Shown here piece by piece: positions 1 through 64,000 of a stretch of 64,000 bases of DNA. The notes below the pieces were generated by a model. That model had not been told where the DNA came from, did no database searches, and worked only from the letters and a program-made list of their open reading frames with translations. Location: the NCBI GenBank assembly GCA_025361735.1, contig JANYKD010000439.1, positions 1 through 64,000 on the forward strand, given 5' to 3'. A program made the translations under genes and the position numbers. Numbering within the stretch: position 1 is the stretch's first letter; every line of letters begins with the position of its first letter. The stretch comes from Phycisphaerales bacterium. Lineage in GTDB: Bacteria > Planctomycetota > Phycisphaerae > Tepidisphaerales > Tepidisphaeraceae.

Positions 1-785
1 CATAGCACTGGAACCAGCTCGATTTTGCAAGTGAGACGGCGAATGGCGGCTTTGAGCGCCTGAGGCGAAATCGGTTTGTTTTCGATGACCATCTCGGCGA
101 TGGAATCGTCTTTGTTTGAGACTGCCTCGATTAACTCTTCCAAATATTGTTTGGCCGACTCTTTGAGATCTTCTGGGATTTCTTGGATGCTGTAATTGAG
201 GCCCACATCGTCGTTATCCTCGTAGATGATGGCCTTCTGATTAACGAGATCGATGACCCCTCTGAGGTAGTCTTCTTTGCCAATCGGAATGAAGACGGCA
301 TAGGCGTAAGCGCCAAGCTTTTTGCGCATCTCGCTGAGAGCATTTTCAAAATTGGCGCCAATTCGATCCATCTTATTGATGAAAGCGATGCGCGGGACCT
401 TGTATTTGGTGGCCTGGCGCCAGACGGTTTCGGACTGGGCCTCGACGCCTTCCTTGCCGTCGAAGACGGCCACGGCGCCGTCGAGCACGCGCATGGAGCG
501 TTCGACCTCGGCCGTGAAATCGACGTGCCCGGGGGTGTCGATGAGATTGATGGTGTAGCGCTCGCCGAAGCGGTCCCAGGGGCAGGTGGTGGCGGCGGAG
601 GAGATGGTGATGCCGCGCTTCTGCTCTTCGGGGTCGAAGTCCATGACGGCGGTGCCTTCATGGACCTCGCCCATCTTATGAATCTTGCCGGTGTAGTAGA
701 GCACGCGCTCGGAAACCGTGGTCTTGCCCGCGTCGATGTGGGCGGCGATACCGATGTTCCTGATCTTGGTCAAATCCCGTGGCAT
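1..785 (-). CDS. fusA: Elongation factor G, N-terminal part (runs off left edge)
   Basis: Minus-strand translation from ATG at 785: [68 protein letters not shown]...[44 protein letters not shown]; GTPase G1/G3 motifs. Missing from the ORF track because the stop is outside the window. Confidence 0.97.
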
Positions 786-830
786 AAATCGTTCCTTCTA
801 TCCGTTAAATTCGTCGGCGATGATCTTGAG

Positions 831-861
831 GTAAAATGCAAAACCCGCACGGCCTGTGCGG
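831..861 (-). terminator. Possible intrinsic terminator or attenuator before fusA
   Basis: Minus strand CCGCAC-AGGCC-GTGCGG followed by GTTTTGCATTTT. Confidence 0.4.
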
Positions 862-1108
862 CAATCAGTCTTTTGCGACTGCCGTCCCGGAGTCTTCCGG
901 GAAATACTGGCCCCTGCGGGTCTGTCTCTCGCAATGATTTACGAGGCGTGCTTCGTAGTCGCTGGCGAAGCCCGGGGAGCGATGCTCCCTTCTACATGGT
1001 GGCTCACGCCGACCATGCAGGGCTGGGTCAGCATGAGCCGTTAACGCGGCTCGATCTTCACGGTCGCTCCTTTGTAGGAACAATCTCCAACAGGTCCGAA
1101 GTGGGGAC
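845..1108 (-). ncRNA. Structured leader or candidate ncRNA upstream of fusA made of consecutive short hairpins
   Basis: Perfect or near-perfect stems at 845-861, 866-881, 885-902, 940-957, 975-989, 995-1017, 1022-1032, 1035-1052, 1052-1066, 1068-1079, 1094-1108, downstream of the promoter at 1133-1160. Confidence 0.45.
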
Positions 1109-1132
1109 TCGGCCCGGTCAGGGAAGGGAAAA

Positions 1133-1160
1133 ATTGTAGCGGCGGAGCCGATGGCGTCAA
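1133..1160 (-). promoter_or_regulatory. Sigma70-like promoter upstream of the fusA leader
   Basis: Minus strand TTGACG-16 nt-TACAAT (TTGACGCCATCGGCTCCGCCGCTACAAT). Confidence 0.65.
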
Positions 1161-1310
1161 GCGTAAATCGTGTGAATTTGGGACTAATTTGGTGGCGCAG
1201 GTGTATCGGCTGCGATGCCGGTACGCCGACGGGCATTCTCGGGGATCGCCGCGCGTTTGTCCGGCAGGCATGATTGCGGTATCACTGCCGCACAAAGGAG
1301 TTACGTGAAC

Positions 1311-2222
1311 ATGAGACTCACACGGAACCACTTGGCGGTGTTGCTGTTGCTGGCGGCATTCCCGGCCTTTGCGCAGCGCAGCGCGGCGAATCTCCCGCCG
1401 GGGGTCAAAGTCGAACGTGATATACCCTATGTCGCCAACGCCGGCCCGCGGCAGATGCTCGATCTATATCTGCCGGCGAAGGCGCCCGAGAAGCCTCTGC
1501 CCCTGATCATATGGATTCACGGCGGTGCCTGGAGCGCGGGGAGCAAGGATGGGTGTCCGTTCGTGTCGCTGGTCAACAAGGGATTTGCTGTCGCCAGCAT
1601 CAACTATCGGCTGTCGCAGATGGCGATCTGGCCGGCGCAGATCCAGGACTGCAAGGCGGCCGTGCGGTTTCTGCGTGCCAATGCCGCCAAATACAACCTG
1701 GATCCCGAGCATATTGGTGTTGGCGGAGGCTCGGCCGGCGGGCACCTTGTGGCCATGCTGGGCACGGCGGGGAAGGCGAAAGAACTCGAAGGTGATCTGG
1801 GCAACAATGGTGTTTCCAGCCGGGTGCAGGCCGTGTGCGATCTGTTTGGCCCGACAGATCTGCTGAAGATGGGCGAACAGGCCGGCCCGGACAGCGTCAT
1901 GAAACACGATGCGCCCAACTCGCCCGAGTCCAAGCTTATCGGCGGGCCGATTCAGGAAAACAAGGAGAAGGCGAAGACGGCCAATCCAATCACGTATGTC
2001 AGCAAAGACTCCGCGCCGTTCCTGATCCTGCACGGCGACAAGGATCCGCTCGTGCCGCTGGGCCAGAGCCAGTTGCTGGAGAAAGCACTGAAGGATGCCG
2101 GCGTGGAAGTGACGCTCAAGGTGATCGAAGGCGCCGGCCACGGCGGCCGGCAGTTCAGTACGCCGGAGGCGAACGATGCCATCGAGGCGTTCTTCAGCAA
2201 GCACCTCAAGCATGCGAAGTAG
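1311..2222 (+). CDS. Secreted alpha/beta hydrolase (esterase/lipase, HSL/BD-FAE-like)
   Basis: Signal peptide MRLTRNHLAVLLLLAAFPAFAQ; HGGAW oxyanion motif, GGGSAGGH nucleophile elbow, HGDKDPLVP and GAGHGG; RBS aaaggag upstream. Confidence 0.88.
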   Translation: MRLTRNHLAVLLLLAAFPAFAQRSAANLPPGVKVERDIPYVANAGPRQMLDLYLPAKAPEKPLPLIIWIHGGAWSAGSKDGCPFVSLVNKGFAVASINYRLSQMAIWPAQIQDCKAAVRFLRANAAKYNLDPEHIGVGGGSAGGHLVAMLGTAGKAKELEGDLGNNGVSSRVQAVCDLFGPTDLLKMGEQAGPDSVMKHDAPNSPESKLIGGPIQENKEKAKTANPITYVSKDSAPFLILHGDKDPLVPLGQSQLLEKALKDAGVEVTLKVIEGAGHGGRQFSTPEANDAIEAFFSKHLKHAK

Positions 2223-2250
2223 GCTACGCACGACGCCGATGGGCGGCGAG

Positions 2251-3603
2251 TCACCGTTGGCGTGTCGTCGGCTTGCGCTCGGGCTGAATTGGCACGTTTT
2301 TGAGCACGATCTCGCCGTCCCAGACTTCGGTCAGGTCGAGAGTTCTTTCCGCCGGTGCCCGGCTGGCCCGCAGGATCACGTCGCAGGTATCCTCGAATTC
2401 CGCGGCCTTGGCATCAACACCGAACCACTGTTGCTTTGGCGATGACGCGGCCGCCAGTTCGCCGGCTTTCCACTCGCGGTCGCCGCGGCGGAGGATGATC
2501 TCGAATGCCACCGGCACTGGCGAAGACTGCACGGCGATCCCGCCACCGACGGCGTTTCCGGGCAGGTGCAGCAGGCGGGGAAGGATCGACTTGGCTACCC
2601 GTTCCTTGAGTTCCGGCTGGGCTCGCAGCGTTACGGTCGGTTCTGCGACGATCTCGAATTCCGGGTGAAAGTCGTGGTGGCCGAAGGCGATGGAGGGCAT
2701 CGGGTCGGCGAAGTCTTTGGGGGCCTTGTCGTAGACCCACTGGTCCAGCGACCAGTTGAGCGTATGCCGGCCGGTCGCAAGCTTGATCAAGGCCGGGTCG
2801 TTGGAGGGAATGACCGACGCGTGCGTGTTTTGGGTGATGTCGAGCATCGCCATGTCCAGACCACGGCCTGCATAGTCATCGCTTACGAAGCCGCCGATAT
2901 TCGCTGCAGTTCCTCTGCGCTTCACAAATGCTGTTCCGCGCTTGCCCACTCGGGCCGTAAAGTCGCGTGCTATCGGCAGCGGCGCGCCTTGTCGTATCTG
3001 CGGCCGCACCCGGAACACGATCTGCGGGGCCTGCTTGATGTAGAGACTCCATTGGTCCGGCGAGATCTGCCCCTGCGAGTGTGCGAGTTCGACGATATCG
3101 CCCCAGGCCGGCACCCAGGGCTTTTTGACATCGGCCTGAGCCCGGAGCGCACGATCGAGCACGGCTTTGAGCGTGCCGGCCGGCATGGCCTTTGCGGAAA
3201 CGCGGCGGAAGAGTTCCGCGAGCGCCGCATCCCGCACCTGAACATCCTTGCCCGCAGTTTCCCGCAGCAGCAGCCAAACCGGCTTGTACTGATTGACGTC
3301 GATGCCTCTGACCGAAACGTATGTCACCAGAGCGAGCCAGCTCAGGCAGAGCAGGAGCACGACCGCGCTGGAGCCCACCAGCCACTTGCGACGGGTGCGA
3401 TGGCCGATCTTCGTCGACCGAGCCTGGCGCACATCGGTGCCGCATTCCGAGCAGTTTTTCACCCCGTCGGGCATGCCAGTCAGGTCATAGCCGCACATGC
3501 GACAGAGCACATGATCGTCAACTCGCCTTCCGCGCAAACCCACACCGAGCAGGACAAGCCCGCCGATGAATCCGAGTGCGGCCAAGACGGCGCTGAGAAA
3601 CAC
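2251..3603 (-). CDS. Membrane protein with N-terminal zinc ribbon (CRMCGYDLTG...CSECG)
   Basis: GTG start with GGAGG RBS; N-terminal TM helix, C-x2-CGYDLTG-x8-C-x2-C ribbon, second TM. Confidence 0.7.
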   Translation of the reverse strand: MFLSAVLAALGFIGGLVLLGVGLRGRRVDDHVLCRMCGYDLTGMPDGVKNCSECGTDVRQARSTKIGHRTRRKWLVGSSAVVLLLCLSWLALVTYVSVRGIDVNQYKPVWLLLRETAGKDVQVRDAALAELFRRVSAKAMPAGTLKAVLDRALRAQADVKKPWVPAWGDIVELAHSQGQISPDQWSLYIKQAPQIVFRVRPQIRQGAPLPIARDFTARVGKRGTAFVKRRGTAANIGGFVSDDYAGRGLDMAMLDITQNTHASVIPSNDPALIKLATGRHTLNWSLDQWVYDKAPKDFADPMPSIAFGHHDFHPEFEIVAEPTVTLRAQPELKERVAKSILPRLLHLPGNAVGGGIAVQSSPVPVAFEIILRRGDREWKAGELAAASSPKQQWFGVDAKAAEFEDTCDVILRASRAPAERTLDLTEVWDGEIVLKNVPIQPERKPTTRQR

Positions 3604-3658
3604 GGCATCCTCCGGGACACCCTCCTCTATTTGTGAAACGCGCAAACGCGACGAGCGT

Positions 3659-6427
3659 TTATATCGCCTCGACGAACACGGCTGTCCGCCCCTTCGCCGG
3701 AATGGTGATACTGACCGTTGCTTTGTGGTCGGGGCTGATACTGACGTTTTGGCGCGGGCCGTCACCGATGCGGATCATCGCGGCATCGCTCAGGCCGGTG
3801 TAGTAGAGCGGCAGCGCGATCGTGCGGGTGATTTCCTTATCGAGCGGGTTGTAGATCATCGCCAGGCCACGGGTTTTGAGGGCCGGGTTCACATGCAGCC
3901 AACCATCCCAATCGCGGCCGTCGGGGCGGCGCAGGTGGATGATGTCGCTATCGAGAATGGCGCGGTTTTGCTTGTAGAAATCGACCCAGCGTTTGACGAC
4001 GGCGCGAGTCTCCGGCGTGTCGTAAAGGCGTGGGCCGCGATAGCAGGCCTGCACCCCGGCGCCGAAGAGGTTGGCCAGGCGGGTTTCGTAATGGGCCAGA
4101 TGATCTTTGAGCGGCTCGATGGTGGCGGCCGCTCCGCCGCCGTGATACTGCGTGAGCGGGACGAACATCCAGCCCATGCTAGGGGTCTTCTCCCACGTGC
4201 CGTCGAAGATGTTCTGGCGTTCGATGATCTCCTGATACTCGCGCGGCAGCGACCAGTTGGTTTCGCGGTAGCCCATGCCGGTCTTGTTGCCACCGGAGAG
4301 GAAGTACCAGTCGGGGATGTTCAGGTAGACGCCGTTGGCGCGGCACCATTTGTAGAAGTCGGTGATGGCCCGCCACTGGACCCATTGCGAATCATCGAGT
4401 CCCCGGTGGAACGGGTGCTTCACCGAGGCGCAGGTGTCGCCGGGATAGGAACCATCGTGCTCGAGCACACCCAGGCCGGCGAAGTTCGTGAAGTCCTGGA
4501 GTTGTGCCAGGTAGTCGACTCCCCATTTCGCGCCGAGGCATGGCATGACACCGAAGCGGGCGTTGCCGACCGTGTTGTCGTCGGGCGTACCCGCGCCGCG
4601 GCTGGCCAGGAGCGAGTAACCGCCCAGGGTGAGGCCCCTGGCCCGGGCGTAGTCGGTCAGTTCCTTGATCCGCGCCTGGTACTTCTTGTCGCGGCTCTCA
4701 AAGTCAAAGCCGCTGCCGAACGTCATGATCATCATCTCGAAACCGACGTCCGCGCATTGATCGGCGGCGAGTTTCACAGCGTCCGGCGCTGCGCTGCGGA
4801 CATGCATGAGCACGGGATTCTCCGTGACCCAGGGGGCGATCGTGCGGTAGAGCCGCCGGGCAGCCAGGCCCATGCGCTCGCGATCGGTGGAATCGTGAAT
4901 CAGTTCGAACGTGCGGAACGTCTCCAGGCCGGCGCCGGGGGCGACGATCTGATCAGGGCCAATCGGCGGCCGGCATTCAAGCAGGCAGGGGGTCTTGAGG
5001 TCGTAGTTAACCTGCGTTTTGTATTGCGGATCGGGCATCCAGTAGACGGCCGGACCCGCGCCTTTGACACTCATGCAGCCGAACGCGTAGTCGGTTTCAA
5101 CGTGGATGTTGGGCAGTGCCCAGCGGGGGTTGCTGTCGACAACGGCCTCGTCTTCAACGGCCGCCAGGATTTCACTGACGAACGAATTGAGACGGATGGG
5201 CTTGTCGGTGTGGTTGCGGATGACCACCCATTTGCTGAGCAGGGGGATGCCATCGAAGATCTCGTAGTGGACCTCGGCCGTTACCGTGCCGACTTGCCGG
5301 GTGGTGGTGGCCGGTGCGTCCACTTCGCCAAGGATGCTGAACTCGGAGACGCGGCATCGCTCGAGTTTGCCCGGGTCGCCGTTGAAGTCGGCCGGGCCGC
5401 CATCGCGGTCGGTCTTGCCGATGCGGATGGCCCTGGGCGTGCCACGGGCGGCGGCTTCGCCGATTTTGTCCCATTTTTTTCCGTCGCGGGAAGCGTCGCA
5501 AATAACACGCCCCGTGGCGAGCGTCATACGCAGAGTGCACGGCTTGCCGCCTTCGATTTTGCCCGTTTCGCTCTCGCTGCCGCTGGCGAAGATCCCGAAA
5601 GTGCCCTTGCCGGGTCGCAGGTTGAACTTCACGACGTGGTCGGCGAAAACCAGTGCCATGCCCGGACCCCAGCTGGCGCTCTGGTCGGTGCCGGGGTCGA
5701 TGACGCATTGCACCGCAATGGCGCCGGCCGGCCAGGCACGCTCGGCAAACGCGGCCGTATTCTCATAGGCCATGATCTCGCCAACTTTGCCTTCGTTATG
5801 GAAGCTCGTGCGCTCGTGACGTTTGCTGACATGCACTTTCCAGTCGGGCGAGAGTCTCTCGAAATTGTCGGCCAGCAGTACCTTTGTTGGCCGGTCGAGT
5901 TGGCCGAAGCCTCGCGGGGCCGAAAACTCCAGCGTGAGCGACACGCCCGGCGGCGGCCAGGGCAAGTCCTGCGACATCCACTCCGGGTGCTTCTTCCAGG
6001 GGAATCGCGCTTCGGTCTTGCCGGTCTTGAGCGTGACAAACTGAAATGCGTCGTGGTCGGCCTCCAGTTTGTCGATCCAGGCGGCGTCGAGGTAGTTGTG
6101 GATTGGCTGGCCGACCAGGCCGCCGACGTCGTAGCGGATTCCATCAATCACGAGCCGAGCCTCAGGTCGAACCGAGCGCAGCAGCGACGCGTCGGTCATG
6201 AGGTTGTCGAGGGCGACCGTGGCGGCGTTGGGCGTCAGGCGGAAGGCACGCCGAACCAGGCCGTTGTTCAGCACGACCTCTCGCCCATCTTCGCTGCGGT
6301 TGACCTTGGCGACATAGGGCGCAGGGTTGAGGAGCCAGTCGGGTTTGGCCGTGTCGGCGTGTACAAGAACGCCAAGGACGTTGACGGCCAGCAGAGCAAA
6401 AAGGGCGTGGCGTTGTGGCGTATCCAT
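3659..6427 (-). CDS. Large secreted glycoside hydrolase, alpha-galactosidase-like (GH36-type fold suspected)
   Basis: 922 aa with signal peptide; TIM-barrel-like segments (MMIMTFGSGFDFES, LGVLEHDGSYPGDTC, GVYLNIPDWYFLSGGNKTGMGYRE). Confidence 0.65.
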   Translation of the reverse strand: MDTPQRHALFALLAVNVLGVLVHADTAKPDWLLNPAPYVAKVNRSEDGREVVLNNGLVRRAFRLTPNAATVALDNLMTDASLLRSVRPEARLVIDGIRYDVGGLVGQPIHNYLDAAWIDKLEADHDAFQFVTLKTGKTEARFPWKKHPEWMSQDLPWPPPGVSLTLEFSAPRGFGQLDRPTKVLLADNFERLSPDWKVHVSKRHERTSFHNEGKVGEIMAYENTAAFAERAWPAGAIAVQCVIDPGTDQSASWGPGMALVFADHVVKFNLRPGKGTFGIFASGSESETGKIEGGKPCTLRMTLATGRVICDASRDGKKWDKIGEAAARGTPRAIRIGKTDRDGGPADFNGDPGKLERCRVSEFSILGEVDAPATTTRQVGTVTAEVHYEIFDGIPLLSKWVVIRNHTDKPIRLNSFVSEILAAVEDEAVVDSNPRWALPNIHVETDYAFGCMSVKGAGPAVYWMPDPQYKTQVNYDLKTPCLLECRPPIGPDQIVAPGAGLETFRTFELIHDSTDRERMGLAARRLYRTIAPWVTENPVLMHVRSAAPDAVKLAADQCADVGFEMMIMTFGSGFDFESRDKKYQARIKELTDYARARGLTLGGYSLLASRGAGTPDDNTVGNARFGVMPCLGAKWGVDYLAQLQDFTNFAGLGVLEHDGSYPGDTCASVKHPFHRGLDDSQWVQWRAITDFYKWCRANGVYLNIPDWYFLSGGNKTGMGYRETNWSLPREYQEIIERQNIFDGTWEKTPSMGWMFVPLTQYHGGGAAATIEPLKDHLAHYETRLANLFGAGVQACYRGPRLYDTPETRAVVKRWVDFYKQNRAILDSDIIHLRRPDGRDWDGWLHVNPALKTRGLAMIYNPLDKEITRTIALPLYYTGLSDAAMIRIGDGPRQNVSISPDHKATVSITIPAKGRTAVFVEAI

Positions 6428-6480
6428 CGCCGCATCGTCGCAGGCCGGGCAGTGGCAGGCAAGTGGAATCGTTCAATCAC

Positions 6481-7086
6481 TCACTCGGCGCCGCCAACCT
6501 CAAATGATGCCTCGTACTTGCCGGCGATGGTCAGGGTGACAGTCGCCGTTTCGTCCTTCACGATGGCGGAGATGTCGATGGGCAGATCGCCGGGCACGGC
6601 GGCAGCGTTCTCCTTGATTGGCAGTGTCAGTAGTGGCTTCTTCTCTTTGCCGATGACGAGCAATTCGAGCTTGCCACCGGCATTCTTCTGTACAGCCAGG
6701 ACACATCGTGCGGTCGTCCGCGGGTTGTCGGCCGGACCGACGGTCAGCATGCGCAGTTCTTCATGCTTCACGGGCTGGCCGTCGCGCAAGGGGACGATCT
6801 TGTGGAGCCAGAGCTGACCGATGGCTACGGGTTCCTTGCCTGCCTTGGCAAGCGTGTCGGCCGAGAGCCTGGTTTCGGGCATGACCAGCCCGCCGTGTTC
6901 CTCCCGGGCGACCGCAACGGATCGCTTGATGTCGGGGTCGGTGGGGATCGGGGTATCGAGCAACTGCTTGAGGTCGACGCTGAGTTGGCAGGCGATCTTG
7001 AGGCACTGTTCTCGCGGCACGCGATCCTGGGCACGAGCCATCGTGCAGGTGCAAACGAGCAGGGCGATGACGATGAATTTGGTCAT
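6481..7086 (-). CDS. Secreted hypothetical protein
   Basis: MTKFIVIALLVCTCTMARAQ signal peptide; 201 aa. Confidence 0.6.
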   Translation of the reverse strand: MTKFIVIALLVCTCTMARAQDRVPREQCLKIACQLSVDLKQLLDTPIPTDPDIKRSVAVAREEHGGLVMPETRLSADTLAKAGKEPVAIGQLWLHKIVPLRDGQPVKHEELRMLTVGPADNPRTTARCVLAVQKNAGGKLELLVIGKEKKPLLTLPIKENAAAVPGDLPIDISAIVKDETATVTLTIAGKYEASFEVGGAE

Positions 7087-7215
7087 GACGGTTTCCTTGT
7101 GAGATGACACCGTTATTCTGCCATGTCCGTGCGGGAAAGCCAGCGGCGTCACGATGGGATCGCGGGCGTCTCCACCGGCTCCCAAAGGCGGCCGAGGCCG
7201 GCCGCGCTCCCAGCA

Positions 7216-10200
7216 TCAGGACAGCAACAATTCAAGGTCGTCTCGTTGCAGGCCGCGGATGACGCTGTTGTCGGCCGTGATGATCGCATCGGCCAGTTGC
7301 CGCTTGGTTTGCTGCAGGGCGAGCACCTTTTCTTCGACGGTGTCCTTGGCGATGAGCCGGCAGGCGAAAACCTGTCGCGTCTGACCGATGCGGTGGGCGC
7401 GGTCGATGGCCTGGGTTTCGACCGCGGGGTTCCACCACGGGTCGAGCAGATAGACATAGTCGGCGGCCGTCAGGTTCAGGCCCAGGCCGCCGGCCTTGAG
7501 GCTGATGAGGAACAGGCTGCACTTGGGGTCGTTCTGGAACCGTTCGACACGCGCTTCGCGGTCGCGGGTTTTTCCGTCGAGGTATTCGTAGACCACGCCC
7601 TCGCGGTCCAGAGCCGTGCGGACAATGGAGAGCATCGAGGTGAACTGCGAGAAGACCAGGGCCTTGTGGCCTTCCTCGATGATTTCTCCAAGGCGGGGAA
7701 TGAGCATGTCCAGCTTGGCGCTGCTCTCGGGGAGCCGGGCGGCGTCGATGAGCCCGGGATGCAGCGCGGCCTGGCGCAGACGCAACAGCGCTTCGAGAAC
7801 CTGCATCTTGGATTTGGCCAATCCGTCGCGATCGATGGCACTGAGAATCGACCGGCGGTAGTAGTCACGCAGGTCGTTGTAGAGTTTTCGTTGTTCGGTG
7901 TCGAGCTCGCAGTAGATCGTCTGCTCGAGCTTCTGCGGCAGATCGGATGCGACCTGTTCCTTCGTGCGGCGAAGGATGAACGGCCGCAGGGCGCGCGAGA
8001 GAATTGTGCGGGCTTCCTCGTCGGGCGTACGCATGCTGCCGCCGTTGCCGAAGATCGAGGCGACGCCGAGCATGCCGGGGTTGAGGAAATCGAACAGCGA
8101 CCAGAGGTCACCCAGGTGGTTTTGCACGGGCGTGCCCGAGAGCGCCAGGCGGTGTTTGCCCTGGACCAGCCGCACGGCCTTGGCCGATTCTGAGGCCGGA
8201 TTCTTCACGGATTGCGCTTCGTCCAGGACCACGTAGTCGAACTCGACATCCTTGAGAAACACCGCGTCGCGGCGCAGCGTGCCGTAGGTTGTCAGGACCA
8301 GGTCATATTCCGTCAGGTGGTCTCCTGAGCGGATGCGGTCGATACCGGTGTGATCGAGAATTCGCAGCTCCGGGGTGAACTTCGTTGCTTCCTGCCGCCA
8401 GTTGAAGACCAGGCTCTTGGGCACGACGACCAGCGTGGGGCCGATCGCGCCGGCTTTTTCGATTCGTTCGCGGCGGCGTTGTTCGATGAGGGCCAGCACC
8501 TGCACCGTCTTGCCCAGGCCCATGTCATCAGCCAGGCATCCGCCAAAACCGAAGCGCCGCAGGAACTCAAACCAGCCGAGTCCTTCCTTCTGATAGGGCC
8601 GGAGTTCACCGATGAAGGTGTCGGGCGGGTCTTGCGGGCGGATGCCTTCAAACCGCCGGAGCTGCTGGCGCATGCGGTCGAAGGTTTCGTCCACGCGCAC
8701 GTCCGACTGGGCCGCCAGCAGGGCGTCGAGCAGCCCGATCTGGGCGTGGGAGAACTTAAGCGTGTCTCCATCCTGTTTCGCCATCGTCGCCAGCACGCTG
8801 TTGCGGGCGAGCCACTGATGGGGAAGCATGCCAACCGTGCCGTCGTCGAGCACGATTGAGGTTTCGCCACGGCGCATCGCGGTCACGAGGTCTTTGAGCG
8901 TTGCGTGGCGGCCGTCGCCGAAATCCACCTCGCCGCGAAGTTCGAACCAGTCGATGCCCGACGCCACGCTGAGGCGCAACCGCTCGGGTCGTCGCATCAG
9001 CTGGCCGTGCGCCTCGACCAGCCAGCCGGCCTCAAGCAGTGCATGCACGACGCGGGAGAGATGCCGCTGGTTGAACCAGAATTCCGACTCGTTCGCCGCT
9101 CCGGCCGCATCGCGAAGACCGATCCGCCTGAGCATGTCGGCGGCGGCTCTTTCAACCGCGGCATCGCGGACGATCAGTGTCTTCTTTCCCGCGACAAGGA
9201 CCGGCCGGGAGGGATCGTCGGCCGGATGCAGCGTGACGCCACCGTAGTCGAACAGCAGTTCGGCGCGCAGCCGCTCGGGGCGGAGTTCGTCGGGCCGCGG
9301 CGTACGTACGCGGAGCTTTGGCCGGGGAGACTGGCGGATGGTCTGCAGTGCCAGTTCGGCCGGCAGATCAAGGTGCGGCAGCGAAGGCAGCTCGAAGAGT
9401 TCCCTGAGCAGTTCGTCGGCCTGTGCCACCGGCACGGAGATGGCGCGTCCCTGGCGCAACAGAGGCACCCAGCGATGAGCGTTGGGGTCGTCGACGAGAG
9501 CGGCGCGATCGGAGAAGAAGACGATACCCCCGGCCAGCACGGCCAGCGTTCGCGAGAGCGGGACACGTTCATCCTCGCGTCTGAGAACACCGGTCAGGAT
9601 ATATTGCTGTGTCGACTCCTCCAGGCGTCCTTCAAGCCACAGTTCGTACGGCTCTTCATCCCAGCGCATGGGGACGAGTTCGTCGCTCTCGATATCGCCC
9701 CGCAACACGGTGCGGTGCGTGCCGCAGATCGAGTGAAGGACCAGGAGACGCATGGTACTGGCAATTTCAAATGCGGGGTCGTATTGCGCGCCACCTCGTT
9801 GGTTGAGACCTCGCAGCAGGGCGAGAATGCGCTGATCCTCACCGGGCGGCAGATCGGCCGGCAAGGGGAAGGAGATCCCGCGCGTGCGCGGTTTGGACCA
9901 CTCGCCGTTGGCGCGCAGGTCGCGGCAGGCGAGGCGAATGACGAGTGTCGCGTGCTCGATGCTCGCGGGTAGGTCCACGACGTACAGGAGCTGTCGATCC
10001 ACCGGCCACGGATCCGTCGGGGCGTCCGGTGATGCCACGCCAGTCTGCTTGAGTTTGGCCAGTTGCCGCTTCCAGTTGGGCTGGGCTGGCTCATGGCGGA
10101 CCACGGGGCGACGATCGTCATCGCCGGCGCGGCGCAGTTCGCCGGTCGCCGAGAGCCACATGGCCTGTCGGTCACGCCGGCGCGGAAGCGTCTCGTACGA

Positions 10201-10485
10201 CTGGAAGACTGGAATGCGGCCCTCCGCCTCGGCGACGAGCGCCGTGGCAACCACATGGTCGCACACGCCGTCCGTCGTGAAGGACTTGCAGTCGCACCAG
10301 AGGCCGAGTTCGTCCGACCCGAAGTGCACCTTGGTCTGCTGGCTTCCCTGTTCGCAATGGACGATGGCCTCGATGCAGTCATCGGCAACGCCACGAATCT
10401 CGACGGCGTGGCCGTCGACATATCGGTACGCTGATTCACGGTCAGATTCCGAGACAGGCTTGGCGAAACGGTCGAGAACAGACAT
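7216..10485 (-). CDS. SNF2-family DEAD/DEAH helicase with N-terminal SWIM zinc finger
   Basis: SWIM motif [96 protein letters not shown]. Confidence 0.95.
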   Translation of the reverse strand: [1089 protein letters not shown]

Positions 10486-10620
10486 CCGGGCTCCAATACA
10501 GCGGCCCAAAAACGAGCCGAATCGCCCAGTATACCGTTTTGGCGTGCGGAGTCACGCGGGTGGCGTGCGGTGCAAATGCTTTCTTTGGTATGCACTCGCA
10601 GCCGGTCGTGCCGGACTCGA

Positions 10621-11115
10621 TCATTTGTCAGGCCCTGAATTGCCCGTCGGCTTGGCGGCAGTCGATCGATACTCCTCCGCTCTCACGGCCACCAGGCGGC
10701 CGTTGCGGACAGTAACGACATACGAGCTTCGTCCCGCGGCCAGGAGCACGTCCACCCGATCCGGATCCGTTCTGCCCACGGCCATCAGTTCTTCGATGGT
10801 GGGGTTGCCGCCGTACACGCGCAGGATGGCCGCGCTGCCGGGCTGGAAATGCCCGACCTTGGGTCCGAGGACCTTCGTCTCTCCCGCTCGGATCAACTCG
10901 CCCCAGTGGCGGTCGCTGTACTCCGGCGAATGAATGGCCACATCAGCGGGTGCGGTCCAGCCTTCCTCCTTGGGTTCGCGCGTCTTCAGGAGGCCGGCCG
11001 ACACCGGTGTTGGCGAAATGTTCATGATCTCCACGGTAAATTCCGTGGCCGGCGGGCTCCCCACGCAACCGAGAATCATGCTTGCCAGGCATACTGCCAC
11101 CAGTGACTTGATCAT
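10621..11115 (-). CDS. Putative lipoprotein
   Basis: MIKSLVAVCLASMILGCVGS lipobox; 164 aa. Confidence 0.6.
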   Translation of the reverse strand: MIKSLVAVCLASMILGCVGSPPATEFTVEIMNISPTPVSAGLLKTREPKEEGWTAPADVAIHSPEYSDRHWGELIRAGETKVLGPKVGHFQPGSAAILRVYGGNPTIEELMAVGRTDPDRVDVLLAAGRSSYVVTVRNGRLVAVRAEEYRSTAAKPTGNSGPDK

Positions 11116-11126
11116 TGCGAATCTCC

Positions 11127-11933
11127 TTAGGGGTGTACAACGAACGCGATCTCTTCCTCGGCCGCTTCCTCGTACGCTTCCTGAAACTCCTCGGCCTGGT
11201 ATTCCCGGGCTTCCACTGCTTTCGCTTTGAGCGCGAGGCGGATCTCCTCCTGATCGAACGGCCAGGGCTCGACCTTCATCGACCATGGCGCTGTCCGGAT
11301 GAACTGGAGCGTCATCGCCCGGGCTCCGTCCCTGGGCACGATCCCTTCGATCTGCGAGAACGGGGTCTGGTTGCAACACATCGCCAGACTCAGCCGGTCC
11401 ATGGCCTGGAGGACCATGTGGTTGCGACGAAGCTGCTCTTCTTCCGCGATTTCCGGCACCACGGAGAGTCCAAGTTTCAGTGGAACGTCCAGTCTCATGT
11501 CTAATTGTCTGCGCAGAGTCTCCTGGCGTTCCGCTTCGGCGTGTTGAAAACGATTGATTTCGAATTCCGCGCGTCGGGTGCGGGTGTTCTGGGCCGCGAA
11601 ACCGGACAGGCCCATCACATGCAGGCTGACCATGAGTCTCGTGTAGGTCGGTGCCTCTGCCAGCATCTGGCCGGCAATGCTCCACGCCCGCAGGGCGATG
11701 CCCAATGGAGTCTCGAAGACATCATACGGCTGGCCGTGTGGGTTCAGTGTCGGCCGACGGTCATAGTCCTGCCAGCCGCAGTCGTGCATGGAGACGGCTT
11801 CGACGACCTCGGCGAGCGGATTCGGCCGGTTGAACCGGCTGTTGCCATAATGCGATGCCAACCGGCCGCTGAGCAGGGCGTGCTCGTGCTGGGTGATGAG
11901 GCAAAAGTGATCGTCCACACGACGTCGAATCAT
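11127..11933 (-). CDS. DUF3891 family protein
   Basis: MIRRRVDDHFCLITQHEHALLSGRLASHYG...VSMHDCGWQDYDRRPTLNP. Confidence 0.75.
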   Translation of the reverse strand: MIRRRVDDHFCLITQHEHALLSGRLASHYGNSRFNRPNPLAEVVEAVSMHDCGWQDYDRRPTLNPHGQPYDVFETPLGIALRAWSIAGQMLAEAPTYTRLMVSLHVMGLSGFAAQNTRTRRAEFEINRFQHAEAERQETLRRQLDMRLDVPLKLGLSVVPEIAEEEQLRRNHMVLQAMDRLSLAMCCNQTPFSQIEGIVPRDGARAMTLQFIRTAPWSMKVEPWPFDQEEIRLALKAKAVEAREYQAEEFQEAYEEAAEEEIAFVVHP

Positions 11934-12000
11934 GGCAGCATGTTAAGGCGTTCGTGCCCGATTGTCATGCGACCACCGCCTACCGATGACCGATCACTGA

Positions 12001-13488
12001 TTACTGTTTACCGGCCTGGGTCCATCCGCCACCCAGTGCCTTGTACAGCTTGACGATGTCTGCCGCGATGGCCCGGTCCGCGAGCACAAGCTGCTCTTCG
12101 GAGGAGAAGAGGCTTTTCTGCGCATCGAGTACCGACAGGAAATCGACCAGGCCCTTGCTGTAGAGCTCAGTGGAAAGCTCCACGGATCGGCGGTTTGCCG
12201 CCACACTCTCGGCCAGTGACGCCCGACGTTCCATATCGCGGGCGTGGCCCACCAGGGCGTTTTCCACTTCCTCCAGCGCCAGCAGGACCGTGTTCTCATA
12301 GCCGACCAGCGCGGCATCGGTACGGGCCGACTGCACGGCGATCTGCGAGCGAATCCGGCCGGCGTCGAAGATCGGCCAACTCACGCCGGGACCGAACGAC
12401 CAGAAGCCGGCGCCGGCGGGGTCGACGTATCTCAAGTCGTTGGTCTGCAGGCCGACGTTGCCGGTAATCGTGAACTTGGGAAAAAGGTCGGCCGTGGCGA
12501 CGCCGATGCGCGCGGTAGCGGCGGCCAGTTCGCGCTCGCTGCGGCGGATGTCGGGGCGACGGCGGAGCAGTTCCGAAGGCATTCCAGGAGGGATGGCGAC
12601 CGGCCCGGTTGGCATGGCCGCTTCGGGCGACAATTCGCCAAGCAACGCTCCGGGGTCGCGGCCGATCAACACCGAGAGCCGGAAGATCGCCTGCGAGATG
12701 GCCTCCTGAACCGGCGGCAGCACGGCCTCGGTCGATGCCACCAGCGCCCGTGACCTGGCGACGTCAAGTTCGCCGGTCAGGCCGGCTTTGAAACGCGTCC
12801 GGGTAAGTTCCAGCGTGTCGCGTTGAAGCTTGATGTTCTGCTGGGCAATGGCAAGTTCCCGCTGGCTGCCGCGCAACTGAATGTAGTTCAGTGCGACTTC
12901 CGCCATCAGACTGACGATGATGTCGCGTTGGCCTTCCTCGGCGGCGGCGATGTCCGCGTTGGCGGCTTCGATGCCGCGTTTGGTTCCGCCGAAGATATCC
13001 AGTTCCCAGAGAGCATCCGTGGCAATCTGGTAGTTGGACTGATCCTGGGACGCGGGGTTTGGAAATCCGGGGATCGCGCCTGGCGTGTGTTCGCTTCCTT
13101 TGTAGCGCGAAGCCGAGCCGGCCAGGTTGGCGGTGGGCCACAGACCGGCCGCCACGATGCCACGGGCCGCCTTGGCCTCGCGGAGCCTGATGGACGCCAG
13201 TTTCAGGTCCAGGTTGGACTTGCCGGCCCGTTCGATCAGGGAATCCAGAACCGGATCATTGAACACGGTCCACCAGCGCGACAGGTCCTCTGCCGGCCGG
13301 GTTGTCGGCTGGGTCGCGGGCGAGGCCGTGGGGCTCGATACAAAGGCGTCGGGAAGCTTTAGCTCAGGACTTTTGTAGTCGGGGCCGACTTTGCAGCCGG
13401 CCAGCGCCGTTGTGACGACGATGGCGGCGACTGCCAGCAGGGGGCTGAGACCGCGAGGTTCGCGGAGTGAATGACTGACAGGACTCAT
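12001..13488 (-). CDS. Efflux outer-membrane lipoprotein, NodT/OprM family
   Basis: LAGCKVGPDYKSPELKLPDAF lipobox; tandem OEP domains; LRRRPDIRRSERELAAATARIGVATADLFP. Confidence 0.93.
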   Translation of the reverse strand: MSPVSHSLREPRGLSPLLAVAAIVVTTALAGCKVGPDYKSPELKLPDAFVSSPTASPATQPTTRPAEDLSRWWTVFNDPVLDSLIERAGKSNLDLKLASIRLREAKAARGIVAAGLWPTANLAGSASRYKGSEHTPGAIPGFPNPASQDQSNYQIATDALWELDIFGGTKRGIEAANADIAAAEEGQRDIIVSLMAEVALNYIQLRGSQRELAIAQQNIKLQRDTLELTRTRFKAGLTGELDVARSRALVASTEAVLPPVQEAISQAIFRLSVLIGRDPGALLGELSPEAAMPTGPVAIPPGMPSELLRRRPDIRRSERELAAATARIGVATADLFPKFTITGNVGLQTNDLRYVDPAGAGFWSFGPGVSWPIFDAGRIRSQIAVQSARTDAALVGYENTVLLALEEVENALVGHARDMERRASLAESVAANRRSVELSTELYSKGLVDFLSVLDAQKSLFSSEEQLVLADRAIAADIVKLYKALGGGWTQAGKQ

Positions 13489-14669
13489 TGTTTCGCTCCT
13501 TCCACTGGATGCGTACTGGCCGGCCGGGTTTCGGCGCTGACGGGCGGGGCTTCGATGAAGACGTCCATCTGCTGCCCGACTCTAACGGGAACACTCTTTG
13601 GGTCAAACGTATACAGCACTTGCAGAACACGCGTGTCCACCCGCTCGGTGCTGTCGCCGGTCAGCGATCGCTTGGGAATGATATATGGCTCGACGCGCAG
13701 GAACTTGAGCTGCGTCTTGAGCGAAGGGTTGCCGCGCACGGCTGCTACGGCCGGAGAATCGGGCGAGAGCCGCCAGGCGTCGTTTTCATCGACATCCACC
13801 CGGGCGACGAGGGTGTCGATGTTACCAAGCACCATGAGCGGCGTGGCCAGCACGCCGGTCATGGCGTACTCACCGACGCGGACTTTTACCTGCAATACGG
13901 TCGCATCGACCGGCGCGCGGATGGTCCGCCGCTCGATCTCCGCGTCAGTCTCTTTGACGGCCGCCTCCGCCTGGGCCACCGCCGTCTGCGCTGTGGCGAC
14001 GTCCGACTCGGCCGAGCGGATGTCCGCCTCAGCGATGGTGATGTCCGCCTTCCAGGCGCCGGCCTTGAGCTGCGAGAGCTCCGCTTCGGCGGCCACGAGC
14101 TTGGTCTCGCTCACGCGAACCGCCCACCGCCGCCGGTCCAGTTCTTCCTGGCTGATGGCACGTTTGTCCGTCACATCCTCCCAGTAGCGGAGCTGGTTCT
14201 TCGCATCCGCCAGGGATGCTCTGGCTTCGGCCACGCGGGCCTCGGCCGGGGGGACATCCTCCGGCCGGGGCATCGCCCTGAGCTTGTCCAATTTCGCCCG
14301 CGCCGCCGCCACCTTGCTCTGTGCGGCCGTTACCTGCGCCTGGGCCGCAACGACGGCGCTCTTGCGGACATCCAGTGTGGCGGCGGTCACGATGTCGCGC
14401 AGCCGGAAGAGCGGATCGCTCTTCTTCACATGATCGCCGACCTGCACATACACGTCGGTGACGATGTTACCCACGGGCGTGCCGATGGAAATGTTCTCCG
14501 TGCGGGCTTCGACGATGGCTGCCCCGGCGACGTACGATGCAAACGGCGCCCTGGCCGGCTGGGTCACCGGCATCGCCACCACCGGAGGCTTGTTCCCCTG
14601 GACCACGGTCCAGATCGCGAACAACACACCCGCAAGCGCGAGCAGAGGCAGCATGTATTTACGAAACAT
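13485..14669 (-). CDS. HlyD-family periplasmic adaptor (membrane fusion protein)
   Basis: N-terminal TM, biotinyl-lipoyl-like NIVTDVYVQVGDHVKKSDPLFRLRD, coiled-coil; overlaps the NodT gene start by 4 nt. Confidence 0.9.
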   Translation of the reverse strand: MFRKYMLPLLALAGVLFAIWTVVQGNKPPVVAMPVTQPARAPFASYVAGAAIVEARTENISIGTPVGNIVTDVYVQVGDHVKKSDPLFRLRDIVTAATLDVRKSAVVAAQAQVTAAQSKVAAARAKLDKLRAMPRPEDVPPAEARVAEARASLADAKNQLRYWEDVTDKRAISQEELDRRRWAVRVSETKLVAAEAELSQLKAGAWKADITIAEADIRSAESDVATAQTAVAQAEAAVKETDAEIERRTIRAPVDATVLQVKVRVGEYAMTGVLATPLMVLGNIDTLVARVDVDENDAWRLSPDSPAVAAVRGNPSLKTQLKFLRVEPYIIPKRSLTGDSTERVDTRVLQVLYTFDPKSVPVRVGQQMDVFIEAPPVSAETRPASTHPVEGAKQ

Positions 14670-14696
14670 AACGCTCCTTGCCGGAGTACCGGCACA

Positions 14697-14838
14697 AATC
14701 CGAAACCCGAAATTCGAAATCCGAATGAAGCACCAATGGCGAATGACCAATTCAGCAGCGCGAAGAGCAAGTCGTCGCGCGTTGGTAATTCGGATTTCGG
14801 ATTTCATTCATCATTCGAGTTTCGAATTTCGTCATTTC
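14697..14838. repeat. CGAAATCCGAAAT-type intergenic repeat with imperfect inverted halves
   Basis: CCGAAACCCGAAATTCGAAATCCGAATGA... versus ...TTCGGATTTCGGATTTCATTCATCATTCGAGTTTCGAATTTCGTCATTTC. Confidence 0.7.
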
Positions 14839-15554
14839 TTCCTCAACATCTCTTCCGGCTCCAACACGGATTCCACATGCCCATCGTCCATGCGGGCGAT
14901 GCGGTCGGCGAACTCGAAGATACGGCTGTCGTGCGTCACGATGATCAGCGCCCGATCCTCGCGCACCGCCAGCTTGCGCATCAACTCCATCACCTTGTGG
15001 CCGGTCTCATGGTCGAGGGCGCTGGTCGGCTCATCGCACACGACGAGCTTCGGGTCGTGAACGAGCGAGCGGGCGATGGCAACGCGCTGCTGCTGGCCGC
15101 CGGAAAGCTCGGCCGGCAGCTTGCGGATCTTGTCCGACAGCGATACCAGTTCCAGCATTTCCTCGGCCCGGGCCAGGGCCTTGCGCCGCGGCACGCCGTT
15201 GATGAGCAGGGGGATGGCCACGTTTTCGGCCGATGTCAGCGTCGGCAGCAGATTGAACGCCTGGAAGACGAACCCGATGTTCTGGCCGCGATAGCGAGTC
15301 CGCAGCCGCGGGCCCATGGCCATGAGGTCGTTGCCGAAGACTTTGCAGTCGCCGGTGTCGTGGTCGAGAATTCCCGCGATCACGGAGATCAGCGTGGTCT
15401 TGCCGCAGCCGGAGGGGCCGACGAGCATCATGAGTTCGCCGGGGTGGACGTCGAGGTCGATGCCGCGCAGGGCGGTGACGGCCGACGATCCCGACCCGTA
15501 GGTCTTGACGACGCTTCTGCAATGCACCGCGATGTCGGTTGCGAGGGCAACCAT
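14832..15554 (-). CDS. ABC transporter ATP-binding protein (MacB/LolD/DevA-like)
   Basis: Walker [10 protein letters not shown], signature [15 protein letters not shown], Walker [13 protein letters not shown]. Confidence 0.95.
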
Positions 15555-15564
15555 CTGCTACCTC

Positions 15565-16710
15565 CTATTTGAACACCACTGCCGGCTCCAGCCGCAGCAC
15601 CTGCAACGCGCCAAGGAACCCTGCCACACAGCAGCAGGCTATGACGCCGATCAGGCCGGCAACCGGAATGTGCCAGGTCATCGCAAACGCGAGTTTTCCG
15701 CCGCCGAAGGCCACGCCGATCACGCTGGAGGCGCCGAGTCCGATGCCGTATCCGATGCCTCCCACAACCACCACCTGCAACACGATCATCCGCAGGACGG
15801 TGAAGTTGCTCGCGCCCATGGCCTTGAGTGCGCCGAAGTGCCGCAGGTTTTCCAGCACGAATGAATAGAACGTCTGCCCTGCGACCAGCATGCCGATCAG
15901 GAAACCCAGGGCCACGGTGATCCCGAAGTTGATGAGGATGCCGGTGTGGCCGAGGAGCTGGTCGGTCGAGAGCCGGGAGTACTCGGCGTTGGTCAGGGCG
16001 GCCATGCCCGTCTGTGCGATGATTCGGGCAGCGACCTTGGCCGGATCCTGTCCATCGGCCACCTTCACATGGATGTACATGAGCTGTCGCCGCTCGGGCG
16101 GGGCCCATGACAGTGCCCGCGTATAGGTCGTGTAGATGACCGGATCCCAGAAGAATTCCTTGGGCGATTTGAACGTGCCGACGACGATCGCTTCGTGGTC
16201 GTTGAGGCTGATGCGGTCGCCGACGCGCAGGGGCCGCTGCTCTCCGCGGCGCAGGCGGAGCGTCGTCTTTGCCTCATCCTCGTTGATGAACACAGCGCGG
16301 TCGCTGCGGAGATCCCACAATGTTCCGTGCGTGATTTCCGGCGGCCCGCCGGCCAGCGTGGCGTCATCCAGGCCGATCACGCGGCACAGGACTCGCGTTC
16401 CGTCCGGCAGTCGTGCCTGCAAATAGTTTTTGTACATCGGCACTGCCCAGGCGATGCCCTCAATGCCGCGGATATGATACAGCACGCCTTCGCGCATCGG
16501 CTTGAAGTCATTGTCGAACTGTACCTGGTTGTCGAAGACCCAGAGATCGCCCACGGCGGTACCGCGGATCCAGACACCGATCTGCCCTGAAAACCCCATG
16601 AAGATCGACGCCTGCTGCGTGATGAGCAGGGCGGCAAACGCAACGCCAGCCACCAGCCCAATGTACTTGAGCCGGTCACCGATGAGCATTTTAAGTGCGA
16701 TGAGGTTCAT
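15565..16710 (-). CDS. ABC transporter permease, FtsX/DevC-like
   Basis: MNLIALKMLIGDRLKYIGLVAGVAFAALLITQQ; C-terminal FtsX TM region with FGALKAMGASNFTVLRMI. Confidence 0.9.
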   Translation of the reverse strand: MNLIALKMLIGDRLKYIGLVAGVAFAALLITQQASIFMGFSGQIGVWIRGTAVGDLWVFDNQVQFDNDFKPMREGVLYHIRGIEGIAWAVPMYKNYLQARLPDGTRVLCRVIGLDDATLAGGPPEITHGTLWDLRSDRAVFINEDEAKTTLRLRRGEQRPLRVGDRISLNDHEAIVVGTFKSPKEFFWDPVIYTTYTRALSWAPPERRQLMYIHVKVADGQDPAKVAARIIAQTGMAALTNAEYSRLSTDQLLGHTGILINFGITVALGFLIGMLVAGQTFYSFVLENLRHFGALKAMGASNFTVLRMIVLQVVVVGGIGYGIGLGASSVIGVAFGGGKLAFAMTWHIPVAGLIGVIACCCVAGFLGALQVLRLEPAVVFK

Positions 16711-16734
16711 GGCGTCTGTTGGCGTCGATGGCGT

Positions 16735-17889
16735 TCAGCTCTTGAAGACGATGGCCGGTTCCAGCCGGATGACTTTCCTGATGCTCAGTATCGAAGAGAA
16801 GACGCAGATTACCGCGATGGCGCCCGCACCCGCAAAAAGGAGCCACCAGGGGAGTTTGAAGGATAATTCGCTCTTGGCCGAGAGCATGCCGATGAACGAG
16901 GCGATGCCGACCCCCAGGCCGTAACCGACGAAACCAACCGTCATCGCCTGCAGCACAATCATCCGCAGCAGCATCCAGTTGCCCGCGCCCATTGCCTTGA
17001 GGGCGCCGAAGTGCCGCAGGTTGTCCAGGGCAAAGTTGTAGAAAGTCTGTCCGGCGATGGCGGTTCCGACGATGAAACCCAGCGCGATGGAGATGCCGAA
17101 GTTCACCGGAATGCCGGTGTATTTGATGAAGTAGTCGAAGGTCAGTTGCTTGAAGTCCTCCTTCGTGTAGGCGGCCATGCTGGTGGTTCTGCGGATCCGG
17201 TCACACAATACTTTCTGGTCCGCGCCCGCCTTGGCCTTGACCAGCACGAAGGTCAGCAGTTTACGTTCCTTGGGCGCAAAGGTCGTTGCGCGCGAGTAGG
17301 TCGTGAACACCACCGGCTGGGACTGGAAAGTCCGGCCTACGCGGCAGATGCCCACCACGATGGCCCGGTGGTCGTTCAGTTCGATTGTGTCCCCGAGGGT
17401 GATCGGGATCTTCGCCCCGTCACGTCCGACGTGCGCCAACTTGCCCATGGCGCCGACCTCGTCAACGATCACGGCGTCGGCCTTTCGCAAATCATCGAGC
17501 TTGCCGCGGACCATCTCCGGCGGCCCGCCCACAAGCGTGGCATCGTCGAGCCCCAGCACGTTACAGGTCTGGAAGTTCCCTCCTTCAAGCCGGGCCTTGA
17601 TCAGTCCCTTGTAAAGCGGCACGGCCCATTCGACGCCCTCGGTGCCGCGCACGCGATACAGCTCCGTATCCTGCATGGGCTTGGCATCGTCGATGAACTG
17701 CACCTTCGGGTCCATGACCCAGATGTCCGGCAGGCCGAGGTCGGTGACGAAGCCGTAGGTTCGGCACATCAATCCCCAGAAGATACCGGCCTGCTGGGTG
17801 ATCAACAGCGAGGCGAACGTCAGGCCCATCACGATGCCGATGTATTTGGCACGGTCGCCAACGAGCATTTTCAGCGCGACGATGTTCAT
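16735..17889 (-). CDS. ABC transporter permease, FtsX/DevC-like (paralog of 15565..16710)
   Basis: MNIVALKMLVGDRAKYIGIVMGLTFASLLITQQ...FGALKAMGAGNWMLLRMI, clearly homologous to its neighbour. Confidence 0.9.
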   Translation of the reverse strand: MNIVALKMLVGDRAKYIGIVMGLTFASLLITQQAGIFWGLMCRTYGFVTDLGLPDIWVMDPKVQFIDDAKPMQDTELYRVRGTEGVEWAVPLYKGLIKARLEGGNFQTCNVLGLDDATLVGGPPEMVRGKLDDLRKADAVIVDEVGAMGKLAHVGRDGAKIPITLGDTIELNDHRAIVVGICRVGRTFQSQPVVFTTYSRATTFAPKERKLLTFVLVKAKAGADQKVLCDRIRRTTSMAAYTKEDFKQLTFDYFIKYTGIPVNFGISIALGFIVGTAIAGQTFYNFALDNLRHFGALKAMGAGNWMLLRMIVLQAMTVGFVGYGLGVGIASFIGMLSAKSELSFKLPWWLLFAGAGAIAVICVFSSILSIRKVIRLEPAIVFKS

Positions 17890-18530
17890 CGTTGTGCCTC
17901 CGCCGCGCGGGCCCGAAGTGCGCTCAGGGAAAACCGCCAGACATGGTCGGCCAGTTCCTCGTGGACCGACAGATCAAAACACATCTCCGGATGCAGCCGG
18001 CGGATCACCGCTCGAGAGTGGTGGTAGAAAAACAACTGCGACACGATGCTGAAGCAACACAACCAGACCTCGTGTTCGGACAATCCCGGCCCGACGATCT
18101 CGCGGATGATCGCCCGCACCATCTGCGACCGCGGCCGGATCTCGTGTTCAATCAGCATGTCCAGCCCCGGCGTCGGCTGCATCATTTCCCGGCACATAAG
18201 CTGATGCAGCCATGCAGGTGAGCCATGATCCAGGATTCCCTTGAGCAATCCGCGGATGAAAGTGCGTAAACGCTCCTCGGGCGGACCTTCCTGAAGTTGT
18301 TCCCGGGTTGCATGCTGGAACGATCGTTTGTGTGCGTAATGGAGCACGGCCTCGTAGAGCTTTTCCTTGCTGCCAAAGTGATAGTTGACGGCGGCGACGT
18401 TCGCCCCTGCCCGCTGGCAGATGTCGCGGACTGTCGCGCTATGAAACCCTTGCTCGGCGAAGACCTCGCCGGCCGCCTCGATTAGACGTACGTGAGTTTC
18501 AGGCAACTCGCTTGGGATCGATTCAGCCAT
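17886..18530 (-). CDS. TetR/AcrR-family transcriptional regulator (CerR/DUF1956-like C-terminus)
   Basis: RLIEAAGEVFAEQGFHSATVRDICQRAGANVAAVNYHFGSKEKLYEAVLHYAHKRS; overlaps the permease start. Confidence 0.92.
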   Translation of the reverse strand: MAESIPSELPETHVRLIEAAGEVFAEQGFHSATVRDICQRAGANVAAVNYHFGSKEKLYEAVLHYAHKRSFQHATREQLQEGPPEERLRTFIRGLLKGILDHGSPAWLHQLMCREMMQPTPGLDMLIEHEIRPRSQMVRAIIREIVGPGLSEHEVWLCCFSIVSQLFFYHHSRAVIRRLHPEMCFDLSVHEELADHVWRFSLSALRARAAEAQR

Positions 18531-18547
18531 AGAACCTCGAACGACAG

Positions 18548-18590
18548 TTTAAAACAATCGTTTCAATCGGCAGTTTAGAACAGATGTTTT
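18548..18590. promoter_or_regulatory. Two tandem TetR-type operator candidates
   Basis: TTTAAAACAATCGTTTC (18548-18564) and TTTAGAACAGATGTTTT (18574-18590), partial dyads just upstream of the tetR start. Confidence 0.5.
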
Positions 18591-18727
18591 CCAAAGTCAA
18601 CGATCTCCTGTGTCGGTAGGTGCAGAGTGGGTCGAACGTCAGACGCGGTCGGTGTCAGCAGGGCTATACTCAACTGCTGGGAGCTGTTCGACACGGGCTG
18701 ATCTTGGCGAGTCAGAGGTGATCAGAG

Positions 18728-19423
18728 ATGCGAATTCTGGTGGTGGAAGACAATCCGAAAATGTGTGAGGCGTTGCGGCGTGGGCTCAGTGAAAACGGGT
18801 TCGCGGTGGACACGTCGCCCAACGGCTTTGAGGCCGAGGAAATGGCGACGACGACCGCATATGACGTGATCGTCCTGGATCTGCTCCTGCCGGATCGCGA
18901 CGGGACGGAGATCTGCCGCAATTTACGCCGGCGGAAGATCACCACGCCAATCATCATCCTCACCGCTCTGAGCGCGACCGACGAGAAGATCACCGGGCTC
19001 GACGCCGGGGCGGACGATTACATGACGAAGCCTTTTGAGTTTGACGAGCTGGTCGCCCGGATTCGCGCCGTGCTCCGCCGCGGGCAGGCGACCGAATCGC
19101 GAACGCTGCGGTGCAATGGGCTGGAACTGGACTTGTACACGCGTCGGGCGGCGCGCGGCGGAAAAACAGTCGAATTGTCCAACAAGGAATTTGCGTTGCT
19201 GGAGTTTCTCATGCGCCATCCCAACCGCGTGCTCACCCGCACGCAGATAGGTGAGAAGGTCTGGGACATGAACTTCGAACCTTCCAGCAATGTGATCGAT
19301 GTCTACATTGCGGCGTTGCGCCAGCAGGTCGATCATGGATTCGACAAGCCGCTCATCCACACGGTCAAGGGGGCCGGCTATCGGTTCGGCGCCATGGGCG
19401 ACGATAGCGATACGGCCACGTGA
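18728..19423 (+). CDS. OmpR-family response regulator
   Basis: MRILVVEDNPKMCEALRRGL receiver, DVIVLDLLLPDRDG, winged-helix C-terminus. Confidence 0.95.
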   Translation: MRILVVEDNPKMCEALRRGLSENGFAVDTSPNGFEAEEMATTTAYDVIVLDLLLPDRDGTEICRNLRRRKITTPIIILTALSATDEKITGLDAGADDYMTKPFEFDELVARIRAVLRRGQATESRTLRCNGLELDLYTRRAARGGKTVELSNKEFALLEFLMRHPNRVLTRTQIGEKVWDMNFEPSSNVIDVYIAALRQQVDHGFDKPLIHTVKGAGYRFGAMGDDSDTAT

Positions 19424-19449
19424 CAACACATTCGCAGGGGACGCCCCAT

Positions 19450-19496
19450 CATTGCGGGTTATGAAACCTGCGATGATTCATTTGTTGTCTTGACAA
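19450..19496 (+). terminator. Probable intrinsic terminator after the response regulator
   Basis: CATTGCGGGTT-ATGA-AACCTGCGATG stem followed by ATTCATTTGTTGTCTT. Confidence 0.45.
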
Positions 19497-19706
19497 TTCT
19501 GGAGGACGGTCAATAGGGTGTTGTATTGGTCGAGGGGAGCGTTCGAGGCGTGAGCGATGTGGTTTTCGGCCTGAGCCGTCGTTCAATGTCATGTATACAT
19601 CTTCGGGTTCGGCAATCGATCAGCGCGCGGATTCCTCCAGCGTGAACTGAAGCAGGGCCGGCCCGCTTATGCGATCCATTGATGGTGGCTTGGCGAGGAG
19701 TCCGCC

Positions 19707-19949
19707 ATGAACCAGTTACGCGTGAATGATCGTGTGCGGCTGAGCGAAGGCATCCCCGAAGTTCAGGTGTCTCGCGACATGATCGGCGTAGTGCGCAGTG
19801 TCTGGTTTGCGCCAGTGTACGCCTATGAGGTGGAATTCCATCTGCAAGACCAGCAGCAAATAGTGCGAGTGCTTGTCCTGGGTGATCAGGTTCAGGCTGA
19901 AGTTGACAACTCGGCCGATGCCGAGACGGAGTATGCCGCCACGGCGTGA
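19707..19949 (+). CDS. Small hypothetical protein (possibly DUF4926-like)
   Basis: 80 aa MNQLRVNDRVRLSEGIPEVQVSRDMIGVVRSVWFAPVYAYEVEF. Confidence 0.55.
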   Translation: MNQLRVNDRVRLSEGIPEVQVSRDMIGVVRSVWFAPVYAYEVEFHLQDQQQIVRVLVLGDQVQAEVDNSADAETEYAATA

Positions 19950-20060
19950 CGCGGGCCGGCGCGAGCGACGCGGTGTTCGCGAGCGAGCCGCAGATTGGAA
20001 CTGCCGGTCGCCCTTGCGGTCAGTGGCGCCGGCAGGCCTGTCTTGGCGCCGTGGAGAACA

Positions 20061-21146
20061 ATGACGGAATCGACGCCTGAATCCGGGTCAAGTGGTGTGC
20101 CCTCGCAGCGGATGGGGATTTCCTTGCGTCTTCGCCTGACGCTGGTGGTTGTTGCCGTCTTTGGTGCCATTCAGGTCGGCGTCGTCGTATGGCTGTTGCC
20201 GGGTGCGGGGTCCGCGAATTGGTGCCTCTTGAGTTCCACGCCAGTCGGGCTGTTGGCGACGGCCGTGGCCGGATGGTTGATCGCCGGGCGCGTGGTTCGC
20301 CCGATCCAGCGGTTGTCCGACTACGCCCACACTCTTGGTCCGGAGACGCTGCAGCAGCCCATTGACGTCGGTTCCAACGCTGTCGAATTGGCGCGGCTGC
20401 AGGAGGAGTTGAATCAGGCGAGGCGGCGCCTCGACGCTGGATTGCAGGCTCAGGAACGCTTTGTGGCCAACGTGTCGCACGAGATCAAGACGCCGATTGC
20501 CACGGTGCTGGCTGAGTCCGAGGTGCTGCGGCGCGACCCATCGCTGTCCGCGGATGTCAGGCGGTTCCTCAACAGTACCGAGGATGAAATGCGCCATTTG
20601 GGCCGGCTTGTGGAAAGTTTCCTGATGCTTACCCGGGTCCGTCACGGGCAGACCGTTGCCACGAGCGATGAACTCTATCCGGTGAATGAACTGGTCATGG
20701 AGTCCGTGCGTCACTGCATGCCGATGGCTCGTCAGTATGGCGTACGCATCGTGCCGCAGTTGACATATGGCGACGGGCGCGACCTGCTGCTCCGCGGCGA
20801 CCTCGAACTGCTGCGGACCATGATCGACAACCTCATCCGTAACGCCATCCGTTTTTCCAAAAGAGATGACGGTGTCGACCTGCGCGTCGAACTGGCGGGC
20901 GATTGCATCTGCGTCCATGTCCGCGATTTCGGCCCGGGGTTGCCCCCGGAATTGATCGCGCATGTGTTTGACCGGTTTGCTCAGGCCAAGGGTGAGGAAC
21001 GTCTGGGGCGGGGGTCAGGGCTGGGCCTGGAGATTGCCCAGGGGATTGCTGAACTACACAGCGGCACCATCGAAGTCGTCAATTGCACCGACACAGGTTG
21101 CTGTTTCAGCATCCGGCTGCCGCTACATCCTCCCAAGTCAGATTAG
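20061..21146 (+). CDS. Sensor histidine kinase
   Basis: Two TM helices, HAMP-like, H-box FVANVSHEIKTPIATVLAESEVL, N-box, DFGPGLPPE, GSGLGLEIAQGI. Confidence 0.94.
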   Translation: MTESTPESGSSGVPSQRMGISLRLRLTLVVVAVFGAIQVGVVVWLLPGAGSANWCLLSSTPVGLLATAVAGWLIAGRVVRPIQRLSDYAHTLGPETLQQPIDVGSNAVELARLQEELNQARRRLDAGLQAQERFVANVSHEIKTPIATVLAESEVLRRDPSLSADVRRFLNSTEDEMRHLGRLVESFLMLTRVRHGQTVATSDELYPVNELVMESVRHCMPMARQYGVRIVPQLTYGDGRDLLLRGDLELLRTMIDNLIRNAIRFSKRDDGVDLRVELAGDCICVHVRDFGPGLPPELIAHVFDRFAQAKGEERLGRGSGLGLEIAQGIAELHSGTIEVVNCTDTGCCFSIRLPLHPPKSD

Positions 21147-21269
21147 CCGCTTTTCATCCCCATTTCATCGCCGCCTCAGAGGCCTCGCGTATTAATTAAG
21201 AACGTGCGGCAGATCGTCGGTTGTTTGGATCGGATCGGCCGACCGGCTGTAGATCGAAAGGAGATCGAC

Positions 21270-21452
21270 ATGCTTTACTGGGCAGCTGTGTTCTTCGTGA
21301 TCGCCATCCTCGCGGCCGTGCTCGGATTCGGCGGTATCGCGGGTGGTGCCATCTATATCGCGAAGGTGTTGTTCTTCCTCTTTATTGTCCTGTTCATCAT
21401 CGCCTTTCTCAGCGGCATGATCGGCAGGCGCGGCCCGACCATCAAGCTGTGA
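21270..21452 (+). CDS. DUF1328 small membrane protein
   Basis: [52 protein letters not shown] aaaggag. Confidence 0.88.
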
Positions 21453-21507
21453 TGCGATGGTCAGTTGTCTGGCCGCAATCGACTCATTCTTTGAAAGGAG
21501 CAATGTC

Positions 21508-21876
21508 ATGACTACGCTTTCGAACAAAGGTAATGGTATGGGGTCCGTCACCAAGGCCGGGCGCCATCTCGCTCACGACGTCGGTGCCGGTGCATCCGAC
21601 GTCGGCAGCGACTTCGCCCGCCTCAAGGACGAGATCGTCGCGGCCATCACCCAGGCTTTCTCATCCGCCCGCCACGGCGCCGCGGACAAAGCCGCCGAGG
21701 TCTATGGCGCCGCCCGCAAGCGAGGCGAGAAGGCCGTCCACAGCCTCGAACACTCCGTGGCAAGCCACCCGCTGGCCAGCGTTTCCATCGCCGCCGGCGC
21801 GGGGATGCTCCTCGGCATGTTCCTTCTGCGGCGCCATCGTGCCAGAGCACAGAGCGACGAAGGCAGCGCCTCGTAA
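21508..21876 (+). CDS. DUF883/ElaB-YqjD-like membrane-anchored protein
   Basis: Amphipathic helix followed by C-terminal ASVSIAAGAGMLLGMFLLRR TM anchor; RBS gaaaggag. Confidence 0.75.
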   Translation: MTTLSNKGNGMGSVTKAGRHLAHDVGAGASDVGSDFARLKDEIVAAITQAFSSARHGAADKAAEVYGAARKRGEKAVHSLEHSVASHPLASVSIAAGAGMLLGMFLLRRHRARAQSDEGSAS

Positions 21877-21920
21877 CGACGCGCTGTTCTTCCGTGGAAT
21901 TCCGTTGATGTGAGGCGATC

Positions 21921-22196
21921 ATGAACGATCTGGTCAACATCGTCATTGCGGCGACTGATCTTGCCGAGGCCGAAGGCCGGGCACTCAGACATGCGGTGGT
22001 GCGCACCATGCTCTCCATCGCCCTGGCTCTGGGCGCATGCCTGCTGGCTTTGGCCGGAGCGGCCGCCCTCGCCTGGGCCGGCTTTCTTGGCCTGGCCGCT
22101 GTTCTGCCGACATCGGCCGCAGCGGCCGTCCTCGGGCTGGTGCTTGCGGGTTTTGCCGGAGTAATGCTATGGACAGCTCGGAGATTGCTTCAATGA
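21921..22196 (+). CDS. Small phage-holin/YqjE-like membrane protein
   Basis: 91 aa, two TM helices; position after YqjD-like gene. Confidence 0.65.
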   Translation: MNDLVNIVIAATDLAEAEGRALRHAVVRTMLSIALALGACLLALAGAAALAWAGFLGLAAVLPTSAAAAVLGLVLAGFAGVMLWTARRLLQ

Positions 22197-22552
22197 GCCC
22201 GGGCGATGAGTTGCGACTGGCCAAGAGCCAACTCCGCAACTCCGTCGCGGCCTTCGACCCGTTGAAGGCCATTCGACAGAGGCCGCTGGCAACCGTCGGC
22301 GTGGTCTGTGCCGTCGGCGCGGCCGCGGTCGGCTTCCCGCGAACGCGTCGAGTGGTCCTCGACGCCGTGGATGTCGGCCTGCGGACCGTGGTCCGCTCCG
22401 CCGTGCCAGTCGTGCGGGTCGCTCTGGCCGCCAGGCGACCTGGCGGCGCTCGGGCGCACTTTGCCGCCATCGGCAAACCCATCCGGGCCGGATTGCGCCT
22501 TGTTGATGCCGGTCTTAATTACTCTCGTGTTGACCCCCCTGGGCCGGCGTGA
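22169..22552 (+). CDS. Hypothetical protein, YqjK-like position
   Basis: MDSSEIASMSPGDELRLAKSQLRNSVAAFDPLKAIRQRPLATVGVVCAVGAAAVGF; overlaps the previous gene by 28 nt. Confidence 0.55.
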   Translation: MDSSEIASMSPGDELRLAKSQLRNSVAAFDPLKAIRQRPLATVGVVCAVGAAAVGFPRTRRVVLDAVDVGLRTVVRSAVPVVRVALAARRPGGARAHFAAIGKPIRAGLRLVDAGLNYSRVDPPGPA

Positions 22553-22673
22553 TGGGTCCACTCACGTTTCGTGTTTTGTCTGTCGGTTTCGGACGCGTGT
22601 GCGGCCGAATCTTTCAATGTTCGGGCCGACGCCGGATCTCTAGCCTCGGCAAACCATCTAACAAGGAGTCGTT

Positions 22674-23054
22674 ATGAAATCGCTTCTTCTATTGCTTTCA
22701 AGCATGTTCCTGGGCGTTGTGCTTCTGTTGCCCACGGGCTGTCAGACGGAAACCGTCGGAACAAAGTCCTTCATGGGCACCTACACCAGCATGGTGGATT
22801 CGACGCCCGACAAGGTCACCAAGGCGGCGGCAAAGGCTGCTGAGGAGCTCAAGTTGACCGATGTGCAAAGCACGGCCACAAAAATTGATGGCAAGATGGT
22901 CGCCAAGACCGCACAGCGCGATGACGTAACCATCAATGTTGAGCAGGCAGGTGAGAACGTCAGCAAGGTGTCGATCCGCGTCGGCACGACCGGCGACGAG
23001 GCCACCAGCAAGATGCTTCTTGACAAGATCAAGGGAAATCTGCACTGGTTCTGA
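22674..23054 (+). CDS. Small lipoprotein, DUF3568-like
   Basis: MKSLLLLLSSMFLGVVLLLPTGCQTETVGTKSFMGTYTSMVDSTPDKVTKAAAKAAEELKL. Confidence 0.7.
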   Translation: MKSLLLLLSSMFLGVVLLLPTGCQTETVGTKSFMGTYTSMVDSTPDKVTKAAAKAAEELKLTDVQSTATKIDGKMVAKTAQRDDVTINVEQAGENVSKVSIRVGTTGDEATSKMLLDKIKGNLHWF

Positions 23055-23398
23055 TGCCGTCGCCTGTCTTTTGAAAATGCTCTCGTGTTTCATATAAACC
23101 GCTTGTGCTACAGAGCTTGCAGCACTAAAGGCGTGTGAGATGCGAGCGACCAGAGTCCGCGATGCTGTCCGAAGGTTGTCGAGCTCTCCCGACGGCCTGA
23201 GGATGGCGTCGCGGACCATTTCATGCCAAGACCGGTACTTGTCTTGCCGATAAAATGTATGAAACCGTAGCTTGCGGTCCCGACGTAAAAACGTGACAAT
23301 GAATTCTGCAATCCGGCGAGGGTCGGCGGCGTCTATTCGGCGGAGTCTGGCCGATGGCCGGTAGCATGTCAGTGGTCAACACATAGTGGGGTGCGCAG

Positions 23399-26300
23399 AT
23401 GAGGCAGGAGAAACGCCATTCACGCAACAGTCGGCGTCTGCTCACACGGGCGGCGCGCGGCGATCGCCTCGTCAACTACATCGTTACCGGCCTGGAACCC
23501 CTGGAAGCCCGGGTGTTTCTGAGTGTGACCCCGGCCGGCACTACGGCCAAGACGGGCGCCGTCAGCGGCATGGCCTGGGTGGACAGCGATGGCAGCGGGG
23601 ACTTTACCCAGGACGACGACGGCACCGAAGGATACGCCGGGCTCGACGTCCAGTTGCTCAAGGCCGATGGCACAGTCGTCGCTGATGTAAAGACTGCCGA
23701 CGACGGTACATACATGTTCTCCAAGGTGACGCCCGGGCAGTACTTTGTGCAGTTCGACGCAGACGACACGCTCGTTCTGGCACCGGATCTGAGCGACGGC
23801 CTGGACGTGGCCGCTGTAAAGGCGGGCCATATCAAGTCGCCGGCCATCAAAGTGGCGGCCGCCAAGGAAGCGACCGGTCCCACGGCGGCATTTTTGTACG
23901 CCCCGTCCATTTCCGGCACGCTCTACGGCGGCAATCTGACCACCGTCGATCCGCCGCTGCTCGACGGGTGGACCGTCTATCTCGACACCAACAGCAATGG
24001 AAAACTCGACAAAAACGAACCGAAACAAGTTACGGACGCGGATGGGTATTTTTGCTTTAATGGATTGAACGAGGCGAAGTACACGGTTCGGGCCGTGGCC
24101 GAGGGCAAGTACAAGCAACTGCCGGCCAAGTTGTTCGCTCAGACTGTCTCCGCCGAGAATAACAGTGGCGCCACGGCCGACTTCTACCTGTCTCTGAGCG
24201 GCAGTGTCAGTATCACCGGCAAGACCTGGTTTGATGTTAATGGCGACGGGGTGTTTGACGAGGGCGACACGCCGCTGGCCTCGGTTTATGTGGAGATTAC
24301 CAATACCGACGGAACTGCAACACTCGGTGCCATCAGCGACGATTCGGGGGTCTTCACCTTCAGCCCGGTTGATGCGGCGAGCTACACGCTGACCTATTGC
24401 GCCGACGGCTTTGATGGCGGGGGATATGGCCCGGGCGTCGCCGACGGGATGGTGACAACGGAGATTGACTTCGCTCCTGGCCAGACGACCGCCACCGCCA
24501 CTGCGGGATTCATCAGAGTCGGCATTATTTCAGGCAGGGCGGACATGGTCGACAGCACTCCGCTAGCTGAGCGGACGGTGTTCATCGACGCGGATGGCAA
24601 CGGACAGTTCGACGATGGCGAAATCTCAACGACGACGAATGAGGATGGGTGGTACGATTTTACTGCGATTCCGTTGGGCCAGTATAGGGTCTGCGTGTTG
24701 GCCGACGATGGCGTTTCGGCTGCTGGTCAGCCGTTGAGTCTGACACTGGACGAAACGAACCAGACGTCGGCCGATTTCTCGATCGCACCGGAGGATCTCG
24801 CCGGCGGCAGTTCCGGAGGCGGCGACGTCTCCGTATCGCCGTTGCTCTCCGGTACAGTGACGCTCAGCGACGGCACGCCGGCCGCGGGGCAAACAGTCTT
24901 CATCGACGCCGATGGCAACGGGCAGTTTGACGATGGCGAAATGTCCGCAGCCACGGATGAAAACGGCTTCTACGCTTTTGATGGCCTGAACGATGGCACA
25001 TATACAGTGGGCGTGATTGGGGAGGATGGCGTTTCGGCGGCCGGTGCGGAACAGACTGTGGCTGTGAGCGCCGAGACATCGAGCACGGCCGATTTCATGG
25101 TGGATGCGACGGCGGTTCAAACGCCGCCGGATTCGGGCGGTGGTGGCGATCCTGGCAGCGATCCGGCCGGGGGCGATTCAAATACCGGCCTTTCCGGATT
25201 GTTTGACGCGACCGTCAGCGGCACGCTGTTTCTTGACACCAACGGCAACGGTCAGCGCGATGCGGGGGAGATCCCTCTTGCGGGTTGGAGCCTGGCCAGC
25301 ATGCTCAATCGGTCCTCATTCTCCGCTTGCACCGATGCCGACGGTCGCTTTACGGTTGGCGGTCTCTCGGCTGGCGACGACCTCATCGCGGCATCGGGCC
25401 CATTGTGGTCATGCCCGGTGTTGCTTGCGCTCCATGTTTTGCCCCACCAGGTGCAGCAAATCGATCTGGCCGTCCCGCCGAACCCCATGGAAGGCTCCAT
25501 TTTCGGGGCGCTCTTCATCGACAGCAACGGCGATGGTGTGCGCCAAGATGACGAAGTGCCGGCGGTTGGAGTCACCGTGACACTCACCGTGGCAGATGGC
25601 GACGGCGTCCTGACGGCACAATCCGCCGACGACGGCTCGTTCGCGTTCCATGATCTCGGCCAGGACGTCTACACCGTCTCCGCGGTCGGGGGCCTGGCCT
25701 CCTGCCTGGCACCATTTGCAGCCGTCGCGGTTTCTGCCGCCCAGGGGGACGCTTTCGTGTCATTGCCCGTCGTTCCCCTGACAACGATTACCGGCAGGAT
25801 CTACGACGATGCCAACGCCAACGGTGTCCAGGATCCCGGCGAAGCCGGCAAAGCGGGCTGCAAGGTCACCATTCGTGGACGATTCTGTGTCGATGTCTGG
25901 ACGGACGCCGATGGAACATACATCGCGAGCGACCAGCCGGCCGGATGGTATTGGGTGAAGTTCCGGGATGAGAACTCCCCGTATACCCTCGACTCAATTG
26001 GCACTGTCGTCGTCGCCGGCCAGGACAATCGCCTGGACATCGGCATGCAACCGCCGCCGGCCCCTGTGGAGCAGCCCGGTACCCTCAGCGGAATCGCATT
26101 TGTCGACACCAAGCGCAATGGCGTGCTGGATCCCGGTGAGGAATTGCCGGCCGATACTGCAGTCACGCTCGACTACTTCGCCGGCCCGTGGATGGGCCAC
26201 CAGTACTTCCAGGTGACTACCGATGACTCCGGGCACTGGAGCTTTGCTGCGTCGTTTCCCGGTGTCTACACGATCCGCAGCACGTACTTTGTCAGCACTA

Positions 26301-26980
26301 CTGGCGGCACTTTGGTTGGTGGCCGCGCCGACACCGCAGGTACGACGCTCACAATCGACACCGCGGCCGGCGAACCGGCCGTGCCGACTGAATCCAGCAC
26401 GATGCAAGCCTGGGCTGCTACGCCCATCTGCGTATCGATGCCAACGCCTGTGCCGGGGGCTCTGCCGATATTCTGGGGTCCCCAGTTCGAGTGCCAGGAC
26501 GGCATGGCCCCGACCAAAGCCATTGTCAACTACACCGGTGGCGATGTCGCCGATATCAGCGTGCCGGCGATGAGAGGCTATCTCCTGGAATCCCTGACGG
26601 GATCCGCCGATATGTTGAACTCCCGCGGAGCCGGAGCTGCAGGGTTTATCTCCTTGTCCGCCGCCGATTCCGCCAGGAACTTCGTGCAGTCGGTTGATTA
26701 TCGGCCGATCGTTTCCCCCGCAGTGGTCCGATCGGCTACGGCGAAGGTCACCGTGTCTACATCCAGGGCCAAGCCCCACGTTTCCCGCATCAATGCTCGC
26801 AAGCCGCAGGTTCCGGCCGTCGTTGAGCAGTCCGTCCCGACGCCGATATCCGCCGATATGCTAGACATTGCCCGGCCAGACATCTTCGCGACGGCCGGGC
26901 CGATGCAGATGGGCGTACCGGATTCCGTCGCTAATTCAGCGCCTGACGACGTTCTCACGGCCGACAAGAGTCTCTGGTGA
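23399..26980 (+). CDS. Secreted SdrD B-like/carboxypeptidase-regulatory repeat protein with LEPR-XLL-like N-terminus
   Basis: GLEPLEARVFLSVTP near N-terminus; many VFIDADGNGQFDDGE / FLDTNGNGQRDAGE / DANANGVQDPGE repeats. Confidence 0.88.
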   Translation: MRQEKRHSRNSRRLLTRAARGDRLVNYIVTGLEPLEARVFLSVTPAGTTAKTGAVSGMAWVDSDGSGDFTQDDDGTEGYAGLDVQLLKADGTVVADVKTADDGTYMFSKVTPGQYFVQFDADDTLVLAPDLSDGLDVAAVKAGHIKSPAIKVAAAKEATGPTAAFLYAPSISGTLYGGNLTTVDPPLLDGWTVYLDTNSNGKLDKNEPKQVTDADGYFCFNGLNEAKYTVRAVAEGKYKQLPAKLFAQTVSAENNSGATADFYLSLSGSVSITGKTWFDVNGDGVFDEGDTPLASVYVEITNTDGTATLGAISDDSGVFTFSPVDAASYTLTYCADGFDGGGYGPGVADGMVTTEIDFAPGQTTATATAGFIRVGIISGRADMVDSTPLAERTVFIDADGNGQFDDGEISTTTNEDGWYDFTAIPLGQYRVCVLADDGVSAAGQPLSLTLDETNQTSADFSIAPEDLAGGSSGGGDVSVSPLLSGTVTLSDGTPAAGQTVFIDADGNGQFDDGEMSAATDENGFYAFDGLNDGTYTVGVIGEDGVSAAGAEQTVAVSAETSSTADFMVDATAVQTPPDSGGGGDPGSDPAGGDSNTGLSGLFDATVSGTLFLDTNGNGQRDAGEIPLAGWSLASMLNRSSFSACTDADGRFTVGGLSAGDDLIAASGPLWSCPVLLALHVLPHQVQQIDLAVPPNPMEGSIFGALFIDSNGDGVRQDDEVPAVGVTVTLTVADGDGVLTAQSADDGSFAFHDLGQDVYTVSAVGGLASCLAPFAAVAVSAAQGDAFVSLPVVPLTTITGRIYDDANANGVQDPGEAGKAGCKVTIRGRFCVDVWTDADGTYIASDQPAGWYWVKFRDENSPYTLDSIGTVVVAGQDNRLDIGMQPPPAPVEQPGTLSGIAFVDTKRNGVLDPGEELPADTAVTLDYFAGPWMGHQYFQVTTDDSGHWSFAASFPGVYTIRSTYFVSTTGGTLVGGRADTAGTTLTIDTAAGEPAVPTESSTMQAWAATPICVSMPTPVPGALPIFWGPQFECQDGMAPTKAIVNYTGGDVADISVPAMRGYLLESLTGSADMLNSRGAGAAGFISLSAADSARNFVQSVDYRPIVSPAVVRSATAKVTVSTSRAKPHVSRINARKPQVPAVVEQSVPTPISADMLDIARPDIFATAGPMQMGVPDSVANSAPDDVLTADKSLW

Positions 26981-27084
26981 GGATCGGGCAATGAACTACG
27001 GCCGGGTTGCTCGACTCGGGTGTTTGCTTTGATGCAAGCCGTGCCTGCGTCGTCTCTCTACGCCGCGCCTTTGGCGCCGACCCA

Positions 27085-27570
27085 TCATTCCAGGTCCAGA
27101 AAGTATGCCTGATCGCAGCGTGCGACCAGGTGCTCCGGCTTGTACTGCTGGAAGCCATATTGCTCGTAGAGCCGGATGGCCTCTTTGAGCGCTGAGGCCG
27201 TTTCGAGCACGACGCGTCTGAAGCCCAGGCGCCGCGCTTCGGCCAGTCCATGATCCAGCAACGTTCGTCCCAGGCCTCGCCCGCGGCAGCGACCGCTCAG
27301 GTACATCTTCCGCAATTCGCAGACACGGGGACTCACCAAGCCGATGCCCACCGAGCCGATGATCGTGCCGTCCGCTTCCTCCAAAACGCTGAACGTGCCC
27401 CCGCGTTGGAAGTAGTGCCCGTCGATGTCATCGAGATCGGCATCCGTGCAGCCAGGATCGGGCTTCAGGCCGTACTCGCGCAACACGCCAAAGACCAGCG
27501 TTTTGACCGCCGGACCATCCGCGTTGCGGGCCGGCCGCAGACGCGCGGGATTAGTTGATATGTCAGCCAT
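27085..27570 (-). CDS. GNAT-family N-acetyltransferase
   Basis: CELRKMYLSGRCRGRGLGRTLLDHGLAEARRLGFRRVVLETASALKEAIRLYEQYGF. Confidence 0.92.
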   Translation of the reverse strand: MADISTNPARLRPARNADGPAVKTLVFGVLREYGLKPDPGCTDADLDDIDGHYFQRGGTFSVLEEADGTIIGSVGIGLVSPRVCELRKMYLSGRCRGRGLGRTLLDHGLAEARRLGFRRVVLETASALKEAIRLYEQYGFQQYKPEHLVARCDQAYFLDLE

Positions 27571-27696
27571 CGCCGTAGCGTACTTTGTCCGGGTCGCTTT
27601 CGGGAGGGGGGCTGGGCGTCGTTCCCGCAATCTGTGGATTCGACACTGGTCCGGGACTAGACTTGGGGGCATCATCGAGGCAATCACAGGAGAAAC

Positions 27697-28518
27697 ATGA
27701 CGCGGAGAGTGTTGTTGGGTTTGGGAGTTGTTTTGGCCGGATCGAGTCTGACCTCGCGCGGTTTGGGTCTTTACACAGGTTTGACGCCGACCACGCCCAA
27801 TCAGCAGGGGTGGCTCATGTACGGCGCTGACGCGTTCGTCACCCAGATACCGCCGGTTTTCGTAGACTACAGCAATACCAGCGGCGGTGGCACCACGCTT
27901 GCCACGACTGACGCACATCGCGCCGGCTTCAGCAACTATAGCCTTCTCACCAATAATCTGGTCAATACCGCGTTTCCCACGCTTGATCGTACGACCGGGT
28001 TCGACGTCCGCGTGGACGGCCTCGTGTTGAACTCAGAACAGCACAACGCCGCCGGCGATCGGGCCGGCTTCAGCGTCATCGCCATCAGCTCGGCCGCGGA
28101 CCACAAGGGCATCGAGATCGGCTTCCACGCCAACGAGGTGATCTCCCAGAATGACGGCGCATCATTATTCGTCGGCCAAGGCGAGGTGGGTTCCGTGGAC
28201 ATGACCCACGCCCGGAACATTGACCTGCGCGTGACCTCCAGTGGATATCAACTTCTCGTGGATGGCAGCCTGGTGCTCTCCGGAGGCTTGCGCGATTACT
28301 CGGCCTTTGTGCCGACGCCTCCTCTTACGGTCAATCCGTACATCCTTCCCAGCTATCTCTTTTTCGGCGACGACACCACGAGCGCCGGGGCGTCGGCCGC
28401 GTTTACGAATATCGCGGTTACGGTCCCGGAGCCGGCCGCGCTCACGCTGGCTGTTTTCATGGCAACCGCGATGACCCCCCGTCGCCGCCGTTCGAAGTCC
28501 CGTCTTCAGGCGGTCTGA
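27697..28518 (+). CDS. PEP-CTERM-type secreted protein
   Basis: N-terminal signal; C-terminal VPEPAALTLAVFMATAMTPRRRRSKSR (PEP motif, TM, basic tail). Confidence 0.75.
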   Translation: MTRRVLLGLGVVLAGSSLTSRGLGLYTGLTPTTPNQQGWLMYGADAFVTQIPPVFVDYSNTSGGGTTLATTDAHRAGFSNYSLLTNNLVNTAFPTLDRTTGFDVRVDGLVLNSEQHNAAGDRAGFSVIAISSAADHKGIEIGFHANEVISQNDGASLFVGQGEVGSVDMTHARNIDLRVTSSGYQLLVDGSLVLSGGLRDYSAFVPTPPLTVNPYILPSYLFFGDDTTSAGASAAFTNIAVTVPEPAALTLAVFMATAMTPRRRRSKSRLQAV

Positions 28519-28740
28519 CGAACCGTCTGGGATCGGAAGCCCGAACCGGCGTTGTCCCCACGCCTCCCCATTGCCCGGAATCAACACGCGATGTTGCCGG
28601 AAAACCACATCCGCACTCGGTCGGAATTTGGCCGGTAACTCACGTCCGGTAAGAACGCCGATGTCAATTCCCGCCAACGGGTTTTCTCGGTTCTGTATTA
28701 TCACCCGTGGCATGCGCTTGCTTTTTGCTCACGTAATCGC

Positions 28741-29190
28741 GTGGACATCTCCGCCATAGGCTCGGTTCTGCAAGCCCTGACGAACCTGAAGGTGGCTCGT
28801 GCCATCCATGGGTCGGCGGGGTCCAATGGGCTGCCCACGCTCTCGCCTGCCCCAACGATCCTGCCACGGCAGGTGATGCAACCAGATCCGCGCGTCGAAC
28901 CGCGGCCGGCGATTCATTCCGACCCGCGTATCGAACCACGCCGCACGATTCATCCCGCCCCGCGCTTCGAGCCCCGGCCAGCACTGCATACCGAGCGGCC
29001 CGTGGAGCCGGTCGCGACCGGCCCCGCACCAGCTGAACCAGCCCACAAAAGCACTTCTCCGATCCAGCCACCCTGGGCGATGTTGCCGTGGCAGCAGCCA
29101 CCCGAGGTACATCTTCCAGAACGAGTAAAGATCGTGTTCCTTCTGCCCGATGCTTCCGTTAAGGGACGAATATTGGATGTATTCATCTGA
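28741..29190 (+). CDS. Proline-rich hypothetical protein with 12-aa tandem repeats
   Basis: GTG start; (P/S)DPR(V/I)EPR(P/R)(A/T)IH repeats; non-repetitive C-terminus VKIVFLLPDASVKGRILDVFI. Confidence 0.5.
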   Translation: MDISAIGSVLQALTNLKVARAIHGSAGSNGLPTLSPAPTILPRQVMQPDPRVEPRPAIHSDPRIEPRRTIHPAPRFEPRPALHTERPVEPVATGPAPAEPAHKSTSPIQPPWAMLPWQQPPEVHLPERVKIVFLLPDASVKGRILDVFI

Positions 29191-29254
29191 GCCATGCCGC
29201 GATTCGTGATGTATAATCTACATCAGGCGACCCAGGCGGACGGGAGAAGATGTC

Positions 29255-29476
29255 ATGCTGCGGACCGATCAGGTTGAAGAAATTGTGACTATCGTACGAT
29301 CCATGGATCGCGACGCGCTGGCGGAGCACCTGCTCAATTTTCAGGGACGCTTTCCGGTCGATTTCACCCCCGACTTCCTCGGCCGCCAGAGCGACGACCG
29401 GCTGAAGCACCTGTTCCTGGCATTGTGCCTCACGCACGGCCGTCTGCCTGGCGACCTGGAGCCGGCCTTCGCGTAA
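29255..29476 (+). CDS. Small conserved-looking hypothetical protein
   Basis: 73 aa; TATAAT about 40 nt upstream; coding-like composition. Confidence 0.55.
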   Translation: MLRTDQVEEIVTIVRSMDRDALAEHLLNFQGRFPVDFTPDFLGRQSDDRLKHLFLALCLTHGRLPGDLEPAFA

Positions 29477-29612
29477 GTTCCTGCGGCCGCCCGGCACACC
29501 CTTCAATACGATTGGCCAGCACACGGCTTGGGAATGGGTGCCGCCGGGTTTCACTCCTTGCTTTCATGTCGGCGCAGAGCGGCAGGGGGCCGAGCCTGTA
29601 TAATCGCCCCTC

Positions 29613-31481
29613 ATGTGCGGTATTGCCGGTATTCTGTCCTTCTCCGATTCCTTCCGCGTAGACGAGGACATCCTGCGCCGCATGTCCGCCCGCATCGCCC
29701 ATCGCGGCCCTGACGGAGCCGGCCACGAACTTCTCATCCCCCCGGCCATCTCCACGGCAACTCCCCTCGTCGCTCTGGTACACCGCCGCCTCGCGGTGCT
29801 TGACCCCAGCGAGCGCGCGGACCAGCCGTTCTCGGACCCAGCCGGCCACTGCATCGTCTTTAATGGCGAGATCTACAACTTCCGCGAACTTCGCCCGCAG
29901 ATTGCCGGGGTCAACTGGCGTACGACCGGCGATACCGAAGTCCTGCTGGCCGCCTGTGCCGCGTGGGGCAATGCCGCCGTCGAGAAACTCAACGGCATGT
30001 TCGCCTTTGCTGCGTGGAATCCCGCATCGCAGTCGTTGCTGCTGGCGCGCGATCGCATGGGCCAAAAGCCCCTCTACTACGCTCACCAGCCCGGCGGCTT
30101 TCTGGCGTTCGCGTCCGAGCCCGGCGCCCTGTTGGAAATTCCCTGGCTCGATCGCGACATCGATGACGGTGCGCTGCGGCAGTACCTCGCCTGGGGATTC
30201 GTGCCCGACGGCACCATCTACCGTTCCATCCACAAACTGCCACCAGGCGGCTTGCTCACCTGCGCCGGTGGCGAGATTCGTATTGAGCGCTACTTCCAGG
30301 CCAACGTCCCCTTGACCGCGGCGCGAAATGAACCCGACGCCGTCGCCCAAACGCGTGATCTGGTCCTTCGTTCCGTCCAGCGACAACTCGTCTCTGACGT
30401 TCCCCTGGGCTGCTTCCTCTCGGGCGGGATCGACTCCTCGATTGTCGCCGCCGCGATGCGTCGTGCTCTGGGTCCCGATGGCCAGGTCCTGACCTTCACG
30501 ATCGGCTTCGACGATCCGGCCTACGACGAATCTCCCCACGCCGCCGAGGTTGCCGCCCACCTGCACACGCAGCACGAGCGTTTCATCGTCCAACCCAACG
30601 CCGCCGAGGATCTGCCCCGGCTGGCCGCGGCTTTCGCTGAACCGTTCGGCGATTCATCCGCGTTGCCGACTCACTACCTATCCATGGTTACCCGCCAGCG
30701 CGTGAAGGTCGCGCTGTCCGGCGACGGCGGCGACGAACTTTTCGGGGGCTACGACCGCTATCGGGCGATGCTCGTCGGCCAGATGTTGTCTTTGATGTCG
30801 CCCGTCGCACGGCTCGCCGCCTCGCTGCTGCCCGGTTGGCGTCCGAAATCTCTCGGCGTTCGTGCCCGCCGCTTCGCCGCGTCGCTCCATCTTCCGCCTG
30901 GCCAGCGATACGCGTCATACCTGCGCATCTTCGACGACGCCACGATCGACCAACTCGCCCCGCCGCACGCCGCCGATCCCGTGACCACCCGCTTTGCCGA
31001 GTTTCATGCCGCCGGTCGAGGAATCATTGAATCCGCGCTGGCCGTCGACCGCGAGATTTACCTTCCCGAAGACCTGCTTGCCAAGGTTGACCGTTGTTCG
31101 ATGCTCCACGCTCTCGAGGTCCGCAGCCCGTTCATGGACCACGAACTCGTGTATTTCGCGGCCTCGCTCCCGGCCGCACAACTGCTTCGCGGCGGCGGTA
31201 AACGCCTGCTGCGTCTGGCTTTCGCCCCGGATCTTCCCGCGTCCGTCTTCCGCCGCCGCAAAATGGGCTTCGCCGTTCCCATCGGCGACTGGTTCCGCCG
31301 CGACCTCCGCCCCATGCTCCATGACCTGCTCCTGGCGACAACGGGATTCTGTGCCCAGCGGCTGCACGTGCCCACCATCGCCCGCCTGCTCGAAGAACAC
31401 GACACCCACCGCACGGACCACACCCAGCGTCTCTATGCTCTACTGATGCTCGAACTCTGGTCCAAGTCGAAGCAACCGTGA
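29613..31481 (+). CDS. asnB: Asparagine synthase (glutamine-hydrolysing)
   Basis: MCGIAGILSFSD N-terminal nucleophile; RGPDGAG; SGGIDSSIVAAAM ATP-binding; LSGDGGDELFGGYDRY. Confidence 0.95.
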   Translation: MCGIAGILSFSDSFRVDEDILRRMSARIAHRGPDGAGHELLIPPAISTATPLVALVHRRLAVLDPSERADQPFSDPAGHCIVFNGEIYNFRELRPQIAGVNWRTTGDTEVLLAACAAWGNAAVEKLNGMFAFAAWNPASQSLLLARDRMGQKPLYYAHQPGGFLAFASEPGALLEIPWLDRDIDDGALRQYLAWGFVPDGTIYRSIHKLPPGGLLTCAGGEIRIERYFQANVPLTAARNEPDAVAQTRDLVLRSVQRQLVSDVPLGCFLSGGIDSSIVAAAMRRALGPDGQVLTFTIGFDDPAYDESPHAAEVAAHLHTQHERFIVQPNAAEDLPRLAAAFAEPFGDSSALPTHYLSMVTRQRVKVALSGDGGDELFGGYDRYRAMLVGQMLSLMSPVARLAASLLPGWRPKSLGVRARRFAASLHLPPGQRYASYLRIFDDATIDQLAPPHAADPVTTRFAEFHAAGRGIIESALAVDREIYLPEDLLAKVDRCSMLHALEVRSPFMDHELVYFAASLPAAQLLRGGGKRLLRLAFAPDLPASVFRRRKMGFAVPIGDWFRRDLRPMLHDLLLATTGFCAQRLHVPTIARLLEEHDTHRTDHTQRLYALLMLELWSKSKQP

Positions 31482-31633
31482 GGCGTGATGCCTTTTGCGC
31501 TCTTAACCGCTTGATCCATTCAAGACTCGAACCCTTGAACCCGCATGCGCTCGCTCATTGTCTCCCGAACCGATTCCGGTATGCTCTATTGTTCTACCGT
31601 CCGCCCAAACCGCGGGCATCGAGGATTCTGACA

Positions 31634-33163
31634 ATGACTGCGAAAAATACGAAGACGTCACGACTGGCCAGGCCTGTACACATGCCCGTTATCGCCGAGG
31701 CTCTTGAGGATCGCCGCCTGCTGTCCAGCGGACTGGGCTGGAAGGTCGGTTGGGGCTATCCCAACGTCTTCTCCAGCGCCAATTACTCCGTCACCGACAC
31801 CAACGGTGACACCTACACGGCCGGCATCTTTCGCGGCAAAGTGAACGTCGCCACCAAGGGCCAGCCTGCCACCTACATCAACAGCGACAACGCCAAGGAC
31901 GACGTCTTTGTCATCAAGTATCGCAGCGACGGAGCGCTTCTCTGGGCCAAACGCTTCGGCGGCCCAAACTACGACACGGTCACAGCGCTCACGCTCGGAC
32001 CCGACGGCTCCATTTACATGGCCGGCACCTATCAGAACGAAATCGCCTTCAACACCGCCGCGTCGAAGAAGACCCTCGTCAGCCGCGGCGAGAGCGACGG
32101 CTATATTGTCCGTCTGAACGCCTTCACCGGCGTGCCCATGTGGTCCGGTTCCATTGGCGGCGAGTTCGACGATTCGATCACGGCGGTCGCCTTTGACAAC
32201 GGCGGCCGCCTCTACATCGCCGGTTGGGTGCGCATCTCCGGCAACATCGCCCTGACCGGCGATGCTGTCAACATCAGCGCGCGCGGCACTGACGACACCT
32301 TCATCGAGCGCATTGATCCCGCCGATGGCCATATGTTCTGGAACAAGGTCTTCGGCGAGGAAAACACCCGCGAGACGGTCACGAAAATGGTCGCCGATCC
32401 ATCCGGCGGAATCATTGCCGCGGGTATCTTCAACGAGACGGTGCAGTTCGACCGATCCTCGCAGAAATTCACGCGATCCACCGCCGGCAGCTACGATATT
32501 TACATCGTCAATCTTTCGCCCGACGGAAAATTCCGCTATGTCCGCCAGTACGGCGGCAAGCACGATGACCTGCTCTCCGACATGATTGCCGCCCCCAACG
32601 GCGACCTCTATTTCACCGGGCTGCTCGACAAAAACATCAACGTCAGCGCCAATCCGGCCAAGCCTGTCTTCCTCTATGCGGGCTATGACACCAGTATCTA
32701 CATCACCCGCATGAAGAAGGATGGCACCATCATCTGGGCCGACGCCATTGGCGGCGACGGGACGCCTTCGGCCAACGCCCTGGCCCTGGACCACGCCGGC
32801 AATCTTTATGTCGCCGGTGCCTACACCAACAACACCAATTTCGATCCCGGTCCCAAAACCCACTTTTTCGATACGAACAAGGACAGCCCCGGCGTTGTGC
32901 CTGGCCAGAACGACTCAACCGACGCCTACCTGCTCAAGCTCAACTCGGCCGGCAAGTACGTCTCCGTCGATCGCATCGGCGGACCCGATGGCTCTGTCGT
33001 GTTCAACGACGTCGGTATCGATGCCGACGGCAACGCGTACCTCGTCGGCCAGTTCGTCCGCACGATCGACGTCGACCCCGGTACGGCCAAGCGCAATCTG
33101 GTTTCGTCGCAGCGCAAGGATACGTCCAACGTGCTGGTCATGAAATTGCTCCCGCGCAAGTGA
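31634..33163 (+). CDS. Secreted SBBP/beta-propeller repeat protein with LEPR-XLL-like motif
   Basis: AEALEDRRLLSSGLGW; repeated GGxxxD...A.D..G..Y.AG.. units. Confidence 0.82.
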   Translation: MTAKNTKTSRLARPVHMPVIAEALEDRRLLSSGLGWKVGWGYPNVFSSANYSVTDTNGDTYTAGIFRGKVNVATKGQPATYINSDNAKDDVFVIKYRSDGALLWAKRFGGPNYDTVTALTLGPDGSIYMAGTYQNEIAFNTAASKKTLVSRGESDGYIVRLNAFTGVPMWSGSIGGEFDDSITAVAFDNGGRLYIAGWVRISGNIALTGDAVNISARGTDDTFIERIDPADGHMFWNKVFGEENTRETVTKMVADPSGGIIAAGIFNETVQFDRSSQKFTRSTAGSYDIYIVNLSPDGKFRYVRQYGGKHDDLLSDMIAAPNGDLYFTGLLDKNINVSANPAKPVFLYAGYDTSIYITRMKKDGTIIWADAIGGDGTPSANALALDHAGNLYVAGAYTNNTNFDPGPKTHFFDTNKDSPGVVPGQNDSTDAYLLKLNSAGKYVSVDRIGGPDGSVVFNDVGIDADGNAYLVGQFVRTIDVDPGTAKRNLVSSQRKDTSNVLVMKLLPRK

Positions 33164-34178
33164 TCTGTTTCTCGGCCACCCGCAGCACCGGCTCGATCTC
33201 CAGCCATTCCAGGCAGCTCCGGTGCGAGCAGGTCCGTGAATAGCATGGCGCGCACGGAATTGTCACGCGCACCACGCTGTCGTTCCGTCCATACGGTCCC
33301 GTTCGCACCGGATTCGTCGGCCCGAACACGCACACCAGCGGCCGGCCCAGCGCCGCGGCAATGTGCATGGGCCCTGAATCGTTGGCGATGACCAGCGACG
33401 CACGCTGGAGCAGTGCGACCAACTGCCGTAGTTTCGTCTTGCCCGTGACGTCGAAGTGTGCCCCGATCCTCGGCGCTAGCGCGGCCGCGTCGGCCGCCCC
33501 CGCTACGACGCTCTTGAGCCCAAACCGCTTCTCGATCTCCCCGGCGATGGCCGCGAACCGTTCCACCGGCCACCGCTTGGTCGCCCAGTTCGTCGCCGGC
33601 AGCAGCACCGCGAACTTTTCCGCCGGAGGAATCAGCGCATCCACATGGGCTCGATCTTCTTCCGTCACATGAAACGGAAACTCCACCGGTTCGCGGCCAC
33701 ATCCCGCGGCCTCGGCGACGGCCAGATACCGGTCCACCGCGTGCTGCTCCAGCGTCGCGATCGGCACGCGCCGGTTGTAGAAGAGCCATGCCGCCTCGCG
33801 GGCATTGGCCAGCCCGACTCGCAGGGGCGATCCCGTTCGCCACGCCAGCCAGCCGCTGCGAAACAATCCCTGCAGGTCGATCACCAGATCAAATTCTCGC
33901 GCCCGCAACCGCTGGTCGAAGTCCCACAGCTCGCGCAACGCCGCCGGGCTTTTCCACGCGGTCCCGAGGCGCTTGCGGTCAAAGAGAACAATCTCGTCGA
34001 GTTGCGGGTGGCCCTCGAGCAACCCAGCGCATGCGGCCGCGAGCATCCAGGAAATCTTCGCCCCGGGGAACCGCCTCCGCAGCAGGTTGAGCACCGGCAG
34101 CGCATGCACGACATCTCCCAGCGAACTGGGTTTGATGAGCAGGATTCGCTCGGGGTCTTTGCTGAGCGGAATCGTCAT
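33138..34178 (-). CDS. Glycosyltransferase family 9, LPS heptosyltransferase I/II-like
   Basis: ILLIKPSSLGDVVHALPVLNLLRRRFPGAKISWM; NDSGPMHIAAALGRPLVCVFGPTNPVRTGP. Confidence 0.92.
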   Translation of the reverse strand: MTIPLSKDPERILLIKPSSLGDVVHALPVLNLLRRRFPGAKISWMLAAACAGLLEGHPQLDEIVLFDRKRLGTAWKSPAALRELWDFDQRLRAREFDLVIDLQGLFRSGWLAWRTGSPLRVGLANAREAAWLFYNRRVPIATLEQHAVDRYLAVAEAAGCGREPVEFPFHVTEEDRAHVDALIPPAEKFAVLLPATNWATKRWPVERFAAIAGEIEKRFGLKSVVAGAADAAALAPRIGAHFDVTGKTKLRQLVALLQRASLVIANDSGPMHIAAALGRPLVCVFGPTNPVRTGPYGRNDSVVRVTIPCAPCYSRTCSHRSCLEWLEIEPVLRVAEKQITCAGAIS

Positions 34179-35674
34179 GCCTTCACCCCCGCCAGTTGCT
34201 CAAGCTGAGCCTGCGACCCAAACGGGCGATAGCCACGTGCCAGTGCCAGCGCATTCTCCGGCGACAACCCCGTCCCCGTATCCTCGCGCAACGACCGCAA
34301 CAGCCTGTTCAACCCGCCGATTCTCACCCGCATCCGTCGCATGCTGTCGGCATCGATCAGCACGGGTGTCGGCCCCAACCGGGGGTCGGCCATCACGATC
34401 CAGTTGTACGCCTTGGCGTCATATAGGAACAACCCGCTCCGTTCGATCTCGCGTAGCAGCTTTCCGCAGCGGCCCATCAGCAGCGCATATGCCCCGGGAT
34501 TTTCCGACGCATCGACCTTTGCCAGCACCGGACCGTCCACCTTCTCCATCACCACCAGCGAATCGGTCACATACCCATGGACCCGCTTCTCCATCAGCAG
34601 CATCGGCCACGCCGTTGGGATCCCGCGCACCGCCAGCCCCCACGCTTTCTCCCACGCCTGCTGGGCGCGCGAGCCGCAGAACACCTGTGTCAAACTGCGC
34701 CGCAGGCTGCTCCGCCCCGGCCGCTTTACCACCACCGCCACGTTACACCCCGCCAGAGTCACTGTCCCTTCCAGCACATCCCCAGAGCGCCCGCGTTTGA
34801 GCACTTTCAATTCATCCGCATCGATTCTCGTCTTCAAATCCGGCCAGGCCGCCTCCCAATCCGCCTGCGAAATCTCCAATCGTGAAACCGTCGACCAGCG
34901 CTGCGGCAACCCTGTCCGTTTGAAGAACATCCCCGACCACTGTCCGCCATTGCCCGACCATTCGAGCCTCCCAAAACCGTCCCCATCCGCAAACAGCCGC
35001 TGCATCTCCGATCGCCACGCCGACGGCCCGCGACGGTTCAATTCCGGCATTGCCCCGCCCGGCCCGAGCATGTTCCACGCCCGCTGCATTTCGGCCAGCG
35101 TCGCATAAGGCGCCGCCGACAGCGCCAGGAGCAGCAGATCGTCCATCAGCAATCCCGCCCCATGTACTGCTTCCGCGTCGGCCAGATACACCCGCCCATC
35201 CTGCAACAGAAAGCTTCCCAGTTGCAGATTCCCATGCCCCAGCCGTGACTTCGCCATCGTCTGCAAGATCTCAATGATCTGTTTCACGATGCTCAGTCGG
35301 TCCGGCACCGTTCGCCCTTCGAGTTCCAGACGGTTCTGGTATTTGTCCAGCCGCACCGATGGTTCGATTGCCTGGACCAGCACCGCATCGCCCCGCCGCC
35401 CCTGGAGGTTGTACCCCATCAGCACGGCGGCCGCCCTCACCGCGTGTACCTTGGCTTTCTGCAGCCACTGCAACCGTACGAACTCGCGCATGGCCGGGCT
35501 GCCGAAAATCCGCCGGCGCAGCCAACTCCCTGAAACCCCGGCCGGATAGAAATGCAGCCAGTGCGCTTTGCCTTCAAATTCAAATCGCCAGACTTGCCGA
35601 TCGGCCCGGTCCTCGACGCGCCGCCCCACGGCCGGGAGATCACGGAGAATATCCTCAAGTGTCTGCTGCACCAC
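34175..35674 (-). CDS. LPS core heptose kinase-like protein (RfaP/WaaP, Kdo kinase fold)
   Basis: SRLGHGNLQLGSFLLQDGRVYLADAEAVHG; VAVVVKRPGRSSLRRSLTQVF...; overlaps the glycosyltransferase start. Confidence 0.75.
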   Translation of the reverse strand: MVQQTLEDILRDLPAVGRRVEDRADRQVWRFEFEGKAHWLHFYPAGVSGSWLRRRIFGSPAMREFVRLQWLQKAKVHAVRAAAVLMGYNLQGRRGDAVLVQAIEPSVRLDKYQNRLELEGRTVPDRLSIVKQIIEILQTMAKSRLGHGNLQLGSFLLQDGRVYLADAEAVHGAGLLMDDLLLLALSAAPYATLAEMQRAWNMLGPGGAMPELNRRGPSAWRSEMQRLFADGDGFGRLEWSGNGGQWSGMFFKRTGLPQRWSTVSRLEISQADWEAAWPDLKTRIDADELKVLKRGRSGDVLEGTVTLAGCNVAVVVKRPGRSSLRRSLTQVFCGSRAQQAWEKAWGLAVRGIPTAWPMLLMEKRVHGYVTDSLVVMEKVDGPVLAKVDASENPGAYALLMGRCGKLLREIERSGLFLYDAKAYNWIVMADPRLGPTPVLIDADSMRRMRVRIGGLNRLLRSLREDTGTGLSPENALALARGYRPFGSQAQLEQLAGVKA

Positions 35675-35719
35675 GCGTTTTATAGTCTATGCGCGGGAGA
35701 CTTGAAACACGAGGAGGAC

Positions 35720-35780
35720 AATGCAAAGTGCAAAATGCAAAGTGCAAAATGGAAGAACTGACGTGGTCTTCATTTTGCAT
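35720..35780. repeat. GCAAAGTGCAAAAT word repeat with inverted arms
   Basis: ATGCAAAGTGCAAAATGCAAAGTGCAAAAT; arms TGCAAAATGGAAGA (35743-35756) / TCTTCATTTTGCA (35767-35779). Confidence 0.7.
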
Positions 35781-36288
35781 TTGTTGCTTCCGCGGGCACC
35801 GCGATCATGGCCGCGTATTTGCCGCGGAGCAGCACGGTCAGGAATCCCAGGCCGAATCCGAGCACGAGCGAAATAGTTACTTGGAGCAGTTTGACGTTTA
35901 TGGACTTGTCCTGAAGCGCGAAGAAGATTCCCGCCGCGATGAAGTAGGCGGGGATGAAGCTGATCGCCGGCACCTTCTCCATGGTGATGCACAGGAAGGC
36001 CACGACCAGCACCGCCAGCGTGAACCCGATCTGTGCGCCCAGCGGCGAGGCCAGCTTCGTCCCCATCACCACAATCAGCATGCTCGCCAGCACGCCCACA
36101 ACGCCGCAAATCACGCTCTTGGCCCCGCTCTTGGGATTGGCCCCGCTCAGGAAGTAGAGCGCCCACGTCTGAAATACCGCCCAGGGAAACACATAGTTCT
36201 CCATCCCTGGCACCAGCGACACAAACTGTAAAATCGCGGCCAGGATACCGATGATCAACGCGTGCGGCAGAAACTTTACGAAGTCCAT
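35770..36288 (-). CDS. DUF1097-family membrane protein
   Basis: MDFVKFLPHALIIGILAAILQFVS...; multiple TM helices; 172 aa. Confidence 0.75.
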   Translation of the reverse strand: MDFVKFLPHALIIGILAAILQFVSLVPGMENYVFPWAVFQTWALYFLSGANPKSGAKSVICGVVGVLASMLIVVMGTKLASPLGAQIGFTLAVLVVAFLCITMEKVPAISFIPAYFIAAGIFFALQDKSINVKLLQVTISLVLGFGLGFLTVLLRGKYAAMIAVPAEATNAK

Positions 36289-36461
36289 TCCTTCTCCTTT
36301 GATTTGGCGGTCGTTAGTCCGCAACTGCTTTGTGTAGTCACAGAAACGCACCATGTTGATCGACATTCCCCGGCCCGCAATTCCCACGTGCTGGACCCGG
36401 TACACCAAACCCTTGCCACACTCCAGTCCGCCCGCTGTATACACGATCACAGGAGCATTTC

Positions 36462-37802
36462 ATGAAGACCAAACTCACGCGTCGCCGTTTCGTTCAGGCC
36501 GCCAGCACCGTCTCCGCTTTCACCTTCGTCCCCGGCCATGTCCTGGGCGCCGACGGAGCCACCCCCGCCAGCGAGCGCATCAACATCGCCGGCATCGGCG
36601 TCGGCGGGCAGGGCGCCGGCGACATCAATGCCGTCGCCGGCGGCAACAACATCGTCGCCCTCTGCGATGTCGATGAAAAACGCTCGGCCGACACCTTCAA
36701 GAAATTCCCGGACGCCAAACGCTACAAGGACTTCCGCAAGATGTTCGACGAGATGGACAAGAACATCGACGCCGTTGTCGTCGCTACTCCCGACCATTTC
36801 CACGCCGTCGCGGCCATGGCCGCGATTCAGCGGGGCAAGCATGTCTACTGCGAGAAGCCCCTGGCCCACAACATCTTCGAAGTCCGCGAGCTGATGAAGG
36901 CCGCCAAGGCGAAGAATGTCGTCACCCAGCTCGGCAACCAGGGCCACTCCACCGACTCCATCCGCATGTTCTGCGAGTGGGTCCAGGACGGCGCCATCGG
37001 CAACGTCACCGAGATTCACTGCGGCTGCACGGCCGTCAATTCCGGCATCGACCGCCTGCCCATGCTCAAGCAACAGCACGTCGTCCCTCCGACGCTCGAT
37101 TGGGAGCAGTGGCTTGGCCCGGCTCTGGATCGGCCATATTGTCCGGCGTATCTGCCGGGCGCCTGGCGCGGCTGGGTTCCCTTCGGCAACGGCACCATTG
37201 GCGACTGGGTCTGCCACGTCGTCGATCCCGTCTTCTGGGCTCTTGACCTCGGCGCGCCGGCGACGATCCAGGCCCAGGTGAAGAACTACGACATCAAGAC
37301 CCAGGGCGATGCGTATCCCAAGGGTGAGATCGTCACGTTCGAGTTCGCCGCCAAGGGCAAGCGCGGCCCGATCACGCTCAACTGGTACTCCGGCACCGAG
37401 CGCATCCCCCGCCCGCCCGAACTCGAGGATGGCCGCAAGGACCCAGAAACCGGCGCGGTTGTCCGGGGCGACAAGGGTGTCATCACCTACGGATCCCACG
37501 GCGCCGGCGGCGTGCGCATCATTCCCGAGACGAAGATGAAGGCCTACAAACTTCCCGCGCCGACCATTCCGCGGGCCAAGGAGCATCATCAGGACTGGAT
37601 CAATGCCATCCGCACCAACAAGAAAGCCGGCTCCGATTTCTCCTACGGCGGCCCGCTGACCGAGATCGCGCTGCTGGGCGTGATCGCCGTGAAACTCGCC
37701 GGCCAGAAGCTCCAGTGGGACGGCCCGGCCGGCAAGTTCATCAACAGCCCCGAAGCCAATCAGTTCCTGAACCCGACGTACCGCACAGGTTGGAAGCTGT
37801 AA
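36462..37802 (+). CDS. Gfo/Idh/MocA-family oxidoreductase with Tat signal
   Basis: TRRRFVQAASTVSAFTFVPG Tat motif; GVGGQGAGDINAV; CEKPLAHN; typical C-terminus. Confidence 0.93.
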   Translation: MKTKLTRRRFVQAASTVSAFTFVPGHVLGADGATPASERINIAGIGVGGQGAGDINAVAGGNNIVALCDVDEKRSADTFKKFPDAKRYKDFRKMFDEMDKNIDAVVVATPDHFHAVAAMAAIQRGKHVYCEKPLAHNIFEVRELMKAAKAKNVVTQLGNQGHSTDSIRMFCEWVQDGAIGNVTEIHCGCTAVNSGIDRLPMLKQQHVVPPTLDWEQWLGPALDRPYCPAYLPGAWRGWVPFGNGTIGDWVCHVVDPVFWALDLGAPATIQAQVKNYDIKTQGDAYPKGEIVTFEFAAKGKRGPITLNWYSGTERIPRPPELEDGRKDPETGAVVRGDKGVITYGSHGAGGVRIIPETKMKAYKLPAPTIPRAKEHHQDWINAIRTNKKAGSDFSYGGPLTEIALLGVIAVKLAGQKLQWDGPAGKFINSPEANQFLNPTYRTGWKL

Positions 37803-37814
37803 AGAACCGCGCCC

Positions 37815-37925
37815 GCTCAGTCCCGCAGGCCCGAAGGGCCGTCACCTTGGGTAGCCGTCGCCATGAGGCCACCGAGAGCAAGGCCCAATGATTTGAGGCC
37901 CGATGGCCCGACACTGTGGGAGACG
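37815..37925. repeat. REP-like palindromic intergenic region
   Basis: GGCCCGAAGGGCC palindrome, TTGGG...CCCAA outer arms, downstream of the oxidoreductase stop. Confidence 0.35.
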
Positions 37926-37993
37926 ACGAGACTGAGGAGTCATTCCCGGACGGCCACCGTGTTCTGCGGCCAGATACATACAATACGGAAATG

Positions 37994-38087
37994 GCCGCAA
38001 AGAAGCACAAAAGACACGAAAATACTGCAGGCACCAGCACCCACGCCTCTCCCCGTTTCTTTTGCGCTTCTTGTGCTTTGTTGTGGC
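37994..38087. repeat. Inverted repeat element (GCCGCAAAGAAGCACAAAAGACACGAAAA type)
   Basis: Left arm 37994-38023, right arm 38055-38087; right arm reverse complement GCCACAACAAAGCACAAGAAGCGCAAAAGAAA. Confidence 0.65.
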
Positions 38088-38126
38088 TGTTCGCTCCGTT
38101 CGCCAATGTACGCCATTGCCGAACCT

Positions 38127-39845
38127 CTACGGCTTCCCTCCGCGCCGCTCCCGAATCGCCGCCGCCCGTTTGAGCATCTCTTCGGCTTCGGCCACTCGCC
38201 CCGTTGCCTTCAGCAGGCTGGCGTAGTGCCCAAGGATCGTGCCGAGACTCGGATGATCCTGCCCGAAGGCTCTCTCCATGATCGTCAGCGAGCGTTTGTA
38301 CAGCGGTTCAGCCTGATCGTACTTGCCCTGTGTTCCGTAAAGCTCAGCGAGATTGCTTAGACTTGTGGCGACATCCGGATGGTTCGGTCCCAGCGCCTTC
38401 TCAGCGATTGCCAGCGAGCGATTGTGCAGCAACTCGGCCGCATCGTACTTGGACTGGTTTCTATAAAGCTCCCCCAGATTGTTCAGGCTCGTGGCCACAT
38501 CCGGATGATCTGGCCCCAACGCCTTCTCAGCGATTGCCAACGCGCGTTTGGCCAGCGGCTCGGCCTGATCGTACTTGGCTTGGTCGATGTAGCACACGGC
38601 GAGATTGTTGAGGCTCATGGCGACCTGCGGATGATCCGGACCCAGGACCTTCTCTCGGATTGCCAGCGAGCGCTGGTGTAACGGCTCGGCCTGATCGTGG
38701 CTTGCCTGACGATCGTACAGCGCCGCGAGGTTGTTCAGGCTCAGGGCGACATCCGGATGATCTGGCCCCAACGCTTTCTCCCAAATCGCCAGCGAACGTT
38801 TGTACAGTACCTCGGCCTGATCGTATCTCCCCTCCTTGACGTAGAGTTCGCCAAGATTGTTTAGGCTCAAAGCCAAATAGGGATTCTCCGGCCCCAGCGC
38901 TTTCTCCCGGATCACCAGCGATCTCTTGTACAATTGCTCGGCCTGATCGTATCTGGCCTGACGGTCGTAAAGCGCAGCCAGATTGCTCAGCGTCCTGGCG
39001 ACATCCGGATGATCCGGCCCCGACGATTTCTCGCGGATCGCCAGCGACCGCAGGAGTAGCGGTTCAGCCTGGTCGTACTTGCCTTGGCTCATGTACAGCG
39101 AGGCGAGATTACTCAGGTCTGTGGCGACATGCGGATTCAAGGTCTTCTCATTGATCGCCAGCGAGCGTTTGTATAACGGCTCGGCCTGATCATACTTGGC
39201 CTGATCGTGGAAGATCGCAGCTAGAGTGTTCACGCTGGCGGCGACGTCCGGATGATCCCGCCCGAACACCTTCTCCCGGATCGCGAGCGCGCGTTGACAT
39301 AATGGCTCGGCTCGATCGTATTTGGCTAGGTGACCGTAAAGCCCGGCAAGACCGTTTAAGCTTGCGGCGACGTCCGGATGATCTGGCCCCAGAGCTTTCT
39401 CATTGATCGCCAGCGCTCGCTTGTAAAGGGGTTCTGCCTGATCATACTTAGCCTGAGTTGTGTACATCATCGCCAGTTTGTTCAGACTGACTGCGACCGT
39501 CGGGTTTTCCGGCCCCAACGCCTTTTCGCAGATCGCCAACAATCGTTTGAGCAGTGGCTCAGCCTGCTCGTATTTGGCTTGGATGTCGTAGAGCGAGGCA
39601 AGAGTTCTTACACTAATGGCCAATCGCACATCGGCCGGCCCGAATTCTTCCGCTGTCTTGAGGGCTAGGACATGCATCTTTTCAGCCTCGGCGTAGTCCC
39701 CGCCATCGTAGGACTTTTTCGCAGCGTCCATTTGGGTTCGCCACACCGCGTCTTGAGCAAGTGCGACCTGCCGAGGCATGCAGGTAATGGCCAGAGCCGC
39801 AGCTACGCAAAGATGCGCCCACCAAGAAAATCGCTTCCCTCTCAT
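38127..39845 (-). CDS. Secreted tetratricopeptide (kinesin-light-chain-type TPR) repeat protein
   Basis: Signal peptide then about 12 copies of a 42-aa unit xLYxxQxKYDQAEPLYKRSLAIxEKALGPDHPDVAxSLNNLA. Confidence 0.93.
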   Translation of the reverse strand: MRGKRFSWWAHLCVAAALAITCMPRQVALAQDAVWRTQMDAAKKSYDGGDYAEAEKMHVLALKTAEEFGPADVRLAISVRTLASLYDIQAKYEQAEPLLKRLLAICEKALGPENPTVAVSLNKLAMMYTTQAKYDQAEPLYKRALAINEKALGPDHPDVAASLNGLAGLYGHLAKYDRAEPLCQRALAIREKVFGRDHPDVAASVNTLAAIFHDQAKYDQAEPLYKRSLAINEKTLNPHVATDLSNLASLYMSQGKYDQAEPLLLRSLAIREKSSGPDHPDVARTLSNLAALYDRQARYDQAEQLYKRSLVIREKALGPENPYLALSLNNLGELYVKEGRYDQAEVLYKRSLAIWEKALGPDHPDVALSLNNLAALYDRQASHDQAEPLHQRSLAIREKVLGPDHPQVAMSLNNLAVCYIDQAKYDQAEPLAKRALAIAEKALGPDHPDVATSLNNLGELYRNQSKYDAAELLHNRSLAIAEKALGPNHPDVATSLSNLAELYGTQGKYDQAEPLYKRSLTIMERAFGQDHPSLGTILGHYASLLKATGRVAEAEEMLKRAAAIRERRGGKP

Positions 39846-39910
39846 CTGGCATCTCCCATTGCCGATCATCCTACCGACCTGACCCAGTAACCGCCATGCA
39901 ACATTCCCGG

Positions 39911-40010
39911 TTCTTCTCGTGCTATTTGCGCCTTTTCGAGGCCACTCGCTTTGTTCCGCGAATGTACCCGGACCTTCCGCACTGGCAACCAACAACTAAC
40001 AACTGGCAAC
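39911..40010. repeat. Half copy of the 37994-38087 repeat plus ACTGGCAACCAACAACTAACAACTGGCAAC direct repeat
   Basis: TTCTTCTCGTGCTATTTGCGCCTTTTCGAGGCCAC at 39911-39945; ACTGGCAAC at 39981-39989 and 40002-40010. Confidence 0.5.
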
Positions 40011-40039
40011 TTTCCTCCGCCGTAAAAGTATCACCCATC

Positions 40040-42598
40040 ATGAAATGCCTCATCGCCGTCCTCGCGTGCCTTGCTCTGCCGGCCGTTGCCCAGCTTCCTC
40101 CGGCCCCGGCCAACATGCTTGAATGGCCTCTCCCCTGGAACGACACCACGCCTGGCCTGATGTCGGCGGAATCGCTGATCGCCAAGCCAGCCGGGAAGGA
40201 TGGGTTTGTCGTCGCGCGGGATGGGCACTTCTATTCCGGGCAAACGCGCGTGCGATTTTGGGGCGTCAACATCGCGTTTGCCGGGTGCTTCCCGAAGCAC
40301 GACGACGCCGATGCCGTGGCCAAGCGTCTGGCTCGCTTCGGGTACAACTCGGTGCGTCTCCATCACATGGACATGCAGCCGTTTCCCAACGGGATCTTTG
40401 CCGATGGCAAGCTGGAGACGCTGTCGTCCGAGGCGCTGGAACGCCTGGATTACTTCATCTCGGCCCTCAAGCGCGAGGGCATCTACAGCAACATCAATCT
40501 CCACGTCTCCCGCTGGTACAGCAAGGCGCACAACTGGCCGGGCGCGGACAAGACCCAGTCGTTCGACAAGATCGTCGATATCTTCTACCCCGAGTTGATC
40601 GAGGCCCAGAAGAAATACGCTCGCGATCTGCTCGGCCACGTCAACGCCTACACCAAGCTCCGCTACGCCGACGACCCGGCCGTCGGCATCGTGGAAATCA
40701 ACAACGAAAACTCCATCTTCGTCTGGGGCTCCGACCAGCACCTCGGCGATCTGCCCGAGATCTTTGCGGCCGAACTCAAGAAACAGTGGAACGCCTGGCT
40801 CGTCTCGCAATACACCACGCGCGACAAACTCGCCGCCGCCTGGAACGCCGGTCTTGCGAAAGACGGCCCGAACCTCGTCGTCGACTCCAATGGCGAGACT
40901 CTCGGCAAGCAGGGTTCTACGTGGGCCACGGAAATGCACAACGGCGCCAAGATGACCCTTGGCCGTGAGGATGGAGGCATCAAGATCACCGTGCCAGCCG
41001 CCACCGAGCCCTTCTGGAACCTGCAGGTCAACTGCGTTCCGCTCACGCTCAAGAAGGATCAGGTCTACGCCGTGCGTTTCCAGGCCCGCACCGATAAGCC
41101 CGGCGCCCGCCTGACGGTTGGCACGCAGCAGGCCCACGAGCCGTATGAGACGATGGGACTCTCCGGCAGCCTCAACGCCACGGCGGACTGGCAGGAATAT
41201 CAATTCGGCTTCAAGGCCGCCAAGGATGATGACCGCGTCAAGCTCAACTTCTGCTCCGCCTTCCAGCCCGCGTCGATCTGGATCAAGAATGTCCAGCTCT
41301 TCACCGGCGGCCAGATCGGCCTCCGCGCCGATGAAGATCCCGTCGCCGGCTCCGTCTCGCTCTACAAGAAAGGCCAGCCCCTGACGGTTCTCCGCCTGCG
41401 CGACTGGCACAGATTCCTGCAGGAGGTCGACGAGAAATATTTCGTCGGCATGTACAACTTCGTCAAGAAGGACCTGGGCGTGAAGTGCGCCGTCACCGGC
41501 ACCATCGCCTATGGCCCATTGGATACGATCAGTCAGTCAAAGATGGATTTCGTGGATCAGCATGCGTATTGGGAACATCCCCATTTTCCCCATCGCCAGT
41601 GGGACATGAATGACTGGGTCATCGGCAACAAGCCCATGAGCGATAATCCCAATGGCTCCACGATGGCCGGCCTGGCCACCACGCGCGTGCTGGGTAAGCC
41701 GTACACGGTCACCGAATACCAGCACAGCGCCCCCAACGAATGGCAGGCCGAGTGCATGCCCATGATCGCCGCCATCGCCGCCGCCCAGGACTGGGACGGC
41801 ATCTTCATCTTCGCCTACACGCACAACCAGAACTACAAGAAGCAGCGCATGGACAGCTTCTTCGATATCGAAGGCAGCCCCGCCAAGATGGCTCCCTCGC
41901 CGCTGGCAGCTCGCCTGTTCCTGGGCGGCGCGGTGCCGCCGCTCGCCGGCCGGATCGTCATACGCCCCGACCTCACGCAATCCCTCGACAACGTCGGCCG
42001 CTATTGGACCGACATGAAAGGCTACCTCGCTGCCTTCCACGGAATGACCACGCAGAAGCTCTTCACCTCCCAGTTCGCCCTGACCTACGACGCGGCTGCC
42101 AAAGCCGGCGAAACCGCCGTTCCCGAGTCGCGCTTCCAGTGGACCGCCGCCGGTCCAGGCACCGGCCGGTTTATCTTCGGCGATGCCCATGCCGCCGTCT
42201 TCACCGGTTTCCCCGGAACCGCCGCCGCCATCGGCCCGGTCACGCTCGAAAGACTCGACAGCCCCTTTGCCACGCTGATCGTCGTCCCGGCCAACCCTGC
42301 CCAGACCATCGCCCAGGCCGACAAGCTGCTCATCTGCGCCATCGGCCGCTGCGACAACGTCGGGCTGCAATGGGATGCCAAGCGCCAGACGACAGGTTTC
42401 CGTTGGGGCACCGGCGCCGCGCGGATCGAGCCCGTGAAAGCCACGCTCAAGCTTGCGTCGAGCGGAACCTACACGCTGACCTCACTTGATAACGTCGGCC
42501 AACCGAAGGGCACCGCCACGCCCGTCCCCACCGCCGGAGGTTCCGCGACGATCACGCTTTCCGGCGACAGCGTCTGGTATGTTGTTGAACGAAAGTAG
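40040..42598 (+). CDS. Secreted glycoside hydrolase (GH5/cellulase-like TIM barrel)
   Basis: Signal MKCLIAVLACLALPAVAQ; FWGVNIAFAGCFP; FGYNSVRLHHMD; AVGIVEINNENSIF (NEN acid/base); YTVTEYQHSAPNEW. Confidence 0.85.
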   Translation: MKCLIAVLACLALPAVAQLPPAPANMLEWPLPWNDTTPGLMSAESLIAKPAGKDGFVVARDGHFYSGQTRVRFWGVNIAFAGCFPKHDDADAVAKRLARFGYNSVRLHHMDMQPFPNGIFADGKLETLSSEALERLDYFISALKREGIYSNINLHVSRWYSKAHNWPGADKTQSFDKIVDIFYPELIEAQKKYARDLLGHVNAYTKLRYADDPAVGIVEINNENSIFVWGSDQHLGDLPEIFAAELKKQWNAWLVSQYTTRDKLAAAWNAGLAKDGPNLVVDSNGETLGKQGSTWATEMHNGAKMTLGREDGGIKITVPAATEPFWNLQVNCVPLTLKKDQVYAVRFQARTDKPGARLTVGTQQAHEPYETMGLSGSLNATADWQEYQFGFKAAKDDDRVKLNFCSAFQPASIWIKNVQLFTGGQIGLRADEDPVAGSVSLYKKGQPLTVLRLRDWHRFLQEVDEKYFVGMYNFVKKDLGVKCAVTGTIAYGPLDTISQSKMDFVDQHAYWEHPHFPHRQWDMNDWVIGNKPMSDNPNGSTMAGLATTRVLGKPYTVTEYQHSAPNEWQAECMPMIAAIAAAQDWDGIFIFAYTHNQNYKKQRMDSFFDIEGSPAKMAPSPLAARLFLGGAVPPLAGRIVIRPDLTQSLDNVGRYWTDMKGYLAAFHGMTTQKLFTSQFALTYDAAAKAGETAVPESRFQWTAAGPGTGRFIFGDAHAAVFTGFPGTAAAIGPVTLERLDSPFATLIVVPANPAQTIAQADKLLICAIGRCDNVGLQWDAKRQTTGFRWGTGAARIEPVKATLKLASSGTYTLTSLDNVGQPKGTATPVPTAGGSATITLSGDSVWYVVERK

Positions 42599-42619
42599 GG
42601 TCCGCTTCAGCGGACGCGG
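42596..42619. repeat. Left repeat TAGGGTCCGCTTCAGCGGACGCGG
   Basis: Perfect hairpin GTCCGC-TTCA-GCGGAC; matches inverted copy at 43212-43235. Confidence 0.7.
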
Positions 42620-42679
42620 CGAGTGGCAAACGTCCTAAGCCTCACTTCAACGGAGTAATCGAGAATGTGTCGCCAAGTC

Positions 42680-43135
42680 ATGTCCCTGATTAGCAGACTT
42701 CGCGAGACAGAGTTGTCGTCGCTCGCCGGTTTCGAAGGGTGCAGTGAAGATCAGATCTCGCAAGTGGCGCAAGCCCAAGGCATCGAGACGCTGCCCGAGG
42801 TCTATCGAGATATCCTGTCGTTGATGGGGCGCAGAGCGGGGCGATTCCTCGTGGGATCCGAGGCGTACTATCCCGAAATCATGGGTTTGCGCAGTGCAGC
42901 TGAGAGCCTCTTGCGTGAGAATCGCGTCCCATACTGTCTTCCCGCCAACGCGTTCGTGTTCCTTATGCATCAAGGGTATTTCTTCTGCTATTTCTTGTGT
43001 GGCGGGACGGATGATCCGGCGGTGTACTATTACTGTGAGGGTGACGTTGCCCCAAAGGAGGCAGACGCCACCCTCTCCGCATACTTTCTGAAAATGGTCG
43101 AGGACGAGCACGACGCATACAAAGGGCTGCGGTGA
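42680..43135 (+). CDS. SMI1/KNR4 (SUKH-superfamily)-like protein
   Basis: SLAGFEGCSEDQISQVAQAQGIETLPEVYRDILSLMGRRAGRFLVG...FVFLMHQGYFFCYFLCGG. Confidence 0.7.
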   Translation: MSLISRLRETELSSLAGFEGCSEDQISQVAQAQGIETLPEVYRDILSLMGRRAGRFLVGSEAYYPEIMGLRSAAESLLRENRVPYCLPANAFVFLMHQGYFFCYFLCGGTDDPAVYYYCEGDVAPKEADATLSAYFLKMVEDEHDAYKGLR

Positions 43136-43168
43136 TACTTGCCGCCCAGCGCCGTGGTGCGTCAAATG

Positions 43169-43235
43169 TAGGGTCCGCCTCGGCCGACATGAAGCGTGCG
43201 AGCGCGTTGATCCGTGTCCGCTGAAGTGGAACCTA
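43169..43235. repeat. Right repeat element with imperfect terminal inverted repeats
   Basis: TAGGGTCCGCCTCGGCCGACA (43169-43189) and CCGTGTCCGCTGAAGTGGAACCTA (43212-43235). Confidence 0.65.
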
Positions 43236-43240
43236 CGGGC

Positions 43241-44458
43241 TTATGACGTGCCCTGCTTGCGCTTGCGTTTGTGGGGCACGGACGTGTTTGGGGCGGACAG
43301 GGACGATTGAGTCCGTCCGGTGCCGCGAGACTCGCGGGCTTCTAGAATACGGCGGGTCTTGGCGATCTCGTCGGCGAGGAGCTTCTCGTCGGGTAGGGCG
43401 GTGCGGTACTGGCGGACAAGCGTGGGATTGGGCAAACCTTCCAAGGCATAGCGGGCAAGCGACTCGCCCTGGCTCGAACAGAGGATGATGCCGATGGGCG
43501 GATTCTCGCCGGGGCGCGTCCAGTGGGCTTTGGCATAGTTGCAGTAGAGGTGCATCTGCCCGATGTCGGCTGGCGTGAGCGCTGCGAGTTTCAGATCGAA
43601 GATGACCAGACAGCGAAGTACGCGGTGGAAGAAAAGCAGGTCGATGCGATACCAGGTATCGTCGATCCGCAAGCGTCGCTGCCGGCCGACGAACGTCCAG
43701 TCGCCGCCGAGTTCGAGCAGAAAGGACTCAAGGTGATGGATGAGCGCCTCCTCCAAATCGGATTCGGAATATTCATCCTTGAGGTCGAGGAATTCGAGCA
43801 CGAGGGGATCTTTGATCTGCTCTTCGACCGCCATGTAGTCTTGAGGCTTGGCGCGCGTGCCTTTGGTGAGCATGAGAGCCTTGTCGCGCGAGAGCGCGGT
43901 GCGTTCGTAGAACTGCGATCCGATCTGGCGGTCAAGCTGTTTGACAGACCACCCGCCGCGGAGTGCCTCGGTTTCGTAGAACTGGCGGGCGAGGTCGTTC
44001 TTGACGGACATGAGGCGGACGTAGTGGGACCAGGGCAGCGGGAAGACGGCGGACAATTGTCCAGACGGCGTCTGGACAATGTTGAGGTGACCTCCATTGC
44101 CATTGGCCAGAGCTCGTGATCGTGCAGATGGCATCTGCACAATTGAGGAATAGTTCAGATAGAACGCCCGCATCTGAAATAGATTACTGCGGCCGAAACC
44201 CCGTCCGAAGCGCGCGGTCAAATCGATAGCGAGCCGGTCAATCATCTGCTCGCCGTATTCGGCTTTCGCCCGCCCCTGCTGCTCTCCTTCGACGATTCGT
44301 CGGCCAATCTGCCAATACGTCGTTGTGATGACTGCATTGACGGCGCGGGCCGTAGCAAGTCGCGATTGCTCAAGCAGGTTTACCACGTCCGCGAGAATGA
44401 TCTCGTAGGGAGCCGATTTGGCAGATATTGGCACGCTGGGCTTGCGGCTCTTCTTCAA
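43241..44458 (-). CDS. DUF1016/YhcG-family PDDEXK nuclease-domain protein
   Basis: VITTTYWQIGRRIVEGEQQGRAKAEYGEQMIDRLAIDLTARFGRGFGRSNLFQMRAFYL; FPLPWSHYVRLMSV; WTFVGRQRRLRIDDTWYRIDLLFFHRVLRCLVIFDLKL. Confidence 0.93.
   Translation of the reverse strand: MKKSRKPSVPISAKSAPYEIILADVVNLLEQSRLATARAVNAVITTTYWQIGRRIVEGEQQGRAKAEYGEQMIDRLAIDLTARFGRGFGRSNLFQMRAFYLNYSSIVQMPSARSRALANGNGGHLNIVQTPSGQLSAVFPLPWSHYVRLMSVKNDLARQFYETEALRGGWSVKQLDRQIGSQFYERTALSRDKALMLTKGTRAKPQDYMAVEEQIKDPLVLEFLDLKDEYSESDLEEALIHHLESFLLELGGDWTFVGRQRRLRIDDTWYRIDLLFFHRVLRCLVIFDLKLAALTPADIGQMHLYCNYAKAHWTRPGENPPIGIILCSSQGESLARYALEGLPNPTLVRQYRTALPDEKLLADEIAKTRRILEARESRGTGRTQSSLSAPNTSVPHKRKRKQGTS
44056..44143. repeat. Two paralogous palindromic modules within the DUF1016 gene
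   Basis: ATTGTCCAGAC-GGC-GTCTGGACAAT (44056-44080) and ATCGTGCAGAT-GGC-ATCTGCACAAT (44119-44143), 63 nt apart. Confidence 0.85.
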
Positions 44459-44935
44459 CGGTCGATATCCTTTCGAGAAGTCGCTTGATTACCTCATAAT
44501 CTCCGGAATCCGCCGTTCCGCAACAAGATTTGTCGAAATTTGTGTGGAACCATGCTCACTCGTGGCGCATACTGCATTATATGAGGACCATCACTCGGCT
44601 ACCCCGAGATGACCAAGGGACGAGGAGCCCGATTTGCTCGATTGAAGGTCGCTGCCATCTGAACCCTGAACCCCGACGTTTGAATCCTCGCCCGCATTCC
44701 CAAGGAGGTGCCGCGGAATAGAACCACCACCAGACCGCCCGTTCGCAGGTTGTTGATGAGTTTTCCGGAAACACGCTGGACGCGAAGCGGCAAAGCGAGA
44801 TTGAAACGGCAGCGAAGGTTCGACTGGCAAACTGCAATTATACCATTCATCATATTTCGCAGCACAGTTGCCCTGACGCTCTCCCGCCCGATCTCGACCA
44901 GCCCGCCACGCCTCCGGCCATACAAGGAGGCAACC

Positions 44936-46147
44936 ATGTCGAGCGCAACATCCCCTGGTCTTCGGACCTGGCTTACCTGGATCATCGATCACAACCCCTG
45001 CTTTATTCTCAGCGGGTTGTCGATGCTCTTCGGCTGCCATCTGCTCAACATCGCCCTGTTCACCCCGGCCGGGGACACGCACAAGCTCCTCGGCCTGCTC
45101 GCTGTCGTCAATGTTTACGAACTGCTTCTCGTCGCCATCGGCCTGGTGCTGATCCGCAAGCCCGTCTTTGTCCGGGATGGCCGGATCCTGCTGGGCCTGG
45201 AGGCCATGTTTCTGTGCGACATCACGTTCACCAGCGGGATCATCGCCACCGTCGACCCGCGCTGGGGCTTTGCCATCGCCGCCGTCCTGCTGGCGCTGGC
45301 GGGGCTGAAACTGGCGTTGATCCTGCGGGCACTGGGCGCTCCCATCGCCTGGCGCACGTGGGCGTTCTTCATGCTCCAACTCTCGGCCGTGCTCTGCATA
45401 GCCGGCGTGTTCAAGGTCATCGCAGTCCCGCGCCATGGCAAGCTGCCCGAAGGCGTGGTCTATGCGGGCTGGTGGATCGCCGGGCTGCTCCCCGCTGTGG
45501 GTATGGTTCTGCGCAGCCTGCCCACGCGCGGGTCGGCGGCCCCATCATCGGAGATGGGCCTGATCCGCCTGTTCCTCATCCTGCCGTTCATCTCGTTGCT
45601 GGTTCACCTTTACGGCGGCGGCTGGGTCTACTCGGTCCCGTTCCGCGCCGCCTATATCGCCCCTGTCCTGCTGGGCCTGGCATTCGCCGCCCCAGCCATT
45701 CCCTGGGCACTGGCCCGTCGCCAACTGCTCGTCGCCCAGTTCTCGCTGGCGGCCCTGGCGATCTGTTTCGCCACGGGATCCAGCCCCACGCTCATGTTCC
45801 ATCCGCACGGATTGACGTTGTCGCCGACGAGTTTCACCATCGCCGGTGCGCTGGCCGTGACCATCCATGCCGTCTGGCTCAGCCGCAGCCTGCTGGCAGC
45901 CGTGTTCGCCATGGCCTGTTCGCTGGTGACGCTCACGGTCCAGAACTTCGCCCTTCTCTGGGCGACACTGGTCACCTCGGCCGAGTGGATCTGGAGCCTG
46001 ATGCCCCGCACGGTTGGCCAATGGGGCACGGTGGCCGTCGTCGGCTCATTTCTGCTGTTGGGTGTTGGCGTGTGGGTCAGCTCCCGGCGAAAGGAGCCTT
46101 TGCAGGAGGAGGTGACGGTGCCGGAAACGACACCGGAAGAATCGTAA
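44936..46147 (+). CDS. Polytopic membrane protein, hypothetical
   Basis: RBS aaggagg; 403 aa with about 10 hydrophobic helices. Confidence 0.75.
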   Translation: MSSATSPGLRTWLTWIIDHNPCFILSGLSMLFGCHLLNIALFTPAGDTHKLLGLLAVVNVYELLLVAIGLVLIRKPVFVRDGRILLGLEAMFLCDITFTSGIIATVDPRWGFAIAAVLLALAGLKLALILRALGAPIAWRTWAFFMLQLSAVLCIAGVFKVIAVPRHGKLPEGVVYAGWWIAGLLPAVGMVLRSLPTRGSAAPSSEMGLIRLFLILPFISLLVHLYGGGWVYSVPFRAAYIAPVLLGLAFAAPAIPWALARRQLLVAQFSLAALAICFATGSSPTLMFHPHGLTLSPTSFTIAGALAVTIHAVWLSRSLLAAVFAMACSLVTLTVQNFALLWATLVTSAEWIWSLMPRTVGQWGTVAVVGSFLLLGVGVWVSSRRKEPLQEEVTVPETTPEES

Positions 46148-46182
46148 GACGGATCATACTCTTCCTTCTGGTGCGTGGATTG

Positions 46183-46264
46183 GAAGGCACGGGCAAGTCC
46201 TCTTGCCCGTGCCTTCTTCTGGGCTGTGACATCGCCGTGACGCATGGGCAAGCGTCCTTGCCCA
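46183..46264. repeat. Two REP-like hairpins sharing GGGCAAG-N4-CTTGCCC
   Basis: GAAGGCACGGGCAAG-TCCT-CTTGCCCGTGCCTTC (46183-46216) and TGGGCAAG-CGTC-CTTGCCCA (46245-46264). Confidence 0.75.
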
Positions 46265-46301
46265 AGCCACCCCGGAATTCCCTCTGCACAAAAATATGAC
46301 C

Positions 46302-49300
46302 CTATGGCGCCACACTGCCTTTGAGGAAGTGCAGTTTGTCGTCGCCGCTGAGATAGTAGATTCCGCCGTCGACGAGGTGCCACGAGCGGACGTGGGCCGG
46401 TTCCGTGAAGCGGTGGTCGTGCGCCAGCACGCCGCTCTCGTAGGACTTGCCATCGCTGAGTTTGGCGATCTGCCGGCTATAGCAGAGCAGGCGGAACTCG
46501 GTCGGTTCGTCGTTGTTGTTGGGCACGGCAACGGGCACAGCGGGAATGATCGTGTAGTTCCGCGATATCAGCATCTCGGATGGGATCAGCGAGATTTCCT
46601 CCTCGACGATCGGCTCGACGCGCGTCTCCTCTCCGAGGTGATACATCAGCAACGAGCGGTTGCCGACGAGGTACATCTGCGGGCCCGCCAGCCGAATCTG
46701 CACGGAGGCATCCTGCGACCGCGTACTGAGCATCGTGCCGGAGTTCTGGCCGTCTCTCAGGAATCGCCGGTCCACGAACCTTCCGGCATCGCACACGGCC
46801 AGCACTTGTTGCCGGTAGACGGCCAGGTGATCGGGCTGAGTCATGCCCGCGTAAGTCCGGCCGGGCTTGGTCCAACCGGGCTCGTCGGGTTGGTAGAGGT
46901 CGCGAGCCTCGATGGAATTGTAGGTCGTCCACACCAGCGTTCCGTCGTCGGCCAGGACACAGTTCTGCGGGAAACGTCCCTGCATCGTGGAGAATGCTTT
47001 CTTCCAGATTTGTTGGCCGCTGTAGGTGTCCAGCACGGCGAGGACGACGCTCGTTCCCTCGGTGACCATGCCCACAACGAAATCGCCGCTGGCCTGCAAT
47101 CGCTGGATGCCGCCGCCGTTGCACAGCCGCGTCTGCCAGAGCATGTGGCCGTCCGTGAGAGATATCGCGACCATCCTGCCGCTGTCCGTGCTGAGTACGA
47201 CGCGGTCGTTGAGGGGCTTGAGGAAGGTAACGCGTTCCCTGGCTTCCACCTTCTTTTGTCCATCGGCGGGTTGTGCTGCGGCCGGCGCTACCGGCTGCGC
47301 AGGCTGTAACTGCTGGGCTGGCACTCCCTGCACCACAAGTTGACCGCCGCCCTGGATGAAGACCTGGCCGCCCTGAAGCTGGAGGACGCCGTTATTCACG
47401 CCGGGCATGGCCGCGGCATTGGCCTCGGGTGGTTCGTTGCCCGCGATGGGTGCGGTGAGCATTTCCAGCGGCGGCAGTGAGGCGAGGCTGCCTGTCCAGC
47501 GTGCCTTGCCGGAATCACCGTCGAGAACCGCTAGTCCGCCGCCGCCCCACACCAGCAGGCGGGACGCGTCGAGCCAGGCCACCGCGCGAGGATCGTCAAG
47601 CTGGGCGTCGCTGCTCCATACCGGCTTTCCCTGCCCCGGGGCGTAGGCGGAAACCCGGTTGGCAGTACAGGTCACGAGCCGGTCGTAACGGTTCATGCTC
47701 ATCAGCGATGAAGGAGGTTCGAGCACGAGCTGCACGCCCGCGACGACGCTCTGTGGATCCGCCGGCAGAAACGCCTTGGCGGGGGGCAGTTTTTTCAGAT
47801 GCCTCGTCATCTGCTGCTCGGTGGTCATAGGCGAAGGGATCCGCACATCCGGCAGCGCCTCCGATCGCTGCTGCGTGAAGTTCTCCAGGGCCGCGACCGC
47901 ATCCGTAATCGTCTTCACGGGTTTGCCGTCGGCGTTCGACAGCACCTTGCCGTCGGGCAGCAGCAGGGGGGTGGTGACGGGCGAGCCGGATGACATGAAC
48001 GCCGCGCGTTCCAGCCTGCCCAGGGCCGCCGGGAAGTTCCCGCTGCGGAGATAGTTCCGGGCCATGGCCTGGATCATGTCCAGTCGCTGGGCGCCATCGG
48101 GCAAACGGCTGTTGAATTTCCAGTAGAGCCGGCGCAGCACCTGCACGGCCATGCGCGGATTGTCCTGCTGCTCGTAGAACGTGGCCGCCTGCATCAGCGC
48201 CTTGGGCGCGGCCGTGGCGTTGGGATATTTCTCGGATATCGCCATGAGGTCATCGGGCTTTCCGGCCGCCGTCAGCGCGACGAGCATGTCCGCCGCGGTC
48301 TTCTCGAAAGTGGCGTACACCTCGGGTCCGCCGCGTTTGATGAGCTCGCGGATGGCGTCTTCGGCGATACCGCCTGCCTGGCGCGGCGCGGAGGTGTCGT
48401 CGGGCGAGAGCGTCACCGTGCGGAAATCGTTGTCGAGGAGGATTTCCTGATAGAGTTCGACGGCGCGTTGCAGGCCATCTCGCTTGTTGGCTTTGGTGGC
48501 GAGGCTCTCTTCGAACCGGGCCCGGGCCGTGCGATAGACCACCTGCTGCGAGGCGTTCGAGGCGGCCGCCGCGACGCGGTCAAAGAGTTGTGTTGTCAGG
48601 TCGGTCGCCTGCGGATCGCGGGTCTGGATGCGCTGGGCAAAGAGCAGGGCATCGGCGAATATCCGGTTGCGCGCTGGGCTGGACTGGTCCCTCAAGCCAC
48701 CGAGCACTTTCACAGCTTCGTCGAGCAGCGTCAGTGCGTGTCGGTAGTCGCCCGCATTGAAGTTCTGCTCGGAGAAGACCAGTCGCGCATCGACGTCGGA
48801 CGGGTTGTTGCGCAGGGCGACATCGAACTTCTTCCGCGCCGAAACCATGTCGGAATAGATGCTGACGTTCCAGGCGTTGGCGATCACCACGTGGTCCTGG
48901 GCCACCACGACATTGCCGGGGGCTTCGCGGTCGGGAGTCTTATCCTGCGGCCAGACCCCGGCCGGGTAGCGATGGACGATGAGGCCCTTCTCTGGATTGC
49001 GGATGTCGACAACCGACAGCACCGAATCGGTGGGCACGACGAGGCTGGTCTTCGATATAAACGGGCGGCCGCAGATCTTTCCGGCGATTGAGAACCACAA
49101 GACGCTCTCGGGCACGAGCCGCGCGCGGTTTCCCTTCTCGACGGCGGCCTTGGTCCAGTCCAGCAGCGCCACCGTTTTGTCGGTGGCTACCGCCAGCACT
49201 TTGTCGTTGACCGCCAGCAGCATGTCCAGACGCTCGGAGTTGTCGCGACGGATCTCCAGGTCCCGCGGGATCTGCTTGATCTCCTCCCCGGTGTCGGCGT

Positions 49301-51182
49301 CATAGATGCTGAGGTATTTGCCGTCGCTGGGCAGCACGAAGAGCTTGCCTTCGGCGAGCATGACGGGGTTGAACTCCCAGGGTCGCGGGGTGTCCTGGCT
49401 GAGCGCCGCCGCCTGGTTGAACCCGCCCCATCTCATGGCCTGGTTGCGTCCGCCCGCGACAGCGCTTTCGTTGCGACTGTAGAGCACGAGCCAGGCGGTT
49501 GCGCCACTGTATGCATCAATGGCCGCCACTGCCCCGAGATTCGTGCAGACGTACACCTTTCCGCCGCCGAAGGCCAGGTGCGACAGCGTTTCCGCGGACA
49601 TGGCGGGCATGCCGAAGTTGACCATGCCGTTCTGCGAGGAGGCGATGTAGCAGGTCCAGCGCAATTTCTCGGCAGGGCGGCCCGGCGTGAGCTCGTAGCA
49701 CAGTACGTGGCAGTCCTCGACGCCGGCGCCCGTCGATCCCCGGCCGATCACGTAGACGTTGTCGCCCACGACCACCGGCGAGCCGGAGAAACTGATGTTC
49801 TTGGGGTTGCCCGAATTGTTCGGAATGTCGCCCGGGCTGGCGCTCCAGCGAAGCTGGCCGGTAACCCGGTCGAGGCAGACGAGTCGCGTACCACTGTCGC
49901 CGCTGGCCGGGACCATTCCGCCGAAGCCCATCATGACTCGCTGATCCGGCACGCCCATCACCGCGAGCACGGCATCATCGGTGACCGTTACCGAGTATTG
50001 CCGGGGACTGGCGAACTGGATTGCGCTCCACTGTTCGCCCATCTGGATGGCCGCGATGGATTGCCCGAGTACGAATTGCCCCGAGCGCCCGGAGTAGGTC
50101 TGTTGCCAGCCCGCAAGCGGCACCCCGGATTCCAGATGCACCGCCCAGAGCCGCTGGCCGTTCTGAAAGAACAGCTCACCGCGGTCGACCGAGGGCATGA
50201 CGCTGGTGGCCATGCCTGTGGCGCGGGCGTTCTCAAAGCTCGCCAGCGACTGATTGCGCATCTGATCGTTGGGAGCGGTAATACTCGGAGCGGGTATCTG
50301 AACCAGGGCCACGCGCGATGTTGGAGCAGCACTGGCCGCAGACAGCGCCGTGCGGCTGGCGTCGCCGCCGATCATTGGATAGCCGTCGCTGGATGCGCTC
50401 GTGGCAACGGCTGGTGGCGCGGCCATCGCCTTTTCCATGGCATCGACGAGCCTGACCTGGTTGCCGCCGATCATGGCGGTGGCCTGGGCGTGGTTCTTGG
50501 CGAGATCCCTGGCATAGCGGGCGGCCGCGGCGTCGTTACCGGCAAGGCGCAGCGCGGTGGCGGTGCCAAAAAGCACGATGGCTTCGTCATCGCCCAGGGA
50601 TGGGTACATTTCGAGCAGTCGCTGCCCGACCTGTGCGGCGCCCGCGAACTCGCCCATTTCCATGTACAGGTCGATGAGTTGGAGCCCCGCCTTGCGGGCG
50701 CTCTCGGTCACGAAATAGCGGTCATAGACTTCGTGCAACGCGCCCGCGTCGTCGCGTTTCGCCTGATCGAGCTGTTCCGCCGCCTTGGGTTCGAATCGGT
50801 TGCGGTAGACCGTCAGGCCTTCCTTGGGCCACTTTGCCAGTTTCGCACGCACAGCTTCGCACACGCTCGAATACTTTGTTGCCTGTTGCCTGTCGTTAAA
50901 CGCGATGGGGACCACGCGGTCCTTGTATTTCTCGAGAATTTCCTGGTAGATGTCGGCCGCCTTGGGCCATTCCTTCAGCCGTTCCATCTTCTTGCCGAGT
51001 TCGAACTTGTCCGCGGCGATGGCCGAGTCCTTGACGTATACACCCTGCTGGCTTGGATCCGGCTGTTCGTCGCCGGCGGCGCCATTGATGAGTCGCGGGG
51101 CCGACAGGCCCGGCAGGCCGACCATGGTGACCGCGGCCAGGATGACGGCGGCGGTGTGCAGATTGCGGAATCGACGGGACAT
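46302..51182 (-). CDS. Giant secreted PQQ-like beta-propeller/TPR protein
   Basis: 1626 aa; signal peptide; repeated quinoprotein-like blades (VYVCTNLGAVAAIDAYSGATAWL, VLAVLDTYSGQQIWKK, LVCLDRVTGQLRWSA) and TPR-like segments. Confidence 0.85.
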   Translation of the reverse strand: MSRRFRNLHTAAVILAAVTMVGLPGLSAPRLINGAAGDEQPDPSQQGVYVKDSAIAADKFELGKKMERLKEWPKAADIYQEILEKYKDRVVPIAFNDRQQATKYSSVCEAVRAKLAKWPKEGLTVYRNRFEPKAAEQLDQAKRDDAGALHEVYDRYFVTESARKAGLQLIDLYMEMGEFAGAAQVGQRLLEMYPSLGDDEAIVLFGTATALRLAGNDAAAARYARDLAKNHAQATAMIGGNQVRLVDAMEKAMAAPPAVATSASSDGYPMIGGDASRTALSAASAAPTSRVALVQIPAPSITAPNDQMRNQSLASFENARATGMATSVMPSVDRGELFFQNGQRLWAVHLESGVPLAGWQQTYSGRSGQFVLGQSIAAIQMGEQWSAIQFASPRQYSVTVTDDAVLAVMGVPDQRVMMGFGGMVPASGDSGTRLVCLDRVTGQLRWSASPGDIPNNSGNPKNISFSGSPVVVGDNVYVIGRGSTGAGVEDCHVLCYELTPGRPAEKLRWTCYIASSQNGMVNFGMPAMSAETLSHLAFGGGKVYVCTNLGAVAAIDAYSGATAWLVLYSRNESAVAGGRNQAMRWGGFNQAAALSQDTPRPWEFNPVMLAEGKLFVLPSDGKYLSIYDADTGEEIKQIPRDLEIRRDNSERLDMLLAVNDKVLAVATDKTVALLDWTKAAVEKGNRARLVPESVLWFSIAGKICGRPFISKTSLVVPTDSVLSVVDIRNPEKGLIVHRYPAGVWPQDKTPDREAPGNVVVAQDHVVIANAWNVSIYSDMVSARKKFDVALRNNPSDVDARLVFSEQNFNAGDYRHALTLLDEAVKVLGGLRDQSSPARNRIFADALLFAQRIQTRDPQATDLTTQLFDRVAAAASNASQQVVYRTARARFEESLATKANKRDGLQRAVELYQEILLDNDFRTVTLSPDDTSAPRQAGGIAEDAIRELIKRGGPEVYATFEKTAADMLVALTAAGKPDDLMAISEKYPNATAAPKALMQAATFYEQQDNPRMAVQVLRRLYWKFNSRLPDGAQRLDMIQAMARNYLRSGNFPAALGRLERAAFMSSGSPVTTPLLLPDGKVLSNADGKPVKTITDAVAALENFTQQRSEALPDVRIPSPMTTEQQMTRHLKKLPPAKAFLPADPQSVVAGVQLVLEPPSSLMSMNRYDRLVTCTANRVSAYAPGQGKPVWSSDAQLDDPRAVAWLDASRLLVWGGGGLAVLDGDSGKARWTGSLASLPPLEMLTAPIAGNEPPEANAAAMPGVNNGVLQLQGGQVFIQGGGQLVVQGVPAQQLQPAQPVAPAAAQPADGQKKVEARERVTFLKPLNDRVVLSTDSGRMVAISLTDGHMLWQTRLCNGGGIQRLQASGDFVVGMVTEGTSVVLAVLDTYSGQQIWKKAFSTMQGRFPQNCVLADDGTLVWTTYNSIEARDLYQPDEPGWTKPGRTYAGMTQPDHLAVYRQQVLAVCDAGRFVDRRFLRDGQNSGTMLSTRSQDASVQIRLAGPQMYLVGNRSLLMYHLGEETRVEPIVEEEISLIPSEMLISRNYTIIPAVPVAVPNNNDEPTEFRLLCYSRQIAKLSDGKSYESGVLAHDHRFTEPAHVRSWHLVDGGIYYLSGDDKLHFLKGSVAP

Positions 51183-51222
51183 AGGCAAACCTCGGCGCTG
51201 GGGCGCAGGGCCGAATGCCCTG

Positions 51223-52131
51223 CTATCCGAAGTATTTGATCCACAACGGAGCCAGTTGTTGCACATGTTCCGGAGGTATCCGCGACTTGTCGGACCAGAT
51301 AGCCAGTTCCAGCGCGGAGTGGGCAGGGGACGGCGGAAGGGAATCCTGCCGCTCGGCGAGCAGTTCAACCGCCCGGCGGATCATCGCGATGGCGTTGTTC
51401 GTCGCGGTCTGCAGGTGGGAGAGGATTTCAGTGAGGAGGGCATGTTTGTCGGCCGCTCCCTGGACGGTGACATGGGGTTTCCAGCAATCGTAGTCCGTGA
51501 CCAGGGCCACAAGTGCGTAGGCGATCTCCGCCTCGCGGGCGAGTTTAGCCTCGGGCATGGCGCTCATGCCGATCAGATCGCCGCCCCAGAGCCGGTGCAT
51601 GTGGCTTTCGGCGCGCGCGGAGAACGCGGGGCCCTCCATGCAGACATAGCAGCCACGGTCGTGTACCTGGAAACCGCCAGCCGCGGCGATGTCGCGGCCG
51701 GCCTCGCCGAGAATCCCGCGCAGCACCGGGCAGAACGGATCGGCCATCTCTACATGCACGGCCGCTCGTTCGTAGAACGTGCCCGCGCGGCGAGTGGTCT
51801 TGTCGATCATCTGGTCGCAGAGGACAAGGTCCCTGGGCCGCAGGTGTTCGCGCAGGCTGCCCACGGCGCCGCTGGCGATGAGGTGAGTCACGCCGAGTTG
51901 CTTGAGCGCAAATATGTTGGCGCGAAACGGTATTTCCGATGGATTGTGGAGGTGTCCGGGTCCATGCCTGGAAAGAAAGAAGACCGGCAGGCCATTCCAC
52001 ACAGTTTCAACGACCGCGTCGCTGGTTGGTCCGAAGGGGGTCTGGATCTCGTGGCGTATACCGGAGGTGGCATCGCCAAGTACCTGGCCGAGTCCAGATC
52101 CGCCTATCACTCCGACTTTTACCGTGCTCAT
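51223..52131 (-). CDS. mtnP: S-methyl-5'-thioadenosine phosphorylase / purine nucleoside phosphorylase family
   Basis: VGVIGGSGLGQVL; FLSRHGPGHLHNPSEIPFRANIFALKQLGV; YVCMEGPAFSARAESHMHRLWGGDLIGMSAMPEAKLAREAEIAYA. Confidence 0.92.
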   Translation of the reverse strand: MSTVKVGVIGGSGLGQVLGDATSGIRHEIQTPFGPTSDAVVETVWNGLPVFFLSRHGPGHLHNPSEIPFRANIFALKQLGVTHLIASGAVGSLREHLRPRDLVLCDQMIDKTTRRAGTFYERAAVHVEMADPFCPVLRGILGEAGRDIAAAGGFQVHDRGCYVCMEGPAFSARAESHMHRLWGGDLIGMSAMPEAKLAREAEIAYALVALVTDYDCWKPHVTVQGAADKHALLTEILSHLQTATNNAIAMIRRAVELLAERQDSLPPSPAHSALELAIWSDKSRIPPEHVQQLAPLWIKYFG

Positions 52132-52325
52132 GGCCGCATTTTATGCGGAAAAAGCGCGCAAAGCCAGCATATCCACTTTCGCGGACATGCTGGCGTTTGC
52201 GAACTTATTTGAGTGGCACGGCTTGTCTACCCCAAGCCATGCCTGAGGACGGACGCCGCGGTCTGCTCTAAACAAACCGTTATTGTCCGGTCAGATGCGC
52301 CGGGAAGCTACTCCGGCGGTACTCA

Positions 52326-52556
52326 TTACTTGCCGGAGGACAGTTTCTTCATGATCAGTTTGGCGATATCGGCCTCGATTTCCGCCGGATACTGGCCCAG
52401 GACGGAAGCCTGGATCATGTCGGACTGATGGGCGAACCATTCCACGAGGCGGGACAGCAGGGCGACCTGGGTCATGCCGGCCTTGTCGGTCAGGTCGTTG
52501 AGCGCGTCCTTAGCCGCGGGGGTCAACTCGATACGCACGATGATTCTGGAAGCCAT
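52326..52556 (-). CDS. Small RHH-like DNA-binding protein, paralog A
   Basis: MASRIIVRIELTPAAKDALNDLTDKAGMTQVALLSRLVEWFAHQSD. Confidence 0.65.
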   Translation of the reverse strand: MASRIIVRIELTPAAKDALNDLTDKAGMTQVALLSRLVEWFAHQSDMIQASVLGQYPAEIEADIAKLIMKKLSSGK

Positions 52557-52617
52557 GGAAACCTTTCGTTGGAAACTTTGCAGCAGGACGGACACGATCC
52601 GCCCTGCAGGTATACAC

Positions 52618-52658
52618 TCGGGAGAAACACCCGGACTACATCGCCCGGATTCTCCCGA
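52618..52658. promoter_or_regulatory. Inverted repeat between the RHH-like paralogs
   Basis: TCGGGAGAA (52618-52626) / TTCTCCCGA (52650-52658), perfect 9-bp arms. Confidence 0.45.
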
Positions 52659-52678
52659 TACGTTCTATTGTCGGCGGC

Positions 52679-52921
52679 TCAGACTTTTTCGCCGCGGGAC
52701 ATTTTCTCCAGGAGTTTGCGCGCCATCGGTGCCAGCGACTCCGGGGCCAGCCGACTGAGGATGGCCGTTTGTGTCACGTCGTCCTGTTCGGCGAACCAGT
52801 CCACCAGACGTGACATGATGGTGATCTGCGTCATCCCGCGGTTGCCGCAGAGATCGTCAAGTTTCTTCTTCGCGCTAAGATCTAATTGCAGCCGTACGAT
52901 TGCACGCTTTGGTGTCGCCAT
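52679..52921 (-). CDS. Small RHH-like DNA-binding protein, paralog B
   Basis: MATPKRAIVRLQLDLSAKKKLDDLCGNRGMTQITIMSRLVDWFAEQDD; alignable along its length to paralog A. Confidence 0.65.
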   Translation of the reverse strand: MATPKRAIVRLQLDLSAKKKLDDLCGNRGMTQITIMSRLVDWFAEQDDVTQTAILSRLAPESLAPMARKLLEKMSRGEKV

Positions 52922-53258
52922 GGTCGGTGACCTCCGTCGCCTTCTTGTGGCCGGACACCTGTCCCGGCCGTCGATTTTACCACACCGCCGAATTAACCCA
53001 ATCCGGCATTAATAGTCCACAACTATACCCGATTATAGCCGCGATTGCGATTACTTGCGAAGTTTTTTTTGCCGTCGCGAACTTTTTCGTATGGTCTCAG
53101 ATTCCGGCAACCTGACAGACAGTGTTTATTCGATGCCGCGCGGACGACCCGCGAAGCGCCTGCAGACGGCTGCGACCTTCACCTTTGCCATCAAAAAAGC
53201 TCATGGCAAAACAGTTGGTTGTGCAACCGGGCGACACTGCAAATCGCAACGCACGCGT

Positions 53259-53304
53259 AAAAAAAGAGGCGAACCGAAGGGGAGCCACCACCCTCGGTTC
53301 GCTC
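53259..53304 (-). terminator. Intrinsic terminator downstream of galU
   Basis: Minus strand GAGCGAACCGA ... TCGGTTCGCCTC followed by TTTTTTT. Confidence 0.8.
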
Positions 53305-53321
53305 GTTCATTCCTTACCGGC

Positions 53322-54224
53322 CTACAGGATATCAGGCGACCGGACCACGTCAACATCTGCTGCTCTTGTCAACAGGCCGCGAACCGTCGCCTCGAGCAGT
53401 GCCCAGACCTCGGGTCTGGCTTTGGCAAAAACCAGATTCGTCTTCAGCCAGTCGGCCGGGTTGCCGATGTCGTGTCGTTTTGCCCCCAGCACCACGCCAT
53501 GCACGGGCTCCGTCTCCAGTAGCGTCCGGAGCGCGTCCGTCAGTTGGATTTCCCCGCCCACGCCCGGCCTGGTTCGCTCCAGGCAGTCGAACACACCGGG
53601 CGACAGAACATACCTCGCCGCGATCACCAATCGGCTCGGGGCATCTTCCGGCCGCGGCTTTTCCACGAGCGATTGGATCTTCCAGACGCCCGGCCGGATT
53701 TCCTTGCCCGCGATCACGCCGTAGCGAGATACCTTTTCCAGCGGTACCTCTTCCAGCCCGATGACGCTTCCGCCAAGTTCGTGGTGAACGTCCACGAGTT
53801 GCTGGGCCGGCCGCGGCTCTCCGCTGAACACCGCATCGCCCAGCAGGCAAAGAAACGGCTCGTTGCCCACATGCTCGCGCGCGCAGAGCACCGCATCGCC
53901 CAGCCCTCGCTGCTCCTGCTGGCGCACCGCATGTATTCTGACCCGCGACATCAGTTCGTTGACCGAGTCCAGCAGGGCCTGCTTTCCGCCGGAGGCCAGC
54001 CGCTGCTCCAACTCGCGGTGCCGGTCAAAATGGTCTTCCAGCGCCCGCTTGTCCTTCGACGTTACCAGCAGTATGTCGTTCACCCCGGTCGATGCGCATT
54101 CATCAACCACGTACTGGATTGTCGGCCGATCGACGATCGGCAACATCTCCTTGGGCACTGCTTTGGCCGCCGGAAGCATCCGTGTGCCCAGTCCCGCCGC
54201 GGGTATGACTGCTTTCTTCACCAT
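53322..54224 (-). CDS. galU: UTP-glucose-1-phosphate uridylyltransferase
   Basis: MVKKAVIPAAGLGTRMLPAAKAVPKEMLPIVDRPTIQYVVDECASTGVNDILLVTSKDKRALEDHFDR. Confidence 0.95.
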   Translation of the reverse strand: MVKKAVIPAAGLGTRMLPAAKAVPKEMLPIVDRPTIQYVVDECASTGVNDILLVTSKDKRALEDHFDRHRELEQRLASGGKQALLDSVNELMSRVRIHAVRQQEQRGLGDAVLCAREHVGNEPFLCLLGDAVFSGEPRPAQQLVDVHHELGGSVIGLEEVPLEKVSRYGVIAGKEIRPGVWKIQSLVEKPRPEDAPSRLVIAARYVLSPGVFDCLERTRPGVGGEIQLTDALRTLLETEPVHGVVLGAKRHDIGNPADWLKTNLVFAKARPEVWALLEATVRGLLTRAADVDVVRSPDIL

Positions 54225-54426
54225 GGTCCCAATCGTACCCACGGACGCGGAAATCATCGATAAGATGAGCTAAATATTAAGAATACGTTGACACGTTGCC
54301 CTCGTGGGGTAGAGTGTTGATAGGGCTACTCTCTAGTGGCATTGATCGCCCTGCAGCTCGGGGTCAGCGAGGGCGATACGCCGAACGAATATCCAAGGGG
54401 CAATTCTGTGTCTGGAGGATCGAACT

Positions 54427-57400
54427 GTGGCGCATCCATTCTCTGGTCGAAGAGCAGCGGACGCACGAAAACGGCAGGTTGCGGGAGCGTCCAGACGCGT
54501 CCGGGCCGCCTCGCAGCAGTGGGCCGTCGAGTCGCTCGAGTCGCGGCGGCTATTATCGGCACTACCGCTTATTAGTGAGTTCATGGCGTCCAACAAGTCG
54601 ACGCTGACCGATGCAACCGGCGCCTATTCGGACTGGCTCGAAATCTACAACCCCGACAGTCAGCAGGCGCTCGACCTGACGGGCTGGCAGTTGCAGCGTG
54701 GCAGCAATACATGGACCTTTCCCGCAATGACCCTCGGCCCGGGCGAGTTCCGGGTTATCTTCACCGACAGCAAAACCGGCTACAATGATCCCAATGGCGA
54801 ACTGCATGCCACGTTCAACCTGAGCAAGGATGGGTCGAGCCTGCGACTGATCGACAATTCGGGTCACTACGTTTCCGATTACTATAGTTCATACCCTGCC
54901 CAGCAGCAGGATGTCTCGTATGGGGTGGGACAGCAGGTCACGGAAACGAAGTTGGTGGCCGCCGGGGCGAGCGTCCGGTATTACATTCCGACCAGTGGCG
55001 CGCTGGGGCAGTCCTGGACCGCCCCGACGTTCGCTGATTCCGCCTGGGCGTCAGGCACGACCGGCCTGGGGTTTGCCGCGTCTGTCCCTGGTTTTGCAGT
55101 CTGGAACTACAAGTCGGGCAATACGGGCAGCATAGGCAGCCTGGCGACGGCCCAGTCGATCGTGGACAATCCCGCGTACCAGAGTTGGGTCCAGACCGAA
55201 ACAACGCCGACGATCAACTACCTCAACACCGGCGGCGCCGGGCATTTTGTTTACGATACCACGTTCCCCGGCCTCAATCTCGGATTGCAGCAGAACAACT
55301 GGGTGATAACGGCCGCCGGCAAGATCCACATCCCCGCTGCGGGTACCTACACGTTTGGCGTCAACAGCGATGACGGCTTCCGCCTGCAGATTTCCGGCGG
55401 ATTGCGCGTGGTGGGCAGCATCACGAGCGCCGCAGGCGTGGCCACGGTGACTTTGGTCGGCCATTCCTTTAACACTGGCGACACTGTTCACATCAGCGGC
55501 GCCACGCAGACCCAATACAACGGCGATTTCGTGGTCACGCGAACGGGCAACGACACATTTACGTATGCCGTAAGTGGATCGCCCACGTCGCCGGCCACCG
55601 GTACGATCACCGCGGGACAACCCACGGGTGGCTCCGTTGCCAAGTTGCAGTATGACGGAGGCCGAGGTTCCGCGGATTCGCTGGGCGTGGTCACTTTCTC
55701 CGCAGCCGGCGACTACGACGCGAACCTGCTGTACTTCCAGGGGACTGGCACCGGAGAGGTGGAGATGTTCGCGGCCCCGGGCAGCTTCACCTCCTGGGGC
55801 GCGACGACCACCTGGCGGCTTGTGGGCGACACCGCCAACGGCGGCCTGAGCGTCACGAGCTATCCGTTCACGGGATCCGCCAACAGCATCGCCGGCAAAG
55901 TGAAGACCGACATCCGGTCCGCGATGCAGACCGCCCTGGCGACGGTGCAGCAGCAGAGCGGAAACCCCGCGGCCGACACCTCGCTGTATGCCCGGATCAC
56001 GTTTGACGCGCCCAATCTCGCCTCGCTGCAGACGCTGACGCTCAAGATGGCGTACAACGACGCCTACGTCGTGTATCTCAACGGCGTGCAGGTGACCAGC
56101 AAGAACGCGCCGGGAGTGGTCACCTGGAATTCGCAGGCGTTGTCCGCACGCGGCAGCGAAGTGCAATCATCGACGTTTGAGACTGTCGATATCTCGGCGT
56201 ATCTCAATCCCGGGACGCCGGGCCATCTGCTGGCCAGCGGGAACGTGCTGGCCATCCAACTTCTCAACGCCTCCGCCAGCGACGCCGACATGCTCCTGCT
56301 GCCGGAGATATCGCAGATCGTCTCGACGCAATCCGACACGCATTTCTTCGCGACGGCGACGCCCGCGGCGGCCAACTCGCAGCAGTTCTGGGAGAAACTG
56401 CCGGACCCGGTCTTCAGTACCGGACACGGGATGTACAGCCAGTCGTTCCCGCTGTCGCTCTCGATCGACACGCAGGGGATCACCAAGCTGACACGAAAGA
56501 ATTCGACCGCGACCGTCACGGTGCCCAATCACGGGCTTGTCGCAGGAGACGTGGTGCGGATCGCGGGCGCTGTTCCGACGCAGTACAACGGCGACTACGT
56601 AATCACCAACGTCACACAGAACACGTTTGACTATGCCGTGGCCGGCTCGCCGGCATCGCCGGCGTCGGGCAATATGACCGCCCAGCGGCTGGACAAGCTC
56701 TACTACACGGTGGATTCCTCTGATCCCTGGACCAACCCGGCGGTGCGAACCGCAACTGCGCTCACCCGCAGTGGTTCGGTGGCCACGTTCACATCGAACA
56801 ATCATGGATTCACGATTGGCAGCATGGTGCTCATCAGCGGTGCGGTGCAGCCGGAATACAACGGCTTGTTCAGCGTTACGGGCGTCTCCACCAACACGTT
56901 TACCTATACAGTGCCCGGCGCTCCGGTGACGCCCGCTACGGGGACCGTCGTCGCCCAACGCGTCGATCGGGTGGTCTCGTCGCTGACCGCCAGCGGCACG
57001 ACGGTCACGGCGACGGTGGCCGGCCACGGCCTGGTCAACGGCGACCTGGTGCGCATTGCCGGGGCTTCGCCGGCGGAATACAACGGCGATTTCATCATCG
57101 CCAACGTCACCACGAATACCTTCACCTATACGCTGGCGGCCGCACCGTCCGTGTCGTCGGCGACCGGGGGCATGGCGGCGTTCAAGCTGGGAACTCAATA
57201 CACGGGTCCGATCACCATCACTACCACGACCACCGTGCGCGCGGTGGCGTACAACAGCAATGGGCACCTGCCCAGCGATGTGCTGACCCAGACGTACGTG
57301 TTCCCCACGAGTGTGATCCAGCAACCGGCGAATCCGAGTGGTTTCCCCGGCAGTTGGGACACTTGGCCGGCCGACTACCAGATGGACCCGCGGATCACCA

Positions 57401-60400
57401 GCGATCCGGCCTATGCCAACACGCTCGTTGACGCGCTGAAGTCGCTGCCCTCGATGTCGATTGTCAGCGACAGGGCCAATATCTTCGACCCCACCAACGG
57501 TATCTACGCGAACACCTCGATCAGCCTGAATGCTGGCTACAACGGGCCTCCGATGCAGGTTCCCGGTTCGCTGGAGTATTTTGCGGCCGATGGATCGAAC
57601 GATTTCCAAATCAACGCGGGCGTGCAGATCTATGGCGGCGTCGGGCGTTCGCCGCAGTACAAGAAACATTCCTTCCGCCTCGTTTTCAAATCGGGCTACG
57701 GTGCATCGAAACTGGACTTCCCTCTCTTCGGCGACGGCGGTGCCACCTCGTTCGACACCCTCATCCTCCGCTCCCAGTTCAATGATGCCTGGACCTGGAC
57801 TGGATCGGCGGCCCAGTTCATCCGCGACGCGTTCGCGCCCGACCTGCAAATTGCCATGGGCGACGCCTCGCACCACTCGCAGTTCGTCAACCTGTACGTC
57901 GATGGCCTGTACTGGGGCGTGTACCAGGCCACCGAGCGGCCCGATGCCAATTTCTCGGCCAGCTACATGGGCGGCACCGGCGACGACTGGGAAAGCAACA
58001 ACGCCGGATTCTCCAATGGCGTGACCAACGAATTGCCAGCCTGGAACGACCTGATGGCCAAGACCAGCTACGGTCTGACCGCGACCGCCTATCAGGCCGG
58101 TACGCCGGGGTTCAATACCACGCTCTATGCCGCTGGCGCGTCGGCGACGGCGGGATTCACGTCGACGGTCTACCGGACGAACGTTACGCTGACCACCATC
58201 GCCAATGCCGAGACAGCCATTGCGACTCCCAGCCAACAGATCTCCGTGACCTCGGGCACGACCACCACGCTGAACTTCCTGAACACCGGCACGGACGGAC
58301 ACTTCACGACCAGCAACGAAAACTTCCCAGGCATGACCACGACGGAGGTTGACAACTTCGTCGTGGAGACGACCAGCTCCATCACGATTCCCACAGCCGG
58401 CAGCTGGACATTCGGTGTCAGCAGCAATGATGGTTTTAAACTGACACTGACCAACGGCATCGACACTTACACGTTCAACAATGATGGCACGAAGACCGGG
58501 CCGACCGACAAGTTGACGACATTCAATATCACCACCGCCGGCTCCTATCGTATGCGCCTGGTGTACTTCCAGAACACTGGCGGCGCGGAGCTGGAGGCAT
58601 TCGCCGCCTCCGGCAGCTTCACGACTTATGCGAGCACGAGCACATGGCGATTGCTGGGCAACTCCGCCAACGGCGGGTTGGCTTCTTATGTCCTTGCCCC
58701 GCTGGCAACGCTGGCCAACGCCGAGAGCATCATCTCCACGTCATCGCTCCAGGCCTGGACCAAGACGCAGGTCGTCAACACGCTGAACTATCTGAACATC
58801 GGCGGCGACGGGCACTACACGAGCGGCAATCTGAGTTTTCCCAGTGTTGCGTCGGGCACGCCCATGCAGAGTTTTGTGATCAAAGCCGACAGCACGATCA
58901 GCATTCCGTCAACGGGCGTGTGGACGTTTGGCGTCAGCAGCGACGACGGTTTCCACCTGCAACTGTTTGACGGCGCCACCACCGTGCTGGACATGTCATC
59001 CGACGGCCTGCGTACCGCCGGTGACACCCTGGCCTCAGTCAATATCACCAAGGCCGGTTCCTACACGCTGCGCCTGGTCTATTTCCAGAGCACGACAGAC
59101 GCGTCGGAGCTGGAGCTTTATGCCGCCAAGGGCACGTTCGCTACCTACAGTGCCAGCACGGCCTGGCAGCTTGTGGGCAGCAATGTCACCGCGACGACCA
59201 ACCCGGGCGTGCTGTCGCTCGCCAAAGTCACGGCGGTCACGAATCTCACGGATGCCGAGAGTGTCATCAATCCGACCCAGCAGCTATTGGCCGCCCTGAG
59301 TGCCGCGACCACGGTCAGCAGCGTCACCATGAACACGACCACCAAGCTGGTGACCGTGACGCTGGCGAATCACGGCCTGGTCAACGGCCAGACCGTGGTG
59401 ATGAGCGGTGCCGACCAGGCGGCGTACAACGGGACGTTCGTGATCTCCAATGTCACGAGTACCACTTTCAGCTATACCGCCTCGGCGACCACCGTAACAC
59501 CCGCCACCGGGACGATCACCGAGCAGGTCTACGGACTCTGCCGGACGGGGAGCACGGTCACCGTGAACCTGCCCAACCACGGCTTCGTCAACGGCGATTA
59601 CGTGACAATTTCGGGCACCGGGCAGGGGGACTACAACGCCACGTTCCTGATCTCCAACGTCACCACGAATACGTTCATGATCAACGTGCTCAACACCCCC
59701 ACGTCGCCGGGTACGGGCACCACCATCCTGGTCCGCAAGGCCGTGCAGGCGTGGAGCAGCTCGCAAACGGCGACAATGATTGACTACTTCAGCACCGGCA
59801 CCTCCGGACATTTCGGGACCAACACCGTGTTCCCGGGCACGATCGCCGGGAACGTGGTGGAGAACCTCGTGCTGGAAGCCAAGACCACGGTCGATATTGC
59901 AACTGCGGGTGCCTGGACCTTTGGGGTCAGCAGCGACGAGGGATTCAGCCTCACGCTGACAGACGGCACCAATACCTACACCGGGCAATACAACGGACTG
60001 CGCACGCCCGCTGACTCGTTTGTGACTTTCAATCTGCCGCATACCGGTGCCTACCGATTGCGGCTCGTGTACTTCCAGAACACGGCGGGCGCCGAGGTGG
60101 AGTTGTTCGCGGCTCCGGGCACCTGGACCCTTTATACGCAAACGTCCCTCTGGCGGCGTATCGGCGACAACACGGCCGGCGGACTGGGCACGAGTCTCTC
60201 CGACATGATGGCGGTTACCACCTATCTGTCGAACGTGCCGGTCACGACGCTGGCTGAGGCTCAGAGCGTGGTGGCGACCGCGACCAAGCAGATTTCGACG
60301 ACAACCGACTACCGCAACACGATCAACCTGGTCAATACCGGGGCAGACGGGCATTTCTCCGGCAGCCTGGCCTTCCCGGGCATGGCCGCGGACACGCCCG

Positions 60401-63400
60401 TCGAAACCGACAATTTCGTGGTCCAGGTGCAGGCGACCATCACCATCCCCGCCGTCGGGTTGTATACGTTCGGCGTTAGCTGCGACGACGGGTTCAGCCT
60501 CACGCTGCTGGACGGGCTGACGGCGCTCACACCCAGCCTCACGCACACCGGCACCGGCGCCAGCAGCGACTATCTCCAGACATACAGCTTTGCACACGCG
60601 GGAACCTACACGCTGAGCCTGCTCTACTACCAGAACACGGGCGATGCGGGAGTGGAACTCTACGCGGCCTCGGGAACCTACACAGTCTTCAATCCCAGCA
60701 GTTTTCGTCTCATCGGCGACACGGCCAACGGCGGCATGGCAATCGGCTCGGGGACCACGCCGACCGCGATGTATTTCATGCTTCAGGGTCAGAACCCCGA
60801 TGGCACGCGCAATCCGAGCTATCCAGTGCTGCTGGATATGAACAACTACATCGACTACATGCTGATGAACATCTACGTCGGCAACACGGACTGGCCTGGG
60901 CACAATTTCTACGCGTCCTGCCCCATCGGCCCGGACAGCACGGGTTACAAGTTCTACGACTGGGACGCCGAGTGGTCGGTCGGTCTCCAGTCGTCGGTCA
61001 CGCAGAACGTCACCGGCGTTAACACCGTCGCCGCCAAGCCCTATTACTACCTGGTTGCGTCGGCCGATTTCCGCATGCGGTTCGCCGACCGCGTGCAGCA
61101 GTTCATGTTTAATAATGGCGTCCTCACGCTGGCCGCAACCACCGCGCTCTACAAGTCTCTCGCCGACCAGGTCCAGTGGGCCGTCGCACTGGAATCGGCC
61201 CGCTGGGGCGACGTGCCCACGTCACCCACGCCAATCCCGCACACCGCGGCCGAGTGGCGCACTGAACGAGACTACATTCTCAACACCTATCTGCCGCAAC
61301 GAACCGCCAACGTCATTGGATACCTGCAGGGCGCCGGGCTCTATCCCGCGGTTGCCGCGCCGACGTTCGCAGTGAACGGGATCACGGAATACGGCGGCAA
61401 GTTCCGCCCGGGCGATACGCTGACCGCCACCTCGTCCACCGGCGGCGTCTACTATTGCCCGGACGGATCGGATCCGCGGCTCCCGGGCGGCGCGTTGAGA
61501 TCCAGCGCGGTCCGTATCACCGCCGGCATGACGCTCACAGAGAATACGCAACTCAGGGCACGCGTGCTCGCCGGCGGCGTATGGAGCGCGCTGGCCGACG
61601 TCACCTTCTACGTGGATCTCGCCCCCTCGATCCGCATCACGGAACTGATGTACAATCCGTCGCCCGCCACTCCGGCCGAGGTGGCCGCCGGTTACACGAG
61701 CCAGGATTTCGAGTACATCGAGATCAAGAACGTCGGCACCAGCGCGGTGCCCTTGGCCGGCATGCGCTTCAGCAACGGCGTGAATTTCACCTTCCCCGAC
61801 ATAACCATCGCCGCCGGCCAGTACATGATTGTCGCCTCGAACAGCACCGCGCTGGCCTTGCGCTATCCCGGACTGTCATCCGCGATCGTCGGCCAGTACA
61901 CCGGCCACCTCAACAGCGCCGGCGAACGGCTGGAACTCGACGCCCCGGTGGGGGGTGTGATCCAGTCCTTTACCTACAACAACACCTGGTACAGCCAGAC
62001 TGACGGCGGGGGCTTCTCGCTCACGATTCGCGATCCGCTGCAGGATGGCGCCATGTGGGACTCGCCGGATGGCTGGCGGGCCAGCGCCGCCCCGGGCGGC
62101 AGTCCCGGCGCCGGCGACACTTTGGCGATGCCGGGTTCGGTCGTGGTCAATGAGGTGCTGGTCCACAACGGCGCCGTGACCGACATGGTCGAACTGCGCA
62201 ACACCACCACCCAACCCATCGACCTCAGCGGCTGGTATCTGAGTGACAGCAACTCCACACTCACCAAGTATCAATTCCCAGCGGGAACCATCATTGCCGA
62301 GGGCGGCTATCTCGTCCTCACCAATGCCCGCGATTTCGGCAACCCGGCCAATTCCGCCTGTCACACACCCTTCACCTTGAGCGGCCACGGCGGCCACATC
62401 TACCTTTCCTCGAACTACTACGGCGTGCCCGGCGGCTACCGCGACAAGGACGACTACGGCGCCTCGCCCGCGGGAACGGCCATCGGCTTGTACACGACCG
62501 TGTCCGGTTCCACCGACTTTACGCTCCTGCAAACGCCGACCTTCGGCGCCGCGCCCACCTATCCCGGCGCTGCCAATAGCACGCCGTACGTCGCGCCGGT
62601 CGTGCTGAATGAGATCATGTACCATCCCACTGATCCGACGCCGGCGGAACTGGCGGCGGGCTATGCCGACAACAGTGAATTCGAGTACATCGAACTGTAC
62701 AATCGTTCCGACACTGCGCAATCCCTCTCCAACTTCCTCCTCGACAGCGGCGTCGGCTTCACCTTCGGCTGGTATCCCGATAGCAACGGCACCGAGGTGG
62801 CCACGCTCGAGCAGGGGGCAACCGCCACGTGGGCCAGCAGCGCCGTGCAGAACGCCACGTACACCGTCTATGTCCACCTGACGCTCGTCGACGGTGACGG
62901 CCACCGCCGCTCGCTCGACGATGCGGCCCAGTACACGATCACGACCGCCAGCGGACCCGTGACCGTGACCATCGACCAGAACCAGCCTGGGCTCACCGGC
63001 AACGATGCCTGGGTCAGCCTGGGCACCTATGCCTTCGCCAGTGCCGGCGCGGTCCAACTGACGCGTGGGACCATCACTCCGGGCAACTGGACCATCGCAG
63101 ACTCCGTGAAGTTCACCAAGTCGGGCTCGTCTGATGTCATCGTATCCAAGCCGACCGTCGATTCATTCGCCACCCGCAGCGGCCTGACCACGCTGGCGCC
63201 GGGCGCGTACGTGGTGATCGCCAGCAATACTGCGGCGTTCGACGCCCGCTACCACGTCGCCGCCAATCAGATTCCGCTCGCCGGGGCGTATACCGGCCAT
63301 CTCAACAACGGTGGTGAGACGGTGGGTTTGAACGAGGCTGCGACTGCCGACCCGGGCCTGGTTCCTTATTACGAGATCGATCGCGTCAGCTACGACAGTA

Positions 63401-64000
63401 AGGGCAACTGGGCCGCCACGCCCGACGGTGGCGGGACGACGCTCAACCGCGTCCACCCGGCCGCGTATGGCAATGAAGTGACGAACTGGCAGGCGAGCGC
63501 CATTGGAGGCACGCCGGGACAAGCCAACGCACCGCATGATAAAACCGCGCCCTCGGTTCCGACCCAACTCGTCGCCCAGCCGGCCATCAGTCCCAGCACC
63601 CGCATCACGCTGGCCTGGAACCCATCGGCCGACCTCGACAGTTTCGTTGACCATTACGTGATTTACCGCAATGGCGCGGTGCTTGGTACGTCCACGAATC
63701 CCGGTTTTGTCGACAGCAGCGCGCAGGCCGCGGCTCCGTACAGCTATCAGGTGTCGGCGGTCAATCGCGACGGTTATGAGAGCGTGCTCTCGGCCATCAC
63801 CGTCGCGACACTGCCGGGCATCTCGTCCTACAGCACGCCCGACGGCCATGTGGAAGTGGTGTTCACCCAGGCCCTGAACACGGGACCCGCAATCGTGTTG
63901 GGCAATTTCTCCATCAACGGGGTTGCCCCAGCCAGCGCCACCCTGGCGAACAACAATACCAAGCTGATTCTGACACCCCCGTCCGCGTTCGTGCCCGGAA
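54427..64000 (+). CDS. Giant secreted protein: LEPR-XLL-like N-terminus, lamin-tail (LTD), PA14-like, CotH kinase and fibronectin-like modules; runs off right edge
   Basis: GTG start with GGAGG RBS; VESLESRRLLSALPLISEFMASNKSTLTDATGAYSDWLEIYNP; no stop seen at the points in this frame that I checked to the window end; CotH segments QINAGVQIYGGVGRSPQYKKHSFRLVFKSGYG and LQGQNPDGTRNPSYPVLLDMNNYIDYMLMNIYVGNTDWPGHNFYA. Absent from the ORF track because it has no stop in the window. Confidence 0.88.
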   Translation, partial: MAHPFSGRRAADARKRQVAGASRRVRAASQQWAVESLESRRLLSALPLISEFMASNKSTLTDATGAYSDWLEIYNPDSQQALDLTGWQLQRGSNTWTFPAMTLGPGEFRVIFTDSKTGYNDPNGELHATFNLSKDGSSLRLIDNSGHYVSDYYSSYPAQQQDVSYGVGQQVTETKLVAAGASVRYYIPTSGALGQSWTAPTFADSAWASGTTGLGFAASVPGFAVWNYKSGNTGSIGSLATAQSIVDNPAYQSWVQTETTPTINYLNTGGAGHFVYDTTFPGLNLGLQQNNWVITAAGKIHIPAAGTYTFGVNSDDGFRLQISGGLRVVGSITSAAGVATVTLVGHSFNTGDTVHISGATQTQYNGDFVVTRTGNDTFTYAVSGSPTSPATGTITAGQPTGGSVAKLQYDGGRGSADSLGVVTFSAAGDYDANLLYFQGTGTGEVEMFAAPGSFTSWGATTTWRLVGDTANGGLSVTSYPFTGSANSIAGKVKTDIRSAMQTALATVQQQSGNPAADTSLYARITFDAPNLASLQTLTLKMAYNDAYVVYLNGVQVTSKNAPGVVTWNSQALSARGSEVQSSTFETVDISAYLNPGTPGHLLASGNVLAIQLLNASASDADMLLLPEISQIVSTQSDTHFFATATPAAANSQQFWEKLPDPVFSTGHGMYSQSFPLSLSIDTQGITKLTRKNSTATVTVPNHGLVAGDVVRIAGAVPTQYNGDYVITNVTQNTFDYAVAGSPASPASGNMTAQRLDKLYYTVDSSDPWTNPAVRTATALTRSGSVATFTSNNHGFTIGSMVLISGAVQPEYNGLFSVTGVSTNTFTYTVPGAPVTPATGTVVAQRVDRVVSSLTASGTTVTATVAGHGLVNGDLVRIAGASPAEYNGDFIIANVTTNTFTYTLAAAPSVSSATGGMAAFKLGTQYTGPITITTTTTVRAVAYNSNGHLPSDVLTQTYVFPTSVIQQPANPSGFPGSWDTWPADYQMDPRITSDPAYANTLVDALKSLPSMSIVSDRANIFDPTNGIYANTSISLNAGYNGPPMQVPGSLEYFAADGSNDFQINAGVQIYGGVGRSPQYKKHSFRLVFKSGYGASKLDFPLFGDGGATSFDTLILRSQFNDAWTWTGSAAQFIRDAFAPDLQIAMGDASHHSQFVNLYVDGLYWGVYQATERPDANFSASYMGGTGDDWESNNAGFSNGVTNELPAWNDLMAKTSYGLTATAYQAGTPGFNTTLYAAGASATAGFTSTVYRTNVTLTTIANAETAIATPSQQISVTSGTTTTLNFLNTGTDGHFTTSNENFPGMTTTEVDNFVVETTSSITIPTAGSWTFGVSSNDGFKLTLTNGIDTYTFNNDGTKTGPTDKLTTFNITTAGSYRMRLVYFQNTGGAELEAFAASGSFTTYASTSTWRLLGNSANGGLASYVLAPLATLANAESIISTSSLQAWTKTQVVNTLNYLNIGGDGHYTSGNLSFPSVASGTPMQSFVIKADSTISIPSTGVWTFGVSSDDGFHLQLFDGATTVLDMSSDGLRTAGDTLASVNITKAGSYTLRLVYFQSTTDASELELYAAKGTFATYSASTAWQLVGSNVTATTNPGVLSLAKVTAVTNLTDAESVINPTQQLLAALSAATTVSSVTMNTTTKLVTVTLANHGLVNGQTVVMSGADQAAYNGTFVISNVTSTTFSYTASATTVTPATGTITEQVYGLCRTGSTVTVNLPNHGFVNGDYVTISGTGQGDYNATFLISNVTTNTFMINVLNTPTSPGTGTTILVRKAVQAWSSSQTATMIDYFSTGTSGHFGTNTVFPGTIAGNVVENLVLEAKTTVDIATAGAWTFGVSSDEGFSLTLTDGTNTYTGQYNGLRTPADSFVTFNLPHTGAYRLRLVYFQNTAGAEVELFAAPGTWTLYTQTSLWRRIGDNTAGGLGTSLSDMMAVTTYLSNVPVTTLAEAQSVVATATKQISTTTDYRNTINLVNTGADGHFSGSLAFPGMAADTPVETDNFVVQVQATITIPAVGLYTFGVSCDDGFSLTLLDGLTALTPSLTHTGTGASSDYLQTYSFAHAGTYTLSLLYYQNTGDAGVELYAASGTYTVFNPSSFRLIGDTANGGMAIGSGTTPTAMYFMLQGQNPDGTRNPSYPVLLDMNNYIDYMLMNIYVGNTDWPGHNFYASCPIGPDSTGYKFYDWDAEWSVGLQSSVTQNVTGVNTVAAKPYYYLVASADFRMRFADRVQQFMFNNGVLTLAATTALYKSLADQVQWAVALESARWGDVPTSPTPIPHTAAEWRTERDYILNTYLPQRTANVIGYLQGAGLYPAVAAPTFAVNGITEYGGKFRPGDTLTATSSTGGVYYCPDGSDPRLPGGALRSSAVRITAGMTLTENTQLRARVLAGGVWSALADVTFYVDLAPSIRITELMYNPSPATPAEVAAGYTSQDFEYIEIKNVGTSAVPLAGMRFSNGVNFTFPDITIAAGQYMIVASNSTALALRYPGLSSAIVGQYTGHLNSAGERLELDAPVGGVIQSFTYNNTWYSQTDGGGFSLTIRDPLQDGAMWDSPDGWRASAAPGGSPGAGDTLAMPGSVVVNEVLVHNGAVTDMVELRNTTTQPIDLSGWYLSDSNSTLTKYQFPAGTIIAEGGYLVLTNARDFGNPANSACHTPFTLSGHGGHIYLSSNYYGVPGGYRDKDDYGASPAGTAIGLYTTVSGSTDFTLLQTPTFGAAPTYPGAANSTPYVAPVVLNEIMYHPTDPTPAELAAGYADNSEFEYIELYNRSDTAQSLSNFLLDSGVGFTFGWYPDSNGTEVATLEQGATATWASSAVQNATYTVYVHLTLVDGDGHRRSLDDAAQYTITTASGPVTVTIDQNQPGLTGNDAWVSLGTYAFASAGAVQLTRGTITPGNWTIADSVKFTKSGSSDVIVSKPTVDSFATRSGLTTLAPGAYVVIASNTAAFDARYHVAANQIPLAGAYTGHLNNGGETVGLNEAATADPGLVPYYEIDRVSYDSKGNWAATPDGGGTTLNRVHPAAYGNEVTNWQASAIGGTPGQANAPHDKTAPSVPTQLVAQPAISPSTRITLAWNPSADLDSFVDHYVIYRNGAVLGTSTNPGFVDSSAQAAAPYSYQVSAVNRDGYESVLSAITVATLPGISSYSTPDGHVEVVFTQALNTGPAIVLGNFSINGVAPASATLANNNTKLILTPPSAFVPG

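Follow-up and report, generated by a model that had tools for sequence, protein, structure and literature searches.

A conserved leader ORF and mutually exclusive hairpins before fusA in Tepidisphaeraceae suggest a ribosome-read RNA switch

What is understood of how bacteria keep elongation factor G (EF-G, encoded by fusA) in step with their ribosomes comes mostly from the str operon and from ribosomal protein S7. Attenuator-like structures have been described in the leaders of the rpsL operon and of fusA in streptococci and Pelagibacter, where they belong to the str operon and are presumed to serve ribosomal-protein control (PMC2965389). In E. coli, ribosome occupancy of the leader ORF toiL, including occupancy of its start codon, chooses the RNA structure ahead of topAI-yjhQ; toiL responds to any slowing or stalling of ribosomes and controls this toxin-antitoxin operon by masking the ribosome-binding site, with Rho-dependent termination (PMC12121999). 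In the vmlR leader of B. subtilis, a ribosome stalled in the leader ORF blocks an anti-antiterminator, leading to formation of the antiterminator before an intrinsic terminator (PMC9226507).

We examined the fusA leader on the minus strand of a 64,000-nucleotide stretch of a Phycisphaerales genome (contig JANYKD010000439.1; hereafter the window). Our assessment, at a probability of about 0.65, is that the fusA 5' leader acts as an RNA switch read by ribosomes; since it is EF-G that drives ribosome progress, the simplest purpose would be feedback. The ORF, its signals, the exclusivity of two helices and the link to fusA come from comparison of sequences, and the effect of ribosome position comes from a folding model; we infer that termination is the readout, which way the control runs, and that EF-G activity is what is sensed. 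Features are collected in Table 1.

Table 1. Features of the fusA leader and adjoining sequence in the window.
Feature	Positions	Strand	Remarks
fusA (EF-G), 5' part, continues past window edge	3..785	-	NCBIfam TIGR00484 match, E 1e-105
Terminator-like stem CCGCACAGGCCGTGCGG, then TTTTGCATTTT	833..861	-	Comparable U-tailed stems in relatives
3' domain: ACCCGCAGGGGCC (921-909) and its predicted partner GGCCGTGCGGGT (854-843)	843..921	-	Encloses further hairpins, including 902-885
Hairpin E, GCTTCG...CGAAGC	950..973	-	Predicted folds; motif CAGCGAC..CGAAGC also in G003, G001, G022, G018
Hairpin D, GGGAGC-ATC-GCTCCC	975..989	-	Predicted fold; similar hairpin in the same place in G003, G020, G018
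Hairpin C (strands 3:4), 1020-1008 with 1003-992	992..1020	-	Compensatory changes; GGTC common to B
Helix B (strands 2:3), 1039-1026 with 1014-1001	1001..1039	-	Compensatory changes; excludes A and C
Hairpin A (strands 1:2), GAGCCG-CGTTAA-CGGCTC	1035..1052	-	Stop codon in loop; pairing in 49/50 cells across 10 close members
Leader ORF GTG AAG ATC GAG CCG CGT TAA (MKIEPR, then stop)	1041..1061	-	Compared across 15 leaders
Shine-Dalgarno AAGGAG of leader ORF	1067..1072	-	GGAG exactly 5 nt ahead of start codon
Promoter of fusA transcript, TTGACG-N16-TACAAT	1133..1160	-	TTGACG 1160-1155, 16 nt, TACAAT 1138-1133

Distribution and genomic setting of the element

When 61 related genomes were searched with the intergenic DNA, nine more members of the family proved to have homologs; these centre on 1001-1072, and each lies immediately ahead of fusA. 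A covariance model of this core, applied to 398 genomes of the class, gave strong matches (E 1e-29 to 1e-10) in 15 of the 26 genomes of the window's family, those relatives that are named in GTDB being Phycisphaerales/Tepidisphaeraceae MAGs; the next matches begin at E 1e-5. Each of the 15 genomes has one copy, directly upstream of fusA in every case, and no convincing copy was found in other families among the 398 genomes. The weak matches away from fusA, with E of 1e-5 or higher, were attributed to chance; one of them, L080, was read, and it has neither a leader ORF nor fusA and apparently lies in coding sequence. A direct look at the 11 family genomes without the element showed fusA with other or shorter leaders in ten, which means that the element is not essential; the eleventh gave no fusA match. 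A tree of 200 FusA residues lacks the resolution needed for dating the element; it does unite genomes with and without the leader in a single supported group, consistent with an old element that was lost in some of them.

In three of the genomes without the element (G002, G008 and G014), a terminator-like hairpin lies some 45 nt past the promoter. Short fusA leaders of this form were seen at L066:1344-1450, L067:1344-1440 and L068:1360-1455, where a strong hairpin GCACGCAG..CTGCGTGC is followed by a T run; in these ORF-less members it is perhaps a second kind of fusA attenuator. Separately, a stretch resembling CGTACTGTCGATATCGT occurs early in the fusA leader of members with and without the leader ORF (minus strand of L074:280-255, L065:2265-2240, L006:1600-1578 and L039:1610-1580), and is possibly a second regulatory element.

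The downstream gene is the single close fusA of the window genome, the remaining matches being distant translational GTPases. The fusA unit of the window contains no ribosomal-protein gene, and its leader lacks the rpsL-rpsG-fusA placement by which a ribosomal-protein leader would be recognised. Within the family, fusA is separate from rpsG in all six genomes checked: 4 Mb apart in G012, a single-contig genome, and on different contigs in the five others. In other families of the class, sampled at one genome per family, fusA comes after an apparent rpsG end in about half. Being detached from rpsG, fusA in the window's family would be without the ribosomal-protein control of the operon. At the contig end, window positions 1-400 have a GC content of 0.46-0.50 against a window mean of 0.62, and the window's FusA forms a long branch among its relatives, diverging after about residue 140. 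This end may be a chimera with the fusA of another genome, or a recombinant; it stays clear of the fusA leader.

The leader ORF and the competing hairpins

The whole element is organised by a short ORF that is absent from an earlier note on this DNA. The minus-strand core opens AAGGAG-CGACC-GTG AAG ATC GAG CCG CGT TAA, and across the 15 leaders the signals stay constant as the bases between them drift. The spacing from GGAG to the start codon is N5 in 14 leaders and N4 in one, the start is GTG in nine and ATG in six, and codon 2 is AAG or AAA (Lys) throughout. The stop is TAA in eight and TAG in seven, and 14 leaders have six sense codons and one has seven, the sole indel being of 3 nt. Start and stop codons swapped only for equivalent ones, together with a single length change of one codon, are the pattern of a translated frame, and on this comparison the ORF is a conserved, probably translated frame with a Shine-Dalgarno sequence, start and stop. 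None of the 15 leader ORFs ends in TGA, the stop of 22 of the 36 long ORFs in the window, a contrast whose statistics are weakened by the relatedness of the genomes; dependence on release factor 1 is possible.

These three signals are the best-conserved part of the element, which argues against a leader that binds EF-G itself or a ribosomal protein and in which the short ORF is incidental. Such leaders have been described for the rpsL operon of other phyla, some of them fusA-proximal (PMC2965389), but with ribosomal-protein genes also absent from the unit we regard a leader of this type as quite improbable here.

As for what the ORF might encode, no conserved run of regulatory codons was found in the 15 leaders, Lys at codon 2 being the only invariant. 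Drift of codons 3-6 makes a charged-tRNA signal unlikely. Nor did we find a conserved arrest-peptide sequence of the ermCL type: the peptides range from MKIEPx through MKTKSF to MKNDLRS, and with six or seven residues and this much variation they are poor candidates for a nascent arrest peptide, being too short and too diverse to act as one; the progress of the ribosome itself is therefore probably what is read.

The promoter and stems listed in the earlier note are all present letter for letter, at the coordinates it gives. No second promoter-like site was found in 700-1400, and direct reading of relatives whose contigs are long enough showed TTGACG (or TTGACT)-N16-18-TAnAnT-like boxes preceding the leader. 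The minus strand of 831-1130 folds far better than its dinucleotide shuffles, at -132.4 kcal/mol versus -103.7 +/- 6.0 (z -4.8; 0 of 200 shuffles equal it). No Rfam family matched at or above its gathering score, and nothing credible appeared even at E up to 10. About ten consecutive hairpins had been proposed; the stems are real, but they do not all stand side by side, since those at 1035-1052 and 995-1017 compete with a helix that had not been listed (helix B). The first of the two contains the stop codon of the overlooked frame.

Strand 2 begins 1-2 bases past the stop codon of the ORF and can pair back with the ORF (hairpin A) or forward with strand 3 (helix B), and strand 3 has strand 4 as its alternative partner (hairpin C). 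Because B and C both need the same GGUC, they cannot coexist. With hand-drawn arms from which bulges were removed, so that column counts lean toward structure, 93.8% of the cells of helix B are paired in the 15 leaders, with three columns changed on both sides, and 96.7% of those of hairpin C in the only 10 leaders in register, with 5 of 9 columns changed on both sides. An arm-swap test on these arms gave 0/20000 for B and 1/20000 for C; its window-based version, which is free of the hand-drawing bias, agrees for both (28/5000 for B, 0/5000 for C) and gave 88/5000 for A, which is weak or replaced in G012 and G015. In an initial alignment limited to 10 near relatives, B had been only weakly supported by shuffles (41/500), so that the case for it rests on the five distant members. 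It is there that two-sided, pairing-preserving changes are clearest: helix B in G012, for example, reads CGGCUCC-GACUGAC/GUCAGUC-GGAGCCG, and across genomes the arms of hairpin C are UGCAUGGUC/GACCAUGCA, UGCACGGUC/GACCGUGCA, UGCGUGGUC/GACCACGCA or GCAAGGGUC/GACCUUUGC.

From their sequences, then, B and C appear as mutually exclusive helices that overlap the end of the leader ORF and are both kept by compensatory changes, with A weaker. Conservation and covariation of B and C in the 15 leaders, directly upstream of fusA, support the structured regulatory leader or attenuator that had been proposed. Further down, the 5' arm of hairpin E is predicted to have part of strand 2 as an alternative partner, with which it would close an outer helix; when arms were swapped, an outer helix around C and D was not supported over the whole leader set.

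Ribosome position, readout and the likely signal

For each of the 15 leaders, a ribosome-sized stretch was masked at sliding positions and pairing probabilities were computed. With no ribosome, C was favoured over B on average (0.56 versus 0.34), B winning in 5 of 15. With the P site at codons 1-3, B was favoured over C (0.73 versus 0.22), winning in 12, 12 and 11 of the 15 leaders at codons 1, 2 and 3, respectively. With the ribosome at the sixth and last codon, C prevailed in all 15 and B in none (0.80 versus 0.03), largely because strand 2 is covered. Covering strand 2 does not account for the shift between ribosome-free leaders and leaders with an early ribosome; that shift reflects hairpin A. 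In G003, G009 and G020 the model never favoured B. Ribosome position is thus predicted by the model to set which helix forms. In the absence of a ribosome, A would usually form and leave strand 3 free for C; a ribosome on the first three codons would break A and allow B; and one at or near the stop codon would cover strand 2 and allow C.

The choice between B and C would then be relayed down the leader, where it most likely determines if transcription ends ahead of fusA or continues into the gene. Premature termination is the likely readout, with Rho or translational control as a possible alternative. A stem with a U-rich tail precedes fusA in about 6 of the 15 leaders (G000, G001, G022, G018, G009 and G019), and that of G019 is a textbook terminator, CCCAGGGA-CUUC-UCUCUCUGGGUUUUUU; a clear intrinsic terminator was not found in the other nine, and thermodynamic folds of whole leaders showed no change in the 3' stem that depends on B or C. 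The sequence ACCCGCAGGGGCC is kept in G000, G003, G001 and G022 and is near-identical in G018; in the long-leader members it is almost invariant (921-909; homologs in L002, L004, L005 and L007), and the hairpin that follows it (885-902 in the window) varies in sequence with its pairing maintained.

The U-tailed stem and the leader's own promoter would also suit a stand-alone small RNA with its 3' end at 833-861 and fusA as no more than a downstream neighbour, akin to the bead-on-string ncRNA that had been considered earlier. We consider this very improbable: all 15 copies abut fusA and none was found elsewhere among the 398 genomes of the class, conservation across the family covers the ORF/B/C core but not the 3' domain, the Shine-Dalgarno sequence, start and stop are conserved, and the central hairpins are alternatives.

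What a ribosome-read switch would sense is a separate question. That the leader senses EF-G activity is plausible: slow translocation would keep ribosomes early in the ORF, B would form and fusA would be raised. More specifically, we tentatively propose, at somewhat less than even odds, that EF-G is autoregulated by its activity, with the leader ORF timing translocation (and recycling) and a switch centred on the stop codon turning slowness into more fusA mRNA. The quantity sensed would, on the same tentative footing, be translocation speed and not an amino acid, a drug or a protein.

EF-G also participates in ribosome recycling, and a ribosome awaiting RF1, or RRF and EF-G, at the stop codon could itself be the signal, covering strand 2 and holding C. 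The stop is fixed at the pivot and is always TAA or TAG where TGA predominates in the window, and C wins in every leader with the ribosome at the last codon; but most ribosome-free leaders in the model already favour C, so a stop-bound ribosome would add little there, and we think this signal unlikely. Equally doubtful is a reading in which the ORF responds to translation stress in general (slow initiation, for instance, or antibiotics that target the ribosome) and the rise in fusA is one response among others with no specific tie to EF-G activity. Leader ORFs on which several drugs stall the ribosome at its start codon are known to act in this way (toiL, PMC12121999; vmlR, PMC9226507), and here too a ribosome on the first codons is predicted to switch A/C to B, but the target is an essential housekeeping factor and not a resistance gene, and no drug-specific stall motif is conserved past Met-Lys.

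Comparison with known leader systems

Should the switch read EF-G activity, as we tentatively prefer, it would sense translocation directly, as part of a feedback loop, and would report naturally on how fast elongation runs. Passing ribosomes would probably set EF-G production through a conserved leader RNA, and in a planctomycete lineage that took fusA out of the str operon a translated RNA switch seems to have taken over. Our search of open papers, with subscription papers outside its scope, found no account of a leader ORF before fusA. The rpsL-operon, streptococcal and Pelagibacter leaders share attenuator-like structures before fusA (PMC2965389), but here fusA stands alone and its leader has an ORF and no Rfam match. 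The amino-acid operon attenuators (trp, his, ilv) likewise have a leader ORF over strand 1 and mutually exclusive hairpins; the fusA leader ORF differs from them in having no run of regulatory codons. As in toiL (PMC12121999), ribosome occupancy of a short leader ORF would decide between RNA structures, although the target there is a toxin-antitoxin operon, whereas here it is fusA, with an A/B/C alternation. The 1:2 / 2:3 / 3:4 logic is the same in vmlR (PMC9226507), a drug-inducible resistance ABC-F gene of Bacillus with an intrinsic terminator, whereas the present target is an essential elongation factor of Planctomycetota and an intrinsic terminator is clear only in some fusA leaders. The attenuator logic of a leader ORF is known; here it appears to be applied to an essential translation factor.

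What the first reader, a model, noticed from the sequence alone, without database searches (positions are those of the whole stretch)
44056..44143. Paralogous in-frame palindromes with compensatory base changes inside a DUF1016/YhcG nuclease gene
Seen directly: two 25-nt modules 63 nt (21 codons) apart, ATTGTCCAGACGGCGTCTGGACAAT and ATCGTGCAGATGGCATCTGCACAAT. They differ at positions 3, 6, 11, 15 and 20. Positions 6/20 (C-G versus G-C) and 11/15 (C-G versus T-A) are paired in the hairpin, so four of five differences form two compensatory changes. They encode SSIVQMPSARS and NIVQTPSGQLS, in an about 40-aa stretch that looks inserted between the N-terminal DUF1016 region (FQMRAFYL) and the conserved FPLPWSHYVRL. 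Inference: a structure-preserving palindromic element was inserted or amplified in frame and kept under hairpin selection, perhaps as a variable linker, a nuclease self-target, or a REP-like element tolerated in this gene.
Basis: partly seen in the sequence, partly recalled or inferred. Interest (0 to 1): 0.78.

Follow-up and report, generated by a model that had tools for sequence, protein, structure and literature searches.

The report
Palindromic DNA elements inside YhcG nuclease genes
Genes for the uncharacterised YhcG (DUF1016) nuclease, in E. coli and in bacteria of at least eight phyla, carry inside or right beside them a short DNA sequence that mirrors itself; its letters change almost freely but its mirror symmetry is kept and its orientation flips, which points to an unrecognised DNA element that may be the nuclease's own structural target.

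Summary
The window gene (43241-44458, -) is a DUF1016_N + YhcG_C PD-(D/E)XK nuclease. Its two palindromes are members of a 27-bp element, RATT-N8-RSY-N8'-AATY: an 11-bp stem with a 3-nt loop, whose stem is hypervariable but complementary. The element sits in a disordered, length-variable linker before the conserved (L/F)xLPW(S/T)H motif. It occurs in about three quarters of 123 full-length non-redundant DUF1016 genes, 1-6 copies each, from at least eight phyla. E. coli K-12 yhcG has three, plus non-coding copies 30 bp after yhcG and after gltD. The constraint is at DNA level: purines at wobble sites, ATT instead of ATC, all 11 pairs covarying, one lineage keeping the palindrome in another reading phase, and no G-U bias. 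Of 191 elements in 1.46 Mb, 190 lie in or within 1.5 kb of a DUF1016 gene, and one lies in a remnant. The loop centre flips C/G more often than any comparable site on the gene tree, implying recurrent inversion. Best reading: a gene-resident hairpin/cruciform acted on by structure, most likely by the encoded, resolvase-like nuclease. That enzyme step is inferred, not shown. No paper found describes it.

The parts
43241..44458 (-). DUF1016_N + YhcG_C PD-(D/E)XK nuclease gene, 405 aa (TTG start as listed)
   Evidence: ORF; Pfam
43901..44386 (-). DUF1016_N domain, interrupted by the linker with the palindromes
43382..43822 (-). YhcG_C nuclease domain
   Evidence: residues 213-359
44045..44155 (-). 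length-variable linker between FQMRAFYL and FPLPWSHY; modelled as disordered (residues 108-133 pLDDT <50)
44119..44143 (-). palindromic element A, coding strand ATTGTGCAGATGCCATCTGCACGAT, peptide IVQMPSARS; 10 of 11 stem pairs
44056..44080 (-). palindromic element B, coding strand ATTGTCCAGACGCCGTCTGGACAAT, peptide IVQTPSGQL; 11 of 11 stem pairs

Best explanation
The window carries two copies of a DNA element resident in, or directly beside, YhcG/DUF1016 nuclease genes: RATT-N8-RSY-N8'-AATY, an 11-bp inverted repeat around a 3-nt loop. SHOWN: family-wide presence, DNA-level constraint, stem complementarity with free sequence change, cis confinement, copy-number change, and recurrent loop flips and two-sided arm changes. 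INFERRED: the element acts as a structure (single-strand hairpin or cruciform, i.e. a four-way junction) and is kept and reshaped by the encoded PD-(D/E)XK nuclease, whose domain has been likened to Holliday-junction resolvases and to DUF91. Resolving or reopening the cruciform would flip the loop; repair copying one arm from the other would give coupled arm changes; exchange between modules would change copy number. The purpose for the gene (self-limitation, autoregulation or recombination/transfer of the gene) is not determined. The linker tolerates it because it is disordered.
For: 141 non-redundant genes: best palindrome mean 10.9 vs 7.05 in synonymous shuffles. In-phase palindromes of score >=11 in 52% of DUF1016 genes vs 1.3% of 472 other ORFs in the same loci. 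147 modules: offsets 2-12 are 82-99% complementary, offsets 1 and >=13 uncorrelated. Covariation score 0.843 vs 0.158 shuffled, all 11 pairs with two-sided changes. DNA level: wobble purines 147/147 and 139/147 vs 49%, Ile ATT 98/103 vs 28%, K/E/Q codons ending in A 124/124; another reading phase in L173/L185. G-T 16 vs A-C 24 mismatches. Confinement. Non-coding copies. Flips: centre C/G changes 22 times on the gene tree vs mean 5.9 (max 15) for other C/G columns and max 20 for transition columns. Two-sided arm changes without observed intermediates in E. coli. Resolvase-like nuclease domain: PMC1189080; weak NucS/EndoMS fold match. Other phyla.
Against: No experiment links the protein to the element. 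Flips and coupled changes could come from replication template switching alone. About a quarter of full-length genes lack a strong internal element although most keep the active-site motif, so it is not essential for the enzyme. Truncated relatives, a gene remnant (L135) and a yhcG-deleted strain (L280) still carry good palindromes. The structure model is of low confidence (mean pLDDT 63.5) and no Foldseek match passed 0.001.
Confidence: 0.4

Rival explanations
1. Mutational self-maintenance: the palindrome has no function. Template switching within the hairpin during replication keeps copying one arm onto the other and flipping the loop, and module copies slip or recombine.
For: Centre flips and two-sided arm changes without observed intermediates are what template switching produces; copies persist in a pseudogene remnant and next to a deleted gene.
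Against: It does not explain why the element is confined to one gene family in at least eight phyla, always at the same linker or in the flank, nor the constant RATT/RSY/AATY frame at silent sites. Comparable palindromes are rare in 472 neighbouring ORFs.
Confidence: 0.25
2. Sequence-specific self-recognition: each DUF1016 protein, as a dimer, binds the palindrome in its own gene like an operator or restriction target, and arms co-evolve with the protein.
For: Dyad symmetry with strand-symmetric degenerate positions (R..Y at +-1 and +-13); modules in one gene resemble each other more than between genes (core 0.79 vs 0.48); elements are confined in cis.
Against: Modules in one gene often have different arms (window, E. 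coli, six in L219); E. coli strains swap both arms in otherwise near-identical loci; within-gene likeness may be simple duplication.
Confidence: 0.2
3. mRNA hairpins: the stem-loops act in yhcG mRNA, controlling translation, decay or termination.
For: Perfect 11-bp stem-loops would form in mRNA as well; copies lie 30-40 bp downstream of the stop codon in E. coli and L201.
Against: No excess of G-U over A-C mismatches (16 vs 24); loop flips keep only strand-symmetric properties; no Rfam family; the E. coli 3' copy is not called a terminator.
Confidence: 0.1
4. Selfish in-frame mobile palindrome of the RPE/REP type that happened to enter DUF1016 genes.
For: In-frame, tolerated in a disordered linker, variable copy number; an extra copy near gltD in K-12.
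Against: No dispersal: 1-3 places per genome in 39 genomes, essentially all DUF1016 (off-locus hits resolved); 1-4 places per genome in 5360 E. coli genomes, at the yhcG locus in the rows inspected.
Confidence: 0.05

Closest known systems
Rickettsia/Wolbachia palindromic elements (RPE, WPE)
   Same: Palindromic DNA in frame inside protein-coding genes, tolerated by the protein.
   Different: RPEs are 100-150 nt sequence families dispersed in many unrelated genes and spacers (as described in PMC4316617). Here: 27 bp, one gene family across phyla, hypervariable sequence with conserved structure.
PARCEL (palindromic amphipathic repeat coding elements; PMC2996958)
   Same: Repeated coding sequence with dyad symmetry, horizontally distributed.
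   Different: PARCELs are 25-residue tandem repeats (DUF285/TIGR02167) in surface-type ORFs with imperfect palindromes of unclear meaning; that paper does not mention DUF1016 or nucleases.
REP elements with RAYT (TnpA-REP) genes
   Same: A nuclease-type gene with associated palindromes in cis (knowledge, not tested here).
   Different: REPs are extragenic and dispersed, with a Y1 HUH enzyme; here intragenic, not dispersed, PD-(D/E)XK enzyme.
Integron attC sites
   Same: Hairpin whose structure is conserved while its sequence varies (knowledge).
   Different: attC sites belong to mobile cassettes acted on by a tyrosine recombinase; no such cassette arrangement was seen here.

Membership tests
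DUF1016/YhcG PD-(D/E)XK nuclease (the host gene) | DUF1016_N and YhcG_C domains above curated cut-offs | tested here: met
   144 and 178.5 bits vs cut-offs 32.8 and 32.5
DUF1016/YhcG PD-(D/E)XK nuclease (the host gene) | nuclease activity | not testable with these tools
   active-site-like motif present in most family members
Rickettsia-type palindromic element (RPE/WPE) | in-frame palindrome inside coding genes | tested here: met
Rickettsia-type palindromic element (RPE/WPE) | dispersed through many unrelated genes and spacers of a genome | tested here: not met
REP/RAYT | many extragenic copies genome-wide | tested here: not met
REP/RAYT | associated Y1 HUH (TnpA-REP) enzyme | tested here: not met
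   the gene is PD-(D/E)XK
PARCEL | 25-residue tandem repeat of DUF285/TIGR02167 type | tested here: not met
   only PF17761 and PF06250 found; modules are 9 residues, spacing variable
mRNA hairpin / known RNA family | Rfam match or G-U tolerance on the coding strand | tested here: not met
   no match; G-T 16 vs A-C 24
cruciform substrate of the encoded nuclease | structure-specific binding or cutting by YhcG | not testable with these tools
   needs protein and DNA in vitro

The most novel reading that the evidence does not exclude
YhcG/DUF1016 nucleases form a self-referential system: the gene carries a hypervariable hairpin whose structure, not sequence, is the substrate of its own junction-resolving nuclease, which flips, copies and multiplies it, a new class of gene-resident recombination element used for self-control or spread of the gene.
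Probability: 0.3. Interest if true: 0.95.

Novelty: categorically new. Interest (0 to 1): 0.85.

Why it matters
DUF1016/YhcG is widespread, is present in E. coli K-12, and has no known function; in the open-access library searched only ten papers name DUF1016, and none reports the palindromes. A conserved DNA structure embedded in the gene itself gives a concrete substrate to test, in a laboratory strain. It is also a rare clear case of two codes in one stretch of DNA: a protein sequence and a strand-symmetric structure whose letters are free but whose pairing is not, with evidence of recurrent inversion. If the nuclease does this, it is a new kind of gene-resident recombination element; if replication does it, it is a natural reporter for template switching in bacteria.

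Tried and rejected
REP-like dispersal was tested in 39 whole genomes, 1.46 Mb of loci and 5426 E. coli genomes, and rejected. An mRNA hairpin was tested by mismatch asymmetry and Rfam and disfavoured. A chance or codon effect was tested by synonymous shuffles, neighbouring-ORF controls and local recoding, and rejected. A link to the Neisseria uptake sequence (GTCTG core) was dropped because other subfamilies have unrelated cores. The solved-structure search found nothing: DciF E = 0.77 with one sequence, gone with a profile. Two viral-contig scans with paralogues found no relatives. Active-site integrity does not clearly separate genes with and without elements (84/90 vs 27/33).

Full report
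CHECK. Four of the five differences are two compensatory changes; the fifth breaks one pair. The gene's best palindrome is reached by 2 of 1000 synonymous shuffles, and local recoding gives p = 5e-5 and p = 0.002 for the two modules. The exact pattern occurs nowhere else in the 7.5-Mb genome.

FAMILY. Eighty homologues from Beta- and Gammaproteobacteria, Myxococcota, Acidobacteriota and Planctomycetota nearly all carry one to three modules of form ATT-NNN-CAGAC-NNN-GTCTG-NNN-AAT in the same reading frame. An alignment of 24 is about 60% identical overall; the linker between FQMRxFY and FPLPWSxY is the one internal segment with large length variation, and it is modelled as disordered in the window protein. 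Other DUF1016 subfamilies in the same genome and phylum have different palindromes at the same place, for example GAATTCTCTACACGCTGTGTAGAGAATTC and CAATTGTGCCACAACCTGTGGCACAATTG. E. coli K-12 yhcG itself has three. Plasmid-borne genes of Fusobacteriota, Cyanobacteriota, Bacteroidota and Actinomycetota have them too, with two of seven examined lacking one.

STATISTICS. In 141 non-redundant genes the best palindrome averages 10.9 against 7.05 in shuffles. Of 100 strong palindromes, 85 are odd-length and centred on a first codon position. An in-phase palindrome of score >=11 occurs in 52% of these genes and 1.3% of 472 other ORFs in the same loci. Among full-length genes 90 of 123 have an element with at least 10 of 11 pairs. 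The modules were selected for being palindromic, so per-module p-values across the family are ascertained; the gene-level and control-ORF comparisons are not.

ANATOMY. In 147 distinct modules, partners at offsets 2-12 from the centre are complementary in 82-99% of cases; offset 1 and offsets of 13 or more show no correlation. The element is therefore an 11-bp stem with a 3-nt loop, ending in ATT/AAT. There are 89 distinct arms. On 43 diverse sequences all 11 pairs show two-sided changes, 98.3% of cells pair, and the covariation score is 0.843 against 0.158 shuffled and at most 0.152 for slid structures. The tool's caveat on relatedness applies, but sliding removes the signal.

DNA LEVEL. The silent positions at offsets 1 and 13 are purine in 147/147 and 139/147 cases, against 49% for wobble sites in these genes. 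The first Ile codon is ATT in 98/103 cases against 28% elsewhere, and the Lys/Glu/Gln codon always ends in A. Two genes, L173 and L185, keep the palindrome in another reading phase and hence with another peptide. Mismatches are not biased to G-U on the coding strand (16 vs 24 A-C). E. coli has a perfect copy 30 bp after the yhcG stop codon and K-12 another just after gltD, both outside any annotated protein.

CONFINEMENT. Whole-genome searches of 39 carriers found at most three places each, with no control hits. The off-locus hits examined were second DUF1016 genes or a remnant, apart from one non-palindromic chance match (L136) and one hit not assigned to an ORF (L109). In 1.46 Mb of loci, 181 of 191 elements lie inside DUF1016 ORFs, 9 within 1.5 kb of one, and 1 in a remnant. 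Near-copies of one E. coli element occur one to four times per genome in 5360 genomes; the rows inspected are at this locus.

DYNAMICS. E. coli strains differ in module number: O157 and O111 strains lack modules 2 and 3. The non-coding 3' copy has three forms among the strains fetched: CTGCAGAC-AGT, the same arms with ACT, and CTCCAGAC-ACT with both arms changed; no one-sided intermediate was seen. Across 370 close, non-independent pairs with identical arms, loops are the same in 290, ACT/AGT in 76, other in 4. On a tree of 86 genes built from sequence outside the linker, the loop centre changes C/G 22 times, against 5.9 on average (maximum 15) for eight other C/G columns and at most 20 for 65 transition columns. 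Loop changes fall from 34 to 17 when a loop and its reverse complement count as one. I read this as recurrent inversion. Parsimony on a FastTree tree is rough, and only eight C/G control columns were available.

MECHANISM. What all elements share is complementarity plus a strand-symmetric frame, not a sequence; that favours recognition of, or processing through, a hairpin or cruciform. Kosinski et al. (PMC1189080) placed the YhcG domain near YraN-like Holliday-junction resolvases and DUF91; the model's weak fold matches are NucS/EndoMS, which is suggestive only. My best explanation is that the encoded nuclease acts on the cruciform in cis. The strongest rival is template switching without function; it explains flips and coupling but not the confinement to one gene family or the constant silent-site frame.

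NOVELTY. Searches for DUF1016 or yhcG with palindromes found no description. Protein-coding palindromes are known as RPE, WPE and PARCEL, but each fails a defining test here. Only open-access papers were searched, so an older or subscription-only report cannot be excluded.

Noticed in passing
L241; nearest neighbours of the DUF1016 gene in 20 or so of L024-L103: DUF1016 genes often sit in type I restriction-modification operons: 6 of 36 nearest neighbours match Methylase_S and 3 match N6_Mtase; L241 lies directly after an hsdR-like ORF.
   Followed up: partly
L137:632-658 (after gltD in E. coli K-12): A perfect element AATTCGCCAGACTGTGTCTGGCGAATC lies after gltD, where the gltF-yhcF block separates gltD from yhcG; in L146, where yhcG directly follows gltD, it is absent.
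   Followed up: partly
L140:3380-3410 and L141:2985-3010: In E. coli B yhcG is truncated exactly at the end of module 3, and in strain F5656C1 an IS1 boundary lies at the left edge of module 3; the palindromes may be rearrangement hot spots.
   Followed up: no
window 46183-46216: A 15-bp-arm inverted repeat GAAGGCACGGGCAAGTCCTCTTGCCCGTGCCTTC, probably a terminator between genes.
   Followed up: no
genomes of the window's phylum, e.g. G110, G100, G128: Up to nine DUF1016_N matches per genome; 50 of 199 genomes of the phylum have at least one.
   Followed up: no
L071 vs L069: One homologue seems to have lost exactly one unit by fusing the left part of module 1 to the right part of module 2.
   Followed up: no
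L180, end of the ORF (codon 292 on): A 21-bp-arm even palindrome of a different type near the end of a DUF1016 gene.
   Followed up: no
Wolbachia phage WO records AB036665, AB036666, MN180248: Phage WO carries YhcG homologues; not examined for elements.
   Followed up: no
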